Assembly (NCBI GenBank): GCA_947477885.1
Contig: CANJUD010000003.1
Coordinates: 62,001 to 126,000, forward strand
DNA: 64,000 bases
Source of the DNA: Bacteroidota bacterium
GTDB lineage: Bacteria > Bacteroidota > Bacteroidia > UKL13-3
Direction: 5' to 3'
In this document: piece by piece, positions 1 through 64,000 of the stretch
Numbering within the stretch: the stretch's first letter is position 1
Layout of the letters: the number at the start of each line of letters is the position of its first letter
Notes under the pieces: model-generated
What the model was told of the DNA's origin: nothing
The model's database searches: none
Seen by the model: the letters and a program-made list of their open reading frames with translations, nothing else
Made by a program: the position numbers and the translations under genes

Positions 1-835
1 TAAAACAGAGTGCTTGTTCGGCTACACTCATTTCATTTCTTCCGGCTGATAAACGTACCACACTTTTGGGCATAATGATTCTTGCAGTGGCTATCATACG
101 AAGCATCGCATCTATTTCAACACGTTTATTATGTTCTAATGGTGTACCTTCTACAGGAACTAAAGCATTTACAGGAACTGATTCTGGGTGTATTTCCATG
201 GTTGCTAAGGTATGCAACATTTTAACTCTGTCTTCATCAGTTTCTCCAAGTCCTATAATACCACCACTGCAAACTGTCATTTTTGCTTTGCGAACATTCT
301 TTATGGTATTCAATCTGTCATCATAAGTGCGGGTTGTGATAATCTTATCATAATGATCTGACGAAGTATCTATATTGTGATTATAGGCAAAACATCCTGC
401 GTCCTTTAGGCGTTCGGCTTGCTCGTAGGTAAGCATGCCCAATGTGCAGCAAACTTCCAATCCCAAATCATTAACTTCTGTTACCATTTCCAAGATACGA
501 TCGAAGTCACTATTGTCTCGCACTTCACGCCAGGCAGCACCCATGCAAAGGCGTGATGCACCATTGTCTTTGGCTTGTTGTGCCATTCCCATTACTTTCT
601 CAAGTGACATTAAGGGATGCACATTAATGTCCGTATCGTAACGTGCGGCTTGCGGACAATAGGCACAATCTTCCTTGCATCCGCCAGTTTTTATGGATAT
701 CAAACTACTTACTTGCACTTCACTATAGGCTTTGTTCTCGCGGTGCACGGTAGCTGCATCATATACCAAATCGAGCAGTGGTCGATTATATATGTCTTGT
801 ATTTCAGATAATTTCCAGTCGTTTCTTACTATCAT
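1..835 (-). CDS. bioB: biotin synthase (3' end cut by window edge)
   Basis: The gene is absent from the ORF track because its stop lies outside the window. Reading the minus strand from ATG at 835 gives [17 protein letters not shown], then the radical-SAM cluster motif in [12 protein letters not shown] (CxxxCxxC) near residue 55, and YNHNIDTS and [11 protein letters not shown], all typical of BioB. The readable part ends in AEQALCF, a conserved stretch shortly before the usual C-terminus. The enzyme inserts sulfur into dethiobiotin using a 4Fe-4S and a 2Fe-2S cluster, the last step of biotin synthesis. No other bio gene is visible beside it. A TAAATTTG box lies about 25 bases upstream of the ATG. 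About 278 codons are present of an expected 320 or so. Confidence 0.95.
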
Positions 836-1025
836 TGTTCGGGTAAAATTTAAAGGTTCAAATTTACAACGGATATGGGGAAATTTTAATTTTTTCAATC
901 CACAAGTGGAGTATAAAGTATAAAGTATAAATTATCAAGACTTTGGGGCTCCCGCAATTAAGTGGGATGTATGCTTCCTGTAGTTGGTTTATTTATACTA
1001 AAATTACTATTATTGCATTTCATAA

Positions 1026-1486
1026 AAAGAAGCAGATTCACATACAATACTGTCTGAAACTCCAACAGAATATTATTATAACAACTCAAATAAAATTTCT
1101 GCAAAGATTATACCTTGGGAAAATAAGAAAAGGAAATTATATTATATGATTTGCATGGAAATATTACTTTTGAAACGGAAGACAATGTGAGCTTTAAGAA
1201 CTCTCAACTCTCAGCAAGACCAATTACTAATTTCCAATCAAATGGAAGCATTGCAGAAATTACTACAAAACATTATGGTACATTCGCTGTGAATCCTAGG
1301 TATGAAGATTGGTTCACTTCTGAAAACATTACCTATTTCGATACTAACAATATACCCCAATGGAGAAAATATACTCAAAATCGAAATAAAATGTATGAAG
1401 ATAGTATAAAATATTATTGGGATAAAAATAACAAGAAATGGTTGGGACGAGAAATAATTAAAGAGCAGAAAGTTCCGCGGAATTGA
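1026..1486 (+). pseudogene. decayed exported or YD-like protein gene
   Basis: Two frames together read like one broken protein. Frame 3 from about 1026 gives KEADSHTILSETPTEYYYNN and then SAKIIPWENKK. The other frame, open from 1127, gives KEIILYDLHGNITFETED and runs to a stop at 1486 through DSIKYYWDKNNKKWLGRE. The switch falls in the A-rich run around 1115-1135, which suits a frameshift. 'LYDLHGNITFETE' resembles the YD/GN pattern of the intact genes near 41.2 kb, but the rest does not obviously match them. There is no convincing start; the ORF track begins the second part at a TTG inside the motif. I infer a remnant; a fast-evolving real gene starting at 1151 is the alternative. Confidence 0.35.
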
Positions 1487-1493
1487 AAAGTTT

Positions 1494-1569
1494 GTCATCC
1501 TGAGTTTATCAAAGGGTGGGCAAACTGGAATGTGCTTCCAAACACCGTCTTCGATAAACTCAGACTGAC
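1494..1569. repeat. 76-bp palindromic dispersed repeat, copy 1
   Basis: The ends form an imperfect inverted repeat: left gtcatcctgagtttatcaaa, right cttcgataaactcagactgac. A second copy in the same orientation is at 24739-24815. It sits just beyond the stop of the S9 peptidase gene (minus strand), so it could also be transcribed as a hairpin at that gene's 3' end. Confidence 0.75.
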
Positions 1570-1575
1570 AGTCTA

Positions 1576-3765
1576 CTACTTCAAATTATCCTTTATATAA
1601 TTCGTAATCTTCACAATTAAGTGTGCACGGTCTTTACCCGTTACATTATGCAGGTGTTCGGGATATACAAAATAATCGAGTTGCTTGCCTTTTTCTACAC
1701 TTGCTTTTATGTATTTCAAACTATGTTCCCATAGCACTACATCATCGCTAGTGCCGTGTATCATCAATAGTTTCCCTCGTAGTTTATCGGCATAGTTTAA
1801 TAGGTTTGCATTCTTATATCCCTCAGGATTTTCGCTGGGCATATCCATATATCTTTCGGTATACATTATTTCATACATACTCCAATCAATTACAGGTCCA
1901 CCACATACACCTACTTTAAAAGTATTGGGAGATTTGGTCATAATAGTGGTTGTCATAAATCCACCAAAACTCCAACCGTGCACCGCCATTCTTGTGGAAT
2001 CCACAAATTCTTGTTTTTTGAGCCATTCCACACCAGTAAGTTGGTCGGCCATTTCTATAGTGCCGAGTTGCCTGTGCGTTACATTTTCAAAATCACGACC
2101 ACGATTCATGCTACCACGATTATCGACTGTGAAAACTATGTAACCTTGTTCTGCCATGGCATGCATCCAATAATCGGCACCGCCCATCCACTGGTTCACC
2201 ACCATCTGTGCGTGCGGACCACCATATAGATATACAAGCACAGGATATTTTTTATATGCTATCATATTGGATGGAGTTAATAATCGGCAATATAAATCTG
2301 TTTCATTATCGGCAGCTTTGATGGTGAAGAATTTAATATTGGGCATACTATAATCTTTCATCGGGTTTGCAGCATTCAGTAAATTCTTAACAATTTTATT
2401 TTTCGTATTATTATATAAATTAACTACGCGAGGCGTTTTTATGTTACTATATATATCAATAAAAAATGAAAAATCTTCGCTGAATATCGAACTGTGCGTG
2501 CCTTCTCCGGTATCCAATCTTAATAGCTCACCTTTTATATTTAATTTATATATATGTTTTTCAGTGGGCGTTTCTCTGGTCGATTGGAAATATATATTGC
2601 CTTTGTCATCATCGCCATAATAATCGGTAACTTCATAATCTCCAGTAGTAAGTTGTTTGTCGAAAGTACCATCTGCATTATATAAATACAAATGATTATA
2701 TCCATCTCTATTACTTTGCCAAATAAATTTATTCTTTATGTGTTTTGGGAAAATCATGGGGTGTAAAGGTTCCACATATTTATCGTGCTTTTCTTCAAAT
2801 AATGTTTTAATAAACGCACCCGATTCTGCATTGTAGCTATTGAGCCACATGTGATTCTGTTCCCGATTTACAATGGCGATAAACACTTGTGTTTCATCGG
2901 GAGACCAGCTGATATTGGTGAGGTATTGCTCGGCAGGCCCTGCAGTTTTAACTTCTATAGGTGAAGCTTTGGTAATCATATTATAAATTTTTAATTTTAC
3001 TTCATGGCTTTTATCACCAGCCATCGGGTAGCGAATCATTTTTGCTTTGCTGGGTTGGTCTTCAAGCGACACGATAGGGTAGGTAGTAACCATGCTTTCA
3101 TCCATATCATAATAGGCTAAGTGGGTGCCTTTCTGCGACCAAAAGGTACCTTTCATAATTCCAAATTCATTGCGATGCACTGCATGGCCCAGCACATTCC
3201 CATCTTTAGTAGGAGCGAATATAATATTTGCATTATTCGGATTCCCGTTTAATATAGTTTCATTATATACAGTAACAAACATGGAGTCGTTTCGGGTGCT
3301 CGCGAGATTGCTTGTTTCACTCGCAAAGTCAAAATTTTCGAAACCATTAAAATCTGCAGAATAAGGATTGCTCAGATTATCGTAAGCTAGATTATATATA
3401 AGAATTTTATCTTTATATATAAATCTAAATCGATCTTTGGACAGCCAAGTAATGGCTGGAAATTTCGGGAAGCCTGTAAAATCTTTATCATATCTTTTCA
3501 CAATTGATAAAAACTTATCTGTAGCCTCTGTGCTGTCTGTCGGTTTGTTGTCGGTGTGAGCTATGATGAGAAACTCTTTGCCATTTACTTTACCGATATA
3601 GCTATAATCATTTGTTCCTGGTATCCACTGCAATTGCTGAAGTCTGTCAGATGCAAGCGTCGTATTTTTTTTTAGCACTGCGTCTTCGATGCTCAATTGT
3701 TTTTTTTGGGCAGACAAATTGTTGCAAAAAATGCTAATAAGGATGCTAATGTATATTTTCTTCAT
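1576..3765 (-). CDS. S9 family peptidase, dipeptidyl-peptidase IV type
   Basis: The 729-residue product begins with a signal peptide (MKKIYISILISIFCNNLSAQ), so it is exported, probably to the periplasm. A DPP-IV-type beta-propeller covers roughly residues 90-450 and a C-terminal alpha/beta-hydrolase domain about 490-729. Catalytic residues can be read: Ser near 599 in GWSFGG, Asp near 674 in HGTSDD, His near 706 in YPEHLHNV. The family removes N-terminal dipeptides (often X-Pro) or cleaves oligopeptides; in Bacteroidota such enzymes process peptides before uptake. Length is normal for bacterial S9 peptidases. It is transcribed divergently from dnaX, with a TAGATTTG box in the shared 117-bp gap on the minus strand. 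Exact specificity cannot be told from sequence. Confidence 0.93.
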   Translation of the reverse strand: MKKIYISILISIFCNNLSAQKKQLSIEDAVLKKNTTLASDRLQQLQWIPGTNDYSYIGKVNGKEFLIIAHTDNKPTDSTEATDKFLSIVKRYDKDFTGFPKFPAITWLSKDRFRFIYKDKILIYNLAYDNLSNPYSADFNGFENFDFASETSNLASTRNDSMFVTVYNETILNGNPNNANIIFAPTKDGNVLGHAVHRNEFGIMKGTFWSQKGTHLAYYDMDESMVTTYPIVSLEDQPSKAKMIRYPMAGDKSHEVKLKIYNMITKASPIEVKTAGPAEQYLTNISWSPDETQVFIAIVNREQNHMWLNSYNAESGAFIKTLFEEKHDKYVEPLHPMIFPKHIKNKFIWQSNRDGYNHLYLYNADGTFDKQLTTGDYEVTDYYGDDDKGNIYFQSTRETPTEKHIYKLNIKGELLRLDTGEGTHSSIFSEDFSFFIDIYSNIKTPRVVNLYNNTKNKIVKNLLNAANPMKDYSMPNIKFFTIKAADNETDLYCRLLTPSNMIAYKKYPVLVYLYGGPHAQMVVNQWMGGADYWMHAMAEQGYIVFTVDNRGSMNRGRDFENVTHRQLGTIEMADQLTGVEWLKKQEFVDSTRMAVHGWSFGGFMTTTIMTKSPNTFKVGVCGGPVIDWSMYEIMYTERYMDMPSENPEGYKNANLLNYADKLRGKLLMIHGTSDDVVLWEHSLKYIKASVEKGKQLDYFVYPEHLHNVTGKDRAHLIVKITNYIKDNLK

Positions 3766-3882
3766 GAGTTAAAAAATTATAAATCTGTGGTTTTATGAGT
3801 ATTGGTGTAATTTGCAAATCTAATTGAAAAATTGTGGGCAAACCGAAAGGCGTTTCAATTAATTTCGCACCTTTGTAGATAA

Positions 3883-5568
3883 ATGGACAATTTTGTAGTC
3901 AGTTCGCGTAAGTATAGGCCAGCCACGTTTGATGCGGTGGTGGGGCAGAGTCACATCACTGAGACGCTGAAGAACTCGCTACGCAATAATCATCTGGCTC
4001 ATGCATTTTTATTCTGCGGCCCACGGGGTGTGGGTAAAACTACCAATGCCAGAATATTGGCGAAGGTTATCAACTGTCAAAATCTGGGTCCAAACATTGA
4101 ACCCTGCAATGAGTGCGAAAGCTGCAAATCGTTCGACAGTGGCAGCTCATTTAATATATTTGAGTTGGATGCAGCTTCCAATAATTCAGTGGAAGATATC
4201 CGTGGATTGGTGGAGCAGGTGCGTTATCCGCCCCAAGGTGTTAAGTATAAAGTATATATTATAGATGAGGTTCACATGCTCTCAACTGCGGCGTTCAATG
4301 CATTCTTGAAAACGCTAGAAGAACCGCCAGCGTATGCTATTTTTATTTTAGCAACTACTGAGCGTCATAAGATTTTACCCACTATTCTGAGTCGTTGTCA
4401 GATATTCAATTTTAATAGAATAAAAGTTGAAGATTGTGTGGCTTACCTCAAAGAAATTTGTTTGAAAGAAGGTGTGCAGGCCGATGATGAAGCCCTGCAT
4501 GTGATAGCCCAAAAATCGGATGGTGCGATGCGTGATGCCCTCACTATTTTCGATCAGTTGGTGAGTTATGCGGGGAATAATATCACATATAAAAGTGTTG
4601 CTGAAAATCTGAATATTTTAGATTATGATTATTATTTTAAAATAACAGATGCTTGCATGGGGCAAAATGTTCCCCAGTGTTTGGTAATGTTCGATGAGAT
4701 TTTGGACAAAGGTTTCGATGGCCATTTATTTATCAATGGACTATCAGAACATCTCAGAAATTTGTTGGTTTGTCGTGATACAGAAACTATTAAATTGCTA
4801 GAAGTGGCAGACTCCGTCGGAGCATTATATGCACAGCAAAGTAAAGCGGCATCTACTACATTTTTGCTCAATGCACTCAACCTTTGCAACCAAAGTGATA
4901 TACAATATAAAGCCAGCAGAAACCAACGACTATTGGTCGAGTTATTACTTATAAAACTTTGTCACATCAACAGTTTGGTTGATATAAAAAAAAACTTTGA
5001 ACTAAACCCAGTTCCTCTTGAAAGGGCTGCTATAGCTGAAAGTAAGGAGCCTGTAGCTGCCATCAATTCCAAAACACATATTGTTTCTCCTACAGTGAGT
5101 TTGGGTGGCATGTCGGCTATCTATAAAATAAAACAGAAAATTATCGACACCAAAAATAGTGTTCAAGCAGCCGAAGATTTACCACAAGCAGAAGTAAAAA
5201 TTGATATCATCACCCAGCAAATGTTGGACAATGTTCTGGCTGATTTTAAATTGCAACTAGATAGCAAAAACAAAAAAATGTTGCACAATGTATTAGACAC
5301 TTTTCAGTTTAGTTTAGGCGAAAATAATTTTATCAATATCAATATTCCAGGCAATCATAATATATCGATGATAGAGGAGTGCAAACCCGATTTGTCGCAG
5401 ATATTTTTCGATAAATATATGATACGACCGCAATTTAATATCATAGCGATTGCCTCAACCGATAAGCAAGCGTATTATTTCACAAACCAAGAAAGGTTTA
5501 AAAAATTGGCCGAAGACAGGCCGTACTTAAAGGATTTAGCCAAAAGGTTGGATTTGAGATTTGATTAA
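3883..5568 (+). CDS. dnaX: DNA polymerase III subunit gamma/tau
   Basis: This is the clamp-loader ATPase of the replisome. The N-terminal AAA+ domain shows Walker A GPRGVGKTT (46-54), four zinc-ligand cysteines at 65, 75, 78 and 81, the DEVH Walker B-like motif, and the sensor/arginine-finger sequence LSRCQ. Domain III (clamp-loader collar) follows to about 360. The remaining 200 residues are divergent and end in DRPYLKDLAKRLDLRFD, as in the tau C-terminus of Bacteroidota. At 561 residues it is of typical length. I see no obvious A-rich frameshift site that would make a separate gamma form. ATG at 3883 fits the conserved start (MDNFVVSSRKYRP). Confidence 0.96.
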   Translation: MDNFVVSSRKYRPATFDAVVGQSHITETLKNSLRNNHLAHAFLFCGPRGVGKTTNARILAKVINCQNLGPNIEPCNECESCKSFDSGSSFNIFELDAASNNSVEDIRGLVEQVRYPPQGVKYKVYIIDEVHMLSTAAFNAFLKTLEEPPAYAIFILATTERHKILPTILSRCQIFNFNRIKVEDCVAYLKEICLKEGVQADDEALHVIAQKSDGAMRDALTIFDQLVSYAGNNITYKSVAENLNILDYDYYFKITDACMGQNVPQCLVMFDEILDKGFDGHLFINGLSEHLRNLLVCRDTETIKLLEVADSVGALYAQQSKAASTTFLLNALNLCNQSDIQYKASRNQRLLVELLLIKLCHINSLVDIKKNFELNPVPLERAAIAESKEPVAAINSKTHIVSPTVSLGGMSAIYKIKQKIIDTKNSVQAAEDLPQAEVKIDIITQQMLDNVLADFKLQLDSKNKKMLHNVLDTFQFSLGENNFININIPGNHNISMIEECKPDLSQIFFDKYMIRPQFNIIAIASTDKQAYYFTNQERFKKLAEDRPYLKDLAKRLDLRFD

Positions 5569-5661
5569 TTAAATACGGTTTCATTTTCGGTTTGTATATA
5601 TATTGTCACGTTTGGGCATAAATATTTTTTAGAATTATCATATAACATACATTTTTGTGTA

Positions 5662-8034
5662 ATGAAATTATTTAAATTAACTTTATTTGTTTTTGGCTTA
5701 TTGTTTTACATAAATTCTCAAGCTCAAAATTATACACAAACAATTAGAGGAACTGTAAAAGAAAAAGAGAGTCAGTTGCCATTGGGAAATGTGGCAGTGG
5801 CTATCATTACAATCCCAACAAGTAGTATAATAGAAACAGATGCAAATGGAAATTTCAGATTCGAGCATATCCCTGTGGGCAGGCATTCGCTAAGGCTCTC
5901 CAAAGAAGGATATAAGGAAGTAGTAATACCCGATATTATAGTAAACTCAGCCAAAGAAGCTATAATAAATGTAGAGTTGGAAGAATACGTGAACAAACTT
6001 CAAGAAGTTAAAATAAAAGCTTCACCCAATGCATCCAAAACCAATAACGAAATGGTAACCGTAAGCGGCCGACTTTTCACTACAGACCAAACAAATAGAT
6101 TTGCAGGAAGCCTCGCCGACCCAAGTAGAATGGCTGCAAATTTTGCGGGTGTGTCAGGAGTTGGTGGTCAAAGAAATGATATAGTTATTCGGGGAAATAG
6201 CCCAATGGGGTTGTTGTGGAGATTGGAAGGCGTGGATATCCCCAATCCTAATCATTTCAGTAGTCAGGGTAGCACAGGTGGTCCCATTTCTATATTAAAT
6301 AATAATACTTTAGCAAGCAGCGATTTTGTGACAGGAGCATTTCCGGCAGGATACGGAAATTGCTTAAGCGGTGTTTTCGATTTGAAATTGCGAAATGGGA
6401 ATAATGAAAAAAGAGAATATACCGGACAAATAGGTTTTAATGGTTTTGAATTTGGTGCCGAGGGGCCAATTAAAAAAAGCAAACGCAGCAGTTATTTAAT
6501 TAATTATCGTTATTCTACTTTGGGAGTTTTTAGTGCGCTAGGAATTAATCTCACTTTTGCGGGAATCCCTAAGTACCAAGACCTGACAGTGAAATTAAAT
6601 TTCCCAGAAACAAAAACCGGTCACTGGCAATTCTCCGCTATAGGTGGTATAAGTTCTATTGCTTTATTAGATTCAAAACGTGATACGACAGATTTAAGTT
6701 TTGGCAATGGACGAAACAATATATATAATGGTACCGATATGGGCGTAGCAATTTTAAGTAATCAATACCGCATCAATAAAAACTCCTACATAAAAACGAT
6801 GCTATCGGCTACATATCAAAAACGTTCAACATTGGTTGATTCGCTAAGTCCAGACAATAATACTTTTTTATCGTATGCAGAAGGCACACGAAATATCAAG
6901 GGGGTTCTTCACAGTTTATATCATCAAAAAATCAATAAACGAAGCAGTGTCAGAGTAGGTGTCATTGTCAATAAAATGTATACGCATTTGCAAGATAGTT
7001 TTTTAAATAATTATGGCAAGATGCAAACGCTTCGTCAATTTGATGGTAATAATTATTTAAGTCAATTATATATAGAACATAAATATACCATAAATTCCAA
7101 ACTTACTTTAAATTCGGGATTGCATTATATATATTGGTTCATGAATAAATCAAAATCGTTCGAACCTAGGGCTGGTCTGCGTTGGGCAGTGCAGCCCCGC
7201 AAAAATTTCACTATTGGTTATGGGTTGCACAGCATGTTACAACCTTTGGAAATATACTATTCGCAGGTTTTAAATAACCAAGGTCAGTATGTAAAAAACA
7301 ATACGACATTAGATTTTAGTAAGGCCCATCATTTTGTGTTGGGGTATGAGCAAATGTTTGGAAAAACAGTTCGCTTGAAAATAGAAACCTATTATCAATA
7401 TTTATATAATATTCCTGCAGATACTGTTACGAATAGTAGTTTTACCTTACTTAATTTTGGTGCAGAGTTTAGCAGTTTGCCGGTGCGTAACAAGCTTACA
7501 AATAAAGGAACTGGAACCAATAAGGGTATTGAAATTACGTTTGAAAAAAACTTTAGCAAAGGATATTATTGGTTGCTCACCACTTCGTTTTTCGATAGTA
7601 GATATAAAACACTTTCAGGCAAAGAATATAATACTGCTTTCAATGGTAAATATGTAATAAACGCACTCATTGGGAAGGAGTGGAAAATGGGACGCAAAAA
7701 GAATAATATATTTAGTATAAACCTCAAAACCACTGTTGCTGGCGGCCGTCGTAAAACACCTACGGATTTGGACTCATCAATATATTATGGAGAACAAAGA
7801 TTTGACTATGCCCGCTCGTACGCCGACCAATACAAACAATATAGCAGAACCGATATTCGAATAGGTTTTAAATTAAATGGAAAACATGTTACTCAGGAGT
7901 GGGCGGTTGATATACAAAACGCGTTTAACCAACTAAATCCATTGACAGAGATATACGATCCAATCAAACAGCGTGTGGTAACACAATATCAGCAAAAATT
8001 TTTGCCCATCGTACTATATAGGGTACAATTTTAA
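5662..8034 (+). CDS. TonB-dependent receptor with carboxypeptidase-regulatory-like domain
   Basis: The 790-residue outer-membrane protein has a signal peptide cut after INSQAQ, a carboxypeptidase-regulatory-like beta-sandwich at about 27-110 (IRGTVKEKESQLPLGNV ... NVELEEY), a plug domain at about 115-230 (NDIVIRGNSPMGLLWRLEGVDIPNPNHF) and a beta-barrel to the C-terminus, ending VLYRVQF with the usual terminal Phe. It should import a large nutrient using the proton-motive force through TonB. There is no neighbouring SusD-like gene, so the substrate is unknown; it is not a standard SusC. The next gene is 80 bp away with its own promoter candidate. Confidence 0.9.
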   Translation: MKLFKLTLFVFGLLFYINSQAQNYTQTIRGTVKEKESQLPLGNVAVAIITIPTSSIIETDANGNFRFEHIPVGRHSLRLSKEGYKEVVIPDIIVNSAKEAIINVELEEYVNKLQEVKIKASPNASKTNNEMVTVSGRLFTTDQTNRFAGSLADPSRMAANFAGVSGVGGQRNDIVIRGNSPMGLLWRLEGVDIPNPNHFSSQGSTGGPISILNNNTLASSDFVTGAFPAGYGNCLSGVFDLKLRNGNNEKREYTGQIGFNGFEFGAEGPIKKSKRSSYLINYRYSTLGVFSALGINLTFAGIPKYQDLTVKLNFPETKTGHWQFSAIGGISSIALLDSKRDTTDLSFGNGRNNIYNGTDMGVAILSNQYRINKNSYIKTMLSATYQKRSTLVDSLSPDNNTFLSYAEGTRNIKGVLHSLYHQKINKRSSVRVGVIVNKMYTHLQDSFLNNYGKMQTLRQFDGNNYLSQLYIEHKYTINSKLTLNSGLHYIYWFMNKSKSFEPRAGLRWAVQPRKNFTIGYGLHSMLQPLEIYYSQVLNNQGQYVKNNTTLDFSKAHHFVLGYEQMFGKTVRLKIETYYQYLYNIPADTVTNSSFTLLNFGAEFSSLPVRNKLTNKGTGTNKGIEITFEKNFSKGYYWLLTTSFFDSRYKTLSGKEYNTAFNGKYVINALIGKEWKMGRKKNNIFSINLKTTVAGGRRKTPTDLDSSIYYGEQRFDYARSYADQYKQYSRTDIRIGFKLNGKHVTQEWAVDIQNAFNQLNPLTEIYDPIKQRVVTQYQQKFLPIVLYRVQF

Positions 8035-8039
8035 AAAAA

Positions 8040-8071
8040 TTGCCCCCTATATAGTAAATCACTTACCTTTG
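8040..8071 (+). promoter_or_regulatory. Bacteroidota-type promoter for the gene at 8115
   Basis: TTG at 8040-8042 and TACCTTTG at 8064-8071 are separated by 21 bases and match the -33/-7 pattern TTG-N19ish-TAnnTTTG. It would give a leader of about 35-40 bases. Confidence 0.45.
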
Positions 8072-8114
8072 AAAATTATTAATTTCATTAACAATTAAGT
8101 AACAATTTATAATT

Positions 8115-8984
8115 ATGAAAAAATTAACCTGCATCATCGCTTTTTTTGTATTGGCATTGCTTACAGAAAAAGCATATTCGCAAATCGTAGTCGATACATC
8201 AGCTACGTATATTGTAGTTAAAGCAGATGGAAGCGAATTAATTGGTAAAATTATTTCGAATGATGCCTACCAAGTAATTATTGAAACTAAAACTATAGGG
8301 CAAGTAGCCATTTCAAAATCTACCATAAAAGAAATTAGAGTTCTTAACAAAGACGTAGTAAAGTCAAAAGGTGATTTTGAATCCGGCCAAGTATTTGCCA
8401 CAAGATACTTTCTCACAACAAATGGCTTACCCGTTAAGAAAGGGGACATATATGCCCTAATACATATATTCGGGCCCGAAATTCACTATGGTGTTACCGA
8501 TGATTTTAGCATAGGCATAATGAGCTCCTGGCTGGCTACCCCTATTGTATTTGATGCCAAATACAGTATGAAGCTAGCTGATAATTTCCACTTGGGTATT
8601 GGTGCACTATTAGGCACAGGATCATGGACCTTGCCTGATTTTTATATGGCTTTGCCATTTGGTGCTGCAACAATTGGCGATAGAAAAAATAATATTACCG
8701 TGTCAGGGGGCTATGGTATAGTAGGATACGGTGGAACTAGTTCTGGGCAAACTCTATATTCTATAGCAGGGATGGCAACTATAACCAAAACAGTAACATT
8801 GGTGTTCGATTCTTTTATATTGCCTAGTGATGGCGGCTCAATTGTTGGTGGTAGTTCGATCCTTATACCAGGCTTAAGATTACAATCAAATAAAAACGCT
8901 GCATTTCAAGTGGGATTTGCACGAGTTGCTGCCTCAGGTTTTGCATTTCCACTCCCCATTCTAGGTTTTTTTATGAAATTATAA
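8115..8984 (+). CDS. exported protein, probable outer-membrane barrel
   Basis: I do not recognise the family. The 289-residue product has a signal peptide (MKKLTCIIAFFVLALLTEKAYSQ). Residues about 30-75 form a small beta-domain, VVKADGSELIGKIISNDAYQVIIETKTIGQVAISKSTIKEIRVL, of the 'DGS..G.I....' kind; a similar domain begins the protein at 42791-43288. The rest alternates Gly/Ser-rich and hydrophobic segments and ends GFFMKL, suggesting a barrel-like membrane domain. It follows the TonB receptor in the same direction, but a separate promoter candidate precedes it, so co-transcription is uncertain. Confidence 0.8.
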   Translation: MKKLTCIIAFFVLALLTEKAYSQIVVDTSATYIVVKADGSELIGKIISNDAYQVIIETKTIGQVAISKSTIKEIRVLNKDVVKSKGDFESGQVFATRYFLTTNGLPVKKGDIYALIHIFGPEIHYGVTDDFSIGIMSSWLATPIVFDAKYSMKLADNFHLGIGALLGTGSWTLPDFYMALPFGAATIGDRKNNITVSGGYGIVGYGGTSSGQTLYSIAGMATITKTVTLVFDSFILPSDGGSIVGGSSILIPGLRLQSNKNAAFQVGFARVAASGFAFPLPILGFFMKL

Positions 8985-8996
8985 GTTGGTTATATA

Positions 8997-10025
8997 TTAT
9001 ACCAAGTCCCACCACTTTTCATTCTCAAATGAATTACCAATAATATATAATTCCCCAATTTTGGGATTCACAACTGTAATTTTATCTGATGCTTGCATGA
9101 TACGTTTTATCGGGTCATTCCAATCGTGATAGGCCAATGCAAACTTGCCCCAGTGAACGGGCAGCAATACTTTTGCACCGAGGTCGATAGCGGCTTGCAC
9201 CGTTTCTTCTGGAAGCATGTGTATATAAGGCCAAGCATCGCCGTACTGACCACTTTCAAGTATAGCCAAATCGAATGGGCCATGTTTTTCTCCGATAATT
9301 TTGAACTGTTTATCATAACCAGAATCGCCACCCAAAAATATTTTATTGCCATGAATATATAATACATACGAAGTCCAGAGCGTTTCATTGCGTTTGATGC
9401 TTCTGCCTGTAAAATGCCTTGCAGGTGTGGCGATGAACTTAATTTCTTCATTAATATTTTTCTCATCCCACCAGTCAAGTTCGGTAATTTTGTTTGGATC
9501 AATTCCCCAATATTCCAGATGTGCTCCCACACCAAGCGGAGCAATTATTTGTTTGATTTTATCTTTCAACTTTATAATAGTTGGATAATTCAAATGATCA
9601 TAATGGTCGTGTGTAATTACCAATAAATCTATTATAGGTAAATCGTCAACATTATATATATCTGCACCATCAAATGATTCTACCATAAATGAAAATGGAG
9701 CCGCACTGCCACTAAAAACTGGATCGACTAATATATTATAATCTTTCGATTTGATAAAATAGGAGGAATGTCCAAACCAAACAATGGTAGGCTTGTCAGC
9801 AATTATATCTTTTAAGTTTGTTTTTACAGAAGGAAGTTTTTTTGGTGGATTTACCGATTTAGATTTGTTTAAAAAATCCTTCAGCATTTTCATTCTCGAA
9901 GCAGTTTTTAAAAGCACTTCAGTAGGTTCGATATTCTGGAAAGTGCCGTGCTTATAATTGGGTGATTGCTGTATTTTTTTTAATCTTTCCCCACTAGGCT
10001 TTCTTCCAAATGTTTTCCCAATCAT
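8997..10025 (-). CDS. MBL-fold metal-dependent hydrolase (NAPE-PLD/UlaG-like)
   Basis: The metallo-beta-lactamase motif THDHYDHLNY (HxHxDH) is clear, with WFGHSSYFI before it and the later metal ligands in TPARHFTGRS, FLGGDSGY and LLPVHWGKF. This arrangement matches the NAPE-PLD/RomA-like branch of the superfamily, whose bacterial members are mostly uncharacterised phosphodiesterase-like enzymes. The ORF track starts at 10088, but the first 21 residues (MIYIFIIHLAVIKFYPYIYII) are unlike the family; ATG at 10025 (MIGKTFGRKPSGERL) is the better start and gives 342 residues. No signal peptide is then present, so it is probably cytoplasmic. It converges on the 8115 gene with 12 bp between stops. 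Confidence 0.85.
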   Translation of the reverse strand: MIGKTFGRKPSGERLKKIQQSPNYKHGTFQNIEPTEVLLKTASRMKMLKDFLNKSKSVNPPKKLPSVKTNLKDIIADKPTIVWFGHSSYFIKSKDYNILVDPVFSGSAAPFSFMVESFDGADIYNVDDLPIIDLLVITHDHYDHLNYPTIIKLKDKIKQIIAPLGVGAHLEYWGIDPNKITELDWWDEKNINEEIKFIATPARHFTGRSIKRNETLWTSYVLYIHGNKIFLGGDSGYDKQFKIIGEKHGPFDLAILESGQYGDAWPYIHMLPEETVQAAIDLGAKVLLPVHWGKFALAYHDWNDPIKRIMQASDKITVVNPKIGELYIIGNSFENEKWWDLV

Positions 10026-10130
10026 TATAATATATATATACGGATAAAATTTTATTACAGCCAAATGTATTATAAAAATATAAATCACAAATGTAGTATT
10101 GTATGTTTACTCAAAAGAGCATAACAACCC

Positions 10131-10155
10131 ATCGATGTTAAAACCTAACATCGAT
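10131..10155 (-). terminator. 10-bp perfect hairpin after the small Lys-rich gene
   Basis: atcgatgtta and taacatcgat pair perfectly around a 5-base loop. It lies downstream of the gene at 10180 on the minus strand. No T-run follows, so it may stabilise the mRNA end or bind a protein instead. Confidence 0.35.
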
Positions 10156-10179
10156 ACAAGGCATAGAAAAAGAAAAAAA

Positions 10180-10278
10180 CTATTTGTTTTTCTTCTCTCT
10201 TTTTTCAGCTTTCTTTTCTTTTGGAGTTTTGGTAGGAGCTTTCTTAACTTCCTTTTTGGTATCTTTTCCTTTTGACAT
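10180..10278 (-). CDS. 32-residue Lys/Glu-rich basic protein
   Basis: This gene is too short for the ORF track. ATG at 10278 opens MSKGKDTKKEVKKAPTKTPK and ends KKAEKREKKNK before TAG. The alternation of Lys-rich and Ala/Pro-Thr segments resembles small basic proteins commonly seen in Bacteroidota genomes, but I cannot name a family or function. It sits alone between the MBL gene and hflX, divergent from hflX, with a perfect hairpin 25 bases past its stop. The low-complexity codon pattern (AAA/AAG/GAA) could be chance, but clean start, stop and hairpin favour a gene. Confidence 0.55.
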   Translation of the reverse strand: MSKGKDTKKEVKKAPTKTPKEKKAEKREKKNK

Positions 10279-10384
10279 AACTGTATGAATTTATTGATTG
10301 CAATAATCGCAAATAAAAACCTAATTGTAAAGAAAAGAATTTGAACATATGTGAATAGTGTAATAAGGAATTGCATCGCACCCG

Positions 10385-10392
10385 TATCTTTG
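10385..10392 (+). promoter_or_regulatory. -7 box giving a leaderless hflX mRNA
   Basis: TATCTTTG ends six bases before the GTG at 10398, so transcription would begin at or next to the start codon. No TTG is visible at the expected -33 position. Confidence 0.4.
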
Positions 10393-10397
10393 TAATC

Positions 10398-11525
10398 GTG
10401 ATAAAAACCAAATTATATGATACCGCTGCCAAGCAAGAAACTGCTGTGCTAGTGGCCGTGCAGACTCCCGAACAGAGTGATACCCAAACTGTGGAGTACT
10501 TAGATGAGCTTGCTTTTTTGATTGAAACCTGTGGAGCCAAACCTTTAAAGCAATTCACACAAAAACTACAAAAAGTGCATCCACGTACGTATGTGGGCGA
10601 AGGGAAATTGGCTGATATAGTTTCCTATATAAAAGAATACGAAGCCGATATCGTGGTATTTGATGACGAACTCACACCTTCACAAATAAGAAATATTGAG
10701 ACAGAGATTGGAGAAGTAAAAATATTAGACCGAAGCAATTTAATATTGGATATTTTTGCCCGCAATGCCCGTACCTCACAAGCAAAAACGCAGGTAGAGT
10801 TGGCACAAAACCAATATATGCTGCCACGATTAACAAGAATGTGGACTCACTTGCAAAAGCAAAAAGGCGGTGTAGGTATGCGTGGTCCAGGAGAAAGAGA
10901 AATAGAAACCGACCGTCGTGTAATTCGTGATAGGATAAGTTTGCTGAAAGATAAACTGGAAGATATAGATCGTATTAATATAGGTCAGCGGAAAAATAGG
11001 ACGGGTGTGAAACGCTTGGCACTGGTGGGTTATACCAATGTGGGCAAATCATCCATCATGAATATGGTGAGCAAAAGTGACGTGCTTGCCGAGAATAAAT
11101 TATTTGCTACACTCGATGCTACCGTGCGAAAAGTATATATTGACGGGCATAATTTTTTGTTGAGTGATACGGTTGGTTTTATACGCAAATTGCCTCACCA
11201 ATTAGTCGAGTGTTTCAAATCTACTTTGGATGAAGTGCGTGAAGCTGATGCTTTGTTGCATGTGGTGGACGTATCACATAAAAATTTTGAAGAGCAAATT
11301 GATGTAGTGAACCAGACTTTGGTTGATATAGGTGCGGCAGATAAACCCACTTTAATGGTATTTAATAAAACAGATTTAATACAAGAGCAAGAAATATTTG
11401 AAAACCTGCAAGCCACGTGGATGGCGAAGAAAAATAATCCTGCGATATTTGTATCGGTATTACAAAAAGCCGATGCGGCAAGGATTAAGGAAGCAATTGT
11501 GAAGGTACTGGAGGGGTTGAGGTAA
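10398..11525 (+). CDS. hflX: ribosome-associated GTPase HflX
   Basis: The N-terminal HflX domain (KQFTQKLQKVHPRTYVGEGK) is followed by the conserved RGPGEREIETDRR and a G domain with G1 LVGYTNVGKSS, G3 DTVGFIRKLP and G4 NKTD. HflX binds the large ribosomal subunit and splits stalled 70S ribosomes under stress. The ORF track begins at a TTG at 10371, but the family start aligns with GTG at 10398 (VIKTKLYDTAAKQ), giving 375 residues; the TATCTTTG box lies within the extra segment, which argues against the longer form. It is followed by a large intergenic repeat. Confidence 0.94.
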   Translation: MIKTKLYDTAAKQETAVLVAVQTPEQSDTQTVEYLDELAFLIETCGAKPLKQFTQKLQKVHPRTYVGEGKLADIVSYIKEYEADIVVFDDELTPSQIRNIETEIGEVKILDRSNLILDIFARNARTSQAKTQVELAQNQYMLPRLTRMWTHLQKQKGGVGMRGPGEREIETDRRVIRDRISLLKDKLEDIDRINIGQRKNRTGVKRLALVGYTNVGKSSIMNMVSKSDVLAENKLFATLDATVRKVYIDGHNFLLSDTVGFIRKLPHQLVECFKSTLDEVREADALLHVVDVSHKNFEEQIDVVNQTLVDIGAADKPTLMVFNKTDLIQEQEIFENLQATWMAKKNNPAIFVSVLQKADAARIKEAIVKVLEGLR

Positions 11526-11546
11526 TTATATATATTTTCCGTTTTT

Positions 11547-11928
11547 AATATTTCGCCCCTACGGGGCTTTCCTGTATAGGGTTATTTATTTTTACCAATA
11601 TATAATCCCGTAGGGACTTTTTAGCAAATAGTATTATAGTTCCATCGGGACCATATATCGGTAGTAATTTGTTTATGTAGAATTACCAAGTCCCGCAGGG
11701 CAATGCTGTTAAGTTAAGAGAAAATGCTAATCTATTGCCCTGCTCTTCAGAGCAGGGGACTGAGAATATATAATGTATTGTTCCGATACTTCGGAATTAG
11801 CCGCAGAAAACAATGTGGCTAAAGCCGAGCACCTATTCCTATTAATCCGTTGGCTGATTCCGAAGTATCGGAACAACGGCAATAGATATTCCTTAACTTA
11901 ACAGCATTGCCCATAGGGACGAAATATT
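11547..11928. repeat. nested inverted-repeat element (MITE- or REP-like)
   Basis: This 433-bp gene-free gap holds concentric inverted repeats. Outer arms: aatatttcgcccctacggg (11547-11565) against cccatagggacgaaatatt (11910-11928), 17 of 19 matching. Next: gtcccgcagggcaatgctgt... (11690-11718) against its near-perfect reverse complement at 11892-11920, including 18 identical bases. Then ctattgcc/ggcaatag, a perfect 20-bp pair ttgttccgatacttcggaat (11778-11797) and its complement (11857-11876), and ttagcc/ggctaa. Local hairpins ccctgctc-ttca-gagcaggg and gccccTAcggggc also occur; the latter may terminate hflX. No ORF is present. I infer a non-autonomous mobile or structured element. Confidence 0.7.
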
Positions 11929-11958
11929 ATAATGAAATCAGAAAGCTAGAATAATATA

Positions 11959-12618
11959 TTATAAAAACAATTTCGGAACCTTCGCATCAATATATACTTC
12001 TTCATTTTTTACCGGATGTATAAACCTCAATTCCTTCGCATGCAATCCAATTGCAGCATCGGCTAATGGGGCAGGGGAGCCATACTTTACATCACCCACT
12101 ATGGTACAACCAATTGCTGCGAGCTGCGAACGAATCTGGTGTGGACGACCCGTATGTGGTTTTACTTCTAATATATATTGAGTGCCGAGTTGTTTAATCA
12201 GTTCATATTCCAAAACAGCTTGTAAAGCATTCGGTGTTGGCTTATTATATGCTTTTACTTTATTCTGCTGTTCGTTCTTTATTATATAATGTGTGAGTGT
12301 ATCTTTTATATTCATCGGTTTTTTATCGACCAATGCCCAATAGGTTTTTTGTACTTCACGTTGACTAAAAATTTTGTTCATTCGTTCCAATGCTTTTGAT
12401 GTTTTTGCCATTAGTACCAAACCGCTTACAGGTCTGTCAATCCGATGTATACAACCACAAAATATATTGCCGGGTTTATTATAGGTTTCTTTTATATATT
12501 CTTTGGTGTAATCAATCAAACACAAGTCTCCCGTCTTATCGCCCTGCACCAACATGCCCGAAGGTTTGTTCACAGCAATCAGATGATTATCTTCGAATAT
12601 GGTATTGAGTTTTTGCAA
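11959..12618 (-). CDS. RluA-family pseudouridine synthase
   Basis: The catalytic-Asp motif HRIDRPVSGLVLMAKT (HRLDxxTSG-like), the N-terminal VNKPSGMLVQGD and the later HTGRPHQIRSQLA identify a RluA/C/D-type enzyme that isomerises uridine in rRNA or tRNA. There is no S4 domain. The ORF-track start at 12678 cannot be right: that ATG lies inside the mdh terminator hairpin. The first in-frame initiator past the terminator and before the conserved IFEDNHLIAVNKPSG is TTG at 12618, giving 219 residues. No SD is seen. Which RNA position it modifies cannot be told. Confidence 0.88.
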   Translation of the reverse strand: MQKLNTIFEDNHLIAVNKPSGMLVQGDKTGDLCLIDYTKEYIKETYNKPGNIFCGCIHRIDRPVSGLVLMAKTSKALERMNKIFSQREVQKTYWALVDKKPMNIKDTLTHYIIKNEQQNKVKAYNKPTPNALQAVLEYELIKQLGTQYILEVKPHTGRPHQIRSQLAAIGCTIVGDVKYGSPAPLADAAIGLHAKELRFIHPVKNEEVYIDAKVPKLFL

Positions 12619-12640
12619 TTGAGTATTATATAATGTGTCT

Positions 12641-12676
12641 AAAAAAAAAGAGCCGACCTTGGTTATTAGTCGGCTC
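12641..12676 (-). terminator. rho-independent terminator of mdh
   Basis: On the minus strand gagccgac and gtcggctc pair around an 11-base loop and are followed directly by nine T residues. It stands about 30 bases beyond the mdh stop and decides the start of the downstream pseudouridine synthase gene. Confidence 0.92.
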
Positions 12677-12707
12677 AATATATTAATAGGTTTTTGGTGG
12701 TTACTAT

Positions 12708-13652
12708 TTATGCGGTAACTTGATTTAAATTATCCAAAACATTCATTACTTCTTTCACAGCAGCTGAACTTTCGTTTAATAATTTTTTCTCGTCATCATT
12801 TAATTTTAATTCAATAATTTTTTCGATTCCATTTTTGCCAAGTACAACTGGAACTCCAAGATATACATCTTTCAAACCATACTCGCCTTGCAACCACGCA
12901 CACACTGGGAATATACGTTTCTGATCACGCAAAATTGCTTCCACCATTTGAGCGGCAGATGCTCCAGGAGCATACCATGCAGAAGTTCCCAATAAGTTTA
13001 CAATTTCGCCGCCACCTTTTTTGGTGCGTTCTACAATCGCATTTAATTTATCTTCGGCAACCAATTCGGTAACAGGAATTCCTGCAACAGTGGTATAACG
13101 AGGGAGTGGAACCATAGTGTCACCATGACCACCCATTAATACCGCTTGTATATCTTTTGGTGAGCAATTTAATTCAGTAGCAAGGAATGCACGGTAACGA
13201 GCCGTATCCAAAATACCAGCCATACCGAATACACGACTACTATCTATTTTAGCAGTGAGGAATGCACAATAGGTCATCACATCCAAAGGATTTGATACCA
13301 CTATAATAATAGCATTGGGAGAATATTTAATAATATTTTCAGTAACTGATTTTACAATTCCTGCATTGGTTTGAATAAGGTCATCGCGACTCATACCTGG
13401 TTTGCGGGGAAGTCCGCTGGTGATTACCACTACATCACTGTTGGCGGTTTTGCTATAATCGGCAGTGCTACCTGTGATGCGGGTATCATACATATCCACT
13501 GGGGCGGTTTGCCAAATATCAAGAGCTTTGCCTTCAGCAAAATTTTCTTTGATATCGACCAATACCAATTCATTGCATAATTCTTTGTGGGCTATTACAT
13601 CGGCACAAGTGGCTCCCACATTGCCGGCACCTACTACAGTTACTTTACTCAT
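12708..13652 (-). CDS. mdh: malate dehydrogenase
   Basis: The NAD-binding loop GAGNVGATCA (8-17), VDIKE, SGLPRKPGMSRDDL with the mobile-loop arginines, VVSNPLDVMTY and the active-site GGHGDTMVPL mark the LDH-like malate dehydrogenase class. It interconverts malate and oxaloacetate in the TCA cycle. Arg in the RKPGMSR loop, rather than Gln, agrees with malate rather than lactate as substrate. The 314-residue length is normal. It is a single-gene unit with a good promoter and a strong terminator. The upstream region contains a duplicated tail of the neighbouring MmcQ-like gene. Confidence 0.96.
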   Translation of the reverse strand: MSKVTVVGAGNVGATCADVIAHKELCNELVLVDIKENFAEGKALDIWQTAPVDMYDTRITGSTADYSKTANSDVVVITSGLPRKPGMSRDDLIQTNAGIVKSVTENIIKYSPNAIIIVVSNPLDVMTYCAFLTAKIDSSRVFGMAGILDTARYRAFLATELNCSPKDIQAVLMGGHGDTMVPLPRYTTVAGIPVTELVAEDKLNAIVERTKKGGGEIVNLLGTSAWYAPGASAAQMVEAILRDQKRIFPVCAWLQGEYGLKDVYLGVPVVLGKNGIEKIIELKLNDDEKKLLNESSAAVKEVMNVLDNLNQVTA

Positions 13653-13681
13653 AATAATATTATAGATTTTTTTTAGTGGTG

Positions 13682-13710
13682 CAAAGTTAATGCAGCAGAG
13701 GTAAAATCAA
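13682..13710 (-). promoter_or_regulatory. mdh promoter
   Basis: On the minus strand TTG (13710-13708), 18 bases, then TAACTTTG (13689-13682), a close match to the Bacteroidota -33/-7 pattern. The TTG is part of the TTTGA that ends a duplicated copy of the MmcQ-like coding tail. Confidence 0.6.
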
Positions 13711-13861
13711 AGCAATGTTTCTCTAACCTTTTTCGGCAAAGACTTCACTTGCACCCTGGGTGTGCTTGGCCATGGTGAGCGTAGTCGAACCATCACCAAC
13801 CACAAAGTGTATTATTCAAAGCAAAGTTTCCCTTACTTTTTTAGGCAAAGATTTCACCACC
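13707..13861. repeat. duplicated 3' tail of the MmcQ-like gene around an inserted repeat
   Basis: On the minus strand 13752-13707 still reads VKSLPKKVRETLL followed by a stop, the same as the end of the gene whose real stop is at 13816. The two tails, about 45 bases each and roughly 80% identical, flank a segment containing gcaccctgggtgtgc and ggtgagcgtagtcgaaccatcacc, an imperfect palindrome related to the 'gagcggagtcgaa' repeats elsewhere in the window. Confidence 0.7.
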
Positions 13862-14166
13862 AAATTATACGAATTATCTATCTGCTCACATAAAAATTTA
13901 AGCGGTAAACTTCCATCTATTATAATAGTATTCCAATGCTGTTTATTCATGTGATAACCGGGTTGCACAGCATCGTAGCGTTCTCGTAAATCAACTGCTT
14001 CTTCGGGATCGCATTTTAGATTGATACTTCTAAAATTATTGACATTGCTTAATGCAAACATTTTTCCGCAGACTTTAAATACTAAGGTTTCATTATCAAA
14101 CGGGAATTCTTCGATAACTCCTTTTTTGGCGATACAATAATTCCGGTATGTTTCGATGTCGAGCAT
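13816..14166 (-). CDS. MmcQ/YjbR family protein
   Basis: The 116-residue product (MLDIETYRNYCIAKKGVIEEFPFDNETLVFKVCGKMFALSN ... NKQHWNTIIIDGSLP) matches the MmcQ/YjbR fold, a double-wing DNA-binding-like domain of unknown role. The pattern 'EE-PFD--TLVFKV-GKMFAL' and 'HMNKQHWNT' are family hallmarks. Length is typical. A TAACTTTG box ends four bases before the ATG, so the mRNA is probably near-leaderless. Its 3' tail has a second, degenerate copy downstream. It is divergent from the broken GIY-YIG gene. Confidence 0.88.
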   Translation of the reverse strand: MLDIETYRNYCIAKKGVIEEFPFDNETLVFKVCGKMFALSNVNNFRSINLKCDPEEAVDLRERYDAVQPGYHMNKQHWNTIIIDGSLPLKFLCEQIDNSYNLVVKSLPKKVRETLL

Positions 14167-14170
14167 GAAG

Positions 14171-14178
14171 CAAAGTTA
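14171..14178 (-). promoter_or_regulatory. -7 box of the MmcQ-like gene
   Basis: TAACTTTG on the minus strand lies four bases from the ATG at 14166. No clear -33 TTG is seen. It is back to back with the candidate promoter at 14182-14213. Confidence 0.4.
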
Positions 14179-14181
14179 ATA

Positions 14182-14213
14182 TTGCACTAACAGATGAAAA
14201 AATTGTATGTTTG
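14182..14213 (+). promoter_or_regulatory. promoter candidate for the GIY-YIG gene
   Basis: TTG at 14182-14184 and TATGTTTG at 14206-14213 are 21 bases apart. The next in-frame ATG that fits the family is at 14265. Confidence 0.35.
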
Positions 14214-14264
14214 AGTTTTGAAAACGGAATCTCAGAATATTTAAAATTCAAGTTTGTAATTGCT

Positions 14265-14534
14265 ATGATAGGATGGATGTATATTTTAGAATGTGCGAAT
14301 AGAAGCTATTATATAGGGAGTACGAATAATTTGGAACTAAGATTACAACAACACCAAAATGGTGAAGGAGCAAATTTTACTAGAAAGCATTTACCTGTAA
14401 AACTAGTTTATACAGAATAATTTAATAGAATTGACAAAGCACTTAAAGGGGAAAAACAAGTGCAAGGTCGGAGTAGGAAAAAGAAAGAAGCATTAATAAA
14501 TCGAAACCCAGAATTACTGCCTGGTTTAGCCTAA
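14265..14534 (+). pseudogene. GIY-YIG nuclease-like gene with one in-frame stop
   Basis: ATG at 14265 opens MIGWMYILECANRSYYIGSTNN, a single-domain GIY-YIG endonuclease-like protein of the short, UvrC-N-like type. A TAA at 14418-14420 interrupts it after KLVYTE, yet the same frame continues as FNRIDKALKGEKQVQGRSRKKKEALINRNPELLPGLA to TAA at 14534. This second part is the normal C-terminal half of the family (RIDxAxxxEKQIQGWSRxKKEALI). One base change in a Glu or Tyr codon explains it. The ORF track shows only the first part, with 18 extra upstream residues. In the conserved KQIQGWSR the Trp is Arg, as expected under relaxed selection. Confidence 0.82.
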
Positions 14535-14570
14535 TGCAAAAATAAAACGCATCATAGTAATGTTGGCTTC

Positions 14571-14675
14571 TCCCGAATAAGATTCGGGACAGCTCAGCCA
14601 GCGGGCGGCTCCTCTGAGCCTGCGGAGTATGATTAGATAATTACAAACGTTCGTTGAGCGGAGTCGAAACGAACG
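14571..14675. repeat. intergenic hairpin repeats past nuoN
   Basis: Two hairpins: cccgaat-aag-attcggg (14572-14588) and cgttcgtt...aacgaacg (14648-14675) enclosing gagcggagtcg. The second lies three bases beyond the nuoN stop on the minus strand and could end the nuo transcript. The GAGCGGAGTCGAA core recurs in altered form near 13777 and 24843. Confidence 0.6.
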
Positions 14676-14677
14676 AA

Positions 14678-16066
14678 TTACGCCAAATCCAAAACGACCT
14701 GCGGCATCAATCCCAAAGCAATCAATCCGAGTATACAAACAAGTATTACAAATACGGTTGATAGTGGAACTTGAATAGCATCTTCACTACCTTTTTTGAA
14801 CCAGGCTGCTATAATAGTTTTTAGGTAATAATATATACTAATTGCAGAAGTACAAATAGCTACAATAACCAACCAAGGATATTGTTCATATACGGTGGTG
14901 AACAAATAATACTTGCCCATAAAGCCGGCCAATGGCGGAACTCCAGCTAATGATAATAATGATATAGTAAGCCCAATTGCTAACCATTTGTTGCGTTTCC
15001 CTAAACCATTATAGTCTTCAAAATTTTCTTTGCCTGTAGTAATCAATACTGCAAATGTGGCAATACTTGCAAGTGAATAAGCAGCCAAATATAATACCAC
15101 TGCTTTGGGCACATTGTTGCCATTTGCTGCTACGGTCATTAATAAATATCCTGCGTGTGCAACACTGCTCCAGGCCAACATTCGTTTTAAAGAAATTTGA
15201 TATACTGCAGTCACATTTCCGAGTATCATGGTAGCTGCAGAAATAATTGCAAAGGTTTTGCCCCACTCTGCTCCCATCGGATGCAGCACACCGTTGAAGA
15301 AAAATATCAAAGCACCAAAGCCCGCAATTTTTACCACAGTGGACATGAAAGAAGTTATAATACTCGGAGCTCCACTATACACATCGGGAGTCCAGAAATG
15401 GAAAGGTGCAGCACCTATTTTAAATACCAGACCTACCATTGTAAACACGATACCCATTTTAAAAATTCCGCCTGATACATTCAGTTGGTTATGGGTATAA
15501 TTATATATTTGATTTACATTAAAACTTCCAGTCGCACCATATATCAATGCCAGTCCGAATAACAAAAATCCTGTGGCAAATGCACCTAATAAAAAGTACT
15601 TAAGACCACTCTCATTACTGCTTGAATCATGCTTATTACTGCCCGCCATTATATATAACGGAATGGACATTATTTCGATACCCAAAAACAGCATCAATAG
15701 GTTTGTATAACTCACAGCGATAACGGCACCACACATACTAAATAGCATCAGGGCATGCATATCGGCACGGTGGTTTTCAGTATAGTTAAATCCTTTATGG
15801 GCCAATATAGTAATAAGTAAACCTGATATCATGATCAGGCCAACAAGTCCAGAATTTTTATTGATATCGAACATCTTCAAAAACTGATGTTCGTTAATAT
15901 ACATACCAAACATTTTATCTTCGCAATAGCATCCATATCCCGAAGCTATATATAATAAACCCAATAGACCTAATACCACAACTGGCAAAACAATTTTGCG
16001 AGATTTAAACAATCCCATCATCATTGTGATTACTGCAAGTACTGAAAGTCCTATTAATAGTTTCAT
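14678..16066 (-). CDS. nuoN: NADH-quinone oxidoreductase subunit N
   Basis: This is a 462-residue antiporter-like membrane subunit of respiratory complex I. It has about 13-14 hydrophobic segments and the conserved core FKIGAAPFHFWTPDVYSGAPSIITSFMSTVVK, with the TM-7/8 lysine and the substrate-channel region, plus LKRMLAWSSVAHAGY. It pumps protons together with NuoL and NuoM. It is the last gene of nuoIJKLMN, 18 bp after nuoM. Length is normal. A hairpin repeat follows the stop closely. Confidence 0.95.
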   Translation of the reverse strand: MKLLIGLSVLAVITMMMGLFKSRKIVLPVVVLGLLGLLYIASGYGCYCEDKMFGMYINEHQFLKMFDINKNSGLVGLIMISGLLITILAHKGFNYTENHRADMHALMLFSMCGAVIAVSYTNLLMLFLGIEIMSIPLYIMAGSNKHDSSSNESGLKYFLLGAFATGFLLFGLALIYGATGSFNVNQIYNYTHNQLNVSGGIFKMGIVFTMVGLVFKIGAAPFHFWTPDVYSGAPSIITSFMSTVVKIAGFGALIFFFNGVLHPMGAEWGKTFAIISAATMILGNVTAVYQISLKRMLAWSSVAHAGYLLMTVAANGNNVPKAVVLYLAAYSLASIATFAVLITTGKENFEDYNGLGKRNKWLAIGLTISLLSLAGVPPLAGFMGKYYLFTTVYEQYPWLVIVAICTSAISIYYYLKTIIAAWFKKGSEDAIQVPLSTVFVILVCILGLIALGLMPQVVLDLA

Positions 16067-16084
16067 TGGGTCTTTTCTATGCGG

Positions 16085-17545
16085 TTATTTTAGCGTTAGT
16101 GTGGTTTGGAATGTTTCGATGGCTTGTTTTGATATATCAAAAATGGGTTGTGGATATACACCAAGTATGATAACAAGTAATGCTATGATACCCATTAAAA
16201 TAGTTTCACGGGTATTCAAATCTTTAATATCAACAGTATAACTTGTAACATCGCCAAAAATGGCAAGGTTATATAAACGCAACATATATACGGCACAAAA
16301 TATAACAGTTAATCCAGCAATTGCCGCCATATAAATATTGATACTATATATAGATTTTAACAATAAAAATTCTCCCACAAAACCATTTGTTAAAGGTACA
16401 GCTAATGAACCTAAAACTATAATCATAAATAATACAGAAAGCCTTGGTGCCTTGGTGGCAATGCCTCCCAGCTTGGTAAGGTCACGTGTTCCTGTTCTGC
16501 GTTCTATTAATTCTATAGCTAAAAATAATCCAACTATATTAATACCGTGATTCACCATTTGTATTACCGCACCTTGCAAACCATCTATAGTTAATGTAAA
16601 TATTCCTGCAGCAATTAATCCCACATGCGATAGGGAAGAATATGCTGCTATTTTTTTCATATCAGTTTGTTTAATGGCAATCCAACCACCATAAACTACA
16701 CCTATAATACATAATACAATGGGTAAATTAAATCCTGCGGAAACCAAGTCAGGTGCGAAAGGAAGCAACCAACGTATGATTCCATATATACCCATTTTTA
16801 ACATAATACCTGATAACAGCATCGTGCCAGGAGCTGGTGAAACTGTATATGTTTCGGGTTGCCAAGTATGGAATGGGACTATAGGAATTTTAACGGCGAA
16901 TGCTAAAAATATAAACCAAAATACTATTTGTTGGCCGGCTGCATCGAGGCTTCGGGCTCCCATTTGCAGGGCTTCCCAACTAAAGTTATGATCGCCTGGT
17001 GTGTTCAAATATAAATATATTAAACCGACCAACATAAATAAGCTGCCAGCAAAAGTATATATAAAGAACTTGATGGTAACAGGCACTCTGTTTTCACCGC
17101 CCCAATATGCACATATAAACCATATAGGAATAAGAGTTATTTCCCAGAAAACATAAAATAATAATCCGTCTGTTGCTATGAAAACACCATTCAGCCCAGC
17201 TTGCATTAGTATAATTAATCCATAAAATGCGGCAGGGTATTCAGGGGTTTTGCCATAAGAAGAAAGTATAATAATAGGCACCAATAAGTTGGTGAGCAAA
17301 ATCATTAATAAGGATATCCCATCAAGTCCTCCACAAAATGAAATCCCTATACTCTCTACCCAAGGTTGGTCGAATGTAAATTGAAATCCTTCATCACTTT
17401 GTGCATCGAAACTACTTAATAGATATATACTAAATATTAAGTTTAATACTGAAAAAGATAAAGCAATTGTTTTTCCCATACTGCCTTTGATAAACAAAAA
17501 CAGCAGTGATGCAAACAGCGGTATGAATATAAGTAATACTGCCAT
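16085..17545 (-). CDS. nuoM: NADH-quinone oxidoreductase subunit M
   Basis: The 486-residue polytopic membrane protein contains VFWEITLIPIWFICAYWGG with the essential Glu of TM5, AVKIPIVPFHTWQPETYTVSPAPGTMLLSGIMLKMG, and DMKKIAAYSSLSHVGLI, all diagnostic of NuoM. It is one of the three antiporter-like proton pumps of complex I. The start is one base past the nuoL stop, so translation is probably coupled. Confidence 0.96.
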   Translation of the reverse strand: MAVLLIFIPLFASLLFLFIKGSMGKTIALSFSVLNLIFSIYLLSSFDAQSDEGFQFTFDQPWVESIGISFCGGLDGISLLMILLTNLLVPIIILSSYGKTPEYPAAFYGLIILMQAGLNGVFIATDGLLFYVFWEITLIPIWFICAYWGGENRVPVTIKFFIYTFAGSLFMLVGLIYLYLNTPGDHNFSWEALQMGARSLDAAGQQIVFWFIFLAFAVKIPIVPFHTWQPETYTVSPAPGTMLLSGIMLKMGIYGIIRWLLPFAPDLVSAGFNLPIVLCIIGVVYGGWIAIKQTDMKKIAAYSSLSHVGLIAAGIFTLTIDGLQGAVIQMVNHGINIVGLFLAIELIERRTGTRDLTKLGGIATKAPRLSVLFMIIVLGSLAVPLTNGFVGEFLLLKSIYSINIYMAAIAGLTVIFCAVYMLRLYNLAIFGDVTSYTVDIKDLNTRETILMGIIALLVIILGVYPQPIFDISKQAIETFQTTLTLK

Positions 17546-17546
17546 G

Positions 17547-19421
17547 TTACATGAAAAAATTAAAGACTAAGATTAATAAAACTCCTGCCACCATTCCTAC
17601 CATATACCACTCAAGTTTACCGTCCTGCAATAGTCTCAATAGATTTGCACTTTGCTTCACACACCATGCTATGCTATTAACTATACCATCCACAATTTGA
17701 TTGTCCACCACTTTGTGAAGGAATACAGAAAGTGCTTCAATAGGTTTTACAAATAAAGTATTATATATTTCATCGATATAATATTTGTGTGATAGTACTT
17801 TTGAAAATCCAGTTTCTGCTTCGTCAGATTCAGGCACTATAGATTTTGTTATATAATAATTGCGAACACTAAATATGATAACTGCCAATACCACAATTGA
17901 AATCCCCAGTACAGTATATTCAAAAAATTCTGATGGATGGAAATGACTTGAACCTTCCACAATCGGATGTAAAAAATGATTGAGTATATGATTGTCGCTC
18001 ATCCAACCCGGCATGCCTAAGAATCCAGCCACAGACGCTAATACAGCCAATACCATCAAGGGTATAGTCATACTCATCGGACTTTCATGCAAGTGTTCTT
18101 TTTGATGATGCGTGCCACGGAAATTGCCACGGAATACTAAGAAATATAGTCGGAACATATATATAGCAGTGAGTACCGAAGCCATTGCTAAAAGTGTGAA
18201 TACGATATCAGAATGACCATGAGCCATTGCCAATATTTCGTCTTTTGAGAAAAATCCGGAGAAGAAGGGAACACCCGTAATTGCTAAGGTTCCAATTAAA
18301 AAAGTGATATGAGTTATCGGCAATGCTTTTTTCAATCCACCCATTTTGCGAATGTCTTGTTCGCCACCCATACCATGTATTACAGAGCCAGAACCCAAGA
18401 ATAACAATGCTTTGAAAAATGCATGGGTCAATAAATGGAACATGGCCGTGGTATATGCACCCACACCCAGTGCCACAAACATATATCCCAACTGACTTAC
18501 GGTGCTATATGCCAGTACTTTTTTAATATCGTTTTGTTTTATGCCGATTGTTCCTGCAATCATGGCAGTGGCTAGACCAACATACATAATCAATTCAGAT
18601 GCATTGGGCGACATGATATATAATACATTGCTTCGAACCACCAAGTATATACCCGCGGTTACCATGGTAGCTGCATGTATCAGTGCTGAAACGGGCGTTG
18701 GTCCTGCCATCGCATCGGGCAACCAAGTATATAATGGTATCTGTGCCGATTTGCCCATTGCTCCTACAAATAATAATATACATATAATATTTGTTGAGTC
18801 GCCATGTGCATAGGCATTTTTGAAAACATCAGCATATTCTATACTTCCAAAAGTATTAAATATCATAAAAATGCCAAGCAATAATCCCAAATCACCAATA
18901 CGGTTCATGATAAAAGCTTTGCGGGCAGCAACACCAAATTCTTTGTTCTTATACCAAAATCCGATGAGCAAGTATGAACATAGCCCAACACCTTCCCAAC
19001 CAAAAAACATCAACATATAATTACTACCCATCACGAGTAATAACATAGAGAAGATAAATAAATTGAGGTAGGCAAAAAATCTGTGAAATCCATCATCATG
19101 ATGCATATATCCATCGGAATACATGTGGATGAGGAATCCGATTCCTGTTATAATGAGCATCATCATGGTGCTCAACTGGTCTATCTGAAATGCAATTTGT
19201 ATATGGGTATCGCCCACACTAATCCAATCATATAGCACAGCAGTGAAAGCACCTTCATCAATTACTTGTTTGAAACATAATATAGATAATATAAACGAAC
19301 CCAATATTGTGCCACATGCTATAGTAGCAACCACTGGCTTGGGTAAGCGTTTGCCCGCCAATCCATTGATTACAAAACCTAGAAAAGGCAGTAGCGGTAT
19401 GAGGTAAACTAAATCAGCCAT
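17547..19421 (-). CDS. nuoL: NADH-quinone oxidoreductase subunit L
   Basis: The 624-residue distal antiporter-like subunit shows FFGWEGVGLCSYLLIGFW, GAMGKSAQIPLYTWLPDAMAGPTPVSALIHAATMVTAG and KVLAYSTVSQLGYM. A long C-terminal region with DEIYNTLFVKPIEALS and a final transmembrane segment corresponds to the lateral helix and anchor of NuoL. Length is usual. It directly abuts nuoK. Confidence 0.97.
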   Translation of the reverse strand: MADLVYLIPLLPFLGFVINGLAGKRLPKPVVATIACGTILGSFILSILCFKQVIDEGAFTAVLYDWISVGDTHIQIAFQIDQLSTMMMLIITGIGFLIHMYSDGYMHHDDGFHRFFAYLNLFIFSMLLLVMGSNYMLMFFGWEGVGLCSYLLIGFWYKNKEFGVAARKAFIMNRIGDLGLLLGIFMIFNTFGSIEYADVFKNAYAHGDSTNIICILLFVGAMGKSAQIPLYTWLPDAMAGPTPVSALIHAATMVTAGIYLVVRSNVLYIMSPNASELIMYVGLATAMIAGTIGIKQNDIKKVLAYSTVSQLGYMFVALGVGAYTTAMFHLLTHAFFKALLFLGSGSVIHGMGGEQDIRKMGGLKKALPITHITFLIGTLAITGVPFFSGFFSKDEILAMAHGHSDIVFTLLAMASVLTAIYMFRLYFLVFRGNFRGTHHQKEHLHESPMSMTIPLMVLAVLASVAGFLGMPGWMSDNHILNHFLHPIVEGSSHFHPSEFFEYTVLGISIVVLAVIIFSVRNYYITKSIVPESDEAETGFSKVLSHKYYIDEIYNTLFVKPIEALSVFLHKVVDNQIVDGIVNSIAWCVKQSANLLRLLQDGKLEWYMVGMVAGVLLILVFNFFM

Positions 19422-19727
19422 TTACCATTTAAGTTTGTTAAAGAGGTTAATATCGGTGGTTTTGAAATTGCGATATATCATCACGATTAACGCCAATCCT
19501 ACTGCAACTTCAGCTGCAGCTACCACCATAATAAAGAATACAAATATCTGCCCGGCAGCATCGCCATGATAAGTGCTGAAAGAAGCCATCAATAAATTCA
19601 CAGCATTGAGCATGATTTCAACACACATTAATAATATAATAGCATTCCTGCGTAGCAGCACACCCATCACCCCAATGCAAAATAGCACGGTGCTCAATAA
19701 TATATAATGTTCTATTGGTACTTTCAA
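19422..19727 (-). CDS. nuoK: NADH-quinone oxidoreductase subunit K
   Basis: The 101-residue protein has three transmembrane segments. Conserved acidic residues appear in LMCVEIMLNAVNLLMASF and FFIMVVAAAEVAVGLALIV, the two membrane glutamates that form part of the central proton path. Its ATG overlaps the nuoJ stop (ATGA), so the two are translationally coupled. Confidence 0.96.
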   Translation of the reverse strand: MKVPIEHYILLSTVLFCIGVMGVLLRRNAIILLMCVEIMLNAVNLLMASFSTYHGDAAGQIFVFFIMVVAAAEVAVGLALIVMIYRNFKTTDINLFNKLKW

Positions 19728-20248
19728 TTTGTGATTTCGTTAACGGGTTCTATTTTTGGGTCACGTTTGCCAAGCATTACTGCTCCAATCATTGCTGAAA
19801 GAAATAATAATGACGACACTTCAAAAGGTACTACATATTCTTTAAAAAGCACTTTGCCTAGGTTTCCCACAAGGCCAATATCTTCATTCGGATTTCCCAA
19901 GGCTGGCGACATGGTTGATTTGTGCAAGGCTGCTACCATTACCAAAGCTAATAAGCATCCAGCCAATACGCCAATGCCTTTCATCAAATAGCTTTTTACT
20001 GGTTCGCTTTCTTTATTGAGGTTTAATAACATCAGTACAAATAAAAACAATACCATTATGGCACCGGCATATACTATTATATGTACGATAGCCAAAAACT
20101 GTGCATTAAGAATTATATACTGACCTGCGATGGCGAAAAAGGTAACGATAAGAAACAGTACGCTATGTATAGGATTTTTTGCAGTCACCACCAGCAGTGC
20201 CGCGAATATGGACACAAATGCAAGAAAATAAAATAGGTACTCGCTCAT
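19724..20248 (-). CDS. nuoJ: NADH-quinone oxidoreductase subunit J
   Basis: The 174-residue membrane protein has five hydrophobic segments and the NuoJ signature NPIHSVLFLIVTFFAIAGQYIILNAQFLAIVHIIVYAGAIMVLFLFVLMLLN, which includes the pi-bulge helix of TM3 that couples quinone chemistry to pumping. It starts three bases past the nuoI stop and overlaps nuoK by four bases. Confidence 0.96.
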   Translation of the reverse strand: MSEYLFYFLAFVSIFAALLVVTAKNPIHSVLFLIVTFFAIAGQYIILNAQFLAIVHIIVYAGAIMVLFLFVLMLLNLNKESEPVKSYLMKGIGVLAGCLLALVMVAALHKSTMSPALGNPNEDIGLVGNLGKVLFKEYVVPFEVSSLLFLSAMIGAVMLGKRDPKIEPVNEITN

Positions 20249-20251
20249 TTA

Positions 20252-20791
20252 TTAATCTCTGGTGTATTGTTGTCTTTTGGTTACATCTATGCGTTGCTCA
20301 AGAGCAAGCGGCTCCACTAATTTATCTTTACCATATATAAAGTTTTCGCGGTTGTATTCTGTTGGGGTAATTCTGTCTGTCAAAAATATTGCTTCTTTGG
20401 GGCAGGCTTCTTCGCATAATCCACAAAAAATGCAACGCAGCATATTGATTTCATAAACGGCAGCATATTTCTCTTCGCGAAATTTCATTTCCTCGCCGGG
20501 CTTTCTTTCAGCGGCTACCATAGTGATTGCTTCTGCGGGGCAGGCCACAGCACAAAGACCACAAGCGGTGCAGTTTTCGCGTCCCATCTCGTCACGCTTA
20601 AGAACGTGCATACCTCTATATACAGGGGCGAACGGACGCTTTTGCTCAGGGTACTTAACCGTAGCAGCTTTCTTAAATAAATGACTAAAGGTAATGAACA
20701 TGCCTTTAATGATGGCAGGCAAATAAAGACGTTCCATCAGGGACATCTTTTTATTGACAACTACTTTGGATCTATTGGTTAGTGGCTGCAT
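20252..20791 (-). CDS. nuoI: NADH-quinone oxidoreductase subunit I
   Basis: Two 4Fe-4S cluster motifs, CTACGLCAVACPAEAI and CIFCGLCEEACPKEAI, identify the ferredoxin-like subunit carrying clusters N6a and N6b, which passes electrons toward the quinone site at the membrane. The ORF-track start (TTG 20836) includes the promoter itself; ATG at 20791 (MQPLTNRSKVVVNKK) is preferred and gives 179 residues. It is the first gene of this operon. NuoH, normally just upstream, is absent, so nuoA-H must lie elsewhere. Confidence 0.95.
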   Translation of the reverse strand: MQPLTNRSKVVVNKKMSLMERLYLPAIIKGMFITFSHLFKKAATVKYPEQKRPFAPVYRGMHVLKRDEMGRENCTACGLCAVACPAEAITMVAAERKPGEEMKFREEKYAAVYEINMLRCIFCGLCEEACPKEAIFLTDRITPTEYNRENFIYGKDKLVEPLALEQRIDVTKRQQYTRD

Positions 20792-20806
20792 GTTCTTTTC
20801 GGGCTG

Positions 20807-20836
20807 CGAAGTTAAGGGTACGATTGTAAATTGCAA
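20807..20836 (-). promoter_or_regulatory. promoter of nuoIJKLMN
   Basis: On the minus strand TTG (20836-20834), exactly 19 bases, then TAACTTCG (20814-20807), one mismatch from TAnnTTTG. The start site would fall near 20800, about ten bases before the ATG at 20791. Confidence 0.5.
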
Positions 20837-20999
20837 TTGTGAAATATATTAACAATTGAAAATGGACTTTGTGGATTGGATACTGCAAAAAATAACCCTC
20901 ACATTGCTGCAAGGGTTGCACAAATTTTCATACTTACATCAATCCTCGTAGGATTGCCGAACAGAGTTATATTCCTCCTAATATAGTTACATTTAGGAG

Positions 21000-22547
21000 C
21001 TATTTTACAAAATTTAGCTTCTTCCTAAGTAGATAGAAATCTTCCCCTGTTTGTCTGGTAAAATAAATATATCCGTCTTTTTCAAAATGCATCATATCAT
21101 TCTTATTCATATCAGACACTTCTTGCCTCAAAATGCTTTTTGAGCTTCTTCTTATGTCTAATATTACCCTAAAGTCATGCCTCCAATTCAAAGCTACAAT
21201 ATATAAATTATCATTATCTGTAGATGGTAGCATGTAAAAATAATGCGATCTAATAAAATCCTCAAGTGAATCTGAAGGTAATTTTTCGAATTGTTTATCT
21301 AGTACATATTTTACCTTACCATCAGAGCCATAAATAAGAGGCAATGAAGTAAAGAGTGTCATTTCCTTGCCATCATATATCTGAGTACCTCCTGATAGAA
21401 GGCTATAATAAAGATTTGTTTTTACAAAAGCCTCTGGGATATTTAATTTTGAAAAATTTACTAATTCAAGTTCTTTGGAAAATGGCGAAACCTTATAATA
21501 GGCATAAACCTGGTTTTTAAAATTATCTAAATTAACAGGGTCACAATATACTTGCATTTTGTACATTGTATCGCTAACGCATGTAAAATCGAAATTAAGA
21601 CTGCCATCAGTAAAGCAATCGGGCCTTTTTGCTGTATTTCTGAGCATGTAGTAACTAGCTTCCACATTGTATAAAGAGTCTAACCTTCTTATACAAATTC
21701 CAAATCTTTTATACGCTGATATGGAATCTACATACTCAGGGTATTCAACTTGATAAAAGACATGTATTTTCCCATCGAGCACATCAAAATTTATAGGGTA
21801 AATCTTGAGTTTACCCTGTTTGATAAATTTTATATACTTGTTATATTGCAACTGGTTATTCTTTTCTTGCTTTTTAATAATATTCTCAAAAAACGCAAAA
21901 TTTATTATATCATTTTCTTCCTGAGATAGTGAAATAACCTTTTTTATATATCCATCACGTAAATTAAGTACCGCCAATTTATTCAAGACTTGGTTAAAAG
22001 CAACTATATTTTTAGTGTTTAAAACTCTAATTTTACAAAAGGAATTTAAAACAAAGTTTTCATTTTCTTCCAGTAAAAGCGAATCAGTAGCATTTTGCAC
22101 ACTGGCTTTATTCCTATCTAAAAAATCATTCACCTCTTGATCATCTGCCAAATTAATATTAAGGATAACTTTACAATTATGTATCTCTGACAATGTGTGG
22201 TAGCCATTTGGTGACAGCAATTGGAAAATAGTATCATCATTAATAATTTCTATTTTTGAAAAATCCACTTTTTCCAAACCAAGTTTCTCCTGCAAATATG
22301 GGATCATTTCTTTTTTTCTCACTCCTGATAAAACCATTACAACATTCTGCTCTTTTTCTAAAATTATTTTTATATTAGAAAGACAATTTAGGCAAGAGCC
22401 CGCCTTGATGGCAATAACAGTATATTTCTTATCGCATGACAACCCCTTTTTAATAAAAGTATTGTTTATACCTTGTGTATTTGAGCTGTGATAGAAAAAA
22501 ACGGTTGCTATAACTATAACAACCGTTTTAATAAATTTAGCGGACAT
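21000..22547 (-). CDS. exported protein with CxxC thioredoxin-like N-domain
   Basis: Unrecognised family, 515 residues. After a signal peptide or N-terminal anchor (FIKTVVIVIATVFFYHSS), residues about 38-150 look thioredoxin/TlpA-like: KKYTVIAIKAGSCLNCLSNIKIILEKEQ, with C52-LN-C55 following a beta-strand. Residues about 170-515 are strand-rich (LNLRDGYIKKVISLS, VLDGKIHVFYQVEY, TLFTSLPLIYGSDGKVKYVLDKQF) and could be a beta-propeller. Its ATG overlaps the stop of the small Cys-rich gene upstream (TAATG), so the two are coupled. I infer a role in oxidising, exporting or sensing the two Cys-rich proteins; this is untested. Confidence 0.8.
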   Translation of the reverse strand: MSAKFIKTVVIVIATVFFYHSSNTQGINNTFIKKGLSCDKKYTVIAIKAGSCLNCLSNIKIILEKEQNVVMVLSGVRKKEMIPYLQEKLGLEKVDFSKIEIINDDTIFQLLSPNGYHTLSEIHNCKVILNINLADDQEVNDFLDRNKASVQNATDSLLLEENENFVLNSFCKIRVLNTKNIVAFNQVLNKLAVLNLRDGYIKKVISLSQEENDIINFAFFENIIKKQEKNNQLQYNKYIKFIKQGKLKIYPINFDVLDGKIHVFYQVEYPEYVDSISAYKRFGICIRRLDSLYNVEASYYMLRNTAKRPDCFTDGSLNFDFTCVSDTMYKMQVYCDPVNLDNFKNQVYAYYKVSPFSKELELVNFSKLNIPEAFVKTNLYYSLLSGGTQIYDGKEMTLFTSLPLIYGSDGKVKYVLDKQFEKLPSDSLEDFIRSHYFYMLPSTDNDNLYIVALNWRHDFRVILDIRRSSKSILRQEVSDMNKNDMMHFEKDGYIYFTRQTGEDFYLLRKKLNFVK

Positions 22548-22939
22548 TAGTTTGCACAGTCGGTATTAATGGTAATTACATTTCCTACTTTTCTTGCACA
22601 TTCCCAACTATTTGAATTTTTACATGCGTAATAGGTTGACCCCATAGGTTCAATCACTTCTATAAACGGACCACAAGTAATAGTTGTGCCTCCACCGGAA
22701 GGGGCACAGGCAACTTTCGTGTAATAAATAGGAGGTACTGGATTGTAAGGATTTAATATAGGCAGACCACTAAAATTGTAATGAACCTCTCCGCTGGGTA
22801 AAGTAGCTTCAGTAAAAGGGTTTTGTAGTTCATAGTTAGCGTCCGCTTTTATTAAATAAAGTTGTGCTGTCTGGCAAAAAGCTGTTTTGCTGAGAGATAT
22901 AAATATAAAAGCCAATAGTATTACTTTGAAATTTTTCAT
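22547..22939 (-). CDS. small Cys-rich exported protein A
   Basis: The 130-residue product has a clear signal peptide (MKNFKVILLAFIFISLSKTAFCQ) and a mature domain of about 107 residues with five cysteines. The C-terminal part reads ITCGPFIEVIEPMGSTYYACKNSNSWECARKVGNVITI. The neighbouring gene B shares TCGP...CKNSN...C..RKV, so the two are paralogues. Function is unknown. It lies 12 bp after gene B and overlaps the CxxC protein gene by one base, so the three form one operon. Confidence 0.8.
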   Translation of the reverse strand: MKNFKVILLAFIFISLSKTAFCQTAQLYLIKADANYELQNPFTEATLPSGEVHYNFSGLPILNPYNPVPPIYYTKVACAPSGGGTTITCGPFIEVIEPMGSTYYACKNSNSWECARKVGNVITINTDCAN

Positions 22940-22951
22940 AAGATATATAAA

Positions 22952-23338
22952 TTAAAGTGAATCTTTTAGGATAATTATTACAGTGGAGTCAGATTGAACT
23001 TTTCTACTAGAACAAACTAGGTTGTTTGAGTTTTTGCACGTCCACAATTTACCACCAGTAGAACTACTCTTGTCATCTCTGGGACCACATGTATTACCAT
23101 TTCCACATCCAGCAGGTTGTATTGGGTCACTTGGATCTACAGGAGGAGTTGAAACTAACACCAAAGTATAAGGACCATTACAAATATATGATTCTGAACC
23201 ATCTGGGTTCAAGACAACTTGCATGGGAACTGTACAATTTATTTTTTTTAATTGAGTTGCATTTACTTCCTGAATATATATTCCGGAAATAACCTCTTGT
23301 GCCACTCCCTGCTTCACAAAACTTAATAATACAAGCAC
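22952..23338 (-). CDS. small Cys-rich exported protein B
   Basis: From the GTG at 23338 the ORF gives 128 residues, with six cysteines in the mature part and GNTCGPRDDKSSS ... LWTCKNSNNLVCSSRKVQ near the end, paralogous to protein A. The called start leaves only MLVLLSFVKQGVAQ as leader, with no basic n-region. The frame stays open upstream to 23377 and reads NLKKILKILKLSLV, a perfect n-region, but contains no ATG, GTG or TTG. Either an unusual initiator (ATA is present twice) is used, or the start has been lost and GTG gives a weakened signal. Function unknown. Confidence 0.7.
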   Translation of the reverse strand: MLVLLSFVKQGVAQEVISGIYIQEVNATQLKKINCTVPMQVVLNPDGSESYICNGPYTLVLVSTPPVDPSDPIQPAGCGNGNTCGPRDDKSSSTGGKLWTCKNSNNLVCSSRKVQSDSTVIIILKDSL

Positions 23339-23972
23339 AAGGCTTAATTTTAATATTTTTAATATTTTTTTAAATTTTAAATGTGATTGTCTTTGTTAAC
23401 TTACACCCATTTTCTTCAAAGCGAAATAAGGCTAAAACTTTTAATTTTTCATAGGCCCGTCTCCTTTCTTTTTAAAATATTGGCACAAAGAAATTTTGCA
23501 AAAGGGCTTTTCAGCAGTAATGAGGATAACAAGAAATGAAAGTAAAACGAGTAAAAAAATCCGTAACCCAGGGCTATAATTGGGGGGGGCAAACACCCCC
23601 TAAAAAAGGTTTTAAAAGCAATAGATGCGTTTGTAGGCATATGGCTTAAGTTTTAAATCAAATTTGAAACATAAATACTAAGAGGTAAAACGATGCAATG
23701 CAAATTTATTTTTTAAAATGTGCAAATTGTTTGAATGTGAATTTTATGGATAACGTTATTTGCTAGTAGAATGCTGATTGAGGCAAATATTATAATATAT
23801 AAAAAATGTTATTTGTGTTTTTTTAGGACGAATTAAGAATTTCGCAAAAGTCAAATTGGTTTTTTTTAAAGTATTGATCTAGTCAAAATACTCTCCATAC
23901 ATCATGCTATAATTATATACCCCTGATTTACAGCTTAAAAAAACTATTTTGAAAAAGATTTGCTTTTGTTGC
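23339..23972. other. gene-poor stretch upstream of the Cys-rich operon
   Basis: These 630 bases hold no long gene. I see an A/T-rich segment covering the possible n-region of protein B, a run of eight G followed by a C5 run that can fold as a hairpin (gggggtgtttgccccc, minus strand), and a short basic ORF on the plus strand (separate entry). The 63-residue minus-strand ORF at 23449 has no RBS, no signal and an implausible composition. No promoter for the operon is obvious. Confidence 0.6.
23536..23649 (+). CDS. possible 37-residue basic peptide
   Basis: ATG at 23536 opens MKVKRVKKSVTQGYNWGGQT and ends KGFKSNRCVCRHMA before TAA. A weak purine-rich site (gaggat) is about ten bases upstream. 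It is strongly basic with a CVC motif and spans the G8 run, so one G more or less would destroy it. It is too short for the ORF track. Its position beside Cys-rich secreted proteins makes it worth a look, but it may be chance. Confidence 0.22.
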   Translation: MKVKRVKKSVTQGYNWGGQTPPKKGFKSNRCVCRHMA

Positions 23973-24001
23973 TTGTAATTTCAAAAAAAAAATTAATTTC
24001 G
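23973..24001 (+). promoter_or_regulatory. promoter candidate for the DUF2795 gene
   Basis: TTG at 23973-23975, 18 bases, then TAATTTCG at 23994-24001, one mismatch from TAnnTTTG. It gives a leader of about 20-25 bases that includes an AAGGAG site. Confidence 0.45.
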
Positions 24002-24029
24002 CGGGAAATTTAAAAGGAGACAAAAGACT

Positions 24030-24251
24030 ATGTATTGGACACTCGAATTAGCATCATATCTGGACGACGCCCCATGGCCAGCCACTAAAGACGAATTAAT
24101 TGACTACGCCATCCGCAGCGGAGCACCACTTGAAGCAATAGAAAACTTGCAAGAGCTAGAAGACGATGGTGAGCCATTTGAAAGCATGGAAGAAGTTTGG
24201 CCCGATTACCCATCGGACGACGATTACTTCTATAACGCAGACGAACTGTAA
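24030..24251 (+). CDS. DUF2795 domain protein
   Basis: The 73-residue acidic protein (MYWTLELASYLDDAPWPATKDELIDYAIRSG ... PDYPSDDDYFYNADEL) matches the small DUF2795 family, in which a four-residue 'WPATKDEL' turn and 'A..GAP' are conserved. Function is not known. It is unusual here in having a true Shine-Dalgarno sequence (aaaaggagac, about 9 bases before ATG), and it is a single-gene unit with its own promoter and a strong terminator. That suggests high, constant expression. Confidence 0.85.
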   Translation: MYWTLELASYLDDAPWPATKDELIDYAIRSGAPLEAIENLQELEDDGEPFESMEEVWPDYPSDDDYFYNADEL

Positions 24252-24279
24252 GAAAATTTCTTATCTAAAATAATTACTG

Positions 24280-24305
24280 AAGCCACTTAACCGTGGCTTT
24301 TTTTA
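24280..24305 (+). terminator. rho-independent terminator
   Basis: aagccac and gtggctt pair around ttaacc and are followed by a T-run. It lies 28 bases past the DUF2795 stop. Confidence 0.9.
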
Positions 24306-24345
24306 TTGAATGAGTTGAAGAAGTGTGATTGAATGATTGAGCCAA

Positions 24346-24690
24346 TTATAATATATCCAAGATTAACTCAGGTGGACGAGCAATCACTGCCTTGTCTCCA
24401 ACAACAACGATAGGTCTTTCAATCAGAACAGGATTCTCAACCATCAAATTAATCAAATCAGCTTCTGATAATTTTTTGCCTTTGTAGGGTTTAAATGCAT
24501 CCTCGCCTGTTCTAATAATTTCAAGTGGTTTTTTGCCTAACATTTTAAGCAAATTTTTGATGGTGCTAATTGAGGGCGGCGTTTTCAAATATTCTACCAT
24601 TTCAAATTCTAGCTTCTGCTCATTTAAAAGGGTACACGCTCCGCGGCTTTTGCTGCAGCGAGGGTTATGATATATAGTTATCTTTTTCAT
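24346..24690 (-). CDS. arsC: ArsC-family reductase (glutaredoxin-type)
   Basis: The 114-residue protein begins MKKITIYHNPRCSKSRGACTLL with the single catalytic Cys12, and carries VEYLKTPPS, EIIRTGEDAFK and NPVLIERPIVVVGDKAVIARPPE, all hallmarks of the glutaredoxin-coupled arsenate reductase family. In E. coli ArsC the Arg60/94/107 triad binds arsenate; here the IRTGE and ERPI arginines and the Arg before PPE match. There is no ars operon around it, so a role as an orphan redox enzyme (YffB/Spx-like relative) is possible. Confidence 0.85.
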   Translation of the reverse strand: MKKITIYHNPRCSKSRGACTLLNEQKLEFEMVEYLKTPPSISTIKNLLKMLGKKPLEIIRTGEDAFKPYKGKKLSEADLINLMVENPVLIERPIVVVGDKAVIARPPELILDIL

Positions 24691-24738
24691 TTAGTGATAC
24701 AACAACTCAACGCCACATTTTTATTTAACAAGTATTTT

Positions 24739-24815
24739 GTCATCCTGAGTTTATCGAAGGGTAGACAAACTATGGTGCTTCTTTCAAACGCCGTCTTCGA
24801 TAAACTCAGACTGAC
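24739..24815. repeat. 77-bp palindromic dispersed repeat, copy 2
   Basis: It begins gtcatcctgagtttatcgaa and ends cttcgataaactcagactgac; ends are inverted repeats of about 20 bp. It is the same element, in the same orientation, as 1494-1569, with a diverged centre. Confidence 0.75.
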
Positions 24816-24825
24816 AACGTATAAT

Positions 24826-24915
24826 AATCAGGCGTCAGCATGCTTCGACTCCGCTCAGCATCTCAAAAATCAGGCGTCAGCAAAAATCGTATTTCGTACA
24901 TCGTATTTCGTAAAT
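24826..24915. repeat. short direct repeats before rfbA 3' end
   Basis: aatcaggcgtcagca occurs at 24826-24840 and 24868-24882, separated by a segment with cttcgactccgctcagca. Next to the second copy, atcgtatttcgta occurs twice in tandem with a short spacer. GGCGTCAGC recurs in the other intergenic repeats at 27.9 and 39.4 kb. Confidence 0.65.
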
Positions 24916-24920
24916 AAAGT

Positions 24921-25781
24921 TTACTTAAGCAACCCAAGGAGATAGCTACCGTACCCACTCTTCACCAAAGGCTCCGCAACTTTTACTAATTGCTCGTTAT
25001 TAATAAATCCCATTCGCCACGCAACTTCCTCTATACATCCAATTTTTAGCCCCTGTCTTTCTTCTATCACTTGCACATATTGCCCGGCTTGCATCAGGCT
25101 GGTGAACGTGCCTGTATCTAACCACGCAGTGCCACGACTTAATATACCCACTTTTAATTTTCCTTGTTGCAAATATTCTTTGTTAACATCAGTAATTTCA
25201 TATTCGCCTCGAGCGGATGGTTTCAATTCTTTGGCAATTTTTACTACGCTGTTATCATAAAAATATAAACCGGGAACTGCATAATTTGATTTGGGATGTG
25301 CGGGTTTTTCCTCGATTGAAATCACTTTATTGTTGCCGTCAAACTCCACCACACCATAGCGTTCGGGGTCGCTAACATGGTAGGCAAATACAATTCCTCC
25401 ATCAGGATTACTGCTGCTTTTAAGTAACGGAGTAATATCAGTTCCATAAAATATATTGTCGCCTAATACCAATGCAACGGAATCGTTTCCAATGAATTTT
25501 TCACCGATTACAAATGCTTGTGCTAGTCCATTGGGAACAACTTGCTCTTCATATTCAAAATTGCAACCCAAGTTTTTTCCATCACCTAAGAGTTTTTTGA
25601 AATGTGGCAAATCGTGCGGCGTAGAAATAATTAATATATCTTTTATACCTGCCATCATTAATATACTTAATGGATAATATATCATCGGTTTATCATACAC
25701 GGGCATCAACTGTTTGCTCATGGCCAATGTGAGTGGGTGTAGCCTTGTGCCGCTACCGCCTGCGAGTATAATACCTTTCAT
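24921..25781 (-). CDS. rfbA: glucose-1-phosphate thymidylyltransferase
   Basis: Nucleotidyltransferase signature [11 protein letters not shown] at 8-18, followed by [27 protein letters not shown] and GTAWLDTG, all typical of RfbA/RmlA. It makes dTDP-glucose from dTTP and glucose-1-phosphate, the first step toward dTDP-rhamnose and other dTDP-sugars for surface glycans. The 286-residue length is normal. The usual partners rfbB, rfbC and rfbD are not in the window, but ugd, a DegT aminotransferase and a sugar transferase are nearby on the same strand. Confidence 0.94.
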
Positions 25782-25801
25782 AATTTTTTATTTAAGTGGT
25801 C

Positions 25802-25957
25802 AGTAAACAGTAGTCAGTGGTCAGTGGCTGATGCCGTATTGCACTGATTACTGACTACTGATTACTAGCTACTGATTACTGATTACTAGCTACTGATTAC
25901 TGATTACTAGCTACTGATTACTGATTACTGATTACTGTTTACTGATTACTGTTTACT
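25802..25957. repeat. AGTAATCAGT-type repeat with three 21-bp tandem units
   Basis: The ends carry agtaaacagt (25802) and its complement actgtttact (25934 and 25948). In between, ctagctactgattactgatta is repeated in tandem about three times from 25865, period 21 bases. It also contains ggctgatgccgtattgcac, an inverted relative of a segment at 27946-27961. The last codons and stop of hpt (25939-25941) lie inside it. Confidence 0.8.
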
Positions 25958-26487
25958 TTCTCTTTATATATATGTCTCAAATTTCTTCCATAACCATCAT
26001 AATCCAAACCATAACCTACTACAAATTCTTGTGAAATATTGAAGCAGGCGATATCAGGATTTATTGGGTATTGTAAACTTTCTTTTTTATATAATAATGT
26101 TACCACAAATATACTTGCTGGATTTTGTTTGTTGAGTTCTTCTAACAAATGCTTCATGGTAAGTCCGGTGTCTATTATATCTTCTAATATAATAATATGC
26201 TTTCCTGTTAAACTATCACTCAAGCCCAATAAACTTTTTACTTGGCCTGTGCTGCTATCGCCTTGGTAGGAGGCAACCTTAATAAACTGTACCGAACTTT
26301 TTATATTTACATTTTTCAGCAAGTCGGCAGTGAACATGAAGGAGCCGTTTAGCACGGGAAGAAAAACAGGATCAAGGTGTTCGAACTTATAGCTAATTTC
26401 TTTCGCAATTTCCATTACGCGGTCTTTGATACTTTCATATCTAATGAACAGTTCAAATGTGCGGTCTTCGATGTGGACTTGCTCCAT
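25939..26487 (-). CDS. hpt: hypoxanthine phosphoribosyltransferase
   Basis: The 182-residue protein has the PRPP-binding motif IIILEDIIDTGLTM and the N-terminal PVLNGSFMFTADL of 6-oxopurine phosphoribosyltransferases. It salvages hypoxanthine and guanine to IMP and GMP. Six bases separate it from ugd upstream, so it is probably co-transcribed. The final residues VNSNQ and the stop are encoded by the dispersed AGTAATCAGT repeat, so the original C-terminus was probably different; the conserved core ends earlier and should be unaffected. Confidence 0.94.
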   Translation of the reverse strand: MEQVHIEDRTFELFIRYESIKDRVMEIAKEISYKFEHLDPVFLPVLNGSFMFTADLLKNVNIKSSVQFIKVASYQGDSSTGQVKSLLGLSDSLTGKHIIILEDIIDTGLTMKHLLEELNKQNPASIFVVTLLYKKESLQYPINPDIACFNISQEFVVGYGLDYDGYGRNLRHIYKEKVNSNQ

Positions 26488-26493
26488 GATATA

Positions 26494-27813
26494 TTATTTA
26501 ATCCCGATACAATAATAGGTAAATCCTGCTTCTTTCATTTCGGCACTATCATATATATTTCTTCCATCAAAAATTACTTTGCTTTTCATTTTTGAAACTA
26601 TCATATTCATATCTGGATTTCTAAACTCGGGCCATTCTGTAATTATAAGCAATGCATCTGCACCTTCGAGTGCTTCATAGGGGTCTTCAACGTATCCAAT
26701 TCTATCACCCAAATGATGTTTCTTGCATTCTTCTGCAGCCACAGGGTCGTAGGCCACCACATTGGCTCCCTGTTCTAATAGTTTCTCTATTATAACAACA
26801 GACGGCGCTTCACGCATATCATCGGTTTTGGGTTTAAATGATAAACCCCAAACAGCAAGTTTTAATCCGTTTATTTGATTATTATAATGCTTCATTACTT
26901 TATCAAATAATATAGATTTTTGTTTTTCGTTTACTGCTTCTACAGCTTTTAATACTTGCAAATCATAATTATTATCTTGTGCTGTTTTTATCAATGCTTT
27001 CACATCTTTTGGGAAACATGACCCACCATATCCAATTCCAGGATATATAAATTTATTCCCAATACGTGTATCACTTCCTATGCCTTTGCGCACCATATTT
27101 ACATCGGCTCCCACAATTTCACATAGGTTTGCGATATCATTCATAAAGCTAATTTTAGTAGCAAGCATACTATTAGCCGCATACTTTGTCATTTCGGCAC
27201 TTGGTATATCCATTACAAAAATAGGGTGGCCGTTTACTGTAAATGGCTTGTATAGTTTCTTCATCGTCTCTTCGGCCTTAGCACTTTCCACACCCACCAC
27301 AATCCTATCTGGTTTTAAGAAATCTTCAATGGCTGCACCTTCTTTCAAAAATTCAGGATTGGATGCTACATCAAATGTTAAATCAGAATTACGTTTTTGT
27401 AATTCAGCAGCAACAGCCGCCTTTACTTTTTCACCTGTGGTTACAGGCACTGTGCTTTTTGTAACTACTACTATATAGTCATTCATATTTTGACCAATTT
27501 CTGCAGCCACACCCAATACATATTTTAAATCAGCACTTCCATCTTCGCCCGGAGGTGTGCCCACTGCTATAAACGCACAATCAGCTCCTTGTATACTTTC
27601 GGCTAGGTTGGTACTAAAATGCAAACGGTGTTTTGCAACATTGCGTTCTACAATTTCTTCCAATCCAGGTTCGTATATAGGCAATATACCTTTCTTTAAA
27701 TTTTCAATTTTATTGATATCAATATCTATACATACTACATCAATTCCAACTTCGGCAAAACAGGCTCCTGTTACAAGGCCTACGTATCCGGTTCCGACTA
27801 CTGCTATTTTCAT
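26494..27813 (-). CDS. ugd: UDP-glucose 6-dehydrogenase
   Basis: N-terminal NAD fold GTGYVGLVTG (7-16), SNPEFLKEGAAIEDF, the catalytic Cys266 in GYGGSCFPKD, and the C-terminal LAVWGLSFKPKTDDMREAPS identify this family. The enzyme oxidises UDP-glucose to UDP-glucuronate for polysaccharide synthesis. The 439-residue length is standard. It is flanked on both sides by inverted-type AGTAATCAGT repeats and read together with hpt. Confidence 0.95.
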   Translation of the reverse strand: MKIAVVGTGYVGLVTGACFAEVGIDVVCIDIDINKIENLKKGILPIYEPGLEEIVERNVAKHRLHFSTNLAESIQGADCAFIAVGTPPGEDGSADLKYVLGVAAEIGQNMNDYIVVVTKSTVPVTTGEKVKAAVAAELQKRNSDLTFDVASNPEFLKEGAAIEDFLKPDRIVVGVESAKAEETMKKLYKPFTVNGHPIFVMDIPSAEMTKYAANSMLATKISFMNDIANLCEIVGADVNMVRKGIGSDTRIGNKFIYPGIGYGGSCFPKDVKALIKTAQDNNYDLQVLKAVEAVNEKQKSILFDKVMKHYNNQINGLKLAVWGLSFKPKTDDMREAPSVVIIEKLLEQGANVVAYDPVAAEECKKHHLGDRIGYVEDPYEALEGADALLIITEWPEFRNPDMNMIVSKMKSKVIFDGRNIYDSAEMKEAGFTYYCIGIK

Positions 27814-27838
27814 TTTATATTTTATTTTTTTAGTGGTC

Positions 27839-27991
27839 AGTAAACAGTGGTCAGTAGTTAGTGGCTGACGCAGCGTTGTACTGCCTTTTTGTTATATATT
27901 CTTTTTATTTTTAGTAATCAGTGGTCAGTAATCAGTAGTCAGTGCAATACGGCGTCAGCCACTAACTACTGATTACTAATTACTGTTTACT
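27839..27991. repeat. palindromic AGTAATCAGT-type repeat upstream of ugd
   Basis: Outer arms agtaaacagt (27839-27848) and actgtttact (27982-27991); inner perfect 19-bp inverted repeat agtagttagtggctgacgc (27853-27871) and its complement (27952-27970). The centre is T-rich. It shares cagtgcaatacggcgtcagcc with the repeat at 25.8 kb in opposite orientation. Confidence 0.8.
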
Positions 27992-29121
27992 ATTGTCTTT
28001 ATACTATTTAATACTGTATTTGTTATATATGATAATTGCTCTTCGGTTAATTCACTATGCATGGGCAAAGATATCACACAATTGCACAATTGTTCTGTAA
28101 TAGGAAAACTACCGTCTTGTAAATATGCTTTTTGGTGGTTCAAGGGAACGGGATAATATATCATAGCTGGAATTTGATTTTCTGCCAAGTATTTTTTCAA
28201 TTCGTTGCGATCTATTCCACAAGTTTGCAAGGTATATTGATGAAACACATGGGTTGAATTTTTAGCTCGGTGTGGTGCTTTCAAATTTGGGTGATTTGCA
28301 AAAGCTGTATCATAATAGTTTGCTGCATTTCTGCGGGCAGTATTATATTCATCCAAATGTTTCAATTTGATATCCAATATCGCAGCTTGCATGGTATCGA
28401 GCCTAGAGTTTACGCCAATCTCATCATGATAATACAATCTGCTTTGTCCATGATTGCATATCATACGGGCTTTATTTGCAAGTTCATCATCATTGGTAAA
28501 AATGGCACCACCGTCGCCAAAGCAACCCAGATTTTTGGAAGGAAAAAATGAGGTAGCTCCCATTTGTCCCATCGTTCCTGCTTTGCTCGTATGCCCATCA
28601 GTAAATGTATAATCGGAGCCGATTGCTTGGGCAGTATCTTCTATTATATATAAGTTATGTCTTTTTGCGATATTGATAATGGCTTCCATATCCGCACATT
28701 GGCCAAATAAATGTATGGGTACAATGGCTTTAGTTTTGGGAGTGATTGCTGCTTCAATTTTTGCAGGATCAATATTGAAAGTCATTGGATCCACATCCAC
28801 CAAAATTGGTTTCAATCCTAGCAACGCAATTACTTCGGCAGTAGCTACATAAGTAAAACATGCAGTAATTACTTCATCGCCAGGTTGTAAGCCAAGTGCC
28901 ATCATGCAAATTTGTAAAGCATCGGTTCCATTTGCACAAGGAATCACGTGCTTCACATCTAAATATTTTTCAAGATTTGCTTGGAATTGTTTCACTTCTG
29001 GGCCATTGATAAATGCTGCCCTGTCCATAATGTCGAGCAAGGCCTGATCTATTTGGGGCTTTATCTTTTGGTATTGGCCGATTAAATCGACCATGCGAAT
29101 AGGTGCTATAGCTGTCTGCAT
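27976..29121 (-). CDS. DegT/DnrJ/EryC1/StrS aminotransferase
   Basis: This PLP-dependent sugar aminotransferase has the cofactor Lys near 196 in SFFPSKNLGCFGDGGA, the ANGTDALQ phosphate-binding turn near 65 and EDTAQAIGS near 161-169. Such enzymes add an amino group to keto-sugar nucleotides. The sequence resembles the WecE/FdtB/WlbE group, but the exact sugar cannot be told. Length 381 residues is normal. Its 3' end runs into the repeat, and its 5' end has a strong promoter candidate. Confidence 0.92.
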   Translation of the reverse strand: MQTAIAPIRMVDLIGQYQKIKPQIDQALLDIMDRAAFINGPEVKQFQANLEKYLDVKHVIPCANGTDALQICMMALGLQPGDEVITACFTYVATAEVIALLGLKPILVDVDPMTFNIDPAKIEAAITPKTKAIVPIHLFGQCADMEAIINIAKRHNLYIIEDTAQAIGSDYTFTDGHTSKAGTMGQMGATSFFPSKNLGCFGDGGAIFTNDDELANKARMICNHGQSRLYYHDEIGVNSRLDTMQAAILDIKLKHLDEYNTARRNAANYYDTAFANHPNLKAPHRAKNSTHVFHQYTLQTCGIDRNELKKYLAENQIPAMIYYPVPLNHQKAYLQDGSFPITEQLCNCVISLPMHSELTEEQLSYITNTVLNSIKTIVNSN

Positions 29122-29129
29122 TTTTGCCG

Positions 29130-29160
29130 CAAATATAGGTAAGGAAAACAGCCCCTACAA
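29130..29160 (-). promoter_or_regulatory. promoter of the DegT aminotransferase gene
   Basis: On the minus strand TTG (29160-29158), 20 bases, then TATATTTG (29137-29130). The ATG at 29121 is only eight bases from the box, so the leader is nearly absent. Confidence 0.55.
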
Positions 29161-29193
29161 GTTAAGCGATTATCATTATATTGCGATATAATC

Positions 29194-29664
29194 TCACTGA
29201 CGCGTCAATTCAACTTTGTTCAATTCATCTACCAGTTTCTGAGTATTTGAATTGTATTCTAGTTTCCTCATGCCACTCAAACTTACTGTGTTTCCGTATA
29301 AAGTCCATTTACCAGTTTGTTGGGGTGAGTTTTGCGGCTTCTGAAATTTGGATGAGGTTTTTGCGGAGGCAATAAAATCGCCATTCAGCATTAGTTTCAC
29401 AGTAATAACTCCGGTAACCACATCATTGCCTAAGTGCTCGGTTTTAAATTGTTCCCAAGTGCCTACCAAATCAACAACGCTAATTTTATCGTTTGATTGT
29501 TTTTGCTCTGCATTTTTTGTTGAGCTGCTATCAGATGAAGTTTGAGATTTGGATTCTGAAATTGCAGTGTTCTGTAGTTTATCTTCAACTTTTTGCTCGG
29601 CTTTATTATCACCGCAAGCAGTTATTATGGCAAGAGTTGCCGATAGAATTAGTATACTTTTCAT
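29194..29664 (-). CDS. lipoprotein, lipocalin-like
   Basis: The 156-residue product has a lipoprotein signal (ILSATLAIITACGD, Cys17). A Ser/Lys/Gln-rich linker follows (about 20-60), then VVDLVGTWEQFKTEHL ... GKWTLYGNTVSLSGM, the 'GTW...G.W...' pattern of small lipocalin-like lipoproteins in Bacteroidota. The ligand is unknown. It is a single gene between the aminotransferase and the DedA gene. Confidence 0.72.
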   Translation of the reverse strand: MKSILILSATLAIITACGDNKAEQKVEDKLQNTAISESKSQTSSDSSSTKNAEQKQSNDKISVVDLVGTWEQFKTEHLGNDVVTGVITVKLMLNGDFIASAKTSSKFQKPQNSPQQTGKWTLYGNTVSLSGMRKLEYNSNTQKLVDELNKVELTRQ

Positions 29665-29701
29665 CGAATGTATAATTTTATAGGTATTGACAAATTGAAA
29701 A

Positions 29702-30376
29702 TTATTTGGATTTACGTGAACGTATAAAACCTATTATTACGGGCAATATACTTACGCCTATTATAGCCAAAACTATATGATCGAAATGGGCTTTTACAAA
29801 TTCATTACTGCTCAGGTAATAGCCTGCAAGCGACATTGAACTTACCCAAAGCACCGCACCTATAACACAAAAAGTGATATAGCGTGAATATTGCATATTG
29901 CCTACACCAGCAACAAATGGCGCAAATGTGCGGACAATCGGGATAAAGCGTGCCATGATGATGGTTTTGCCTCCGTGTTTTTCATAATACTTTTGAGTGC
30001 GATCTAAATAGTCTTTTCTAATTTTAAAGATGCCAAACAGTTTTGCTCCTTCGCCTTTTTTGGCCAAAAATTTACCAATAAAGTAATTGACATTGTCACC
30101 CAATATCGCTGCTATAATCAGTAATAATATAAGCAGCCAAATATTTAATGCAGTAGTACTTGCTATCACCATTCCCGATGCAAACAGTAGCGAATCGCCA
30201 GGCAAAAATGGGGTAACCACCAATCCTGTTTCACAAAAAATAATAAGCATCAATAAACAATAAGTGAGCTGTTGATGGGCCGTAATAAAATGTTCAATGG
30301 CACACCGCAAGTCGCAGCCATCGCTTTGTGAGAATACTTCTTTAACAAAAGTAACTAGGTCGTTAAATAATTCCAT
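29702..30376 (-). CDS. DedA-family membrane protein
   Basis: The 224-residue polytopic protein has the DedA/VTT core: ETGLVVTPFLPGDSLLFASG and ARFIPIVRTFAPFVAGVGNM, the latter with the essential arginines. Members flip undecaprenyl phosphate or phospholipids across the inner membrane and support envelope integrity. This fits the surrounding glycan genes, though the DedA family is found in many contexts. A C-terminal RSRKSK tail stays in the cytoplasm. Confidence 0.92.
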   Translation of the reverse strand: MELFNDLVTFVKEVFSQSDGCDLRCAIEHFITAHQQLTYCLLMLIIFCETGLVVTPFLPGDSLLFASGMVIASTTALNIWLLILLLIIAAILGDNVNYFIGKFLAKKGEGAKLFGIFKIRKDYLDRTQKYYEKHGGKTIIMARFIPIVRTFAPFVAGVGNMQYSRYITFCVIGAVLWVSSMSLAGYYLSSNEFVKAHFDHIVLAIIGVSILPVIIGFIRSRKSK

Positions 30377-30584
30377 GGGTAGATTTTAATTTGCAACAAT
30401 ACGGAATTTTCAGGATAAAATTCAACACCTTCCACACTGAAGATACCGCATTCATAAGCACATTCCTATAGAGTTACAATTATACGAAGGTTTATGCTTG
30501 AATAATGTGGATAACATTATCATGAAACTTTCTCTTGAATATAGTTATTTTTGAATCAAAATAAAATAAAATAAAAACAAAATT

Positions 30585-31160
30585 ATGAAATTTAAAAAAT
30601 TACCCATTTATGCAATTGCTATTGTACTATTTGCCACTTCATGTGGGTCATTGAAATTCGGATCTAAAAAATTTGAATGTAGAAATGACTTAACCAAAGC
30701 TACTGCAGCTCTAACTACTTCAGTTAAAGATGCAATAGTACAGACTGCTGTTGTGCCAAGTTCGCAAATTGGAAATGCTATTCAAGCAGCAAATTCAAAT
30801 ACTATGGTTCAGAACATTGCAAGGCGGACTTCTGCTAAGCAAGTAGTTGCAGCAAATTCAAATACCTTTAAAACCAATATCATCCACAAAGTTGCTGAAA
30901 CAAGAGCTGAAAAATTGGTAAGCAAAATGGCTCAAAAATATATGCCTACTGCTAACAAAAGCCCTTTGAACCAAACCAAAAAAGATGACTCAACACTTAT
31001 ATTATTATATATATTAGCGATTCTTATCCCTTTTGTTGCAGTTGGTTTAGCTACAAATTGGGATTTAATGCCTATTATCTATAATCTTTTATGGACTATG
31101 TTATGCGGTATTCCTGGTATTATCCACGCCTTTATCGTAATCAAAAGAACAAGAGGCTAA
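30585..31160 (+). CDS. lipoprotein with C-terminal Pmp3/YqaE domain
   Basis: The 191-residue product joins a lipoprotein signal (IVLFATSCGS, Cys20) and an Ala/Asn/Thr-rich region (about 30-125) to a two-helix C-terminal domain, LYILAILIPFVAVGLATNWDLMPIIYNLLWTMLCGIPGIIHAFIVIKR, which matches the Pmp3/YqaE family. Pmp3 proteins are normally about 50-60 residues long and alone. In the linker, QAANSNT and VAANSNT repeat. Its role is unknown; Pmp3 proteins are linked to membrane potential and stress. A TATTTTTG box lies about 30 bases upstream and a strong terminator follows. Confidence 0.82.
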   Translation: MKFKKLPIYAIAIVLFATSCGSLKFGSKKFECRNDLTKATAALTTSVKDAIVQTAVVPSSQIGNAIQAANSNTMVQNIARRTSAKQVVAANSNTFKTNIIHKVAETRAEKLVSKMAQKYMPTANKSPLNQTKKDDSTLILLYILAILIPFVAVGLATNWDLMPIIYNLLWTMLCGIPGIIHAFIVIKRTRG

Positions 31161-31180
31161 GATTAAAAATCTTATAAAAA

Positions 31181-31222
31181 AAGGGTTAAAGAAAGTTTGC
31201 TTTCTTTAACCCTTTTTTTTTG
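31181..31222 (+). terminator. rho-independent terminator
   Basis: aagggttaaagaaag pairs perfectly with ctttctttaaccctt around tttg, then eight or more T. It ends the Pmp3-fusion transcript. Confidence 0.93.
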
Positions 31223-31262
31223 TGCAGAAGAATTTTTATTATATAAACTTTGTTCGCATTTA

Positions 31263-31562
31263 TTACGCTTTTATACTTTTAATCTTCCTATATACTCTCA
31301 ACATTTCCTTACCCCATATAAAAACCAAAATAGGCAATACAATAAATGATAATTTATTAAATGCCGCAGCACCTGCAAAATCGAAATGGATGAGGTGTTG
31401 TATTGCTCTAGTTATTCCGCAGCCAAGGCATTGCACATCTAACAATAATACCGATGGGCAGAAGGATTTCCCTTTATCAAAAACATCAGCAGGCAGAATT
31501 AGGAGAATGAAAGGGCCTAGTATTAAAAGAACAATGTAAATTAGCAGAATATTTTTTTTCAC
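31263..31562 (-). CDS. DUF2752 membrane protein
   Basis: The 99-residue protein has two or three hydrophobic helices and the DUF2752 core SFCPSVLLLDVQCLGCGITRAIQHLIHFDFAGAAAFN, where the 'C.GCG.TRA' motif is diagnostic. Function is unknown. It lies 24 bp downstream of the T9SS protein gene start region's neighbour and has no obvious promoter. The plus-strand ORF at 31222 is its shadow. Confidence 0.85.
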   Translation of the reverse strand: MKKNILLIYIVLLILGPFILLILPADVFDKGKSFCPSVLLLDVQCLGCGITRAIQHLIHFDFAGAAAFNKLSFIVLPILVFIWGKEMLRVYRKIKSIKA

Positions 31563-31586
31563 TTCAATGGATATTAAATAGATTTA

Positions 31587-33494
31587 TTATTTAATAAGTA
31601 TTCGGTACATATTTGAATTCTCAGCAGCATTAATATACATATAATAAAAACCCTTGGGCACATTTTCCAGTTCTACCTTGTGTTGATTGGTTCCTGTTTG
31701 CAAGAAAGTATGATATACTTTTTGCCCCAATGAATTATATATACTCAATTCACTTTTTGTAGAAACTGAATTGTTGAAATTGATATTGAAACTTCCCTCG
31801 GATGGATTGGGGTAGATTCTAATATCAGATTGTTGACTAATGGAATTAATAGAATTGGTGATATATATATTCAAATTGCTGGTATCATAGCAGTTTGCAT
31901 ATACCGAAATACTGCCAGTAACTGCGGTATCCCACAACACTTTGATAGCATTTGTTCCTTGCCCGCTTATAATAGTTCCACCTGTTACGGTCCATACGAA
32001 TCCTGAAGCTGAAGTATTGTTTACAGAATAAATATGTTTATCATGCATATATACATTTTGCTGCCCTGAGATATTTCCTAATGATTTTATCGTATTATTT
32101 ACAATTAAGGTAAGGGTAACTATTATATTGGTATTGCAAGCACTTTGCACAAATGAATCAACATAAGTTCCCGGTGCAGTTAGTTTGGTTCCATTAAAAT
32201 TAAAAGTATCTATTGTGCAAATATTTGCAGTAATAGAATCTGACCAAAGGGTATCAACTATAATATTAAATGTTTTCTGAGATCGGTTACAATTTTTATC
32301 AATTAAATCGATGGTTAATATATAGGGAGTATTACTAACTTGGCTGCAACTTGGGTTCCAGCAGAATTGCTGCGTAACAGCACTGTCATCACTTTTAGTA
32401 TTAAAACTTGCCAAAGAGGAGCTGCCCAAATACGCAGAATCGAACATGATTCCTGATGCTGAAATAGTCAACGAGTCACCAAGAGAATCAACTCCTGATA
32501 TGTTAAAACAATTATTTTTCCCAGCATATATAGTTTTATTTGTTGAGCTTCCATAATTGGTAATAACAGGCGGGTAATAATTTGCATTTGATACCGATAA
32601 GATTTGTAAATCCCTTCTTATTTCACCCATAGATATAATGGTGCCATTTGACAGTGTTCTATATTCATCAATTTGTATGGCTAACACAAAGTTATTTGAA
32701 GATGGCGAGGTAGCGGTAATTTCTCCAGTAAAACTATCCATTGCAATAAAACCATTGCTGCCAAAAGGTTGTATAACGGAGAACCCAGAAGCCCAATTGC
32801 ATGTGGTAGTGCTCAAAGGAGGTGGTACGGGATATCCTGATATTGGGCAGCCACCCCCGGGATTATTCGAACTATAAGGCACAACAAAACTAAATACCAA
32901 TGAATCTCCATCGGCATCGTAAGCACTGCTATTATTATAAATAGTTTGTTTGCCAGTAAATATATATGCAAGTGGTTTAGTGGTAAATTGGGGAGAGCTA
33001 TTTATATATTGAGATGGTGGGGGTATATATATTTGCCACGCTATACCTGCATTTCCACTAACTAAATTTAAATTAACAGTGGACATATCTCTTTCGGTGC
33101 CCCCACAAGTTACATATATTCCATAACTTTGGGTTACTGGGAAATTTAATGTGTCTATATAAATAGCTTCCTCCATACAAATACCCGATGAAGAGCATTT
33201 GGGAGAGATATCCTTCGCACTTCCATTCATGGAAACACTTCTTGTTGCAATAGAACCAAAGTTAGTTCCCTTATATAAACCCATGCATATAGAATCTGCA
33301 AAGCCTGCAGGTGAGTAGCAGTTTCTGTAAATTACAAGGCGTATTTGATAATATGCTTTGTTGTTATTTGTATATAAATATCGGTAAGTGAGCTCACCTC
33401 CTTTTAAATGTGTGGCCTCAAGTTTTCCAGCAAAGCATAATACCATATAGGCTATCAAAATCCATTTACAAAATATAATTATGATGTGTTTCAT
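31587..33494 (-). CDS. large secreted protein with T9SS type A sorting domain
   Basis: The 635-residue product has a signal peptide (ILIAYMVLCFAGKLEA) and an N-terminal THLKGGELTYRYLY...YYQIRLVIYRNCYS that recurs in big surface proteins of Bacteroidota. Central Ig-like or PKD-like repeats follow (DADGDSLVFSFVVPYSS, DSLGDSLTISASG), and the C-terminal T9SS domain IRIYPNPSEGSFNINF ... GFYYMYINAAENSNMYRILIK begins near 560. It should be exported by the type IX system and anchored or released. A paired-Cys pattern (CFNISGVD, CWNPSCSQ) suggests disulfides. Confidence 0.88.
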   Translation of the reverse strand: MKHIIIIFCKWILIAYMVLCFAGKLEATHLKGGELTYRYLYTNNNKAYYQIRLVIYRNCYSPAGFADSICMGLYKGTNFGSIATRSVSMNGSAKDISPKCSSSGICMEEAIYIDTLNFPVTQSYGIYVTCGGTERDMSTVNLNLVSGNAGIAWQIYIPPPSQYINSSPQFTTKPLAYIFTGKQTIYNNSSAYDADGDSLVFSFVVPYSSNNPGGGCPISGYPVPPPLSTTTCNWASGFSVIQPFGSNGFIAMDSFTGEITATSPSSNNFVLAIQIDEYRTLSNGTIISMGEIRRDLQILSVSNANYYPPVITNYGSSTNKTIYAGKNNCFNISGVDSLGDSLTISASGIMFDSAYLGSSSLASFNTKSDDSAVTQQFCWNPSCSQVSNTPYILTIDLIDKNCNRSQKTFNIIVDTLWSDSITANICTIDTFNFNGTKLTAPGTYVDSFVQSACNTNIIVTLTLIVNNTIKSLGNISGQQNVYMHDKHIYSVNNTSASGFVWTVTGGTIISGQGTNAIKVLWDTAVTGSISVYANCYDTSNLNIYITNSINSISQQSDIRIYPNPSEGSFNINFNNSVSTKSELSIYNSLGQKVYHTFLQTGTNQHKVELENVPKGFYYMYINAAENSNMYRILIK

Positions 33495-33529
33495 TAAGTA
33501 AATAAGTTTGAAAATATAATGAATATTTT

Positions 33530-34945
33530 TTATTTCCCTCTGCCACCAAACACCACCACAATGGTATAAAACATAATCCTAAAATCTAAAGCCAAGCTCA
33601 TGTTTTCTATATATATGGTGTCAAATTTTAGTCGCTCTATCATTTGGTCCACATTCTCGGCATAGCCATATTTTACTTGGCCCCAGCTAGTAATACCGGG
33701 TCTTACTTTTAACAAGTGATTATAGTGCGGAGCTTTTTCTAAAATTTGGTCAATAAAAAATTGCCTTTCTGGTCTTGGTCCTACCAAACTCATTTCACCA
33801 ATCAATACATTCCAAAATTGGGGTATCTCATCAAGTCGATATTTGCGTAAATATTTTCCGATATTGGTTCGTCTATCATCGTCAGAGCTTGATAATTGTG
33901 GTTTGCCTTTTTCAGCACCCACTTTCATGGTTCGGTATTTATATATATAGAAAGGTTTATTGCCACGGCCAATTCGTTCTTGTTTGTAGAATATCGGCCC
34001 TTTGGAATCGAGTTTTACCAATATGGCAAGTATAATATATAAGGGACTAAACAATAATAATATAATTAAGGAAACTGCCATATCCATTTGCCTTTTCGCT
34101 ACCACTTGCCACGGTGGCATTATCTCTCGTGATACCTCAATTAACGGAGCCCCGAACAGATGAGACATTTTTACTGAGCCAGTAAGTATATCATACATAT
34201 CGGGCAAAATTTTGATGATTACATCTTCGTCATCCAGTTTGTTTATTATTTTATTCAGTAAAGAATGTTCGCTGGTTTCAATAGCTATAATAATCTCTTT
34301 TATATTTTTTTGTTTAATTATTTTGGCAATATTTCCCATATCACCCAAGTAGGGGAGAACAGCACCCATAGCGGCAGTCTCGTTTTTATCTATTTGTATA
34401 TATCCCCTGAAAAAATAGCCTTGCGAAAGTTTCTCACCTTCCAGTTCATTATATAACGACAAGGCTTTTTGTTGCGAACCAATAATTAAAGTATTAAAAC
34501 CAATCCTACGGCTTCTTACCAATTTAACCGTTTGTGTAGTGATTAGTAAACGACCTATTACAGTAAATAAAAATTGCAACAAGAATAAAGTTCCAGCAGT
34601 TTTATAATAAGTTTTATACGACGATACTTCGTCATCCAAAAGCAAAACGAAAAACAATACCAATACGCCGAACAAGGAAGTATTAAAGGTACGTATAATA
34701 TCACGCAATCGTGTGTGGCGATAAGGCTCTCTATATGCCCCCGCCGACCAATATAATAATAACCAAAAAACAGGGATTAAAAATAGAGCGATATAAAATT
34801 GTGAGTCGAAATGCAGGCCAATATCATAACCATATTTTTCGGGTTCTATATATTCCTTTCTGAAAACAAAAAACAAGGTCCATGCCCCAGCAGCAGCAAT
34901 ACCGTCCGTAATTAAATACTTAAGTGCTTGTAGCTTTTTGTTCAA
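33530..34945 (-). CDS. exopolysaccharide polyprenyl glycosylphosphotransferase
   Basis: The 471-residue protein has an N-terminal CoA-binding-like region with four or five transmembrane helices and a C-terminal sugar-transferase domain: KLDSKGPIFYKQERIGRGNKPFYIYKYRTMKVGAE, LRKYRLDEIPQFWNVLIGEMSLVGPRPE. It transfers the first sugar-1-phosphate to undecaprenyl phosphate, starting a surface polysaccharide. This is the WbaP/WcaJ type. Its ATG overlaps the stop of the upstream lipoprotein gene (ATGA), so the two are coupled. Confidence 0.93.
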   Translation of the reverse strand: MNKKLQALKYLITDGIAAAGAWTLFFVFRKEYIEPEKYGYDIGLHFDSQFYIALFLIPVFWLLLYWSAGAYREPYRHTRLRDIIRTFNTSLFGVLVLFFVLLLDDEVSSYKTYYKTAGTLFLLQFLFTVIGRLLITTQTVKLVRSRRIGFNTLIIGSQQKALSLYNELEGEKLSQGYFFRGYIQIDKNETAAMGAVLPYLGDMGNIAKIIKQKNIKEIIIAIETSEHSLLNKIINKLDDEDVIIKILPDMYDILTGSVKMSHLFGAPLIEVSREIMPPWQVVAKRQMDMAVSLIILLLFSPLYIILAILVKLDSKGPIFYKQERIGRGNKPFYIYKYRTMKVGAEKGKPQLSSSDDDRRTNIGKYLRKYRLDEIPQFWNVLIGEMSLVGPRPERQFFIDQILEKAPHYNHLLKVRPGITSWGQVKYGYAENVDQMIERLKFDTIYIENMSLALDFRIMFYTIVVVFGGRGK

Positions 34946-35802
34946 CGGTATATTAGTTTAATATTGTCCAACATAATCTCACTTAGCTTATCAGCATCAT
35001 TAATGGCATTAAAGTATAAGGAAAAAGTAGTAGCACCTTGGCTATTTATTTTGTTCGATACTTCTTCGGTTAAATATATATATATCTTTTTCCATTGGGC
35101 AGTTGGGTTAATTGTTACCACTGATGAATATTTGTTTACACCAATTATTGAATTGTCATAAAAGCTTACAATTAAAGGTAAATCGGTTTTATAATTCACT
35201 TCCAAATATATATCCCTGCCTGATCCTGGAAGTGTGAAGGGAGTTTTGGAAGCATACTCAAATACTTCATTTTTTTTGGTCAAAACTATTCGGCCACTTT
35301 GCCCACCTTTATAAGTAGTATTGGTATCAGTACATATTTGAAGTGAATCTGCTGCGGTGTGGAAACTGGTTTTCTTTAATGTGAAATTTGATATTTCAAA
35401 ATTCTCGAGCCAAGCAAAAACTAAATTGGGTATATATTTTACATGAGGTGTATATGAAGTTGTTTGGTTTGCTTCCATTGTCAGCGTAGTATCTACATAA
35501 TTATAAAATGGATAATAGGTACGTTCGTTTGCGGTTCCATTTTTTTTAATACCCGGGCGAAATGCGATTTTAACATCTCCAGTGGGTATAATAGGCACGG
35601 TGCAAGGCAATTCATACACTCCCTGTAATTGTCCATTGGCGTATAACCAGATATCAGTTATGTTAGCAGAATTACTGCCTTGTGTGGCATTGTCAGTAGT
35701 CAGCACAAAAGGTGCTACATGCAGGTAAGAAGGCACCGTGGCTTTTTTTGCACAGCCGCTATATAATAAAATGGCAAGAGGGAAAATATAGAAGTGCTTC
35801 AT
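34942..35802 (-). CDS. lipoprotein of unknown function
   Basis: ATG at 35802 (MKHFYIFPLAILLYSGCAKK, Cys17) is preferred over the ORF-track start at 35865, which adds 21 residues before the lipoprotein signal. The 286-residue product has two beta-rich parts: DIWLYANGQLQGVYELP...VKIAFRPGIKKNG (about 50-100) and FAWLENFEISNFTLKK...LYFNAINDADKLSEIMLDNIKLIYR, the second like a carbohydrate-binding or jelly-roll domain. A TATTTTTG box is eleven bases upstream of ATG. Coupling to the sugar transferase suggests a link with surface glycans, but this is inference. Confidence 0.75.
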   Translation of the reverse strand: MKHFYIFPLAILLYSGCAKKATVPSYLHVAPFVLTTDNATQGSNSANITDIWLYANGQLQGVYELPCTVPIIPTGDVKIAFRPGIKKNGTANERTYYPFYNYVDTTLTMEANQTTSYTPHVKYIPNLVFAWLENFEISNFTLKKTSFHTAADSLQICTDTNTTYKGGQSGRIVLTKKNEVFEYASKTPFTLPGSGRDIYLEVNYKTDLPLIVSFYDNSIIGVNKYSSVVTINPTAQWKKIYIYLTEEVSNKINSQGATTFSLYFNAINDADKLSEIMLDNIKLIYR

Positions 35803-35867
35803 GTAGTGCTTGCAAAAATAAGTAGTATGCACTATATAACGGATAAAAAGGCTTTTGGGTTGCATAC

Positions 35868-36392
35868 TTACTGCGAGCTACCTATCACAAGCTTTTGAAA
35901 TTTCTCTTCGTTGTTCCTGTTCACAATAGTGATATACATGCCACTAGGTAGGTACGACAAATCGGGCAAGTCGAACACATCTTGTTGCGCGGCGGTCTGA
36001 ATATAAAATTTATAACGTATCCGTCCAAAAATATCCATCACATAAAAATAGGCTGCATTATTTTCTATCTGTTTAAATTTGATGAATAATTTAAAAGCTG
36101 CACCGTTGTTAAACAGTGGATTGGGATAAAAGAAATAAGCAAAGTTATCGCACACACCATCCTGCCATATGGTTGAGTAAACTCCGTATTGATGCTCGGC
36201 TACACAACTGCTAAAATAAGTTTTGCCGCAGGCACAAACGGGCACAAACGAAAAAGCACTGTGGTCGCAGCCTTGGTAGTAGGGATCCATACGGGATGAA
36301 TCTACACATCCATACGGGGTAGTTGTAACTTGACTGCTAGCCCAATAGGGTAGCAGCAGCCATAAATATATAAAAGCTTTGGATCGCAACAT
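35868..36392 (-). CDS. secreted Kazal-like protein with T9SS sorting domain
   Basis: ATG at 36392 (MLRSKAFIYLWLLLPYWASSQ) gives a good signal peptide; the ORF-track start at 36431 overlaps the divergent promoter. Residues about 25-85 have eight Cys including PVCACGKTYFSSCVAEHQYGVYSTIWQDGVC, a Kazal-type inhibitor pattern (PVCG.DG.TY.N.C.A...GV......G.C). The C-terminal third, FYPNPLFNNGAAFKLF ... SGMYITIVNRNNEEKFQKLVIGSS, is a T9SS type A domain. A secreted protease inhibitor is inferred. Confidence 0.78.
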   Translation of the reverse strand: MLRSKAFIYLWLLLPYWASSQVTTTPYGCVDSSRMDPYYQGCDHSAFSFVPVCACGKTYFSSCVAEHQYGVYSTIWQDGVCDNFAYFFYPNPLFNNGAAFKLFIKFKQIENNAAYFYVMDIFGRIRYKFYIQTAAQQDVFDLPDLSYLPSGMYITIVNRNNEEKFQKLVIGSSQ

Positions 36393-36438
36393 TTTTCTGT
36401 TTTGCAAAATTAAGGCAATTCGCTTACCCAAATCATCT

Positions 36439-36446
36439 TAAATTTG
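36439..36446 (+). promoter_or_regulatory. -7 box for the PTPS-like gene
   Basis: TAAATTTG stands twelve bases before ATG at 36459. The ORF-track start at 36444 lies within it, which favours the ATG. Confidence 0.45.
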
Positions 36447-36458
36447 CAGCAATTACTT

Positions 36459-36881
36459 ATGGCATCAAACATTGTATATATCACCCGCAAAGAACATTTC
36501 AATGCAGCCCATCGCCTGCATCGTGCTGACTGGACTGACGAGCAGAACGAAACTGTATTTGGTCGCTGTGCCAACAAAAACTGGCATGGCCACAATTTCG
36601 ATTTATATGTAACCGTGAAAGGAACCCCCAACCCCGATACCGGTTTTTTGTTCGATTTGAAAAAGCTGAAAGTACTTATAATAAATGAAGTTACCGACCA
36701 CCTCGACCATAAAAATTTAAACCTCGATGTGCCTTTTTTGGAAGGTGTATTGCCCAGTATCGAAAATATTGCCATGGCTATTTGGGCCAGATTAGAACCC
36801 CATATTAATTCAGATACTTGCAGTTTACATTCTGTAAAATTATATGAAACTCCGAATAATTATGTGGAGTATTTTGGGTAG
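36459..36881 (+). CDS. 6-pyruvoyl-tetrahydropterin / 6-carboxytetrahydropterin synthase family
   Basis: The 140-residue enzyme shows the zinc ligands in HFNAAHRLHR and NWHGHNFDLYVTV, and the catalytic Cys in FGRCANKNWHGH with EVTDHLDHKNLN. Members convert dihydroneopterin triphosphate derivatives; the bacterial QueD branch makes the queuosine precursor 6-carboxytetrahydropterin. No queC, queE or folE gene is close. ATG at 36459 is chosen over TTG 36444. A weak hairpin (gtattgtc/gacaatac) 30 bases past the stop may end the transcript. Confidence 0.9.
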   Translation: MASNIVYITRKEHFNAAHRLHRADWTDEQNETVFGRCANKNWHGHNFDLYVTVKGTPNPDTGFLFDLKKLKVLIINEVTDHLDHKNLNLDVPFLEGVLPSIENIAMAIWARLEPHINSDTCSLHSVKLYETPNNYVEYFG

Positions 36882-36910
36882 AATAATTTTATCACTTCAG
36901 GATTTTATAT

Positions 36911-36942
36911 GTATTGTCACGACATGTTGAGACAATACAGTT
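36911..36942 (+). terminator. weak hairpin past the PTPS-like gene
   Basis: gtattgtc and gacaatac pair across a 12-base loop and are followed by agtttt. Stem of eight, weak T-run. Confidence 0.35.
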
Positions 36943-36976
36943 TTATCCTTTGTCTTTAATCTTTTGTCTTTAAAGT

Positions 36977-38242
36977 TTATACTTTCTCCGCCACCACCGC
37001 TGCTCTCTCCGCATTCACCATTTTTATCTTTTCATTGATAAAATAAACCATAATAGCTGTAATAATTGCAGTAACACTTACCACATAGCATAAGGTATCA
37101 TAATGAACCAAACTATGGTCGGCATTTTCTGAAACTATTTGGCCGGCTACTTTGGCTGCAATGCCTCCTGCAAGTAATTGTACCGATGAATTGATACTCA
37201 TAAATGCACCACGATCAGCCATTACGGGAACGGAAGTCATGATAGTGGAAGAGGTAACAATACGGGCAGTAATAGAGAGCATTAATATACAATTTAAAAG
37301 CAATACTACCCAGAATTCTGAAGGACCTAAATTGGCATAGGTAATTATTGTTATAATACTTAATATAGAGCCGAAAAGAAACATTCTATATTTTCCAATT
37401 GATTCACTGAATTTGCCAATTAGCGGGCCAGCAATAAGAGCACTAATTCCCGTAACCAAATATAACATGGGCAAATCATCTACGGATAGTTTTAGATTGT
37501 TTACACTAAAAGCTGAACCGAATGGCATCAGCATGTATCCTCCTGTTGCCAGCAATACTGTAGAAAGAAATGCCTGTAAATAAAATGGCTTTGTAAGTGT
37601 ATGATACATGTGTACAAATGCGTTTTTATCAGACTGCACTTTTAAATGTTCTACCACTGGTTTCAAATATACCACTATAGTAATAAGAACTATAATACTT
37701 AAACCTACTATCATTAAAAAGGGAGAATTCCATCCCCATTCCTTCGCCATTTTTAATCCAACGGGGATACCCAATACTTGGCTACTTGCAAATGCCATTT
37801 GTACAAACCCCATTACTTTTCCACGCATTTTAGGAGCAAATAAATCAGTGATAATAGCCATACCAATACTTCCTATTACACCGCCAAATATTCCAGTAAC
37901 TATTCTCGCTATCAATAGAAAATCATAGTCAGTAGCTATACCGCATAATAATGTACCTATAATAAAACCTATATAGAAAAATATCAGTAATCTCTTTCGG
38001 TCAAATTTGTCTGCAAATCCTGCAGTAAGAATAGCTGATATACCCGCACTAAATGCATAGGCTGATACCACATTGCCAAATTTAGTCGGGTCTATTTTTA
38101 ATGCTGGCATCATAATAGCTCCCATAGGCGACATCACCATAAAATCTAATATAATAGTGAACTGTGTTATAGCAATAATTGCTATAATGAATTTTTCGTA
38201 TTTTGTAAATTTAATTTTTGGTTTCGTATCTGTTTTTATCAT
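36977..38242 (-). CDS. major facilitator superfamily transporter
   Basis: The 421-residue protein has 12 hydrophobic segments. DKFDRKRLLIFFYIGFIIG is the loop 2-3 motif A of drug/H+ antiporter-like MFS members, and GKFSESIGKYRMFLFGS is its counterpart in the second half. The substrate is unknown; resemblance is to the AraJ/YdhP/Bcr type of efflux proteins. A TATATTTG box at 38293-38286 would give a leader of about 40 bases. It is a single-gene unit. Confidence 0.9.
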   Translation of the reverse strand: MIKTDTKPKIKFTKYEKFIIAIIAITQFTIILDFMVMSPMGAIMMPALKIDPTKFGNVVSAYAFSAGISAILTAGFADKFDRKRLLIFFYIGFIIGTLLCGIATDYDFLLIARIVTGIFGGVIGSIGMAIITDLFAPKMRGKVMGFVQMAFASSQVLGIPVGLKMAKEWGWNSPFLMIVGLSIIVLITIVVYLKPVVEHLKVQSDKNAFVHMYHTLTKPFYLQAFLSTVLLATGGYMLMPFGSAFSVNNLKLSVDDLPMLYLVTGISALIAGPLIGKFSESIGKYRMFLFGSILSIITIITYANLGPSEFWVVLLLNCILMLSITARIVTSSTIMTSVPVMADRGAFMSINSSVQLLAGGIAAKVAGQIVSENADHSLVHYDTLCYVVSVTAIITAIMVYFINEKIKMVNAERAAVVAEKV

Positions 38243-38457
38243 TTAATGCTATTTTAAGTTTGTCTTTCTTAATTTAATTTAACAACAAATATAAATGAGT
38301 TTTCATTCGTTTAAAATAATTCATTGGTATTAACTTTAATTAAGGCAGCAATTGGTAAGGTGCAGCAAGCGTCTTTATACTATTATTCATTTAATAACTT
38401 ATTTTGAAATGGTATTCATGAACCGAAGCGGTTTGTCTTTATACCCTAATTTATATA

Positions 38458-39009
38458 TCACTTCACGTTTACTAATTTGCTTCGCTTATATATATTTTCG
38501 TGTTGCACCTTGCTTAATTTAATGGGGAACAGCATCAACAGCAATAACAATTTCTTACCTGAATTAAGTACTACCAAATTGTTATTTTTATCTAAACCTA
38601 TATAACGAATATTGTTGTTGAGAAACCATATTGCAGGCCCAGCAATAAACTCAGTAGTCCATTCTCTTTCAATCGCAAAGTACCCTTCTCTATAATGTCC
38701 GCCTAGCATGGTTACAAATACAATGGAATCTTCATAAAATATTTTCAGTTTTAAGGAGGTGAGATCATTCGGGAAAATACTTACTTCGTAACCACTATAA
38801 TCGTGCAAGCTATCGGTCTCAAAGTTGTTCCATAGGTTTCGTCCTTTGCTTGTTGAGTCTGAACTGTTATTTGTATATATGCCATTTAGTTGCATAAAGT
38901 TTTCACTGTTTAATACAATGTCTTTATCCTTCCTATTGGCAAGTTTTACAGTGGTGCACGAATACAGACTTGTAATACAAATAATCAATATATAATGTAT
39001 GTTTTTCAA
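38458..39009 (-). CDS. lipoprotein of unknown function
   Basis: The 183-residue product begins MKNIHYILIICITSLYSCTT with a lipobox (Cys18). The mature part is mixed beta (GYEVSIFPNDLTSLKLKIFYEDSIVFVTMLGGHYREGYF), which fits a small lipocalin- or barrel-like fold. I do not recognise it. It starts three bases past the stop of the 109-residue gene upstream, so the two are an operon. Confidence 0.7.
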   Translation of the reverse strand: MKNIHYILIICITSLYSCTTVKLANRKDKDIVLNSENFMQLNGIYTNNSSDSTSKGRNLWNNFETDSLHDYSGYEVSIFPNDLTSLKLKIFYEDSIVFVTMLGGHYREGYFAIEREWTTEFIAGPAIWFLNNNIRYIGLDKNNNLVVLNSGKKLLLLLMLFPIKLSKVQHENIYKRSKLVNVK

Positions 39010-39012
39010 AGC

Positions 39013-39342
39013 TTATATAGTTTTAAAAAATAACTGTTCTGGTTTTGGATAATCAATCAATTTACTAAAATCCACTTTCCAAAAATCAAAATCTAATAGT
39101 TTATTATTTGTATCTTTTGTTAAAGTAATTACCACTGCTATATCGTCTGAATCCATATATTCCACCTGTATCAAATCCCCAGCATATTCGCTACTTTCAG
39201 CATCTCCCAAACCAATGCTCCCCATAGCCACATCTCCATATTCTTCCACATTTTCACTGATTGGATAATCTATAATATTCAAATTCAATTTCTCCAACAG
39301 ATATATAATTAAGTTTTTTTCTTCTTCTTTTATAGGTCGCAT
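39013..39342 (-). CDS. small acidic cytoplasmic protein
   Basis: The 109-residue product (MRPIKEEEKNLIIYLLEKLNLNIIDYP ... FWKVDFSKLIDYPKPEQLFFK) has no signal peptide. The 'F-K-L--YP' end and 'R-I-EEE--LI-YLL' start resemble small DUF proteins that often occur as immunity-like or accessory genes, but I cannot name the family firmly. It is coupled to the lipoprotein gene downstream. The AGTAATTAGT-type repeat begins just past its 5' end. Confidence 0.65.
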   Translation of the reverse strand: MRPIKEEEKNLIIYLLEKLNLNIIDYPISENVEEYGDVAMGSIGLGDAESSEYAGDLIQVEYMDSDDIAVVITLTKDTNNKLLDFDFWKVDFSKLIDYPKPEQLFFKTI

Positions 39343-39344
39343 TT

Positions 39345-39415
39345 CAGTAATCAGTAGTTAGTAATTAGTAATTAGTGGTTAGTATATAGTAATCTGGCGT
39401 CAGCCATTTATCATT
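39345..39415. repeat. AGTAATTAGT-type repeat, third copy
   Basis: cagtaatcagtagttagtaattagtaattagtggttagt followed by ctggcgtcagcc. It is related to those at 25.8 and 27.9 kb, and is followed by caattaaccattcatcattaaccatt, another repeat of the short simple kind, ending at the stop of the serine hydrolase gene. Confidence 0.65.
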
Positions 39416-39441
39416 AACAATTAACCATTCATCATTAACCA

Positions 39442-41001
39442 TTATTCTACTCTCTTAAATTCCAAATCCTGAAAATCGAAACTAAAATCTGTTGAAGGAG
39501 AAATTGCTTCCATTTTTATTCCCACAGCTTTTCCATTTTTGTCCAAACCAAACACCACAAAAGCATCTGCATCAAGGCTTCTGTCATTCCATTTTACTAC
39601 AAAGGTATTGGCTTTATAATAAAACATTTCACCAATAAGTCTAGGGGATTTCTTCGATTCATATAATAATTTCCCACTTTTATCTGATATAGTAATATTA
39701 CCAAACCATTGGTCATTATAATTACCACAATATATAGTTTGATCTATTTTAATATTCTTTACCGACTCAATTGTTTTCCATACTTCATCAGTTGCTTTCT
39801 TAGCTTTGTGATTATTTGTTTTTACACGGTCACTATATTCTTTTACCCTGTCTTTTTTCGGCAAATTAAAATACCCATCTTTTATCGTATTTGTGATTGC
39901 ACTAAATGCAGCACCCGCTTGTTGGTTGGTTAATACTATAATACCCAAATTTAATTCAGGAATTAAAGTTATTTGTGTTACCATGCCTGCAAGTCCACCC
40001 GTATGCGATAACTGCTTGTAGCCTATTACATCGCTAATGCCCCAGCCCAATCCGTAGGTGCTGAAATGGGTATTATAAGGTGTAGGTGCACGCACTGGTA
40101 TAATAGTTTGTGGAGTCCACATTTCTTGTTGCACATTTTGGCTGAACAATTGTGTTTTTTTATCTCCATATCTGCCACTATCTAGTTGCATGATCACCCA
40201 TTTGCTCAGGTCTGTTATATTACTCCAAATACCGCCAGCCGCATTGGCAGTTTCGCTCCAACCTAAAGTAATTTGTTGTAATTTCTCATCCACAAAACAA
40301 TGCGGGGCACAGAAATTTGTTTTATCTTTTAATCTATATAATGATGTAGCACTGCTTTGCATATTAAGTGGCATCATAATCCGTTGCTCAACAAAATTTT
40401 CCCAACTCATTCCTGATACTCTTGCTAATACTTCGCCCGCTATTATATATAAATTATTATTATAATCGTATTTGGTTCTGAAACTCGAAACTGGTTTCAA
40501 ATATTGCATACCATGTATGATATCAGCTTTTGTATTGTTGTTTGAGTCGGGCCACATCATCAAATCGCCTGCACCCAGGCCCAATCCGCTGCGGTGGGTA
40601 AGCAAATCGCGTACAGTAAATTCGTCGGTCACAAAAGAATTATACATTTTAAATTCAGGGATATACTGTGTTACCTTATCGTCCCATTTAAGTTTCTGCT
40701 CATCTACCAACATGGCCAGTGCAGCAGCAGTGTATGCTTTACTGTTCGATGCAATACCGAACAAAGTATTCTCATCTACTTTTTGTCCCGTATTAAGCGA
40801 CCGCATACCGTATCCTTTGGCATGTATCAGTTTACCATCTTTCACGATGCCCACAGCAATGCCAGGCACATCAAAAGCTTTTAGGGTCTTCTCCACCAGT
40901 TCATCCACCTGCTTACTGGTAAGCGGCTGTGCAGCCATAGGTATGATACCGCCCAATAAAAAAAGAAATAAAAGTATAATACTGTTCCCACGTTTTTCCA
41001 T
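39442..41001 (-). CDS. exported serine hydrolase, beta-lactamase class C fold
   Basis: The 519-residue product has a signal peptide (IILLFLFLLGGIIPMAAQ). The SxxK motif is S85NSK88, the Tyr motif is in KYDYNNNLYI, and SHTGGLAGM takes the place of KTG. This is the penicillin-binding/DD-peptidase-like S12 family; members include esterases and D-amino-acid peptidases rather than true beta-lactamases. The C-terminal 120 residues (GNYNDQWFGNITISDKSGKLLYESKKSPRLIGEMFYYKANTFVVKW) match the DUF3471-like beta-domain usually fused to such enzymes. Confidence 0.88.
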   Translation of the reverse strand: MEKRGNSIILLFLFLLGGIIPMAAQPLTSKQVDELVEKTLKAFDVPGIAVGIVKDGKLIHAKGYGMRSLNTGQKVDENTLFGIASNSKAYTAAALAMLVDEQKLKWDDKVTQYIPEFKMYNSFVTDEFTVRDLLTHRSGLGLGAGDLMMWPDSNNNTKADIIHGMQYLKPVSSFRTKYDYNNNLYIIAGEVLARVSGMSWENFVEQRIMMPLNMQSSATSLYRLKDKTNFCAPHCFVDEKLQQITLGWSETANAAGGIWSNITDLSKWVIMQLDSGRYGDKKTQLFSQNVQQEMWTPQTIIPVRAPTPYNTHFSTYGLGWGISDVIGYKQLSHTGGLAGMVTQITLIPELNLGIIVLTNQQAGAAFSAITNTIKDGYFNLPKKDRVKEYSDRVKTNNHKAKKATDEVWKTIESVKNIKIDQTIYCGNYNDQWFGNITISDKSGKLLYESKKSPRLIGEMFYYKANTFVVKWNDRSLDADAFVVFGLDKNGKAVGIKMEAISPSTDFSFDFQDLEFKRVE

Positions 41002-41186
41002 CTCGCAAAAATAAGGATTTTTCCCTCACATCAAAACACAATCTAGCGTCATAGAATCCTAACGGCACATATGCTCGCCAACAATTGTATTATCTGCCAT
41101 TCGCAAGTCTCCAATCTTTCAGCTTTCATCTTTTGTCTTTCTACTTTTTACTAGCTACTTGATACTTTTTCTTTATATTTGACCCC

Positions 41187-42026
41187 ATGAAAAAAATATA
41201 CTTCACACTCATCGCCTGTTTTTTATTCCCTTTGGCTCATTATGCCCAAACAAAAAACGCCCTCGCTTTCGACAATATAAATGGCAAAGTAAAAACCCTT
41301 ACTCAAAAAGTATATGTTGGCGTGCTAAAAGGTAGGAATATCGAAAGAGGCTCTGTGCTCAATACAGAAATATATACCTACAACGAAAAAGGAAATGTAA
41401 CCGAAATGAATTATTGCAATGCCGATAGCAGTGTAAAAAGTAAAATTATATATAAATACGACCTACAAGGCCACCTAGCTGAGGTCACAAAGTATAATAG
41501 TGAAGGTGAACAAAAATCGAGAGAGACATTTAGCTATGATGCAAGCGGGAACAAGTCGGGAGGTAGTTATTATAAAGCCGATAATACCTTGTCCTATACC
41601 CTAAAATTTATATATGATGCCAAAGGTAATATGATAGAACTAACTGAGAACAGTGCCGAAAACAAACTAAATTACAAACTCAAATTTAAGTATGATATAA
41701 AAAACAATATGATTGAGCGGACCAAGTATAAAGCTGATGGCACACTAGCCAGCAAGCAAACCAATAAATATGATGATAAAGGCAATAAAACGGAATACTG
41801 TAGCTACGGAGCCGACGGTAAGCTCACCCTCAAATCAACCTTTAAATATGACGATAGTAACAACCAAATAGAAATGGTAAACTACAATGCCACCGGTGCA
41901 GTAGAGGTAAAAGAAAACGACCGATACGAAGATGTGGATACTACAGTCAACTGGCTCAAAAAAACCGTATTCGAAAACGATAAGCCCACCAAAATTACTG
42001 ATAGAGTACTTGTGTATTATAAGTAA
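41187..42026 (+). CDS. exported YD-repeat-like protein, copy 1
   Basis: The 279-residue product has a signal peptide (MKKIYFTLIACFLFPLAHYAQ) followed by about eight units of 20-25 residues of the form YxYDxxGNxxExxxYxxDGxL (KYDIKNNMIERTKYKADGTL, KYDDKGNKTEYCSYGADGKL), ending KENDRYEDVDTTVNWLKKTVFENDKPTKITDRVLVYYK. The repeats resemble YD/RHS repeats and form a beta-wrap. There is no toxin domain, so it is a short exported YD-like protein. Preceded by TATATTTG at 41174-41181, five bases before the ATG: near-leaderless. Confidence 0.85.
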   Translation: MKKIYFTLIACFLFPLAHYAQTKNALAFDNINGKVKTLTQKVYVGVLKGRNIERGSVLNTEIYTYNEKGNVTEMNYCNADSSVKSKIIYKYDLQGHLAEVTKYNSEGEQKSRETFSYDASGNKSGGSYYKADNTLSYTLKFIYDAKGNMIELTENSAENKLNYKLKFKYDIKNNMIERTKYKADGTLASKQTNKYDDKGNKTEYCSYGADGKLTLKSTFKYDDSNNQIEMVNYNATGAVEVKENDRYEDVDTTVNWLKKTVFENDKPTKITDRVLVYYK

Positions 42027-42042
42027 TAAATATTCTAAATCC

Positions 42043-42783
42043 AATGAAATATATATAATACTTATTCAATTTTTTATTTTCACACATTTCAATTATGCCC
42101 AAACAAAAAGTACTTTAACCACCGATCAAATAAAAGGCAAAGTAAAAACGCTAACCCAAAGCATATACACGGCTGAGCTAAAAAATGGCAAGCCGGAAAA
42201 ATCCAACAAGCTAAGTACCGAAAAATATAGTTACGATGAGCAAGGCAATGTTACAGAGCTATACAATATAAATGCCGATACCAGTGTGATATCAATTAAA
42301 AACTATTCTTATAATGAGAGTGGGCAGGTAACGGAGGTAAGCCAGTTTAAATCAGGAGGCGATATGAGCAATAAAGATATTCCAATGGAATCTGAATTGC
42401 AAGCAATAGAAGTATATGTTTATGATACCAAAGGTAATTTAATAGAAAAAAAGTATAATTCTTTGTTGGGTAATTTATCACATTCAGTAAAATATATATA
42501 CGATGCCCAGGGAAATATGATAGCACAAAATGAATATAATGCAGAGGGTAAATTAATGGATAAAATCAAATTCTATTTTGATATAAAAGGAAATATTAAT
42601 GAGAAAGCTAGACACGATAATGATAGCAACCTGGTGGACAAACAAAATGCAGCAGGAGCTTTGCAACTAAAAGAAACTTGCAAATATGAAAATGATGACA
42701 TCGCGGGTAACTGGCAAAAGGAAACTATATATGAAAGTGATAAGGTGATTAAGATAACAGAGTGGGTGTTTGTGTATTATTAA
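42043..42783 (+). pseudogene. YD-repeat-like protein, copy 2, start lost
   Basis: A tandem paralogue of the preceding gene. In the main frame it reads EIYIILIQFFIFTHFNYAQTKSTLTTDQIKGKVKTLTQ, the same signal and N-terminus as copy 1 (NALAFDNINGKVKTLTQ), but ATG at 42043 is out of frame: reading it gives MKYI then stop. A one- or two-base indel in aaatatatataata separates them. The ORF-track start at 41932 lies within copy 1 in another frame. Near the end DSNLVDKQ joins directly to NAAGALQLKETCKYE, so about two repeat units are missing compared with copy 1. Alternatives are slippage-controlled expression or a non-ATG start. Confidence 0.7.
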
Positions 42784-42790
42784 AAGATTA

Positions 42791-43288
42791 CTAATTTTTA
42801 TACGCGTTCACAAATTCTTTAAAGTTATTTTCACTGCCATGTATTATATATATTACATTTCTGCGGCTTATGTCTATCAGTCCACCAATTCCCAATCCTA
42901 TGCATGAGCCAATCAGTGCAGACCCAATAGTAGTGCATCCGCCCGGATCTATAATACTGCCAGGGGTGGGGGCGGGCTCATTGGCATGTCCAATTATACC
43001 GCCTATCACTAATCCCGCAACTGGCATGGTCAAGGTAAAAGTGTAAGGACTTCCTCCAGGAAATACCTTAATACTTTCAATATTTATAAATGATAAGGTA
43101 TCCATTTTTCCTATTGCATTGCCGGTAATTCGTTTCACTATAATAGCGTCATTGGTATACCCGTATAATGTTGCTTTTCTAATGCTCCCATCCATCAGCT
43201 CTATTTTCACTTCTCGGGGTTGTAGTAACTGTGCCTTGCATGGTGTTAGTGTGAGCATTAAAATAATGATAGTAATAATATTTTTCAT
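42791..43288 (-). CDS. exported Gly-rich protein with DGS domain
   Basis: The 165-residue product has a signal peptide (MKNIITIIILMLTLTPCKAQ), then VKIELMDGSIRKATLYGYTNDAIIVKR...MDTLSFINIESIKVF, a small beta-domain like that of the 8115 gene product. A hydrophobic glycine-zipper part follows (MPVAGLVIGGIIGHANEP, IGSALIGSCIGLGIGGLID), which suggests membrane insertion. A TACTTTTG box at 43323-43316 is about 28 bases upstream. Function unknown. Confidence 0.75.
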   Translation of the reverse strand: MKNIITIIILMLTLTPCKAQLLQPREVKIELMDGSIRKATLYGYTNDAIIVKRITGNAIGKMDTLSFINIESIKVFPGGSPYTFTLTMPVAGLVIGGIIGHANEPAPTPGSIIDPGGCTTIGSALIGSCIGLGIGGLIDISRRNVIYIIHGSENNFKEFVNAYKN

Positions 43289-43518
43289 ATTGTGGTTTTA
43301 TTTAAGGTGTGCAGCAAAAGTATAATCACCAAACCTTACAATTTTTGCAAAAAGTGCAATAACACCATCAAAGTTTTGCATTTTTTGCAAAAAAATGTGC
43401 AGTATATTGTTCAGTATTGGGTAATATATTGCATATTTTCACCACCAATTCTCCTGCATCAGCAGGTAATCAATAGTCTTCGCAATCTATGCAGTATTTT
43501 TCTGCTTTTGTCAACAAA
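43289..43518. other. gene-free gap with repeated TTTTGCAAAAA palindromes
   Basis: The gap holds the promoter of the 42791 gene and two palindromic blocks, atttttgcaaaaagtgcaat and gttttgcattttttgcaaaaaaatgtgca, about 40 bases apart. No ORF is credible; the 179-residue plus-strand ORF runs through a terminator. Confidence 0.55.
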
Positions 43519-43549
43519 CAAAAAAACCGCCCTTGCTATCAGGCGGTTT
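43519..43549 (-). terminator. terminator of the 1383-residue protein gene
   Basis: On the minus strand aaaccgcc and ggcggttt pair around a 10-base loop and are followed by seven T. It lies about 55 bases past the stop. Confidence 0.85.
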
Positions 43550-43573
43550 GTTGCTATTATATATTATGCATAT

Positions 43574-43593
43574 GGTTGGTGCCCCCACCAACC
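43574..43593. repeat. GGTTGGTG-cccc-CACCAACC hairpin
   Basis: A perfect eight-base stem just past the stop of the 1383-residue gene. Related sequences, atggttggtgtccccaccatccat at 51351-51374 and gtggcgtccccacc at 47874-47887, are likewise at gene 3' ends. Confidence 0.65.
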
Positions 43594-43605
43594 TATATAT
43601 GGGTA

Positions 43606-46600
43606 CTATTGCCTCACAAATCTTAGCTTCTCCACCGTTCCCTCACGCTCAAGCATCATCATATATACTCCTGCAGGTAGCTCTTTCACAGGCAGTGTAT
43701 GCAGTTGTGTTCCTGCTGCCAGTTGTTCGTTAAATACCGTTTTGCCCTGCATGTCTATCACCGTTATTTTGGTAGTTCCTTCGCTGGGGGGCATCTCTAT
43801 ATTTAATAGTTCATCGGTAGGGTTGGGGTAAAGTTTGGATGTGGTAAGGGTTTCCGTTTTAAAGTTTTCTGCAATGCTTGGTGCAAGACCACCACCTGTA
43901 GATTGGCATCCACCGTTTTGTTGAGTGGCAAGTGTACCATATAGTTTGAAATTAGATGATACTTGTGTGTTTGCATTAAGATAGCTTATATTTAATTTGC
44001 CGTAATAGTAATTATATGTAATTCCATTGGGCAGTGCATAAGCTCCGCCATTAATTCGGTCAAAATAATTATAGTTGCATTGAGAAGAAGACATATTATT
44101 TGAATTTGAAATACTACCATTGATATAAACATTACCTGTCATGATAAAATCATTATAACCATCTTTTAGGTTCAAATAATTTATATTGTATAAGCCGAAT
44201 GGCGACTCTTTAAAAATATTATATCCTCCATAATCAGAAGTGTTATGTAAGGTAGTGGAGCTAAGATTTAAATTAGCATAATCAATATCAATGTTTGTAT
44301 TAGTAAATTTATTGCAGCCCATGGTAACTATGAATGGGTATGATGATGATGCCACGATATCAATATCCGATGCTATAATATTGTTGTTTTTTAATAGCAG
44401 TAAAGCATTTATGTTGCCATGATAATCGATCCCTAATGTATTATCTTTAAAACGACAACCTTGTATGGTAGAAGATAAGGTAATCCAATTAGCCTTGATG
44501 CCTTTTACATTTTCCTTAAAGATACAATTATTAAGAGTAAATCCTGCGTCATGAATATACATCGCCAGATTGTTATTATAAAATTCATTCCTGTAAAAAG
44601 AAGGAGTATTAAGGGCATAGTCGACAGAAAAATCTAATGCGGTGTTAGCATAATAAAATTTAGATTGGTCTATGTGTATTTGATTGTCAATTTGATTATA
44701 AAACTTTAAGCCTACCCAGTTATTATTTGTATTGTTACTTGATGGTTTAAATATGCCGTTGTCAAAATATACTGGAGAATAGATATCGAATTTTGCCCCA
44801 GTATTTGCTACAACTATTGCACCATCAACTTTAAACATACCTAGTGTATTTGGAAAAGTAACAGCACCGCTCACTTCTAGTTTTGTTTCATTTTTTGTAC
44901 TAGTAAATTCAATTGAAGATCCACTTGCAGCGCCAATCGTAAAATTGCCATCCGTATTGTTAAATATAACTTTACCCGAACCATTGTGTTTAAAAACGGC
45001 ATTATTTGACAAATTCAACTGACCTTTTATTTCAATACTAGCATTATCTTCAAGATAGATATTTGCTCCTGGATCAACAAATAAAGTAGCACCTTTTTCA
45101 ATGATTAATTTACTACCCCAATATAGGTATAAACTGCTACCACTATGTAGGTATAAATTACTGCCTTCTCTTATATAAACTGTTCCTTTGTTGTTTGTAG
45201 GTGTATTATTATCTCCAATTATAAAACTGCCTCCACTATTTATTTCTACCTCGCTACCGCAGTCGGAGGTATATAGGTTGAAATAATTTCCGACAAAATT
45301 TTGCTCGCTACTTTTATTCCAATAATCTCCACTAATTTTATAATTAACCCAGTCATTTATATTAACTTGAAGTGCACCATTCTTGTTAACTTGAATGTCG
45401 TTTAAAATATGTCTAAAATCAGTTCCAAAATTATAAGAATTGCATGTTTGCGTATAGCTAATATCATCTTGATCCATATAACTAACAGAAGTTGGCAATT
45501 GGCTCAATTGGTTGCTAGAACGACGAAGTTCTGAAATTAACCAGTTTATATTTGAATAGGTCATTTGAACATGCAATTGACTGTTGTCTTCACCCTGCTG
45601 GCTTGGGGCATAATATGCATCAAACACATATTTGTCTTTGTTTGGATGGTTTGAATTTGAAATTTCACCTTTTGCCGAAGCGAATAAATCATTTGTCGTC
45701 ATACCTAAACCACTATTTGTTGGAATAAAGCAAGTTTTGGAAAAATATGTTTCTGGTGAGTTTAATTTTAAATGTTTGGAAATTATTGTAGTAATATTTA
45801 AAGCCTTTAAAGCATCGGTCATCCCACCAGGTGCATTGTCATAGCCTAAATTTAAACTATTATCCCAATCTGTTTCAACTTTATTATTCCATTCATTTGC
45901 GTCTCCCATAAATATCCTGTAATTCCCACTGCCAGAATTGGATGTTGCTTTCATTTCTGCTTTAATAGCCCCTCCATTGTATATTACAGCCGGAATATAT
46001 AATAACGTACGCCATAGGCCTACTCCAACATTTTTCAACCAATTATCTTGCCCTGACCAACCTTTTTCTAGCCATTTTGTTGTGTAGGGGACTTTCATGT
46101 CGGCAAGGATATCTTTATTTCCAATCCCATTTTTTTTCCCAATTCCACTGCCATTGCTTACTGCTACTTTCCTAATATATTTTGGGTAGCTTCCCAAATT
46201 ATTTACCAAATCATTCATAAAATCAATTCTGTATTGATGCGGTCCATAGATTGCACCATTAGATTGTGTGATGCCTTCAGAAGAATTATTGAGTAATTGG
46301 AATGTAGCTGGTCTAGTGAGTTTATGCTCATACGTAAATTTAGCGTTTTCGAATAAATTATCAGTATTATGATTTGCAAAATATTGCATAAATAATTGCA
46401 TACTGATCGAGATATTTGCACCTTTGTGAGGTGAGTCGAAATAGATAGATGAACGGACGCAATGCTTCATATTCTTGGTCTCCATATAACTAAGTGCATA
46501 TCTTGTTACTTGCCCACCCATACTTGCCCCAAGAACTACTAATTCTTCCTTAGAACATTTGTGGGCATTGATATAGTTTATTAATTCTACCAATACCATA

Positions 46601-47757
46601 GCATTTGCCTGCATATAAGTAGCCCCATCTTTAAAATCTAGAAATATTATATCGTAACCTTCACTATGCAATTTTTCTATCATTGTGGGGCCTAGCTGGA
46701 ATTCGAGCCTTCTGGGACCCTCATCATCTAGTTCTGTTTGTTTTGCATTTATAATTCCATCTACCCATCCAGTTGCAATATCTATATATCCTAATCCGCC
46801 GCATTTCCCATCTATGCAGGGACGGTCAGTTGCACCATGAGGCCTGTCAGATGTGCCGAAATCAACCCCGTCTACAAATATTAATGGTTTTCTGTAACAT
46901 CCTGAATTATTTCCTTTGCCCATTGTGTATACATATAGTCCTTCTGCGTATTGCCCATTAAATGGTATTGAAGCTTTTATATCAGCATAGTGAGGATTAA
47001 ATGGCAGATTATTTATAGGTTGCCCAATTTTTATTATAATCGGGCAATTTAATTTCATCTCACTTGCATGATCATATATTTTTATATCGCCATCAAATAC
47101 ACCATTATTTGGAAAAGTAATAGTTAAAGTAGTTCCAAATGTAATATCTCGATATCCTTGACCATCGCCAAAGTCAATTTGAATTTTACTCATATCCGAC
47201 GGGGTATTTGTCAAAAAAAATTCTTGACCAAAATAAAAACTAACAGTATTATTGTTTCCCATAGAATAAAAATAGGGAGTGGCCATAAATATTCTTCCTT
47301 CGTCATAAGGACTAGAATTTCTTCCGGCCACATCTTCTAAATATCCATTTAAGGTATCTAATAAATGAGAAGTTATGGCATTGTCCTTGATGTAGTTATA
47401 CCGGTAGTCGTAGAATACAACTGGGTTAACTCCCTGCAGGTCCAATGAGCTAGCCCATTTATTAAGTGAATCAAAAGAAGTTACTCGCCCAGAATCTAAA
47501 TACATTTCATTTAGTTTGCCATGTAGGTATCCCCGTTTGCTGAAATCAGCTACTCTATCGTTAATACCATCAAAATCTTCGATAGAAATTGGATGTATAG
47601 TTTTGTCGAATAAAATTCCAGAGCTTATATCGTTTTTATTTAAGTGAGACATCATATTTGATAGTTCTTTTTTTGCCATCATCAAAGTGTCTACTTGGGC
47701 TTCAGATTGTTGTCCAAATAAGATAGCCATTATTATTGTAATTATAATCTTTTTCAT
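43606..47757 (-). CDS. giant T9SS protein: lipase-like domain plus beta-helix
   Basis: The 1383-residue product has a signal peptide (MKKIIITIIMAILFGQQSEAQ). Residues about 290-640 are an alpha/beta-hydrolase of lipase/PGAP1 type: PLIFVDGVDFGTSDRP, YDIIFLDFKDGATYMQ, then the nucleophile elbow VVLGASMGGQVTRYALSY and FDSPHKGANI. From about 880 a repetitive Asn/Gly-rich region (LYLHSGSSLYLYWGSKLIIEKGATLFVDPGANIYLEDNAS) looks like a right-handed beta-helix. The C-terminal T9SS domain is KLYPNPTDELLNIEMPP ... GVYMMMLEREGTVEKLRFVRQ. It should be a cell-surface lipase/esterase; substrate unknown. Confidence 0.85.
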   Translation of the reverse strand: MKKIIITIIMAILFGQQSEAQVDTLMMAKKELSNMMSHLNKNDISSGILFDKTIHPISIEDFDGINDRVADFSKRGYLHGKLNEMYLDSGRVTSFDSLNKWASSLDLQGVNPVVFYDYRYNYIKDNAITSHLLDTLNGYLEDVAGRNSSPYDEGRIFMATPYFYSMGNNNTVSFYFGQEFFLTNTPSDMSKIQIDFGDGQGYRDITFGTTLTITFPNNGVFDGDIKIYDHASEMKLNCPIIIKIGQPINNLPFNPHYADIKASIPFNGQYAEGLYVYTMGKGNNSGCYRKPLIFVDGVDFGTSDRPHGATDRPCIDGKCGGLGYIDIATGWVDGIINAKQTELDDEGPRRLEFQLGPTMIEKLHSEGYDIIFLDFKDGATYMQANAMVLVELINYINAHKCSKEELVVLGASMGGQVTRYALSYMETKNMKHCVRSSIYFDSPHKGANISISMQLFMQYFANHNTDNLFENAKFTYEHKLTRPATFQLLNNSSEGITQSNGAIYGPHQYRIDFMNDLVNNLGSYPKYIRKVAVSNGSGIGKKNGIGNKDILADMKVPYTTKWLEKGWSGQDNWLKNVGVGLWRTLLYIPAVIYNGGAIKAEMKATSNSGSGNYRIFMGDANEWNNKVETDWDNSLNLGYDNAPGGMTDALKALNITTIISKHLKLNSPETYFSKTCFIPTNSGLGMTTNDLFASAKGEISNSNHPNKDKYVFDAYYAPSQQGEDNSQLHVQMTYSNINWLISELRRSSNQLSQLPTSVSYMDQDDISYTQTCNSYNFGTDFRHILNDIQVNKNGALQVNINDWVNYKISGDYWNKSSEQNFVGNYFNLYTSDCGSEVEINSGGSFIIGDNNTPTNNKGTVYIREGSNLYLHSGSSLYLYWGSKLIIEKGATLFVDPGANIYLEDNASIEIKGQLNLSNNAVFKHNGSGKVIFNNTDGNFTIGAASGSSIEFTSTKNETKLEVSGAVTFPNTLGMFKVDGAIVVANTGAKFDIYSPVYFDNGIFKPSSNNTNNNWVGLKFYNQIDNQIHIDQSKFYYANTALDFSVDYALNTPSFYRNEFYNNNLAMYIHDAGFTLNNCIFKENVKGIKANWITLSSTIQGCRFKDNTLGIDYHGNINALLLLKNNNIIASDIDIVASSSYPFIVTMGCNKFTNTNIDIDYANLNLSSTTLHNTSDYGGYNIFKESPFGLYNINYLNLKDGYNDFIMTGNVYINGSISNSNNMSSSQCNYNYFDRINGGAYALPNGITYNYYYGKLNISYLNANTQVSSNFKLYGTLATQQNGGCQSTGGGLAPSIAENFKTETLTTSKLYPNPTDELLNIEMPPSEGTTKITVIDMQGKTVFNEQLAAGTQLHTLPVKELPAGVYMMMLEREGTVEKLRFVRQ

Positions 47758-47895
47758 ATTGTTTTTTAATTTAATTGAGGGCCATACCCCACCTGTCTAT
47801 TGGGCATAGTACTCCTAATTTGAGTTATTAAATTGACAGGAATTTGTGGAATTTAACTTAGTAATTGACTATCGTGGCGTCCCCACCAAATGTCA

Positions 47896-48540
47896 TTAGT
47901 TGATAGTAATATCTACTTTAGATGTATCTTTAGACGGAATGAAAAAATCAAATGGATATTGTGAATATATATATGCACCTCCTTGTCTACTAATTCTCAT
48001 ACCCGCAGTAAATTTATAAGCACTATTACTTTTTAGCTTACAGCCAAACACAGTATCAGTATTATTTTTATAGTCTAAATCGTATAATGCAGAAGTTATA
48101 TTACTTGAGTAGAAAGTACCATGTATTTTATCAGTCGAGACACATTTAAAATGTATTTGCAAATAGCCGTAAGGAAATAGTTTTAAATTGGTTTGATTTA
48201 ATACTCTTTCGCCTACCTTTAAATCTTTTAATTCATCATAATCGTACCCATTTTTACGAGCTTGGACACTATAATCGAATCCGTCATTTGCATTTGCATT
48301 TATTTGATATGAACCATCTTGCCCACTTTGTACTTTGCATTCGGTATGCATAATGGGTACCCCGCTTCCATAATCAGTAGAAACTAAATACACATTTGCA
48401 CCTTCTATTCCTGCTCCACTTCCATCTTCTATTACTTTCCCTGTAATATGTATCATCCCATCATTCAATTTATGCTTGCAACTCCCCACTACGATGCTTA
48501 CCAAAGCTAGTATTATTATTAGATATTTTAAATTTTTCAT
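47896..48540 (-). CDS. lipoprotein with carboxypeptidase-regulatory-like domain (longer paralogue)
   Basis: The 214-residue product has a lipobox in LVSIVVGSCKH and then a beta-sandwich HITGKVIEDGSGAGIEGANVYLVST ... CKVQSGQDGSYQINANANDGFDYSVQARKNGYDYDELKDLKVG, a carboxypeptidase-regulatory-like fold. A further ~90-residue C-terminal beta-domain (LQIHFKCVSTDKIHGTFYSS...GMRISRQGGAYIYSQYPFDFF) is absent from its paralogue downstream of 49063. TAACTTTG at 48597-48590 would give a leader of about 45 bases. Function unknown. Confidence 0.78.
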   Translation of the reverse strand: MKNLKYLIIILALVSIVVGSCKHKLNDGMIHITGKVIEDGSGAGIEGANVYLVSTDYGSGVPIMHTECKVQSGQDGSYQINANANDGFDYSVQARKNGYDYDELKDLKVGERVLNQTNLKLFPYGYLQIHFKCVSTDKIHGTFYSSNITSALYDLDYKNNTDTVFGCKLKSNSAYKFTAGMRISRQGGAYIYSQYPFDFFIPSKDTSKVDITIN

Positions 48541-48589
48541 TTGAGTAATTTTTAATTGTTGGATTAGAGTTTAGTTGTTTTCAGTTTCA

Positions 48590-48597
48590 CAAAGTTA
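48590..48597 (-). promoter_or_regulatory. -7 box for the longer lipoprotein gene
   Basis: TAACTTTG on the minus strand, with a TTG about 22 bases further upstream, inside ttgcaaaattattcg. Confidence 0.4.
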
Positions 48598-48655
48598 AGG
48601 CGGTGGGCGAATAATTTTGCAAATTTGCAGATTGATATTTTTCATAGTTGTTATT

Positions 48656-49063
48656 TTATTTTTTGATTTTGTTTAACCTGAAATTTATTGTATTAGGTAT
48701 TCCTTGTTTAAGAGTGGTTGAGTTGGATGTTTTTTCATATCCTTTTTTTCGCACTTCAATACCGAACTCAACTTCATTATTTACATCGGCTGCGATTTGG
48801 TAATTCCCATCAGCACCACTTTCTATTTGTGTTATTGGGTATTGTATAAAATTGCCTCCATCAAATTCATTTGCTACTAAATATATGTCTGCCCCGGCTA
48901 TTCCAGCGGCAGAATTTGCATCGGTTATTTTACCTACTATACTTATTTTATTATGTGTGTTTTTTTGCTGGCAGCTTGTAAATGCTATTAATACACAGAT
49001 TGCCCAAACTGTAAAATAGATATATGCGATTGATTTATTAGATACGGAGTTAATTTTTTTCAT
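48656..49063 (-). CDS. lipoprotein with carboxypeptidase-regulatory-like domain (shorter paralogue)
   Basis: ATG at 49063 (MKKINSVSNKSIAYIYFTVWAICVLIAFTSCQQ) is preferred; the ORF-track start at 49165 adds 34 residues that include part of the perfect inverted repeat at 49162. The 135-residue product has a lipobox (FTSC) and ISIVGKITDANSAAGIAGADIYLVANEFDGGNFIQYPITQIESGADGNYQIAADVNNEVEFGIEVRKKGYE, clearly paralogous to the 47896 product. It stops where that protein continues into a second domain. Function unknown. Confidence 0.78.
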   Translation of the reverse strand: MKKINSVSNKSIAYIYFTVWAICVLIAFTSCQQKNTHNKISIVGKITDANSAAGIAGADIYLVANEFDGGNFIQYPITQIESGADGNYQIAADVNNEVEFGIEVRKKGYEKTSNSTTLKQGIPNTINFRLNKIKK

Positions 49064-49161
49064 GGTCTTATTATATATATTTTCGCTTTCGATAACGGTA
49101 CAAACTTGAACTATTGTTTTGAAATCAATCCCACCGAAACGGTGGTGACTTTTTTGTTTTC

Positions 49162-49217
49162 CCACTTATTCTGTGGATTTGTAATGTTGAGGTAATAAAA
49201 ATCCACAGAATAAGTGG
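49162..49217. repeat. perfect 19-bp inverted repeat
   Basis: ccacttattctgtggattt (49162-49180) and its exact reverse complement (49199-49217) flank 18 bases. It lies in the divergent gap between the short lipoprotein gene and the HTH regulator. Confidence 0.85.
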
Positions 49218-49250
49218 TTTTGTAATAAATATTTATTAACACCACACAAC

Positions 49251-49305
49251 ACGAGGAAAAAAAGTATTTTATTTGCTATCAAAACCACAGTGAACGAGGA
49301 AAAAA
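49251..49305. promoter_or_regulatory. 12-bp direct repeat, possible operator of the HTH gene
   Basis: acgaggaaaaaa occurs at 49251-49262 and 49294-49305, 43 bases apart start to start (about four helical turns), the second ending 21 bases before the regulator's ATG. Autoregulation is inferred. Confidence 0.45.
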
Positions 49306-49326
49306 CTTCTAAAAAGCTATATCTAT

Positions 49327-50343
49327 ATGTCGAAAAACAGAATCATCCAAAATCAAGTCAGTTTGTTCCATAAACTGAAGCACAAGTTCGATTATGTGCA
49401 CCCAGGCCAACGTTTCAATGCACATCTTGCCGATTACTTTAGTGTAAATGAAGAAACTGTTAGACGATGGACCAAAGGCGAGGCCGCAGTAGACCTTGAT
49501 ATTATAGAACAACTATGCAAAATGCAAAGCACCACGCTGCATGAAATAAATGACATCACAATATACGGAAAACTGAATGTGGATTTTAATTTTCTTGACA
49601 ACGAGACTTTTACTTTTGAAACATACTTATGTAATCTTTCTAAAACTTTAGAAGCAGGTATGAAGTTGCCTAAACTTACCATGCATTATTCAGCTAAGGA
49701 TTTACCAATATTCTATTATTTCCATTACAAAGAACTCGCCGCCTTCAAAATATTCGTATGGCGTAAAACCGTAATCTGCGAGCCTGAGTATAAGAAAAAA
49801 TCTTTTACTGCTGATATGTTTGATGATACCCGCATTATGGAGCACGGCAGCAAGGCACTCGATAGTTTTAATAAGATACACACCGTAGAGGTGTGGAACG
49901 ATGAAACCATAAACAGTATAGTAAAGCAAATTATATATTTTGTTGAGATAGAAGATGTAAGTATCGAGATGGGTATTACCCTGCTAAAGCAACTAAAAAG
50001 CCTCATAGAGAATATAGAAGAAATGGCCGAGTATGGGCAAAAATTTGATGTGGAAACTCCTGAGGTAAAAACAGGTTCGTTCGAGCTGTATTATAATGAA
50101 ATAGTGCTGTGCGATAACAGCGTAGTGCTTGATATGGGCGATGCCATAAAAACCTTTATCCCTTTCCAAACGTTGAACCTCATGCATGTAAACGATTACG
50201 ATTTCGGCAAAAAAAGCCTCGAGAAAGTGAACCTACTGCAAAAACGATTCGACAAACTAAGCCAAACTAATGAGGGCCAACGCCGCAAAATATTTGCCAA
50301 AATGAAAGCGGGTTTAAATAAAGCCATGGCAAGTTTAGCGTGA
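49327..50343 (+). CDS. HTH-domain regulator of unknown function
   Basis: The 338-residue protein begins with a phage-repressor-like helix-turn-helix at about 28-65 (NAHLADYFSVNEETVRRWTKGEAAVDLDIIEQLCKMQ). A middle domain (LPIFYYFHYKELAAFKIFVWRKTVICEPEYKKK, about 125-160) and a helical part (ITLLKQLKSLIENIEEMAEYG) precede a strand region and a basic C-terminal tail (RRKIFAKMKAGLNKAMASLA). It is cytoplasmic. I do not recognise the middle domain. Upstream lie a 12-bp direct repeat and a perfect 19-bp inverted repeat; downstream, after 56 bp, a 94-residue gene follows in the same direction. Confidence 0.75.
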   Translation: MSKNRIIQNQVSLFHKLKHKFDYVHPGQRFNAHLADYFSVNEETVRRWTKGEAAVDLDIIEQLCKMQSTTLHEINDITIYGKLNVDFNFLDNETFTFETYLCNLSKTLEAGMKLPKLTMHYSAKDLPIFYYFHYKELAAFKIFVWRKTVICEPEYKKKSFTADMFDDTRIMEHGSKALDSFNKIHTVEVWNDETINSIVKQIIYFVEIEDVSIEMGITLLKQLKSLIENIEEMAEYGQKFDVETPEVKTGSFELYYNEIVLCDNSVVLDMGDAIKTFIPFQTLNLMHVNDYDFGKKSLEKVNLLQKRFDKLSQTNEGQRRKIFAKMKAGLNKAMASLA

Positions 50344-50399
50344 GCCAACCCTTATGCAATAAATTACGTATATAGCGTCAAACATATAAACGATACAGC

Positions 50400-50684
50400 A
50401 TGACAGGTATAGAATTTAACGGCACACACCTAGAGTATTTGGTGGCCAAAGGGTATATACATTACCTGTTCAATGTAACGGGCGAAAAGGATAAAAAGGG
50501 CAATGATATTATTAATGTGTACCCCCACAAAACAGCTGAAGCGGCCCTAAACCAAAAAGAAAATAACGCATCAGCCAAAGACGATTATATGCGAAGTTTA
50601 CTTGATTCCCCTGGCGATGTGGTTGATGCCAGCAGTGGTATAACGGGCAAGAAATTTTATATCCAGAATTTGTTTGCTCTGTAG
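50400..50684 (+). CDS. small cytoplasmic protein of unknown function
   Basis: The 94-residue product (MTGIEFNGTHLEYLVAKGYIHYLFNVTGEKDKKGNDIINVYPHKT ... SGITGKKFYIQNLFAL) has no signal or membrane segment. 'GYIHYLFNV...G' and 'GKKFYIQNL' suggest a small beta-rich fold. It is read in the same direction as the HTH gene and may share its transcript. No family is recognised. Confidence 0.6.
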   Translation: MTGIEFNGTHLEYLVAKGYIHYLFNVTGEKDKKGNDIINVYPHKTAEAALNQKENNASAKDDYMRSLLDSPGDVVDASSGITGKKFYIQNLFAL

Positions 50685-50804
50685 AGGAAATATGAATTAT
50701 CAATGACTAATCTTTACCTAAGTGCATCAAAATACCTGAATGGTTCCATGAGCAGCCTAATAATATGCCCCGAAACTATCCACTAACGACTAATCACTAA
50801 TTAC

Positions 50805-50812
50805 TATCTTTG
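50805..50812 (+). promoter_or_regulatory. -7 box of the cyclophilin gene
   Basis: TATCTTTG is followed by cagcatt and ATG at 50820; transcription would start within about two bases of the ATG. Confidence 0.5.
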
Positions 50813-50819
50813 CAGCATT

Positions 50820-51251
50820 ATGTACGCAGAAATACACACCGACAAAGGCACCATGAAGATTGAGTTCTTCGAAAAAGATGCCCCAAAAACCGTTAAAAAC
50901 TTTACTGATCTCGCCAAGAAAGGCTATTACGATGGCCTTACTTTCCACCGCGTAATCCCCAACTTTGTAATACAGGGTGGTTGTCCCAATGGTACCGGAG
51001 CGGGTGGCCCAGGCTACAATATCGATTGCGAACTAACTGGCGAAAACCAATACCACGACCGCGGAGTGCTAAGCATGGCCCACGCAGGTCGCAACACAGG
51101 TGGTTCGCAGTTCTTCGTATGCCACAGTCGCGATAATACCGCCCACTTAGATCGTAACCATACTGTATTTGGCAAAGTAGTGGAGGGATTGGATGTGATT
51201 GATGAAATACGCCAAGGCGATGTGATGAATAAAGTGATTGTAGTGGAGTAG
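50820..51251 (+). CDS. cyclophilin-type peptidyl-prolyl isomerase
   Basis: The 143-residue protein carries [25 protein letters not shown] and [33 protein letters not shown], the active-site Arg/Phe and Gln of cyclophilins. There is no signal peptide, so it is the cytoplasmic PpiB type. It speeds cis-trans isomerisation of X-Pro bonds in folding proteins. Length is normal. It has its own promoter and terminator. Confidence 0.93.
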
Positions 51252-51303
51252 TGGTAGTATTACGACATTTGTAGGCCCACATATAATATAAACTATCTAC
51301 ATT

Positions 51304-51345
51304 AAAAAACCCTCAAGCTATTCACTCGAGGGTTTCTTATATTTT
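51304..51345. terminator. bidirectional terminator between cyclophilin gene and rpoC
   Basis: aaaccctc and gaggguut-type arm gagggttt pair around 13 bases, with A-run before and T-rich stretch after. It can serve both converging transcripts (cyclophilin plus strand, rpoC minus strand). Confidence 0.8.
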
Positions 51346-51350
51346 TGTAT

Positions 51351-51374
51351 ATGGTTGGTGTCCCCACCATCCAT
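51351..51374. repeat. ATGGTTGGTG...CACCATCCAT hairpin
   Basis: Near relative of 43574-43593, placed 13 bases before the rpoC stop codon on the plus coordinate, again at a gene 3' end. Confidence 0.55.
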
Positions 51375-51386
51375 CACAGCGTAATA

Positions 51387-54300
51387 TTATACTTTAGCAG
51401 TCCTGCTTTCTTTTTTAGAAGCAAGCAGTGCATCGTATTCTTCTTGCGAACCTACTACCAGTTTGTCGTAATCACGCATACCAGTTCCGGCAGGGATTAG
51501 GTGACCAACTATTACGTTTTCTTTTAGGCCCAACATGTCGTCTATTTTGCCCTGTACCGCAGCTTCGTTCAGCACCTTGGTGGTTTCCTGGAACGAGGCA
51601 GCACTCATAAAGCTTTGTGTGCCTAATGATGCTTTGGTAATACCTTGCAATACCGAGCTTGATGTGGCAGGTTTTGCATCACGGTATTGAGCTAGGGTTA
51701 AGTCTTTACGTTTAAGGCTAGAGTTTTCGTCACGCAGCTTACGCATGCTTACAATCATACCCGCTTTTAGTGCAGGGCTATCACCTGAGTCGGTTATTAC
51801 TTTCTTGTCGTATATCCAGTCGTTTTGGTCTTTAAAGTCGAGGCGTTCTACCACTTCACCTTCAAGGAAACGGGTATCGCCAGGATCGGCAACAGTAAAC
51901 TTCTGCATCATTTGGCGAACGATAACCTCAACGTGTTTGTCGTTGATTTTAACACCCTGCAAGCGATATACTTCTTGAATACCATTGATTATATACATTT
52001 GAACAGCAAGTGTTCCTTGTATTCTCAAAATATCTTGGGGGGTAATAGCACCATCACTCATTGGTTGACCAGCTTTCACATAGTCGCCATCTTGAACAAG
52101 TATATGTTTACCCAATGAAACAAGGTATCTCTTAATTTCACCTTCTTTCGATTCAATCATAATTTCACGATTGCCACGTTTGATACCTCCGTAGGTAACT
52201 ACACCATCAATCTCCGTTACTACTGCAGGATTGGATGGATTACGAGCTTCGAATAACTCAGTTACACGTGGAAGACCACCTGTAATATCGCGGGTTTTAC
52301 CCACCATACGAGGTATCTTAACAATAACTTGCCCGGCTTTTACTTTGGCTTCAGTTTCAACCATAATGTGGGCACCTACTGGCAAGTTAAATTCTTTAAG
52401 AACTTTGCCACCTTTGTCTTCAACACGAATCAAAGGTATTTTGGTTTTGTCCTTACTCTCAATAATCACCGATTCTTTGTGACCTGTTTGTTCATCAGTT
52501 TCATCTTTGTAAGTGATACCTTCAATAAGGTTATCAAATACCACTTTACCAGGAAGGTCAGTTAATATCAGTGCGTTGAAAGGATCCCAAGCACAAATTT
52601 TGTCTCCCTTATCTACTTTTTGTCCATCTTTTACATACAGAACAGAGCCATAAGGAATATTGTTGGTGATGATAACAGCACCTGTTTTTTCGTCGAGAAT
52701 TCTTATCTCACCTTGGCGGTTAACAACTACAACCTGCTCTTCTTCGTCATTATCACCTTTATATTTAACGGTACGAACATCTTCAATTTCTAGTTTTCCA
52801 GCAAACTTAGCTACCATCGAAGATTCAGTTGCAATATTGGAAGCGGTACCTCCACCGTGGAAAGTACGAAGTGTAAGCTGTGTACCAGGCTCACCAATTG
52901 ATTGAGCTGCAATAACACCTACGGCTTCACCTTTTTGCACGGTGCGACCAGAAGCGAGGTTGCGACCATAGCATTTGGTACAAGCACCAACTTTAGCCTC
53001 ACAAGTAAGTAATGAGCGAATTTCAACCATTTCAATGGGCGACTCATCGATAGCAACAGCAAGGTCTTCATTAAGTTCAGTTCCTGCGGTAGCAATTAGT
53101 TTATTGGTTAATGGATGGTAGATATCATGCAAGCAGAAACGGCCCAATATTCTATCATATAATGATTCGATTATGTCTTCGTTTTCTTTCAAAGCAGTTG
53201 CAGGGATTCCACGAAGGGTGCCACAGTCAACTTCATTGATTACAAGATCCTGAGCAACATCGTGCAAACGACGGGTAAGATAACCCGCATCGGCAGTTTT
53301 AAGAGCTGTATCAGCCAAACCTTTACGAGCTCCGTGGGTAGAGATAAAGTATTCTAATACCGATAGACCTTCTTTTAAATTAGAAAGAATTGGGTTCTCG
53401 ATAATCTCACCAGTTCCAGAGCCTGAAAGATTCTTTTGTGGTTTGGCCATAAGTCCACGCATTCCGCCTAGCTGACGAATTTGCTCTTTAGATCCACGGG
53501 CTCCGCTATCAAGCATCATATACACAGGGTTAAAACCTTGTTGGTCGCTCGATAATTGTTTCATCAACACATCAGACAAGCGGTTGTTTACTCGGGTCCA
53601 AAGGTCGATTACTTGGTTGTAGCGTTCGTTATTGGTAATAAAACCATTCTCGTAATTGTCTTTAATAGTTGCAATTTCAATATTGGCTTCTTTAATGAAT
53701 TGTACTTTCTCACCAGGTATTTGCACATGCGAGAGGTTGAATGATAATCCACCTCTGAATGAGTAGTAATAACCTAAGTCTTTAATATCATCTAAGAACT
53801 TGGCCGTACGAGCAGTTCCAGCTTTTTTAATGCTTTCACCTATAATATCACGCAAACTCTTTTTGGTAAGCAGTGTATTTACATACCCAATTTCTCTAGG
53901 TACCACTTGATTTAAGATAACACGGCCCACACAAGTTTCGATAATTTTATTGATATACTCGCCGTTTTCGTCTATTGTATCAACTTTTACTTTTATGTTG
54001 GCATGCAAGCTTACTTTTCCTTCGTTTTGGGCAATAATTACTTCTTCAGGGCTATAAAAAGTCATACCCTCGCCAATTACTGGATGTTCTTCGGTATGGT
54101 TACGTCCTTTAGTAAGATAATATAATCCCAATACCATGTCCTGTGAAGGCACTGTGATGGGTGTTCCGTTTGCAGGGTTAAGAATATTGTGAGAAGCCAA
54201 CATTAATAATTGGGCTTCCAATATTGCAGCATTTCCAAGTGGCACATGCACCGCCATTTGGTCACCGTCAAAGTCGGCATTGAAACCAGTACAAGTGAGA

Positions 54301-55700
54301 GGGTGCAGTTGTATAGCTTTTCCTTCAATCAATTTAGGTTGGAAAGCTTGTATACCAAGTCTGTGAAGTGTTGGAGCACGATTGAGTAGAATAGGGTGTC
54401 CTTTCAAAATATTTTCAAGAATATCCCAAATTACGGCTTCTTTGCGGTCAACAAGTTTCTTAGCAGATTTTACTGTTTTTACTATACCTCTTTCTAAGAG
54501 TTTGCGGATAATAAATGGTTTGAAAAGCTCAGCAGCCATACCTTTAGGAAGACCGCATTCATGCAATTTCAAATTCGGACCTACCACAATAACTGAACGA
54601 CCAGAATAATCCACACGTTTGCCAAGCAAGTTCATACGGAAACGGCCTTGTTTACCTTTAAGCATATCGCTCAATGATTTCAAAGGTCTGTTACCTTCAG
54701 ATTTTACTGCACTAGCACGACGAGTATTGTCAAGTAATGAATCGACAGCTTCCTGAAGCATACGTTTTTCGTTACGTAGAATAACTTCTGGAGCTTTTAT
54801 TTCAACAAGTCTTTTCAGACGGTTGTTTCTTATGATAACTCTTCTATATAAGTCATTCAAATCCGAAGTAGCAAAACGTCCACCTTCCAAGGGCACCAAT
54901 GGTCTAAGTTCAGGTGGTATAACAGGAAGCATGCGTAAGATCATCCATTCAGGTCTGTTCTCTACACCATTTTCTTTGGCTGAACGGAATCCTTCAATTA
55001 CTTTCAAACGTTTTAATGCTTCACTTTTACGTTGTTGCGAAGTTTCGTTAGCAGCTTGGTTACGTAAGTCGTAACTCATCTGATCCAAGTCAAGTTTAGT
55101 GAGTATTTCCCATAAACCTTCAGCACCCATTTTAGCTACAAACTTATTAGGGTCGGTATCTTCCAAATATTGATTTTCTTTTGGAAGGGTATCTAAAATT
55201 TCTAGATATTCTTCTTCAGTTATTAAATCAAGATAAGCAATTCCATCATTGGCTTTAATACCAGGTTTAATTACTACATATCTTTCGTAGTATATAACCA
55301 TATCCAATTTTTTAGTTGGGAGGCCAATCAAATATCCAATTTTATTGGGTAACGAACGGAAATACCAAATATGAGCAACAGGAACTACCAAACTGATATG
55401 CCCCATACGCTCGCGACGAACTTTCTTTTCGGTTACTTCTACCCCGCAACGGTCGCAAACAATACCTTTGTAGCGAATACGTTTGTATTTACCGCAGTGG
55501 CATTCATAATCTTTGATAGGACCAAATATGCGTTCGCAAAATAAACCACCCATTTCGGGTTTGTACGAACGATAATTAATCGTTTCAGGCTTTACAACTT
55601 CACCATGACTACGTTGCAAAATTGTCTCGGGCGAAGCCAAAGAAATTTTAATCCTGGTAAAATTACTTTTTAGTTTCGGGTCCTTTTTATTATATGACAT
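51387..55700 (-). CDS. rpoC: RNA polymerase subunit beta'
   Basis: The 1437-residue protein has the N-terminal zinc-binding Cys67/69/82/85 ([19 protein letters not shown]), the catalytic [12 protein letters not shown] with three Asp holding Mg2+, the bridge helix/trigger loop region [19 protein letters not shown], and the second zinc site ([13 protein letters not shown]). It forms the RNA polymerase core with RpoB. Length is typical of Bacteroidota. It follows rpoB by 49 bases and ends the operon, before a bidirectional terminator. Confidence 0.98.
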
Positions 55701-55749
55701 ACAAAAATTTTTGTAATATTAAAATGATGGTTAATTGATTTGAGGGTTG

Positions 55750-58700
55750 TTATTCCAAGGTTACATCTAAGCCCAATCCTCTAAGCTCATGTAATAGCAC
55801 ATTGAACGATTCAGGTATACCCGGCGTAGGCATATTATCCCCTTTCACAATGGCTTCATACGTTTTGGCACGTCCAACAATGTCGTCACTCTTCACGGTT
55901 AATATCTCTTGCAAGATATTAGATGCTCCAAATGCTTCCAATGCCCATACCTCCATCTCACCAAATCTCTGGCCTCCAAATTGTGCTTTACCGCCCAAAG
56001 GTTGCTGTGTGATAAGTGAATAAGGGCCAATAGAACGTGAGTGCATTTTATCGTCGACCATATGACCAAGCTTAAGCATATATATAATACCAACGGTAGT
56101 CTTTTGATCGAATCTTTCGCCAGTCAAGCCATTATATAAATATACTTGTCCATTGTCAGGCACATTTGCTTTCTTGGTGTATTCATCAATGTCTGCTTGG
56201 GTAGCACCATCAAAAATTGGAGTGGCAAATTTTAACCCAAGCTCTTTTCCAGCCCAGCCTAGAACAGTCTCATAAATTTGACCCAAGTTCATACGTGAAG
56301 GCACACCTAGCGGATTCAAAACGATATCAACAGGAGTTCCATCTTCCATAAATGGCATATCTTCTTCACGGGTAATACGGGCTACAATACCTTTGTTACC
56401 GTGACGACCAGCCATTTTATCACCCACTTTCAGTTTCCTTTTTTGGGCAATATATATTTTAGCCATTTTCAAAATACCAGAAGGTAACTCATCACCTACA
56501 GATATGGCAAACATATCACGTTTGTAACGAGCAATTTCTTCATTGGCTTTCATTTTATAATTGAGGATGATATTCTTCACCAACTCGTTTTTAGCTTTAT
56601 CGGTAGTCCAACCTGAGTTGTCAACCACATCCCAATTAAGTTCGTTCAATTGCTTAGCACTGAACTTGGTTCCTTTTGGAATCATTTCTTCACCATAAAC
56701 TGTAGAAACTCCCTGAGAAGTTTTACCATTTACAACCGTGAAAAGTTTTTCAACCAAAATTACTTTCAATGCGGCCATTTGTTTGCTATGCTTATCTTCA
56801 ATTTTAGCAATACGAACTTTCTCGTCAGCTTTCTGCTTGTCTTTTTTAGCACGGGCAAATAATTTTTTGTCAATTACAATACCCATTGTAGATGGTGGTG
56901 CTTTCAATGAAGCATCTTTCACATCGCCAGCCTTATCTCCAAAGATAGCTCTTAATAGTTTCTCTTCTGGTGATGGTTCAGTTTCTCCTTTTGGCGTAAT
57001 TTTACCAATAAGAATATCACCTTCATGCACTTCAGCTCCGATTCTAATCAAGCCATTTTCGTCCAAGTTACGCGTAGCTTCTTCGCTCACGTTTGGTATA
57101 TCATTGGTTAATTCTTCTTCACCACGTTTTGTATCACGAACTTCGAGTTCGTATTCACTAATATGAATTGATGTAAACCAATCTTCTCTCACTACTTTTT
57201 CATTGATTACAATTGCATCTTCAAAGTTGTAACCTTGCCATGGCATAAAGGCTACTTTCAAATTACGACCAAGGGCTAGTTCGCCTTTTTCTGTAGCATA
57301 ACCTTCTACCAATATATCTCCTTTGCTTACCCTTTGACCAGATTTCACTATAGGTCTGTGGTTAATGCTGGTGTTTTGGTTGGTTCGACGGAATTTTGTG
57401 AGACGGTATGATTTTACTTCATCGTCAAAATTGGCCATCTTTTCTTCTTCACTCATATCATACTTGATGCGGATTTCATTTGAATCAACATAAGTAATAA
57501 CACCTTCTCTTTCGGCAGTTATCATAGACCTTGAGTCACGAGCAATTCTGCCTTCTAGTCCTGTTCCCACAATAGGAGATTCGGGTTTCAATAAAGGAAC
57601 AGCTTGGCGTTGCATATTCGAACCCATCAGAGCACGGTTGGCATCATCATGTTCAAGGAAAGGAATTAAGGATGCTGCGATTGATACAATTTGGTTTGGA
57701 GCAATATCCATATAATCCAATTGTTTTGGATCAACCATTGGGAAGTCACCTTCTTTTCTGGCTTTAACACCTTTATCAATAAAGTTTCCAGCATCACTTA
57801 CAATAGCATTTGATTGAGCAATGGTCATTCCTTCTTCGTCTTCAGCACTTAGATAAGTAATATCTGATGAAACTTTTCCTTCTGTTACTTTTCTATATGG
57901 GGTTTCAATAAAGCCCATACCATTTACTTTAGCATGCACACATAGGCTCGAAATCAAACCAATGTTTGGTCCCTCAGGAGTTTCAATAGTACAAAGACGA
58001 CCATAATGGGTATAATGCACGTCCCTCACCTCAAAACCAGCACGTTCACGACTCAAACCACCAGGGCCTAGAGCCGACATACGGCGTTTGTGTGTTATCT
58101 CAGCCAAAGGATTTGTTTGGTCCATAAACTGACTTAATTGGTTGGTACCAAAGAAAGAGTTTATGACAGAGCTAAGCGTTCTTGCATTTATTAAATCAGT
58201 TGGGGTAAATACTTCATTATCGCGGATGTTCATACGTTCACGAATAGTACGTGCCATACGAGCTAGACCTACGCCAAATTGAGCATATAACTGTTCACCT
58301 ACAGTACGCACACGACGATTACTTAAGTGATCAATATCATCCACATCAGCATTAGAGTTTGATAAATCGATAAGGTATTTAATGATGGCTATAATATCAT
58401 CATTGGTCAATACCTTCACGTTCATTCCAGTATCTTTACCTAGTTTCCGGTTGATACGGTAGCGGCCCACTTCACCCAAGTCATAACGTTTATCACTAAA
58501 GAATAAACGCTCGATAATTCCACGAGCTGTTTCCTCATCGGGAGCTTCACTATTGCGGAGTTGACGGTATATCTGTTCGACAGCTTCTTTACCGTTGTTC
58601 GATGTATCTTTTTGTAAAGTATTAAGAATGATAGCAAAATCATTATGGTTGCCATCTTCTTTATGCAGAATAACAGTTTTTACACCAGCATCTATTATTT

Positions 58701-59556
58701 GGTCAATATTTGCATCTTCAAGTTGTGTATCACGTTCAAGGATAACTTCATTACGTTCGATAGATACCACTTCACCCGTGTCCTCATCAACGAAGTCTTC
58801 AATCCAAGTGCGCAGCACCCTAGCAGCTAGCTTACGTCCTGTTACTTTTTTCAATCCAGATTTAGAAACTTTAATTTCCTCAGCCAAATCGAAAATATTC
58901 AAAATATCTTTATCGGTTTGAAATCCAATTGCTCTTAACAAAGTAGTAACTGGAAATTTCTTTTTACGGTCGATGTATGCATACATTACGTTGTTTACAT
59001 CGGTTGCAAATTCAATCCAACTACCTTTGAAAGGGATGATACGAGCGGAGTATAATTTGGTACCGTTTGTATGATAGGTTTGTCCGAAGAACACACCAGG
59101 TGAACGATGCAATTGGCTAACAATAACACGTTCAGCACCATTGATTATAAAGGTGCCCTTAGGTGTCATATATGGGATGGTTCCCAAATACACATCCTGT
59201 ATGATGGTTTGAAAATCTTCGTGTTCTTTATCGCTACACGAAAGTTTTAGTTTAGCTTTTAGTGGAACTCCATAAGTTAATCCTCTTTCTATACATTCGT
59301 CTAGACTGTAGCGTGGAGGGTCAACAAAATAATCAAGAAATTCAAGTAAAAATATATTTCTTGAATCCGTGATTGGAAAATTTTCGCTGAATACTTTAAA
59401 AAGGCCTTCATGGTTCCTATTTTCAGGAGATGTTTCTAATTGGAAAAACTCTTTGAACGATTCGAGCTGTATATCCAAAAAGTCTGGATAATCGATAATC
59501 GTTTTTTGCGACGCAAAATTGATGCGAAGACTATTGTTGTTATTTTTAGTTGCCAA
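55750..59556 (-). CDS. rpoB: RNA polymerase subunit beta
   Basis: The 1268-residue protein carries the rifampicin-pocket region [47 protein letters not shown] with all the usual drug-contact residues, and [13 protein letters not shown] near the C-terminus. The [13 protein letters not shown] stretch has the wild-type (sensitive) pattern as far as can be read. Distance to rplL upstream is about 170 bases, containing two hairpins. Confidence 0.98.
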
Positions 59557-59584
59557 GGTAATAGTTTATATTAAAAGTCCTAAG

Positions 59585-59602
59585 ACGGATTTTTCAATCC
59601 GT
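59585..59602 (-). terminator. hairpin between rplL and rpoB (near rpoB)
   Basis: acggatt-tttc-aatccgt, seven-base stem, about 28 bases upstream of the rpoB ATG. May be an RNase or attenuation site. Confidence 0.4.
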
Positions 59603-59664
59603 TGGCTGTTTTATCGTCCGATTGTTTAAAGAGGCCAAACGATGTAACCTCTATATACGTTAAA

Positions 59665-59699
59665 TCAGACCTCAAGTGTATTGAACACCTGAGGTCTGA
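59665..59699 (-). terminator. hairpin after rplL (partial terminator / attenuator)
   Basis: tcagacctcaggtgt pairs with acacttgaggtctga on the minus strand (15 bp, one G-U pair) around tcaat, then a short TTT. It lies 23 bases past the rplL stop. In many bacteria a partial terminator or processing site here sets L12 to RNA polymerase ratio. Confidence 0.65.
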
Positions 59700-59722
59700 A
59701 TAACAAGTTTTTAAGAAACCAA

Positions 59723-60097
59723 TTACTTGATTTCAACTTCGGCACCAGCTTCTTCCAAAGTTTTCTTTAAGCTTTCTGCATCGGCTTTAGAAACTTTTTC
59801 TTTAACTGGTTTTGGTGCACCATCAACTAAGTCTTTGGCTTCTTTTAGTCCAAGTCCTGTAAGGTCTTTTACCAATTTCACTACGTTTAGTTTAGCGGCA
59901 CCTGCCGATTTTAGAATTACATCGAACTCAGATTGTTCGGCAGCGGCTTCGCCACCACCTGCTGAAGGAGCTGCAACTGCTGCTGCTGCTGCTGCTGGTT
60001 CAATTCCGTATTCGTCTTTTAAAATTTGTGCGAGTTCGTTAACTTCTTTAACTGTAAGATTAACTAACTGTTCAGCAAATGCTTTTAAGTCTGCCAT
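59723..60097 (-). CDS. rplL: 50S ribosomal protein L7/L12
   Basis: The 124-residue acidic protein has the N-terminal dimerisation helices, an Ala-rich hinge ([19 protein letters not shown], about 37-55) and the conserved globular C-terminal domain [32 protein letters not shown]. It forms the multi-copy stalk that recruits translation factors. 72 bases separate it from rplJ. Confidence 0.97.
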
Positions 60098-60169
60098 GAT
60101 TATTTATTGTGTTTTTAAATTGTTTAAATTAATGATTGATATATTATATTGTTGCGTTGGAAGCCGAGG

Positions 60170-60691
60170 TTATGATGCCCTTTCAGAAAGGGTTTTGATA
60201 ATACCTGCAAGTTTATTGCCACCACTTTGCAAGCCAGAAATAACATTTTTGGCAGGTGATTGTAGTAAACCAATAATTTCACCGATAAGTTCATTTTTAG
60301 TTTTAAGATTAATAAGTGCTTCTAAGCTAGCATCACCTAAAAATACATCTGAATCAATCCAAGCACCTTTAAGTGAGGGTTTTTCAGTTTTCTTTCTAAA
60401 AGCTTTAATTGCTTTTGCAGGGGCTTTGATATCTTCAGAAAACATTAAGGCCGATGTGCCTTTTAATGTGCCAAACAATGCAGAAAAATCTCTACCGCTA
60501 TTCTCCATAGCTTTTTGGATTAGCGTATTTTTAGCAATTACCATTTTTACACCGCTTTTATGAAGTTCTCTGCGGAGCCTGTTATCAGCTGCTGCGGTTA
60601 AACCCGATGAGTCTGATATATATATATTGTTATACTGTTTGAACTGAATAGTGAGTTCAGCAATTGCAGCTATTTTATCTTCTTTCTTCAT
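60170..60691 (-). CDS. rplJ: 50S ribosomal protein L10
   Basis: ATG at 60691 (MKKEDKIAAIAELTIQFKQYNNIYISDSSGL) is the family start; the ORF-track start at 60778 runs back into the end of rplA. The 173-residue product anchors the L7/L12 stalk: KNTLIQKAMENSG and FGTLKGTSALMFSED are conserved. It is 23 bases from rplA. The short space leaves little room for a full L10 leader structure. Confidence 0.96.
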   Translation of the reverse strand: MKKEDKIAAIAELTIQFKQYNNIYISDSSGLTAAADNRLRRELHKSGVKMVIAKNTLIQKAMENSGRDFSALFGTLKGTSALMFSEDIKAPAKAIKAFRKKTEKPSLKGAWIDSDVFLGDASLEALINLKTKNELIGEIIGLLQSPAKNVISGLQSGGNKLAGIIKTLSERAS

Positions 60692-60714
60692 GGTATTATA
60701 TAGTTGTTTTAATA

Positions 60715-61413
60715 TTAAACGCCTGGAATAGATTTTGGGTCGATAAGAATTCCCGGGCTCATTGTTGATGACATGCAAACCGATTTCATATAAGTTCCTT
60801 TGGCTGATGAAGGTTTCAATTTTGAGATACTTACAAGTAATTCAACTGCATTATCATATAGTTTGTCAGGGGTAAATGAAGCTTTGCCAATTGAGGTATG
60901 GATAATGCCTGCTTTATCAACCTTGAAGTCTATTTTACCACCTTTTACTTCTTTTACTGTTTTGCCGATATCCATAGTAACAGTACCTGATTTTGGATTG
61001 GGCATTAAGTTTCTTGGTCCTAATACCTTACCTAATTTACCTAATTTAGCCATAACCGTTGGCATAGTAATAATAACGTCAACGTCAGTCCAACCTTGTT
61101 CGATTTTAGCAATATAGTCATCTAAACCAACGTAGTCGGCACCAGCTTCTTTAGCTTCAGCTTCTTTGTCAGGAGTACATAACACCAATACAGTTTTGTT
61201 TTTGCCAGAACCATGAGGTAAGGATACAATACCACGTACCATTTGATTGGCTTTACGTGGGTCAACACCTAAGCGGATGTCTAAATCTACAGAAGCATCG
61301 AATTTGGTATAGGTTATATCTTTAACCAGTTTAGAAGCATCTGTCAGAGTATATTGCTTATTAGCATCTACTTTGCCTATGATTGCTTTTCTTTTTTTAG
61401 TAATTTTTGCCAT
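60715..61413 (-). CDS. rplA: 50S ribosomal protein L1
   Basis: The 232-residue protein shows [33 protein letters not shown] and [18 protein letters not shown], all L1 signatures. It forms the L1 stalk near the E site and in many bacteria represses its own operon by binding a K-A leader. It starts 13 bases past rplK. Confidence 0.97.
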
Positions 61414-61426
61414 TTTGTTTATTCAA

Positions 61427-61864
61427 TTAGAAGGGTGAAGTACCAGTAAGTGTTAACCCTAATGAACGAGCAGTGCCTGCCACCATCTTCATGGCTGATT
61501 CAATATTGAAGCAATTAAGGTCTGGCATTTTGTCTTCAGCAATAGCCTTCACTTGATCCCAAGAAACAGAGCCAACTTTTTTACGGTTTGACATCTCAGA
61601 ACCTTTTTGAATTTTTGCTGCGTCCATCAACTGTGAAGCTGCTGGTGGTGTTTTGATGATAAAATCGAAAGATTTATCGTTGTAAACAGAAATCAGAACG
61701 GGAAGCACCTTGCCAGGTTTGTCCTGGGTACGGGCGTTGAACTGTTTGCAAAACTCCATGATGTTGATGCCCTTTGATCCTAGAGCAGGGCCAATAGGGG
61801 GAGCTGGATTAGCAGCACCGCCTTTGACTTGTAATTTAACGTATCCGGTAATTTCTTTTGCCAT
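61427..61864 (-). CDS. rplK: 50S ribosomal protein L11
   Basis: The 145-residue protein has [38 protein letters not shown] and the C-terminal [12 protein letters not shown]. It sits with 23S rRNA at the GTPase centre and is needed for stringent-response signalling by RelA. It begins eight bases past the nusG stop. Confidence 0.98.
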
Positions 61865-61872
61865 GATTGTTT

Positions 61873-62415
61873 CTATTCTTTTTCTACTTGTAAATAATTA
61901 AGTTCTAAAGGTGTGCGACGTCCAAATATTTTCACCATCACCTTTAATTTTTTCTTGTCTTCCATCACTTCCTCTATCGAACCTGAGAAACCGTTGAATG
62001 GACCATCTGTAACTTTGATGTTTTCTCCAACAATAAAAGGTTCCATCATGCTTTCGGGTTTTTCCGAAACTTCATCGATAGTACCTAATATTCTGTTCAC
62101 TTCATTTTGACGTAAAGGTGTGGGGCCACCATCTTTAGCTCCTAAAAAGCCAACTACGCCATTGATAGCTTTAATAGTAGGTGCAACTTCACCTGTTAAA
62201 TCAGCTTCAATAAGTATATATCCTGGGAAGTAATTTTTTTCTTTAGTGGTTTTTTTACCATTCTTTACTTGGTACACTTTCTCCATAGGAATTAGTATTT
62301 GCGGGACATAGTCCAACAAACCCTCCCGGGAAAGTTCAGCCTCTATATAAGACTTAACTTTTCTTTCCTGCCCGCTTATGGCACGGACAACGTACCATTT
62401 AAAATCGTGAGCCAT
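61873..62415 (-). CDS. nusG: transcription termination/antitermination factor NusG
   Basis: The 180-residue protein has the NGN domain ([23 protein letters not shown] ... [12 protein letters not shown]) and a C-terminal KOW domain ([22 protein letters not shown]). It binds the polymerase clamp and couples transcription to Rho and to ribosomes. It is co-directional with secE, 28 bases apart. Confidence 0.97.
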
Positions 62416-62443
62416 TTTTTGTACCTTTATTATTATATGTTAG

Positions 62444-62635
62444 TTAAGCCAATTGATACAAGAGGTTGATTAGTTGACTACCAACTAAATCAATAATTCC
62501 AATCACTACAGCGAGTATTAAAGTAGCAACCATAACTAGTACAGTACTACTCTGCAACTCTTGCCATGTAGGCCAGGTTACTTTGTTTTTTAATTCGTCT
62601 GTTGTTGTTTCTATTGCTTCTGAAAACTTGCTCAT
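62444..62635 (-). CDS. secE: preprotein translocase subunit SecE
   Basis: The 63-residue protein has a short amphipathic helix (FSEAIETTTDELKNKVTWPTWQEL) with the conserved KVTWPT motif, and one transmembrane segment (TVLVMVATLILAVVIGIIDLVGSQLI). It is the single-helix form of SecE and part of SecYEG. It lies between tRNA-Trp and nusG, the usual order. Confidence 0.96.
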   Translation of the reverse strand: MSKFSEAIETTTDELKNKVTWPTWQELQSSTVLVMVATLILAVVIGIIDLVGSQLINLLYQLA

Positions 62636-62660
62636 GATCGTCTTGTTTTTTTGTTTTTTG

Positions 62661-62731
62661 CACGGGCACTAGGATTCGAACCCAGATCAAAGGTTTTGGA
62701 GACCTCTATTCTACCATTGAACTATGCCCGT
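62661..62731 (-). tRNA. tRNA-Trp (anticodon CCA)
   Basis: The minus strand folds as a cloverleaf: acceptor acgggca/tgcccgt (7 bp), D-arm gttc...gaat with aatggta loop, anticodon stem gaggt/acctt with loop ctccaaa (anticodon CCA), T-arm ctggg-ttcgaat-cctag, discriminator G. Terminal CCA is not encoded. It lies between tuf and secE, a conserved Bacteroidota arrangement. Confidence 0.96.
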
Positions 62732-62744
62732 TTATGGATATAAA

Positions 62745-62774
62745 GTAAGCCATAAACGGTTGCTTATGGCTTAC
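62745..62774 (-). terminator. hairpin between tuf and tRNA-Trp
   Basis: gtaagccataa and ttatggcttac pair (11 bp) around a short loop and are followed by ttta. The T-run is short, so it may be partial, allowing read-through into the tRNA, or a processing signal. Confidence 0.65.
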
Positions 62775-62789
62775 TCTCTTTCTGGTTAA

Positions 62790-63977
62790 TTACTTAATTA
62801 TTTCTGTAACCTGACCAGCACCAATAGTACGTCCACCTTCACGGATAGCGAAGCGTAGACCTTTTTCCATAGCGATTGGTTGGATAAGGTTAACAGTAAC
62901 TGATACGTTATCACCCGGCATAATCATTTCCATTCCGTCAGGCAACATAACTTCACCAGTTACGTCAGTGGTACGGAAATAAAACTGAGGGCGATATTTA
63001 TTGAAGAAAGGAGTATGACGTCCACCTTCATCTTTGCTTAGTACGTATACTTCTGCTTTGAAATCTGTGTGAGGGTGAACTGAACCTGGTTTGCAAATAA
63101 CCATACCACGACGGATATCGGTTTTCTCTATACCACGAAGCAATAAACCAGCATTATCACCAGCTTCACCACGATCTAAAAGTTTGCGGAACATCTCAAC
63201 ACCAGTACAAACTGATTTCAAGCCTTCAGCACCCATACCGATAATGTCGACAGGCTCACCGATATTAATTACACCACGCTCGATACGACCTGTAGCAACA
63301 GTTCCACGACCTGTGATAGAGAATACATCCTCTACAGGCATAAGGAAAGGCAACTCAACCGCACGAGGAGGTACTGGAATATATGAGTCAACACTCGCCA
63401 TAAGTTCCATGATTTTTTCAACCCATTTGGCATCACCATTAAGTCCACCAAGTGCTGAACCACGAATAATTGGAATTTCGTCTCCTGGGAAATCATACTT
63501 ATTAAGCAACTCACGAATTTCTAGCTCAACGAGGTCAAGTAATTCTTCATCATCAACCATGTCCACTTTATTCATGAACACTACAATACGAGGCACACCA
63601 ACCTGACGGGCCAATAGGATATGCTCACGAGTTTGTGGCATAGGACCATCAGTTGAAGCTACTACTAAAATAGCTCCGTCCATTTGGGCAGCACCAGTAA
63701 CCATGTTTTTTACATAGTCAGCGTGACCTGGACAGTCTACGTGAGCGTAGTGACGGTTTGCTGTAGAATATTCTACGTGTGCGGTGTTAATTGTAATACC
63801 GCGTTCTTTTTCTTCAGGAGCTGAGTCAATAGATTCGAATGAACGAGCTTCTGATAGTCCTGCGTCGGCTAGCACTTTGGTAATGGCAGCCGTAAGGGTG
63901 GTTTTACCATGATCTACGTGACCTATGGTACCGATGTTCACGTGTGGTTTGGAACGGTCGAAATTTTCTTTTGCCAT
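62790..63977 (-). CDS. tuf: elongation factor Tu
   Basis: The 395-residue GTPase shows G1 [12 protein letters not shown]2 RGITI, G3 DCPGHADY, G4 NKVD and SALGG. It brings aminoacyl-tRNA to the ribosome. The C-terminal domains read [10 protein letters not shown] and [14 protein letters not shown]. Codon choice is more even and less AT-biased than in accessory genes, as in other highly expressed genes. Upstream, only 23 bases remain in the window, so the promoter cannot be seen. Confidence 0.98.
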
Positions 63978-64000
63978 TTTAGTAGAATTTAATTTTTGTT

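Follow-up and report, generated by a model that had tools for sequence, protein, structure and literature searches.

Results

A nest of repeats between two convergent genes

The inverted repeats that fill positions 11547-11930 of the window, the 64,000-nucleotide stretch of contig CANJUD010000003.1 (a Bacteroidota bacterium) that we analysed, are a stack of at least three repeat families and not one 380-bp element. Each layer is of a recognisable known kind, either a REP/REPIN unit or an IS4-type MITE, and the nesting is unusually clear. We consider it probable, at roughly 85%, that the stack arose by layered insertion, in which a four-hairpin REP unit (family A) was entered in its fourth hairpin, by an IS4-type route, by a second element (family B) that carried a further REP unit (family C).

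The repeats occupy the gap between hflX (10371-11525, forward strand) and an RluA-type pseudouridine synthase gene (11959-12678, reverse strand), which are convergent. An earlier note on this DNA had described nested inverted-repeat pairs around a single centre, and the pairs themselves were all recovered: perfect arms of 18 bp (11701-11718/11892-11909) and 20 bp (11778-11797/11857-11876), and outer pairs matching at 26 of 29 (11690-11718/11892-11920) and 17 of 19 positions (11547-11565/11910-11928). Two arms are self-palindromic (TTCCGATACTTCGGAA and TTCCGAAGTATCGGAA), the outer hairpin motif is indeed repeated through the gap as four CCCGTAGGG-type hairpins, and the interior is free of ORFs of at least 60 aa. 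The common centre was not borne out; the pairs are nested, yet have three centres (11737.5, 11805 and 11827), an arrangement that fits separate elements nested off-centre and gave the first hint of stacking. The inverted repeats are real and well above chance level, the single-strand fold of 11540-11935 having a z of -11.7 with none of 100 shuffles equally good. An Rfam scan of the window returned tRNA only, with no family matching the gap, and the plasmid and phage collections gave no match.

Family A is a dispersed four-hairpin REP unit

In its own genome the 382-bp sequence is found at full length once, together with 27 partial matches that sort into families by layer. The first of these, family A, comprises an outer and an inner hairpin on the left and an inverted inner and outer hairpin on the right, and would have spanned ~165 bp before its interruption. 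Its outer-left REP (11547-11569), a AATATTTCG tail followed by a GCCCC-TAC-GGGGC hairpin, has the position and form seen in 13 other A units; the inner-left REP (TACCAATATATAATCCCGTAGGGACTT) lies at 11593-11619 and the inner-right REP (TAGTTCCATCGGGACCATATATCGGTAG) at 11637-11664. The outer-right REP is broken by family B, its first half (AAGTCCCGCAGGG) standing at 11688-11700 and its second half (GGGACGAAATATT) within 11910-11930, where intact copies read AAGTCCCGTAGGGACGAAATATT and the uninterrupted fourth hairpin is AAGTCCCGNAGGGACGAAATATT. The consensus is AATATTTCGTCCCTACGGGACTT for the outer and GATATTTCGTCCCGATGGGACTT for the inner REP.

Relatives of A occur at ~24 other loci in the same genome, 23 of them without a long ORF spanning the unit, and a search with the A REP pattern gave 96 matches versus 10 with a reversed-pattern control. 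Most units keep a step of 50-54 bp from outer to inner hairpin, and no common sequence is visible among their linkers. In L087 and L105 the outer-left REP is changed to GTACCTACGGCAC and the outer-right REP bears the matching change; arms are more alike within than between loci (p = 0.016 for the outer and p = 0.07 for the inner arms). A and C are thus REPs in the sense of palindromic repeats in many intergenic copies, and A in addition forms inverted pairs with concerted arms. A falls outside the GTAG- and CGTC-tagged superfamilies, its GTAG lying ~12 nt from the stem in the inner REPs only and its CGTC overlapping the stem. Without its fourth hairpin the window's A unit folds weakly (z = -2.9, against -12.6 for the intact unit L095), partly because an outer arm is missing from the folded piece and partly because the copy is decayed.

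These distributions bear on the idea that all 382 bp form a single mobile element bounded by the outermost inverted repeats. The 17/19 outer arms and the lack of anything coding within them would suit such an element, but apart from the single full-length copy every match covers one layer only, A being found without B at ~20 places and B/C without a complete A unit, and we regard a single element as extremely improbable.

A units lie in tandem (14) and convergent (9) gaps and only once in a divergent gap. Such a bias, the convergent flanking genes and a terminator-like hairpin at 11555 (GCCCCTACGGGGC, followed by T-rich sequence) would be expected if the gap were a functional bidirectional terminator or a structured RNA kept for regulation, for which the repeats had been recruited or conserved. 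The number of terminators is at chance level (1 versus 0.8 expected), nothing in Rfam matches, the corresponding DNA of congeners is unrelated, and loss of insertions into promoters would likewise lead to an avoidance of divergent gaps; we therefore find a regulatory origin very unlikely. In the two same-genus genomes compared (G001 and G002), hflX is 93-94% identical and the orthologous gap has no trace of the nest. It contains unrelated DNA, with small other hairpins in one genome and, in G002, a 312-aa ORF (L323, 1541-2479) that is missing from the window. The earlier note had named a single copy conserved at this site in all relatives as evidence against mobility, and that pattern is not seen in these two congeners. 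The comparison supports an origin of the nest by insertion in the window's lineage; as the congeners' gap DNA is unrelated, it does not provide a clean empty site.

Family B, a probable IS4-type MITE inside the fourth hairpin of A

Family B is 209 bp long, gene-free and bounded by perfect 18-bp terminal inverted repeats of IS4 type (CAATGCTGTTAAGTTAAG; left copy at 11701-11718 on the forward strand, right copy at 11892-11909 on the reverse strand). It is flanked by CCCGCAGGG (11692-11700) and CCCATAGGG (11910-11918), where intact A units show a single CCCGTAGGG. The flanks agree at 7 of 9 positions and are probably a decayed 9-bp target-site duplication, of the sort that the earlier note had proposed looking for.

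Ends of this type are widespread, with at least 108 among the matches listed. Strong duplications of 10-12 bp accompany 13 of the 32 end pairs among these matches, versus 0.25 expected from shuffled flanks. CCC-N-GGG or GGG-N-CCC palindromes flank 12 of the 108 ends listed and 4 of 648 control windows (p = 5e-8), a preference of B-type ends for such palindromes as targets. A palindrome is lacking beside the majority of the 108 pattern matches, some of which may be due to chance.

Elsewhere the same ends enclose complete transposases. In L265 and L203 they surround IS4 transposases of ~450 aa (NF033592, E = 2e-54 and 7e-50, above the cut-off), with no mismatch to the degenerate end pattern at either end of L265 and one at each end of L203, so that B shares its ends with IS4 elements whose transposase is intact. 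Of the 18 end positions of B, 13 and 14 are matched by the two ends of Escherichia coli IS4, an element that has a 12-bp duplication. Target duplications in the ~9-13 bp range are thus found at the level of the family, the window's copy agreeing at 7/9. The B interior is multi-copy in its own genome, being complete in the window, L002 and L004 and partial in L003, L009 and L014, and five of the six copies adjoin A-type half-hairpins. No IS4 transposase was found in that genome, and in 58 genomes of the same taxonomic family no such transposase was found between two B ends. From its ends, flanks and copies, B is best read as an IS4-type MITE.

Three further observations concern these ends. A Cyclobacterium element (L198) was considered as the autonomous partner of B and dropped on account of its partial transposase, L265 and L203 taking its place. 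The B-ended IS4-type element of L265 (525-2109) lies near a contig end in a MAG labelled Aenigmatarchaeota, reflecting either horizontal transfer or a binning error. In one Saprospiraceae MAG (JAHDHB), several contigs (L172, L189, L193, L195, L229 and L241) stop ~50-110 bases from a B-type end, as if a repeat with such ends had broken the assembly.

Family C is a second REP unit within B

The interior of B is a REP unit, family C, whose hairpins stand beside CTATTGCC/GGCAATAG and GGCTTTAGCC and which also occurs outside B (L010, L016 and L066). Its outer-left REP (11732-11758) combines CTATTGCC with a CTGCTCTTCAGAGCAG hairpin, as in L002, L003, L010 and L016, and its inner-right REP (GTGGCTAAAGCC) lies at 11815-11826. 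The other two REPs are variants that bear an apical hairpin, D: one at 11777-11802 (reverse complement GGCTAA-TTCCGAAGTATCGGAA-CAAT) and the outer-right one at 11847-11885 (CCGTT-GGCTGA-TTCCGAAGTATCGGAA-CAACGG-CAATAG), the latter with an architecture shared with other genera (CCGTTGGCTAATCCCGAAAGCTTTCGGGAGAACGGCAAT). At the mirrored positions of the two self-palindromic D arms, the C hairpins of L002 have GCT/AGC triplets. We had considered D as a separate mobile palindrome and abandoned this because GGCTRA, a hairpin, in some cases a lower stem, and CAAT recur together in other genera of the family; judged by this recurrence, D is an apical hairpin form of the C-type REP. No D variant was found in viral contigs.

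The mirrored replacement speaks for another origin of the arms, in which local template switching or inverted duplication, and not insertion, produced them; arm-to-arm conversion, a possible cause of the doubling of D, would explain it. Against such an origin, every arm has copies in other genera or at other sites of the genome, and the B arms adjoin a duplicated target; we hold it to be highly implausible.

Family A associates with one RAYT clade and family C possibly with another

Four Y1 transposase (RAYT) genes are present in the genome (L021, L022, L023 and L024), each bordered by a REP family of its own, and none is flanked by A REPs or placed in the A clade. In G001, of the same genus, A-type REPs lie immediately on either side of a RAYT (L140), and in G018 they accompany a RAYT (L138) on one side only. 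When 68 RAYTs were placed in a tree, the A-flanked L138, L140, L302, L311 and L318 form one clade (support 98/97), and the A-REP label requires 2 changes versus a mean of 5.2 when shuffled. Family A thus has a cognate RAYT through these five relatives, and its copies were most likely spread either by a RAYT that this genome has since lost or by a RAYT from outside the A clade. RAYTs of the L021 clade (among them L292, of the same genus, L297 and L286) are accompanied by hairpins with CAATAG or CAAAAG tails. This association with C is statistically weak (Fisher p = 0.047); it is suggestive of C belonging to a RAYT system other than A's, with L021 in that clade.

Other repeats in the window

Long imperfect inverted repeats built from TAGTNNTCAGT-like units lie at 25789-25970 and 27831-27992; they reach 56 nt at 79% complementarity and look like another intergenic repeat family. 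Two inverted pairs of TGTCATCCTGAGTTTATCGAAG and CTTCGATAAACTCAGACTGACA, at 1493-1570 and 24737-24817, represent a further dispersed palindrome family.

Discussion

Under layered insertion, the gap between hflX and the pseudouridine synthase gene would first have received a four-hairpin A unit, which a RAYT of the clade seen in relatives had probably copied as single-stranded DNA. The 209-bp B, carrying C, would then have inserted into the fourth hairpin of A through an IS4-family DDE transposase that, acting in trans, recognised the 18-bp ends of B and chose and duplicated a CCC-N3-GGG palindrome as target; C would stem from a different RAYT system than A. We infer the order of these events, the enzymes that acted and any recent activity from the sequences. 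Current mobility is unsupported, since neither an IS4 transposase nor an A-clade RAYT was found in the genome.

The suggestion that the sequence is mobile and dependent on a trans enzyme fits the component layers and does not fit the 382-bp whole, which occurs at full length once. Their many copies, the duplicated target, the nest missing from two congeners, the REP-flanked RAYT clade and the intact IS4-family elements with B's ends give the layers the look of non-autonomous mobile elements dependent on such an enzyme. The enzymes with matching ends that the earlier note had anticipated were found in relatives or other genomes, and for A and B none was found in this one.

Among the matches listed, the same B-type ends surround unrelated hairpin-rich interiors in many genera. 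This fits, without proving, a model in which B is a carrier MITE whose IS4-type ends repeatedly capture a nearby REP unit and move it into other REPs, a model that we hold to be rather unlikely. If it were true, a single-strand (RAYT) and a double-strand (IS4) system would be spreading each other's elements. At this one site, intergenic palindromes can be read as accumulating by insertion into each other, and the pairing of REP family A with a specific RAYT clade makes REP recognition testable in a group of bacteria whose REPs receive hardly any description in the literature that we found.

REPINs and RAYTs have been described (PMC3116915, PMC2817692), as have insertion sequences that target REPs, including the IS4-family ISRm22 at the palindrome axis (PMC1525189). 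Families A and C resemble REP/REPIN/BIME sequences with their RAYTs (TnpA-REP; PMC3116915, PMC2817692, PMC3733652) in being short intergenic hairpins in inverted pairs and many copies, with matched arm changes in A and a separate RAYT clade adjoining A and, possibly, C. A differs in having four hairpins instead of two, one inverted pair being nested in the other at an almost constant step of 50-54 bp, in having no unpaired GTAG/CGTC tag at the hairpin foot, and in that its RAYT clade was not found in its own genome. B is like IS4-family elements and their MITEs in its 18-bp ends, in the 10-12 bp duplications of its family and in the IS4 transposases found between the same ends elsewhere, and unlike them in being a gene-free 209 bp with a REP unit as cargo and no autonomous partner found in the genome. 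Insertion into a REP palindrome is shared with the REP-targeting insertion sequences (PMC1525189), whereas the inserted element here is a MITE that contains the REPs of another family. Three features are less usual: the way in which three families are clearly nested, the four hairpins of the A unit, and the REPs of another system within a MITE.

Follow-up and report, generated by a model that had tools for sequence, protein, structure and literature searches.

A lineage-specific three-gene operon in a Bacteroidota bacterium couples two small cysteine-rich proteins with a large CxxC protein

A 64,000-nucleotide stretch of Bacteroidota DNA (hereafter the window) carries a compact three-gene operon, in which two small proteins rich in cysteine are encoded ahead of a 515-residue protein with an early CxxC motif. 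The genes themselves, the homology of the small pair, the one-base overlap between two of the genes, one likely recurrence in a distant genome and the absence of the operon from two close relatives could be established directly. Our leading guess, tentative as it is, is that the large protein serves the small ones as their dedicated thiol-disulfide partner.

Gene organisation

The operon is flanked by nuoI on one side and by an ArsC-family gene on the other, and the locus comprises the following features:

20252-20836: nuoI, one flank of the operon
20894-20917, minus strand: terminator-like hairpin between the operon and nuoI, from a consensus scan
21000-22547, minus strand: large exported protein gene, ATG start, 515 residues, CLNC at residues 52-55
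22547-22939, minus strand: second small exported cysteine-rich protein gene, ATG start, 130 residues, five mature cysteines
22598-22675, minus strand: conserved cysteine core of the second small protein, CGP-x8-G-x5-C-K-N-x5-C, from a pattern search
22952-23338, minus strand: first small exported cysteine-rich protein gene, GTG start, 128 residues, six cysteines
23012-23089, minus strand: conserved cysteine core of the first small protein, from a pattern search
23404-23443, minus strand: 40-nt element immediately preceding the operon, with 97.5% identity to positions 74-113 of a stretch from a congener (L098; BLASTN E 1.8e-13)
24346-24690: ArsC-family gene, the other flank

The stop codon of the second small gene and the ATG of the 515-residue gene have one base in common (TAATG), and the coordinates of the two minus-strand genes (22547-22939 and 21000-22547) thereby confirm the overlap that a preliminary description of the locus had reported. 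The operon is probably transcribed separately from nuoI because of the hairpin at 20894-20917; sites of this type number 7 in the region compared with 1.7 expected in shuffles, each of them being a consensus match only.

All three proteins start with a signal-type hydrophobic segment as judged by eye, and we infer their export to the periplasm. The preliminary description had called the proteins secreted; by-eye inspection agrees with export, whereas release from the cell is without support, since a Pfam search found a type IX sorting domain (PF18962 or CHU_C) on none of the three.

Other proteins of the window do carry a type IX sorting domain. One is an exported protein (35868-36431, minus strand) with the domain at its C-terminus and a Kazal-type-like stretch recognised by eye (CACGKTYFSSC), for which Pfam gives no Kazal match; another is a type IX cargo of 1383 residues that contains a PGAP1-like alpha/beta hydrolase region (43606-47757, minus strand). 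In addition, two neighbouring open reading frames with overlapping coordinates (41187-42783, plus strand) encode similar repeat-rich exported proteins, whose repeats appear to be of the YD type by eye.

The pair of small proteins

The two small proteins are homologous, as judged by BLASTP (E 6e-8 for the pair) and by a profile made from the mature part of one protein, which gives the other 22.3 bits, a score not reached in 20,000 composition shuffles or in a further 20,000 with the cysteines fixed in place. The adjacency of two related exported proteins rich in cysteine, as first described, is thus upheld. Both share the core CGP-x8-G-x5-C-K-N-x5-C, and a degenerate DNA pattern of this core, which was built from these very sequences, has 2 matches in the window and none in 100 shuffles. 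The full motif of the pair reads TCGP-x14-CKNSN-x3-C-x(1-2)-RKV, with six cysteines past the signal peptide in the first protein and five in the second; the motif and the count of 5-6 cysteines as originally noted are corrected accordingly. The small proteins, with their conserved four-cysteine core, are probably disulfide-bonded.

The start of the first small gene is irregular. It is devoid of an ATG, and the signal read from the GTG is truncated, with the basic n-region missing; an in-frame ATA at 23365 or 23356 would complete the signal and lengthen the protein. In a congener, an ATG lies about 38 nt from an upstream element common to both genomes, which nearly matches the distance of the ATA at 23365. 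Initiation at ATA, decay of the start codon and an error in sequencing are all possible in this gene.

None of the three proteins matches a family above cut-off in Pfam or NCBIfam, none has a match in PADLOC, and PHROGs returned chance-level matches only, which answers for these four collections the earlier question of whether the small proteins belong to a named family. The first small protein has a weak Pfam match to the FLYWCH zinc finger (E 0.042, below cut-off), and the second has none at E values up to 10; a Pfam search at that same limit agrees with the earlier observation that both are devoid of an NVEALA motif.

The large protein and its CLNC segment

The 515-residue protein is encoded by a single-copy gene. 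Its family and order, sampled in 64 genomes, yielded no detectable relative, and none was convincing in 395 genomes of its class, where the lone match (L002) seems by eye to be a TonB-receptor frame and was taken as chance; viral contigs, plasmids and a pattern scan of 85,462 genomes yielded no relatives either. Moreover, no second operon of this kind passed a crude filter in about 394 kb taken from elsewhere in the same genome.

AlphaFold predictions made without an alignment reach a pLDDT of 36 for the whole protein and of 48 for residues 30-150, with values of 50-65 in the core of this segment, and the low-confidence model of the latter has the order strand, CxxC, helix, strand, helix; the remainder of the protein is strand-rich. 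Fold matches of the CLNC-segment model in the PDB (Foldseek) are generic alpha/beta folds, none of which has an E value below 0.001, and the matches listed include no thioredoxin. The Foldseek lists, which derive from low-confidence models, were left out as evidence. Searches of the protein against thioredoxin family models in Pfam and NCBIfam gave no match at E values up to 10. Of the thioredoxin-like CLNC motif originally proposed, the position of CLNC after a strand therefore agrees with the model of pLDDT 48, whereas the fold does not find agreement in the PDB matches, which are not thioredoxins. A propeller in the tail, for which structure prediction had been suggested as a check, is not borne out by the whole-protein model of pLDDT 36 or by Pfam, where propeller models including PF15869, PF17170 and PF13970 do not match, though a diverged propeller is possible. 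No lipobox was recognised by eye.

A probable second case in a distant genome

A profile of the small pair gave fourteen weak matches outside its own genome when run against the 395 class genomes, and a scan of 85,462 genomes with the core motif gave one in-context match, MAG JALRIQ010000042.1. The other thirteen profile matches, as well as those of another search, look like chance, and seven further matches of the motif scan were rejected as out-of-context frames.

The second case resides in the MAG 'Bacteroidia bacterium isolate QJ.21' (JALRIQ010000042.1, bases 990-2959; G232, L021/L025), where a complete open reading frame for an exported protein of 146 residues contains the core CGP-x8-G-x5-C-x-N-x5-C and is followed, 8 bp past its end, by an open reading frame for an exported protein of 506 residues with CNSC near residue 38. 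The 146-residue protein has a profile E value of 0.027 for one genome, which is not significant alone given that 395 were searched. Its mature part scores 15.0 bits, which none of 40,000 shuffles reaches, half of them keeping the cysteine positions, for a match that was picked from 395 genomes. Gene order, sizes, export signals and the early CxxC agree as well, none of which entered the search. Furthermore, a crude filter applied to about 394 kb from elsewhere in the window genome picked out 2 exported proteins of at least 300 residues with an early CxxC; such proteins are uncommon, and the occurrence of one beside the MAG relative is therefore unlikely to be due to chance. Hence, homology of the 146-residue protein with the small proteins of the window is, in our estimation, very probable, and the neighbourhood check advocated in the preliminary description came out in favour of the pairing: the single distant relative again precedes an exported CxxC protein.

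In both operons, the gene order runs from small exported proteins with the same four-cysteine core to a large one, likewise exported, whose CxxC lies early in the chain. On the other hand, the MAG has one small gene in place of two and CNSC in place of CLNC, and the large proteins do not align significantly: the best local score of the 515- and 506-residue proteins was equalled by 140 of 1000 shuffles, and a global comparison of their C-terminal parts gave p 0.04. No convincing relatives of the 506-residue protein were found. The pairing of small protein and CxxC protein probably recurs, and the similar pair in the MAG points to a module that is real, yet very rare and quick to change.

A variable site upstream of nuoI

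Among the family members examined, most carry nuoH either immediately upstream of nuoI or with a single gene in between, as judged from by-eye recognition of nuoH and its neighbours; this genus departs from that arrangement. Two congeners are 94-95% identical to the window genome in NuoI. Both lack the three-gene operon at the same site and carry unrelated genes instead, namely an Omp85-type and a polyketide-cyclase-like protein in the first (G033) and exported and barrel-like proteins in the second (G034). DNA identity with the congeners stops just upstream of nuoI, at about 20,860. Because the congeners carry other genes and identity ends at this point, the operon is a lineage-specific occupant of a variable site.

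In G034, identity resumes only in the 40-nt element, which there precedes another operon for exported proteins at this site; a second copy was absent from the stretches searched. The element is possibly a promoter, a leader or a recombination boundary. The nuo operon as such is split in this genus, and three species each have different DNA upstream of nuoI (window 20252-24690, L097 and L098).

Relation to NVEALA clusters

The preliminary description had drawn a parallel with NVEALA gene pairs, which proved apt. In the NVEALA loci examined, cysteine-containing exported peptides (PF14055) adjoin lipoproteins with six-bladed propellers (PF15869, PF17170 or PF13970), and six of these loci (L118, L119, L123, L125, L127 and L128) encode a separate CTSC or CSSC lipoprotein in addition. 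The CxxC lipoprotein of L128 has a weak match to Thioredoxin_8 (E 0.005, below cut-off) and is the only one tested with a match. Two loci have a CSSC lipoprotein gene ahead of one or two NVEALA peptide genes and a gene for a propeller-type lipoprotein, all in a single run (L119:914-3152 and L123:914-2800).

Both arrangements thus have short exported cysteine proteins, at times two in tandem, next to a large protein that is also exported, and both include a CxxC protein. They differ in that the NVEALA peptides comprise roughly 70-105 residues and the small proteins of the window about 130, and in that the CxxC motif belongs to a separate gene in several of the NVEALA clusters, whereas the window operon joins it with the strand-rich part in one polypeptide. 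In addition, the window operon lacks an NVEALA domain, a propeller match, a thioredoxin family match and, by eye, a lipobox, and a whole-genome search for PF14055 in the genome of the window gave no match. A profile of the CxxC lipoproteins of NVEALA clusters scores slightly above shuffles against the 506-residue MAG protein (0 of 100 shuffles reach the score) and weakly against the 515-residue protein (3 of 100), the alignment in the latter case lying outside the CxxC. Anchored tests that set the CLNC region against the CxxC proteins of L118, L119 and L128 and against the MAG protein remained at chance level. A literature search on NVEALA, DUF6520 and the propeller families retrieved, within the library covered, nothing on function and no paper on NVEALA clusters. 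The window operon resembles these clusters in its parts and lacks the features by which membership can be tested by sequence, while the kind itself is poorly described.

A precedent for a thioredoxin-like domain joined to a beta-propeller in one protein is human NHLRC2, as described in PMC6107167. No sequence relation between NHLRC2 and the 515-residue protein was detected.

Possible functions of the operon

As a dedicated thiol-disulfide partner, the large protein would belong to a lineage-specific cell-envelope operon in which two small exported proteins with a four-cysteine core are made together with it, their expression being translationally coupled to its own. Its N-terminal CxxC segment, which is probably thioredoxin-like, would form, reduce or isomerise the disulfides of the small proteins, while the strand-rich remainder would bind them. 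In such a case, a single fused protein may accomplish what NVEALA clusters do by separate genes, as the likeness in layout suggests. For the thioredoxin-like fold, the disulfides and the relation of enzyme and substrate, this is what we infer.

Alternatively, the small proteins may be ligands, either signals or antagonistic, with the large protein as receptor, display scaffold or immunity partner and its CxxC in a structural or minor role. Two duplicated and diverging small exported proteins next to one large, strand-rich exported protein would suit this explanation, as would the rapid turnover at the site among congeners and the dearth of relatives in the 64 family genomes; however, no bacteriocin, toxin or defence family is matched, and the early CxxC recurs in the MAG although other similarity is missing there, so that we consider ligands unlikely without discounting them. 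Even less probable in our view is metal binding (zinc, copper or iron) by the CxxC and the cysteine core, with the operon as an envelope metal-handling module. Several cysteines per small protein, the FLYWCH match of the first one at E 0.042 and the best matches of the CLNC region, which are to HMA-type domains at the chance level of E 1.1-1.9, point in this direction, but all the HMA and FLYWCH matches are below cut-off and no metal transporter or regulator adjoins the operon, the ArsC-family gene being about 1 kb off with mostly non-coding DNA in between. That the MAG similarity is due to chance and the operon an orphan of a single species without a wider module, as the sub-threshold profile score, the large proteins without demonstrable homology and the single case in 395 class genomes and in the 85,462-species pattern scan might imply, is improbable given the 15.0 bits beyond 40,000 shuffles, half of which keep the cysteine positions, and the independent agreement of the MAG in gene order, sizes, export signals and early CxxC.

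Returning to the large protein as thiol-disulfide partner, a more far-reaching and doubtful proposal is that the operon represents a new envelope system with an evolutionary origin apart from NVEALA clusters, in which one protein, with its CxxC and strand-rich parts fused, would process and retain dedicated cysteine-rich small proteins, and which would occur in Bacteroidia in scattered versions that diverge too fast for sequence searches to detect. With its three genes and its CxxC in the large partner, this compact version would constitute a simple system for asking whether disulfides in small proteins are the work of a partner protein.
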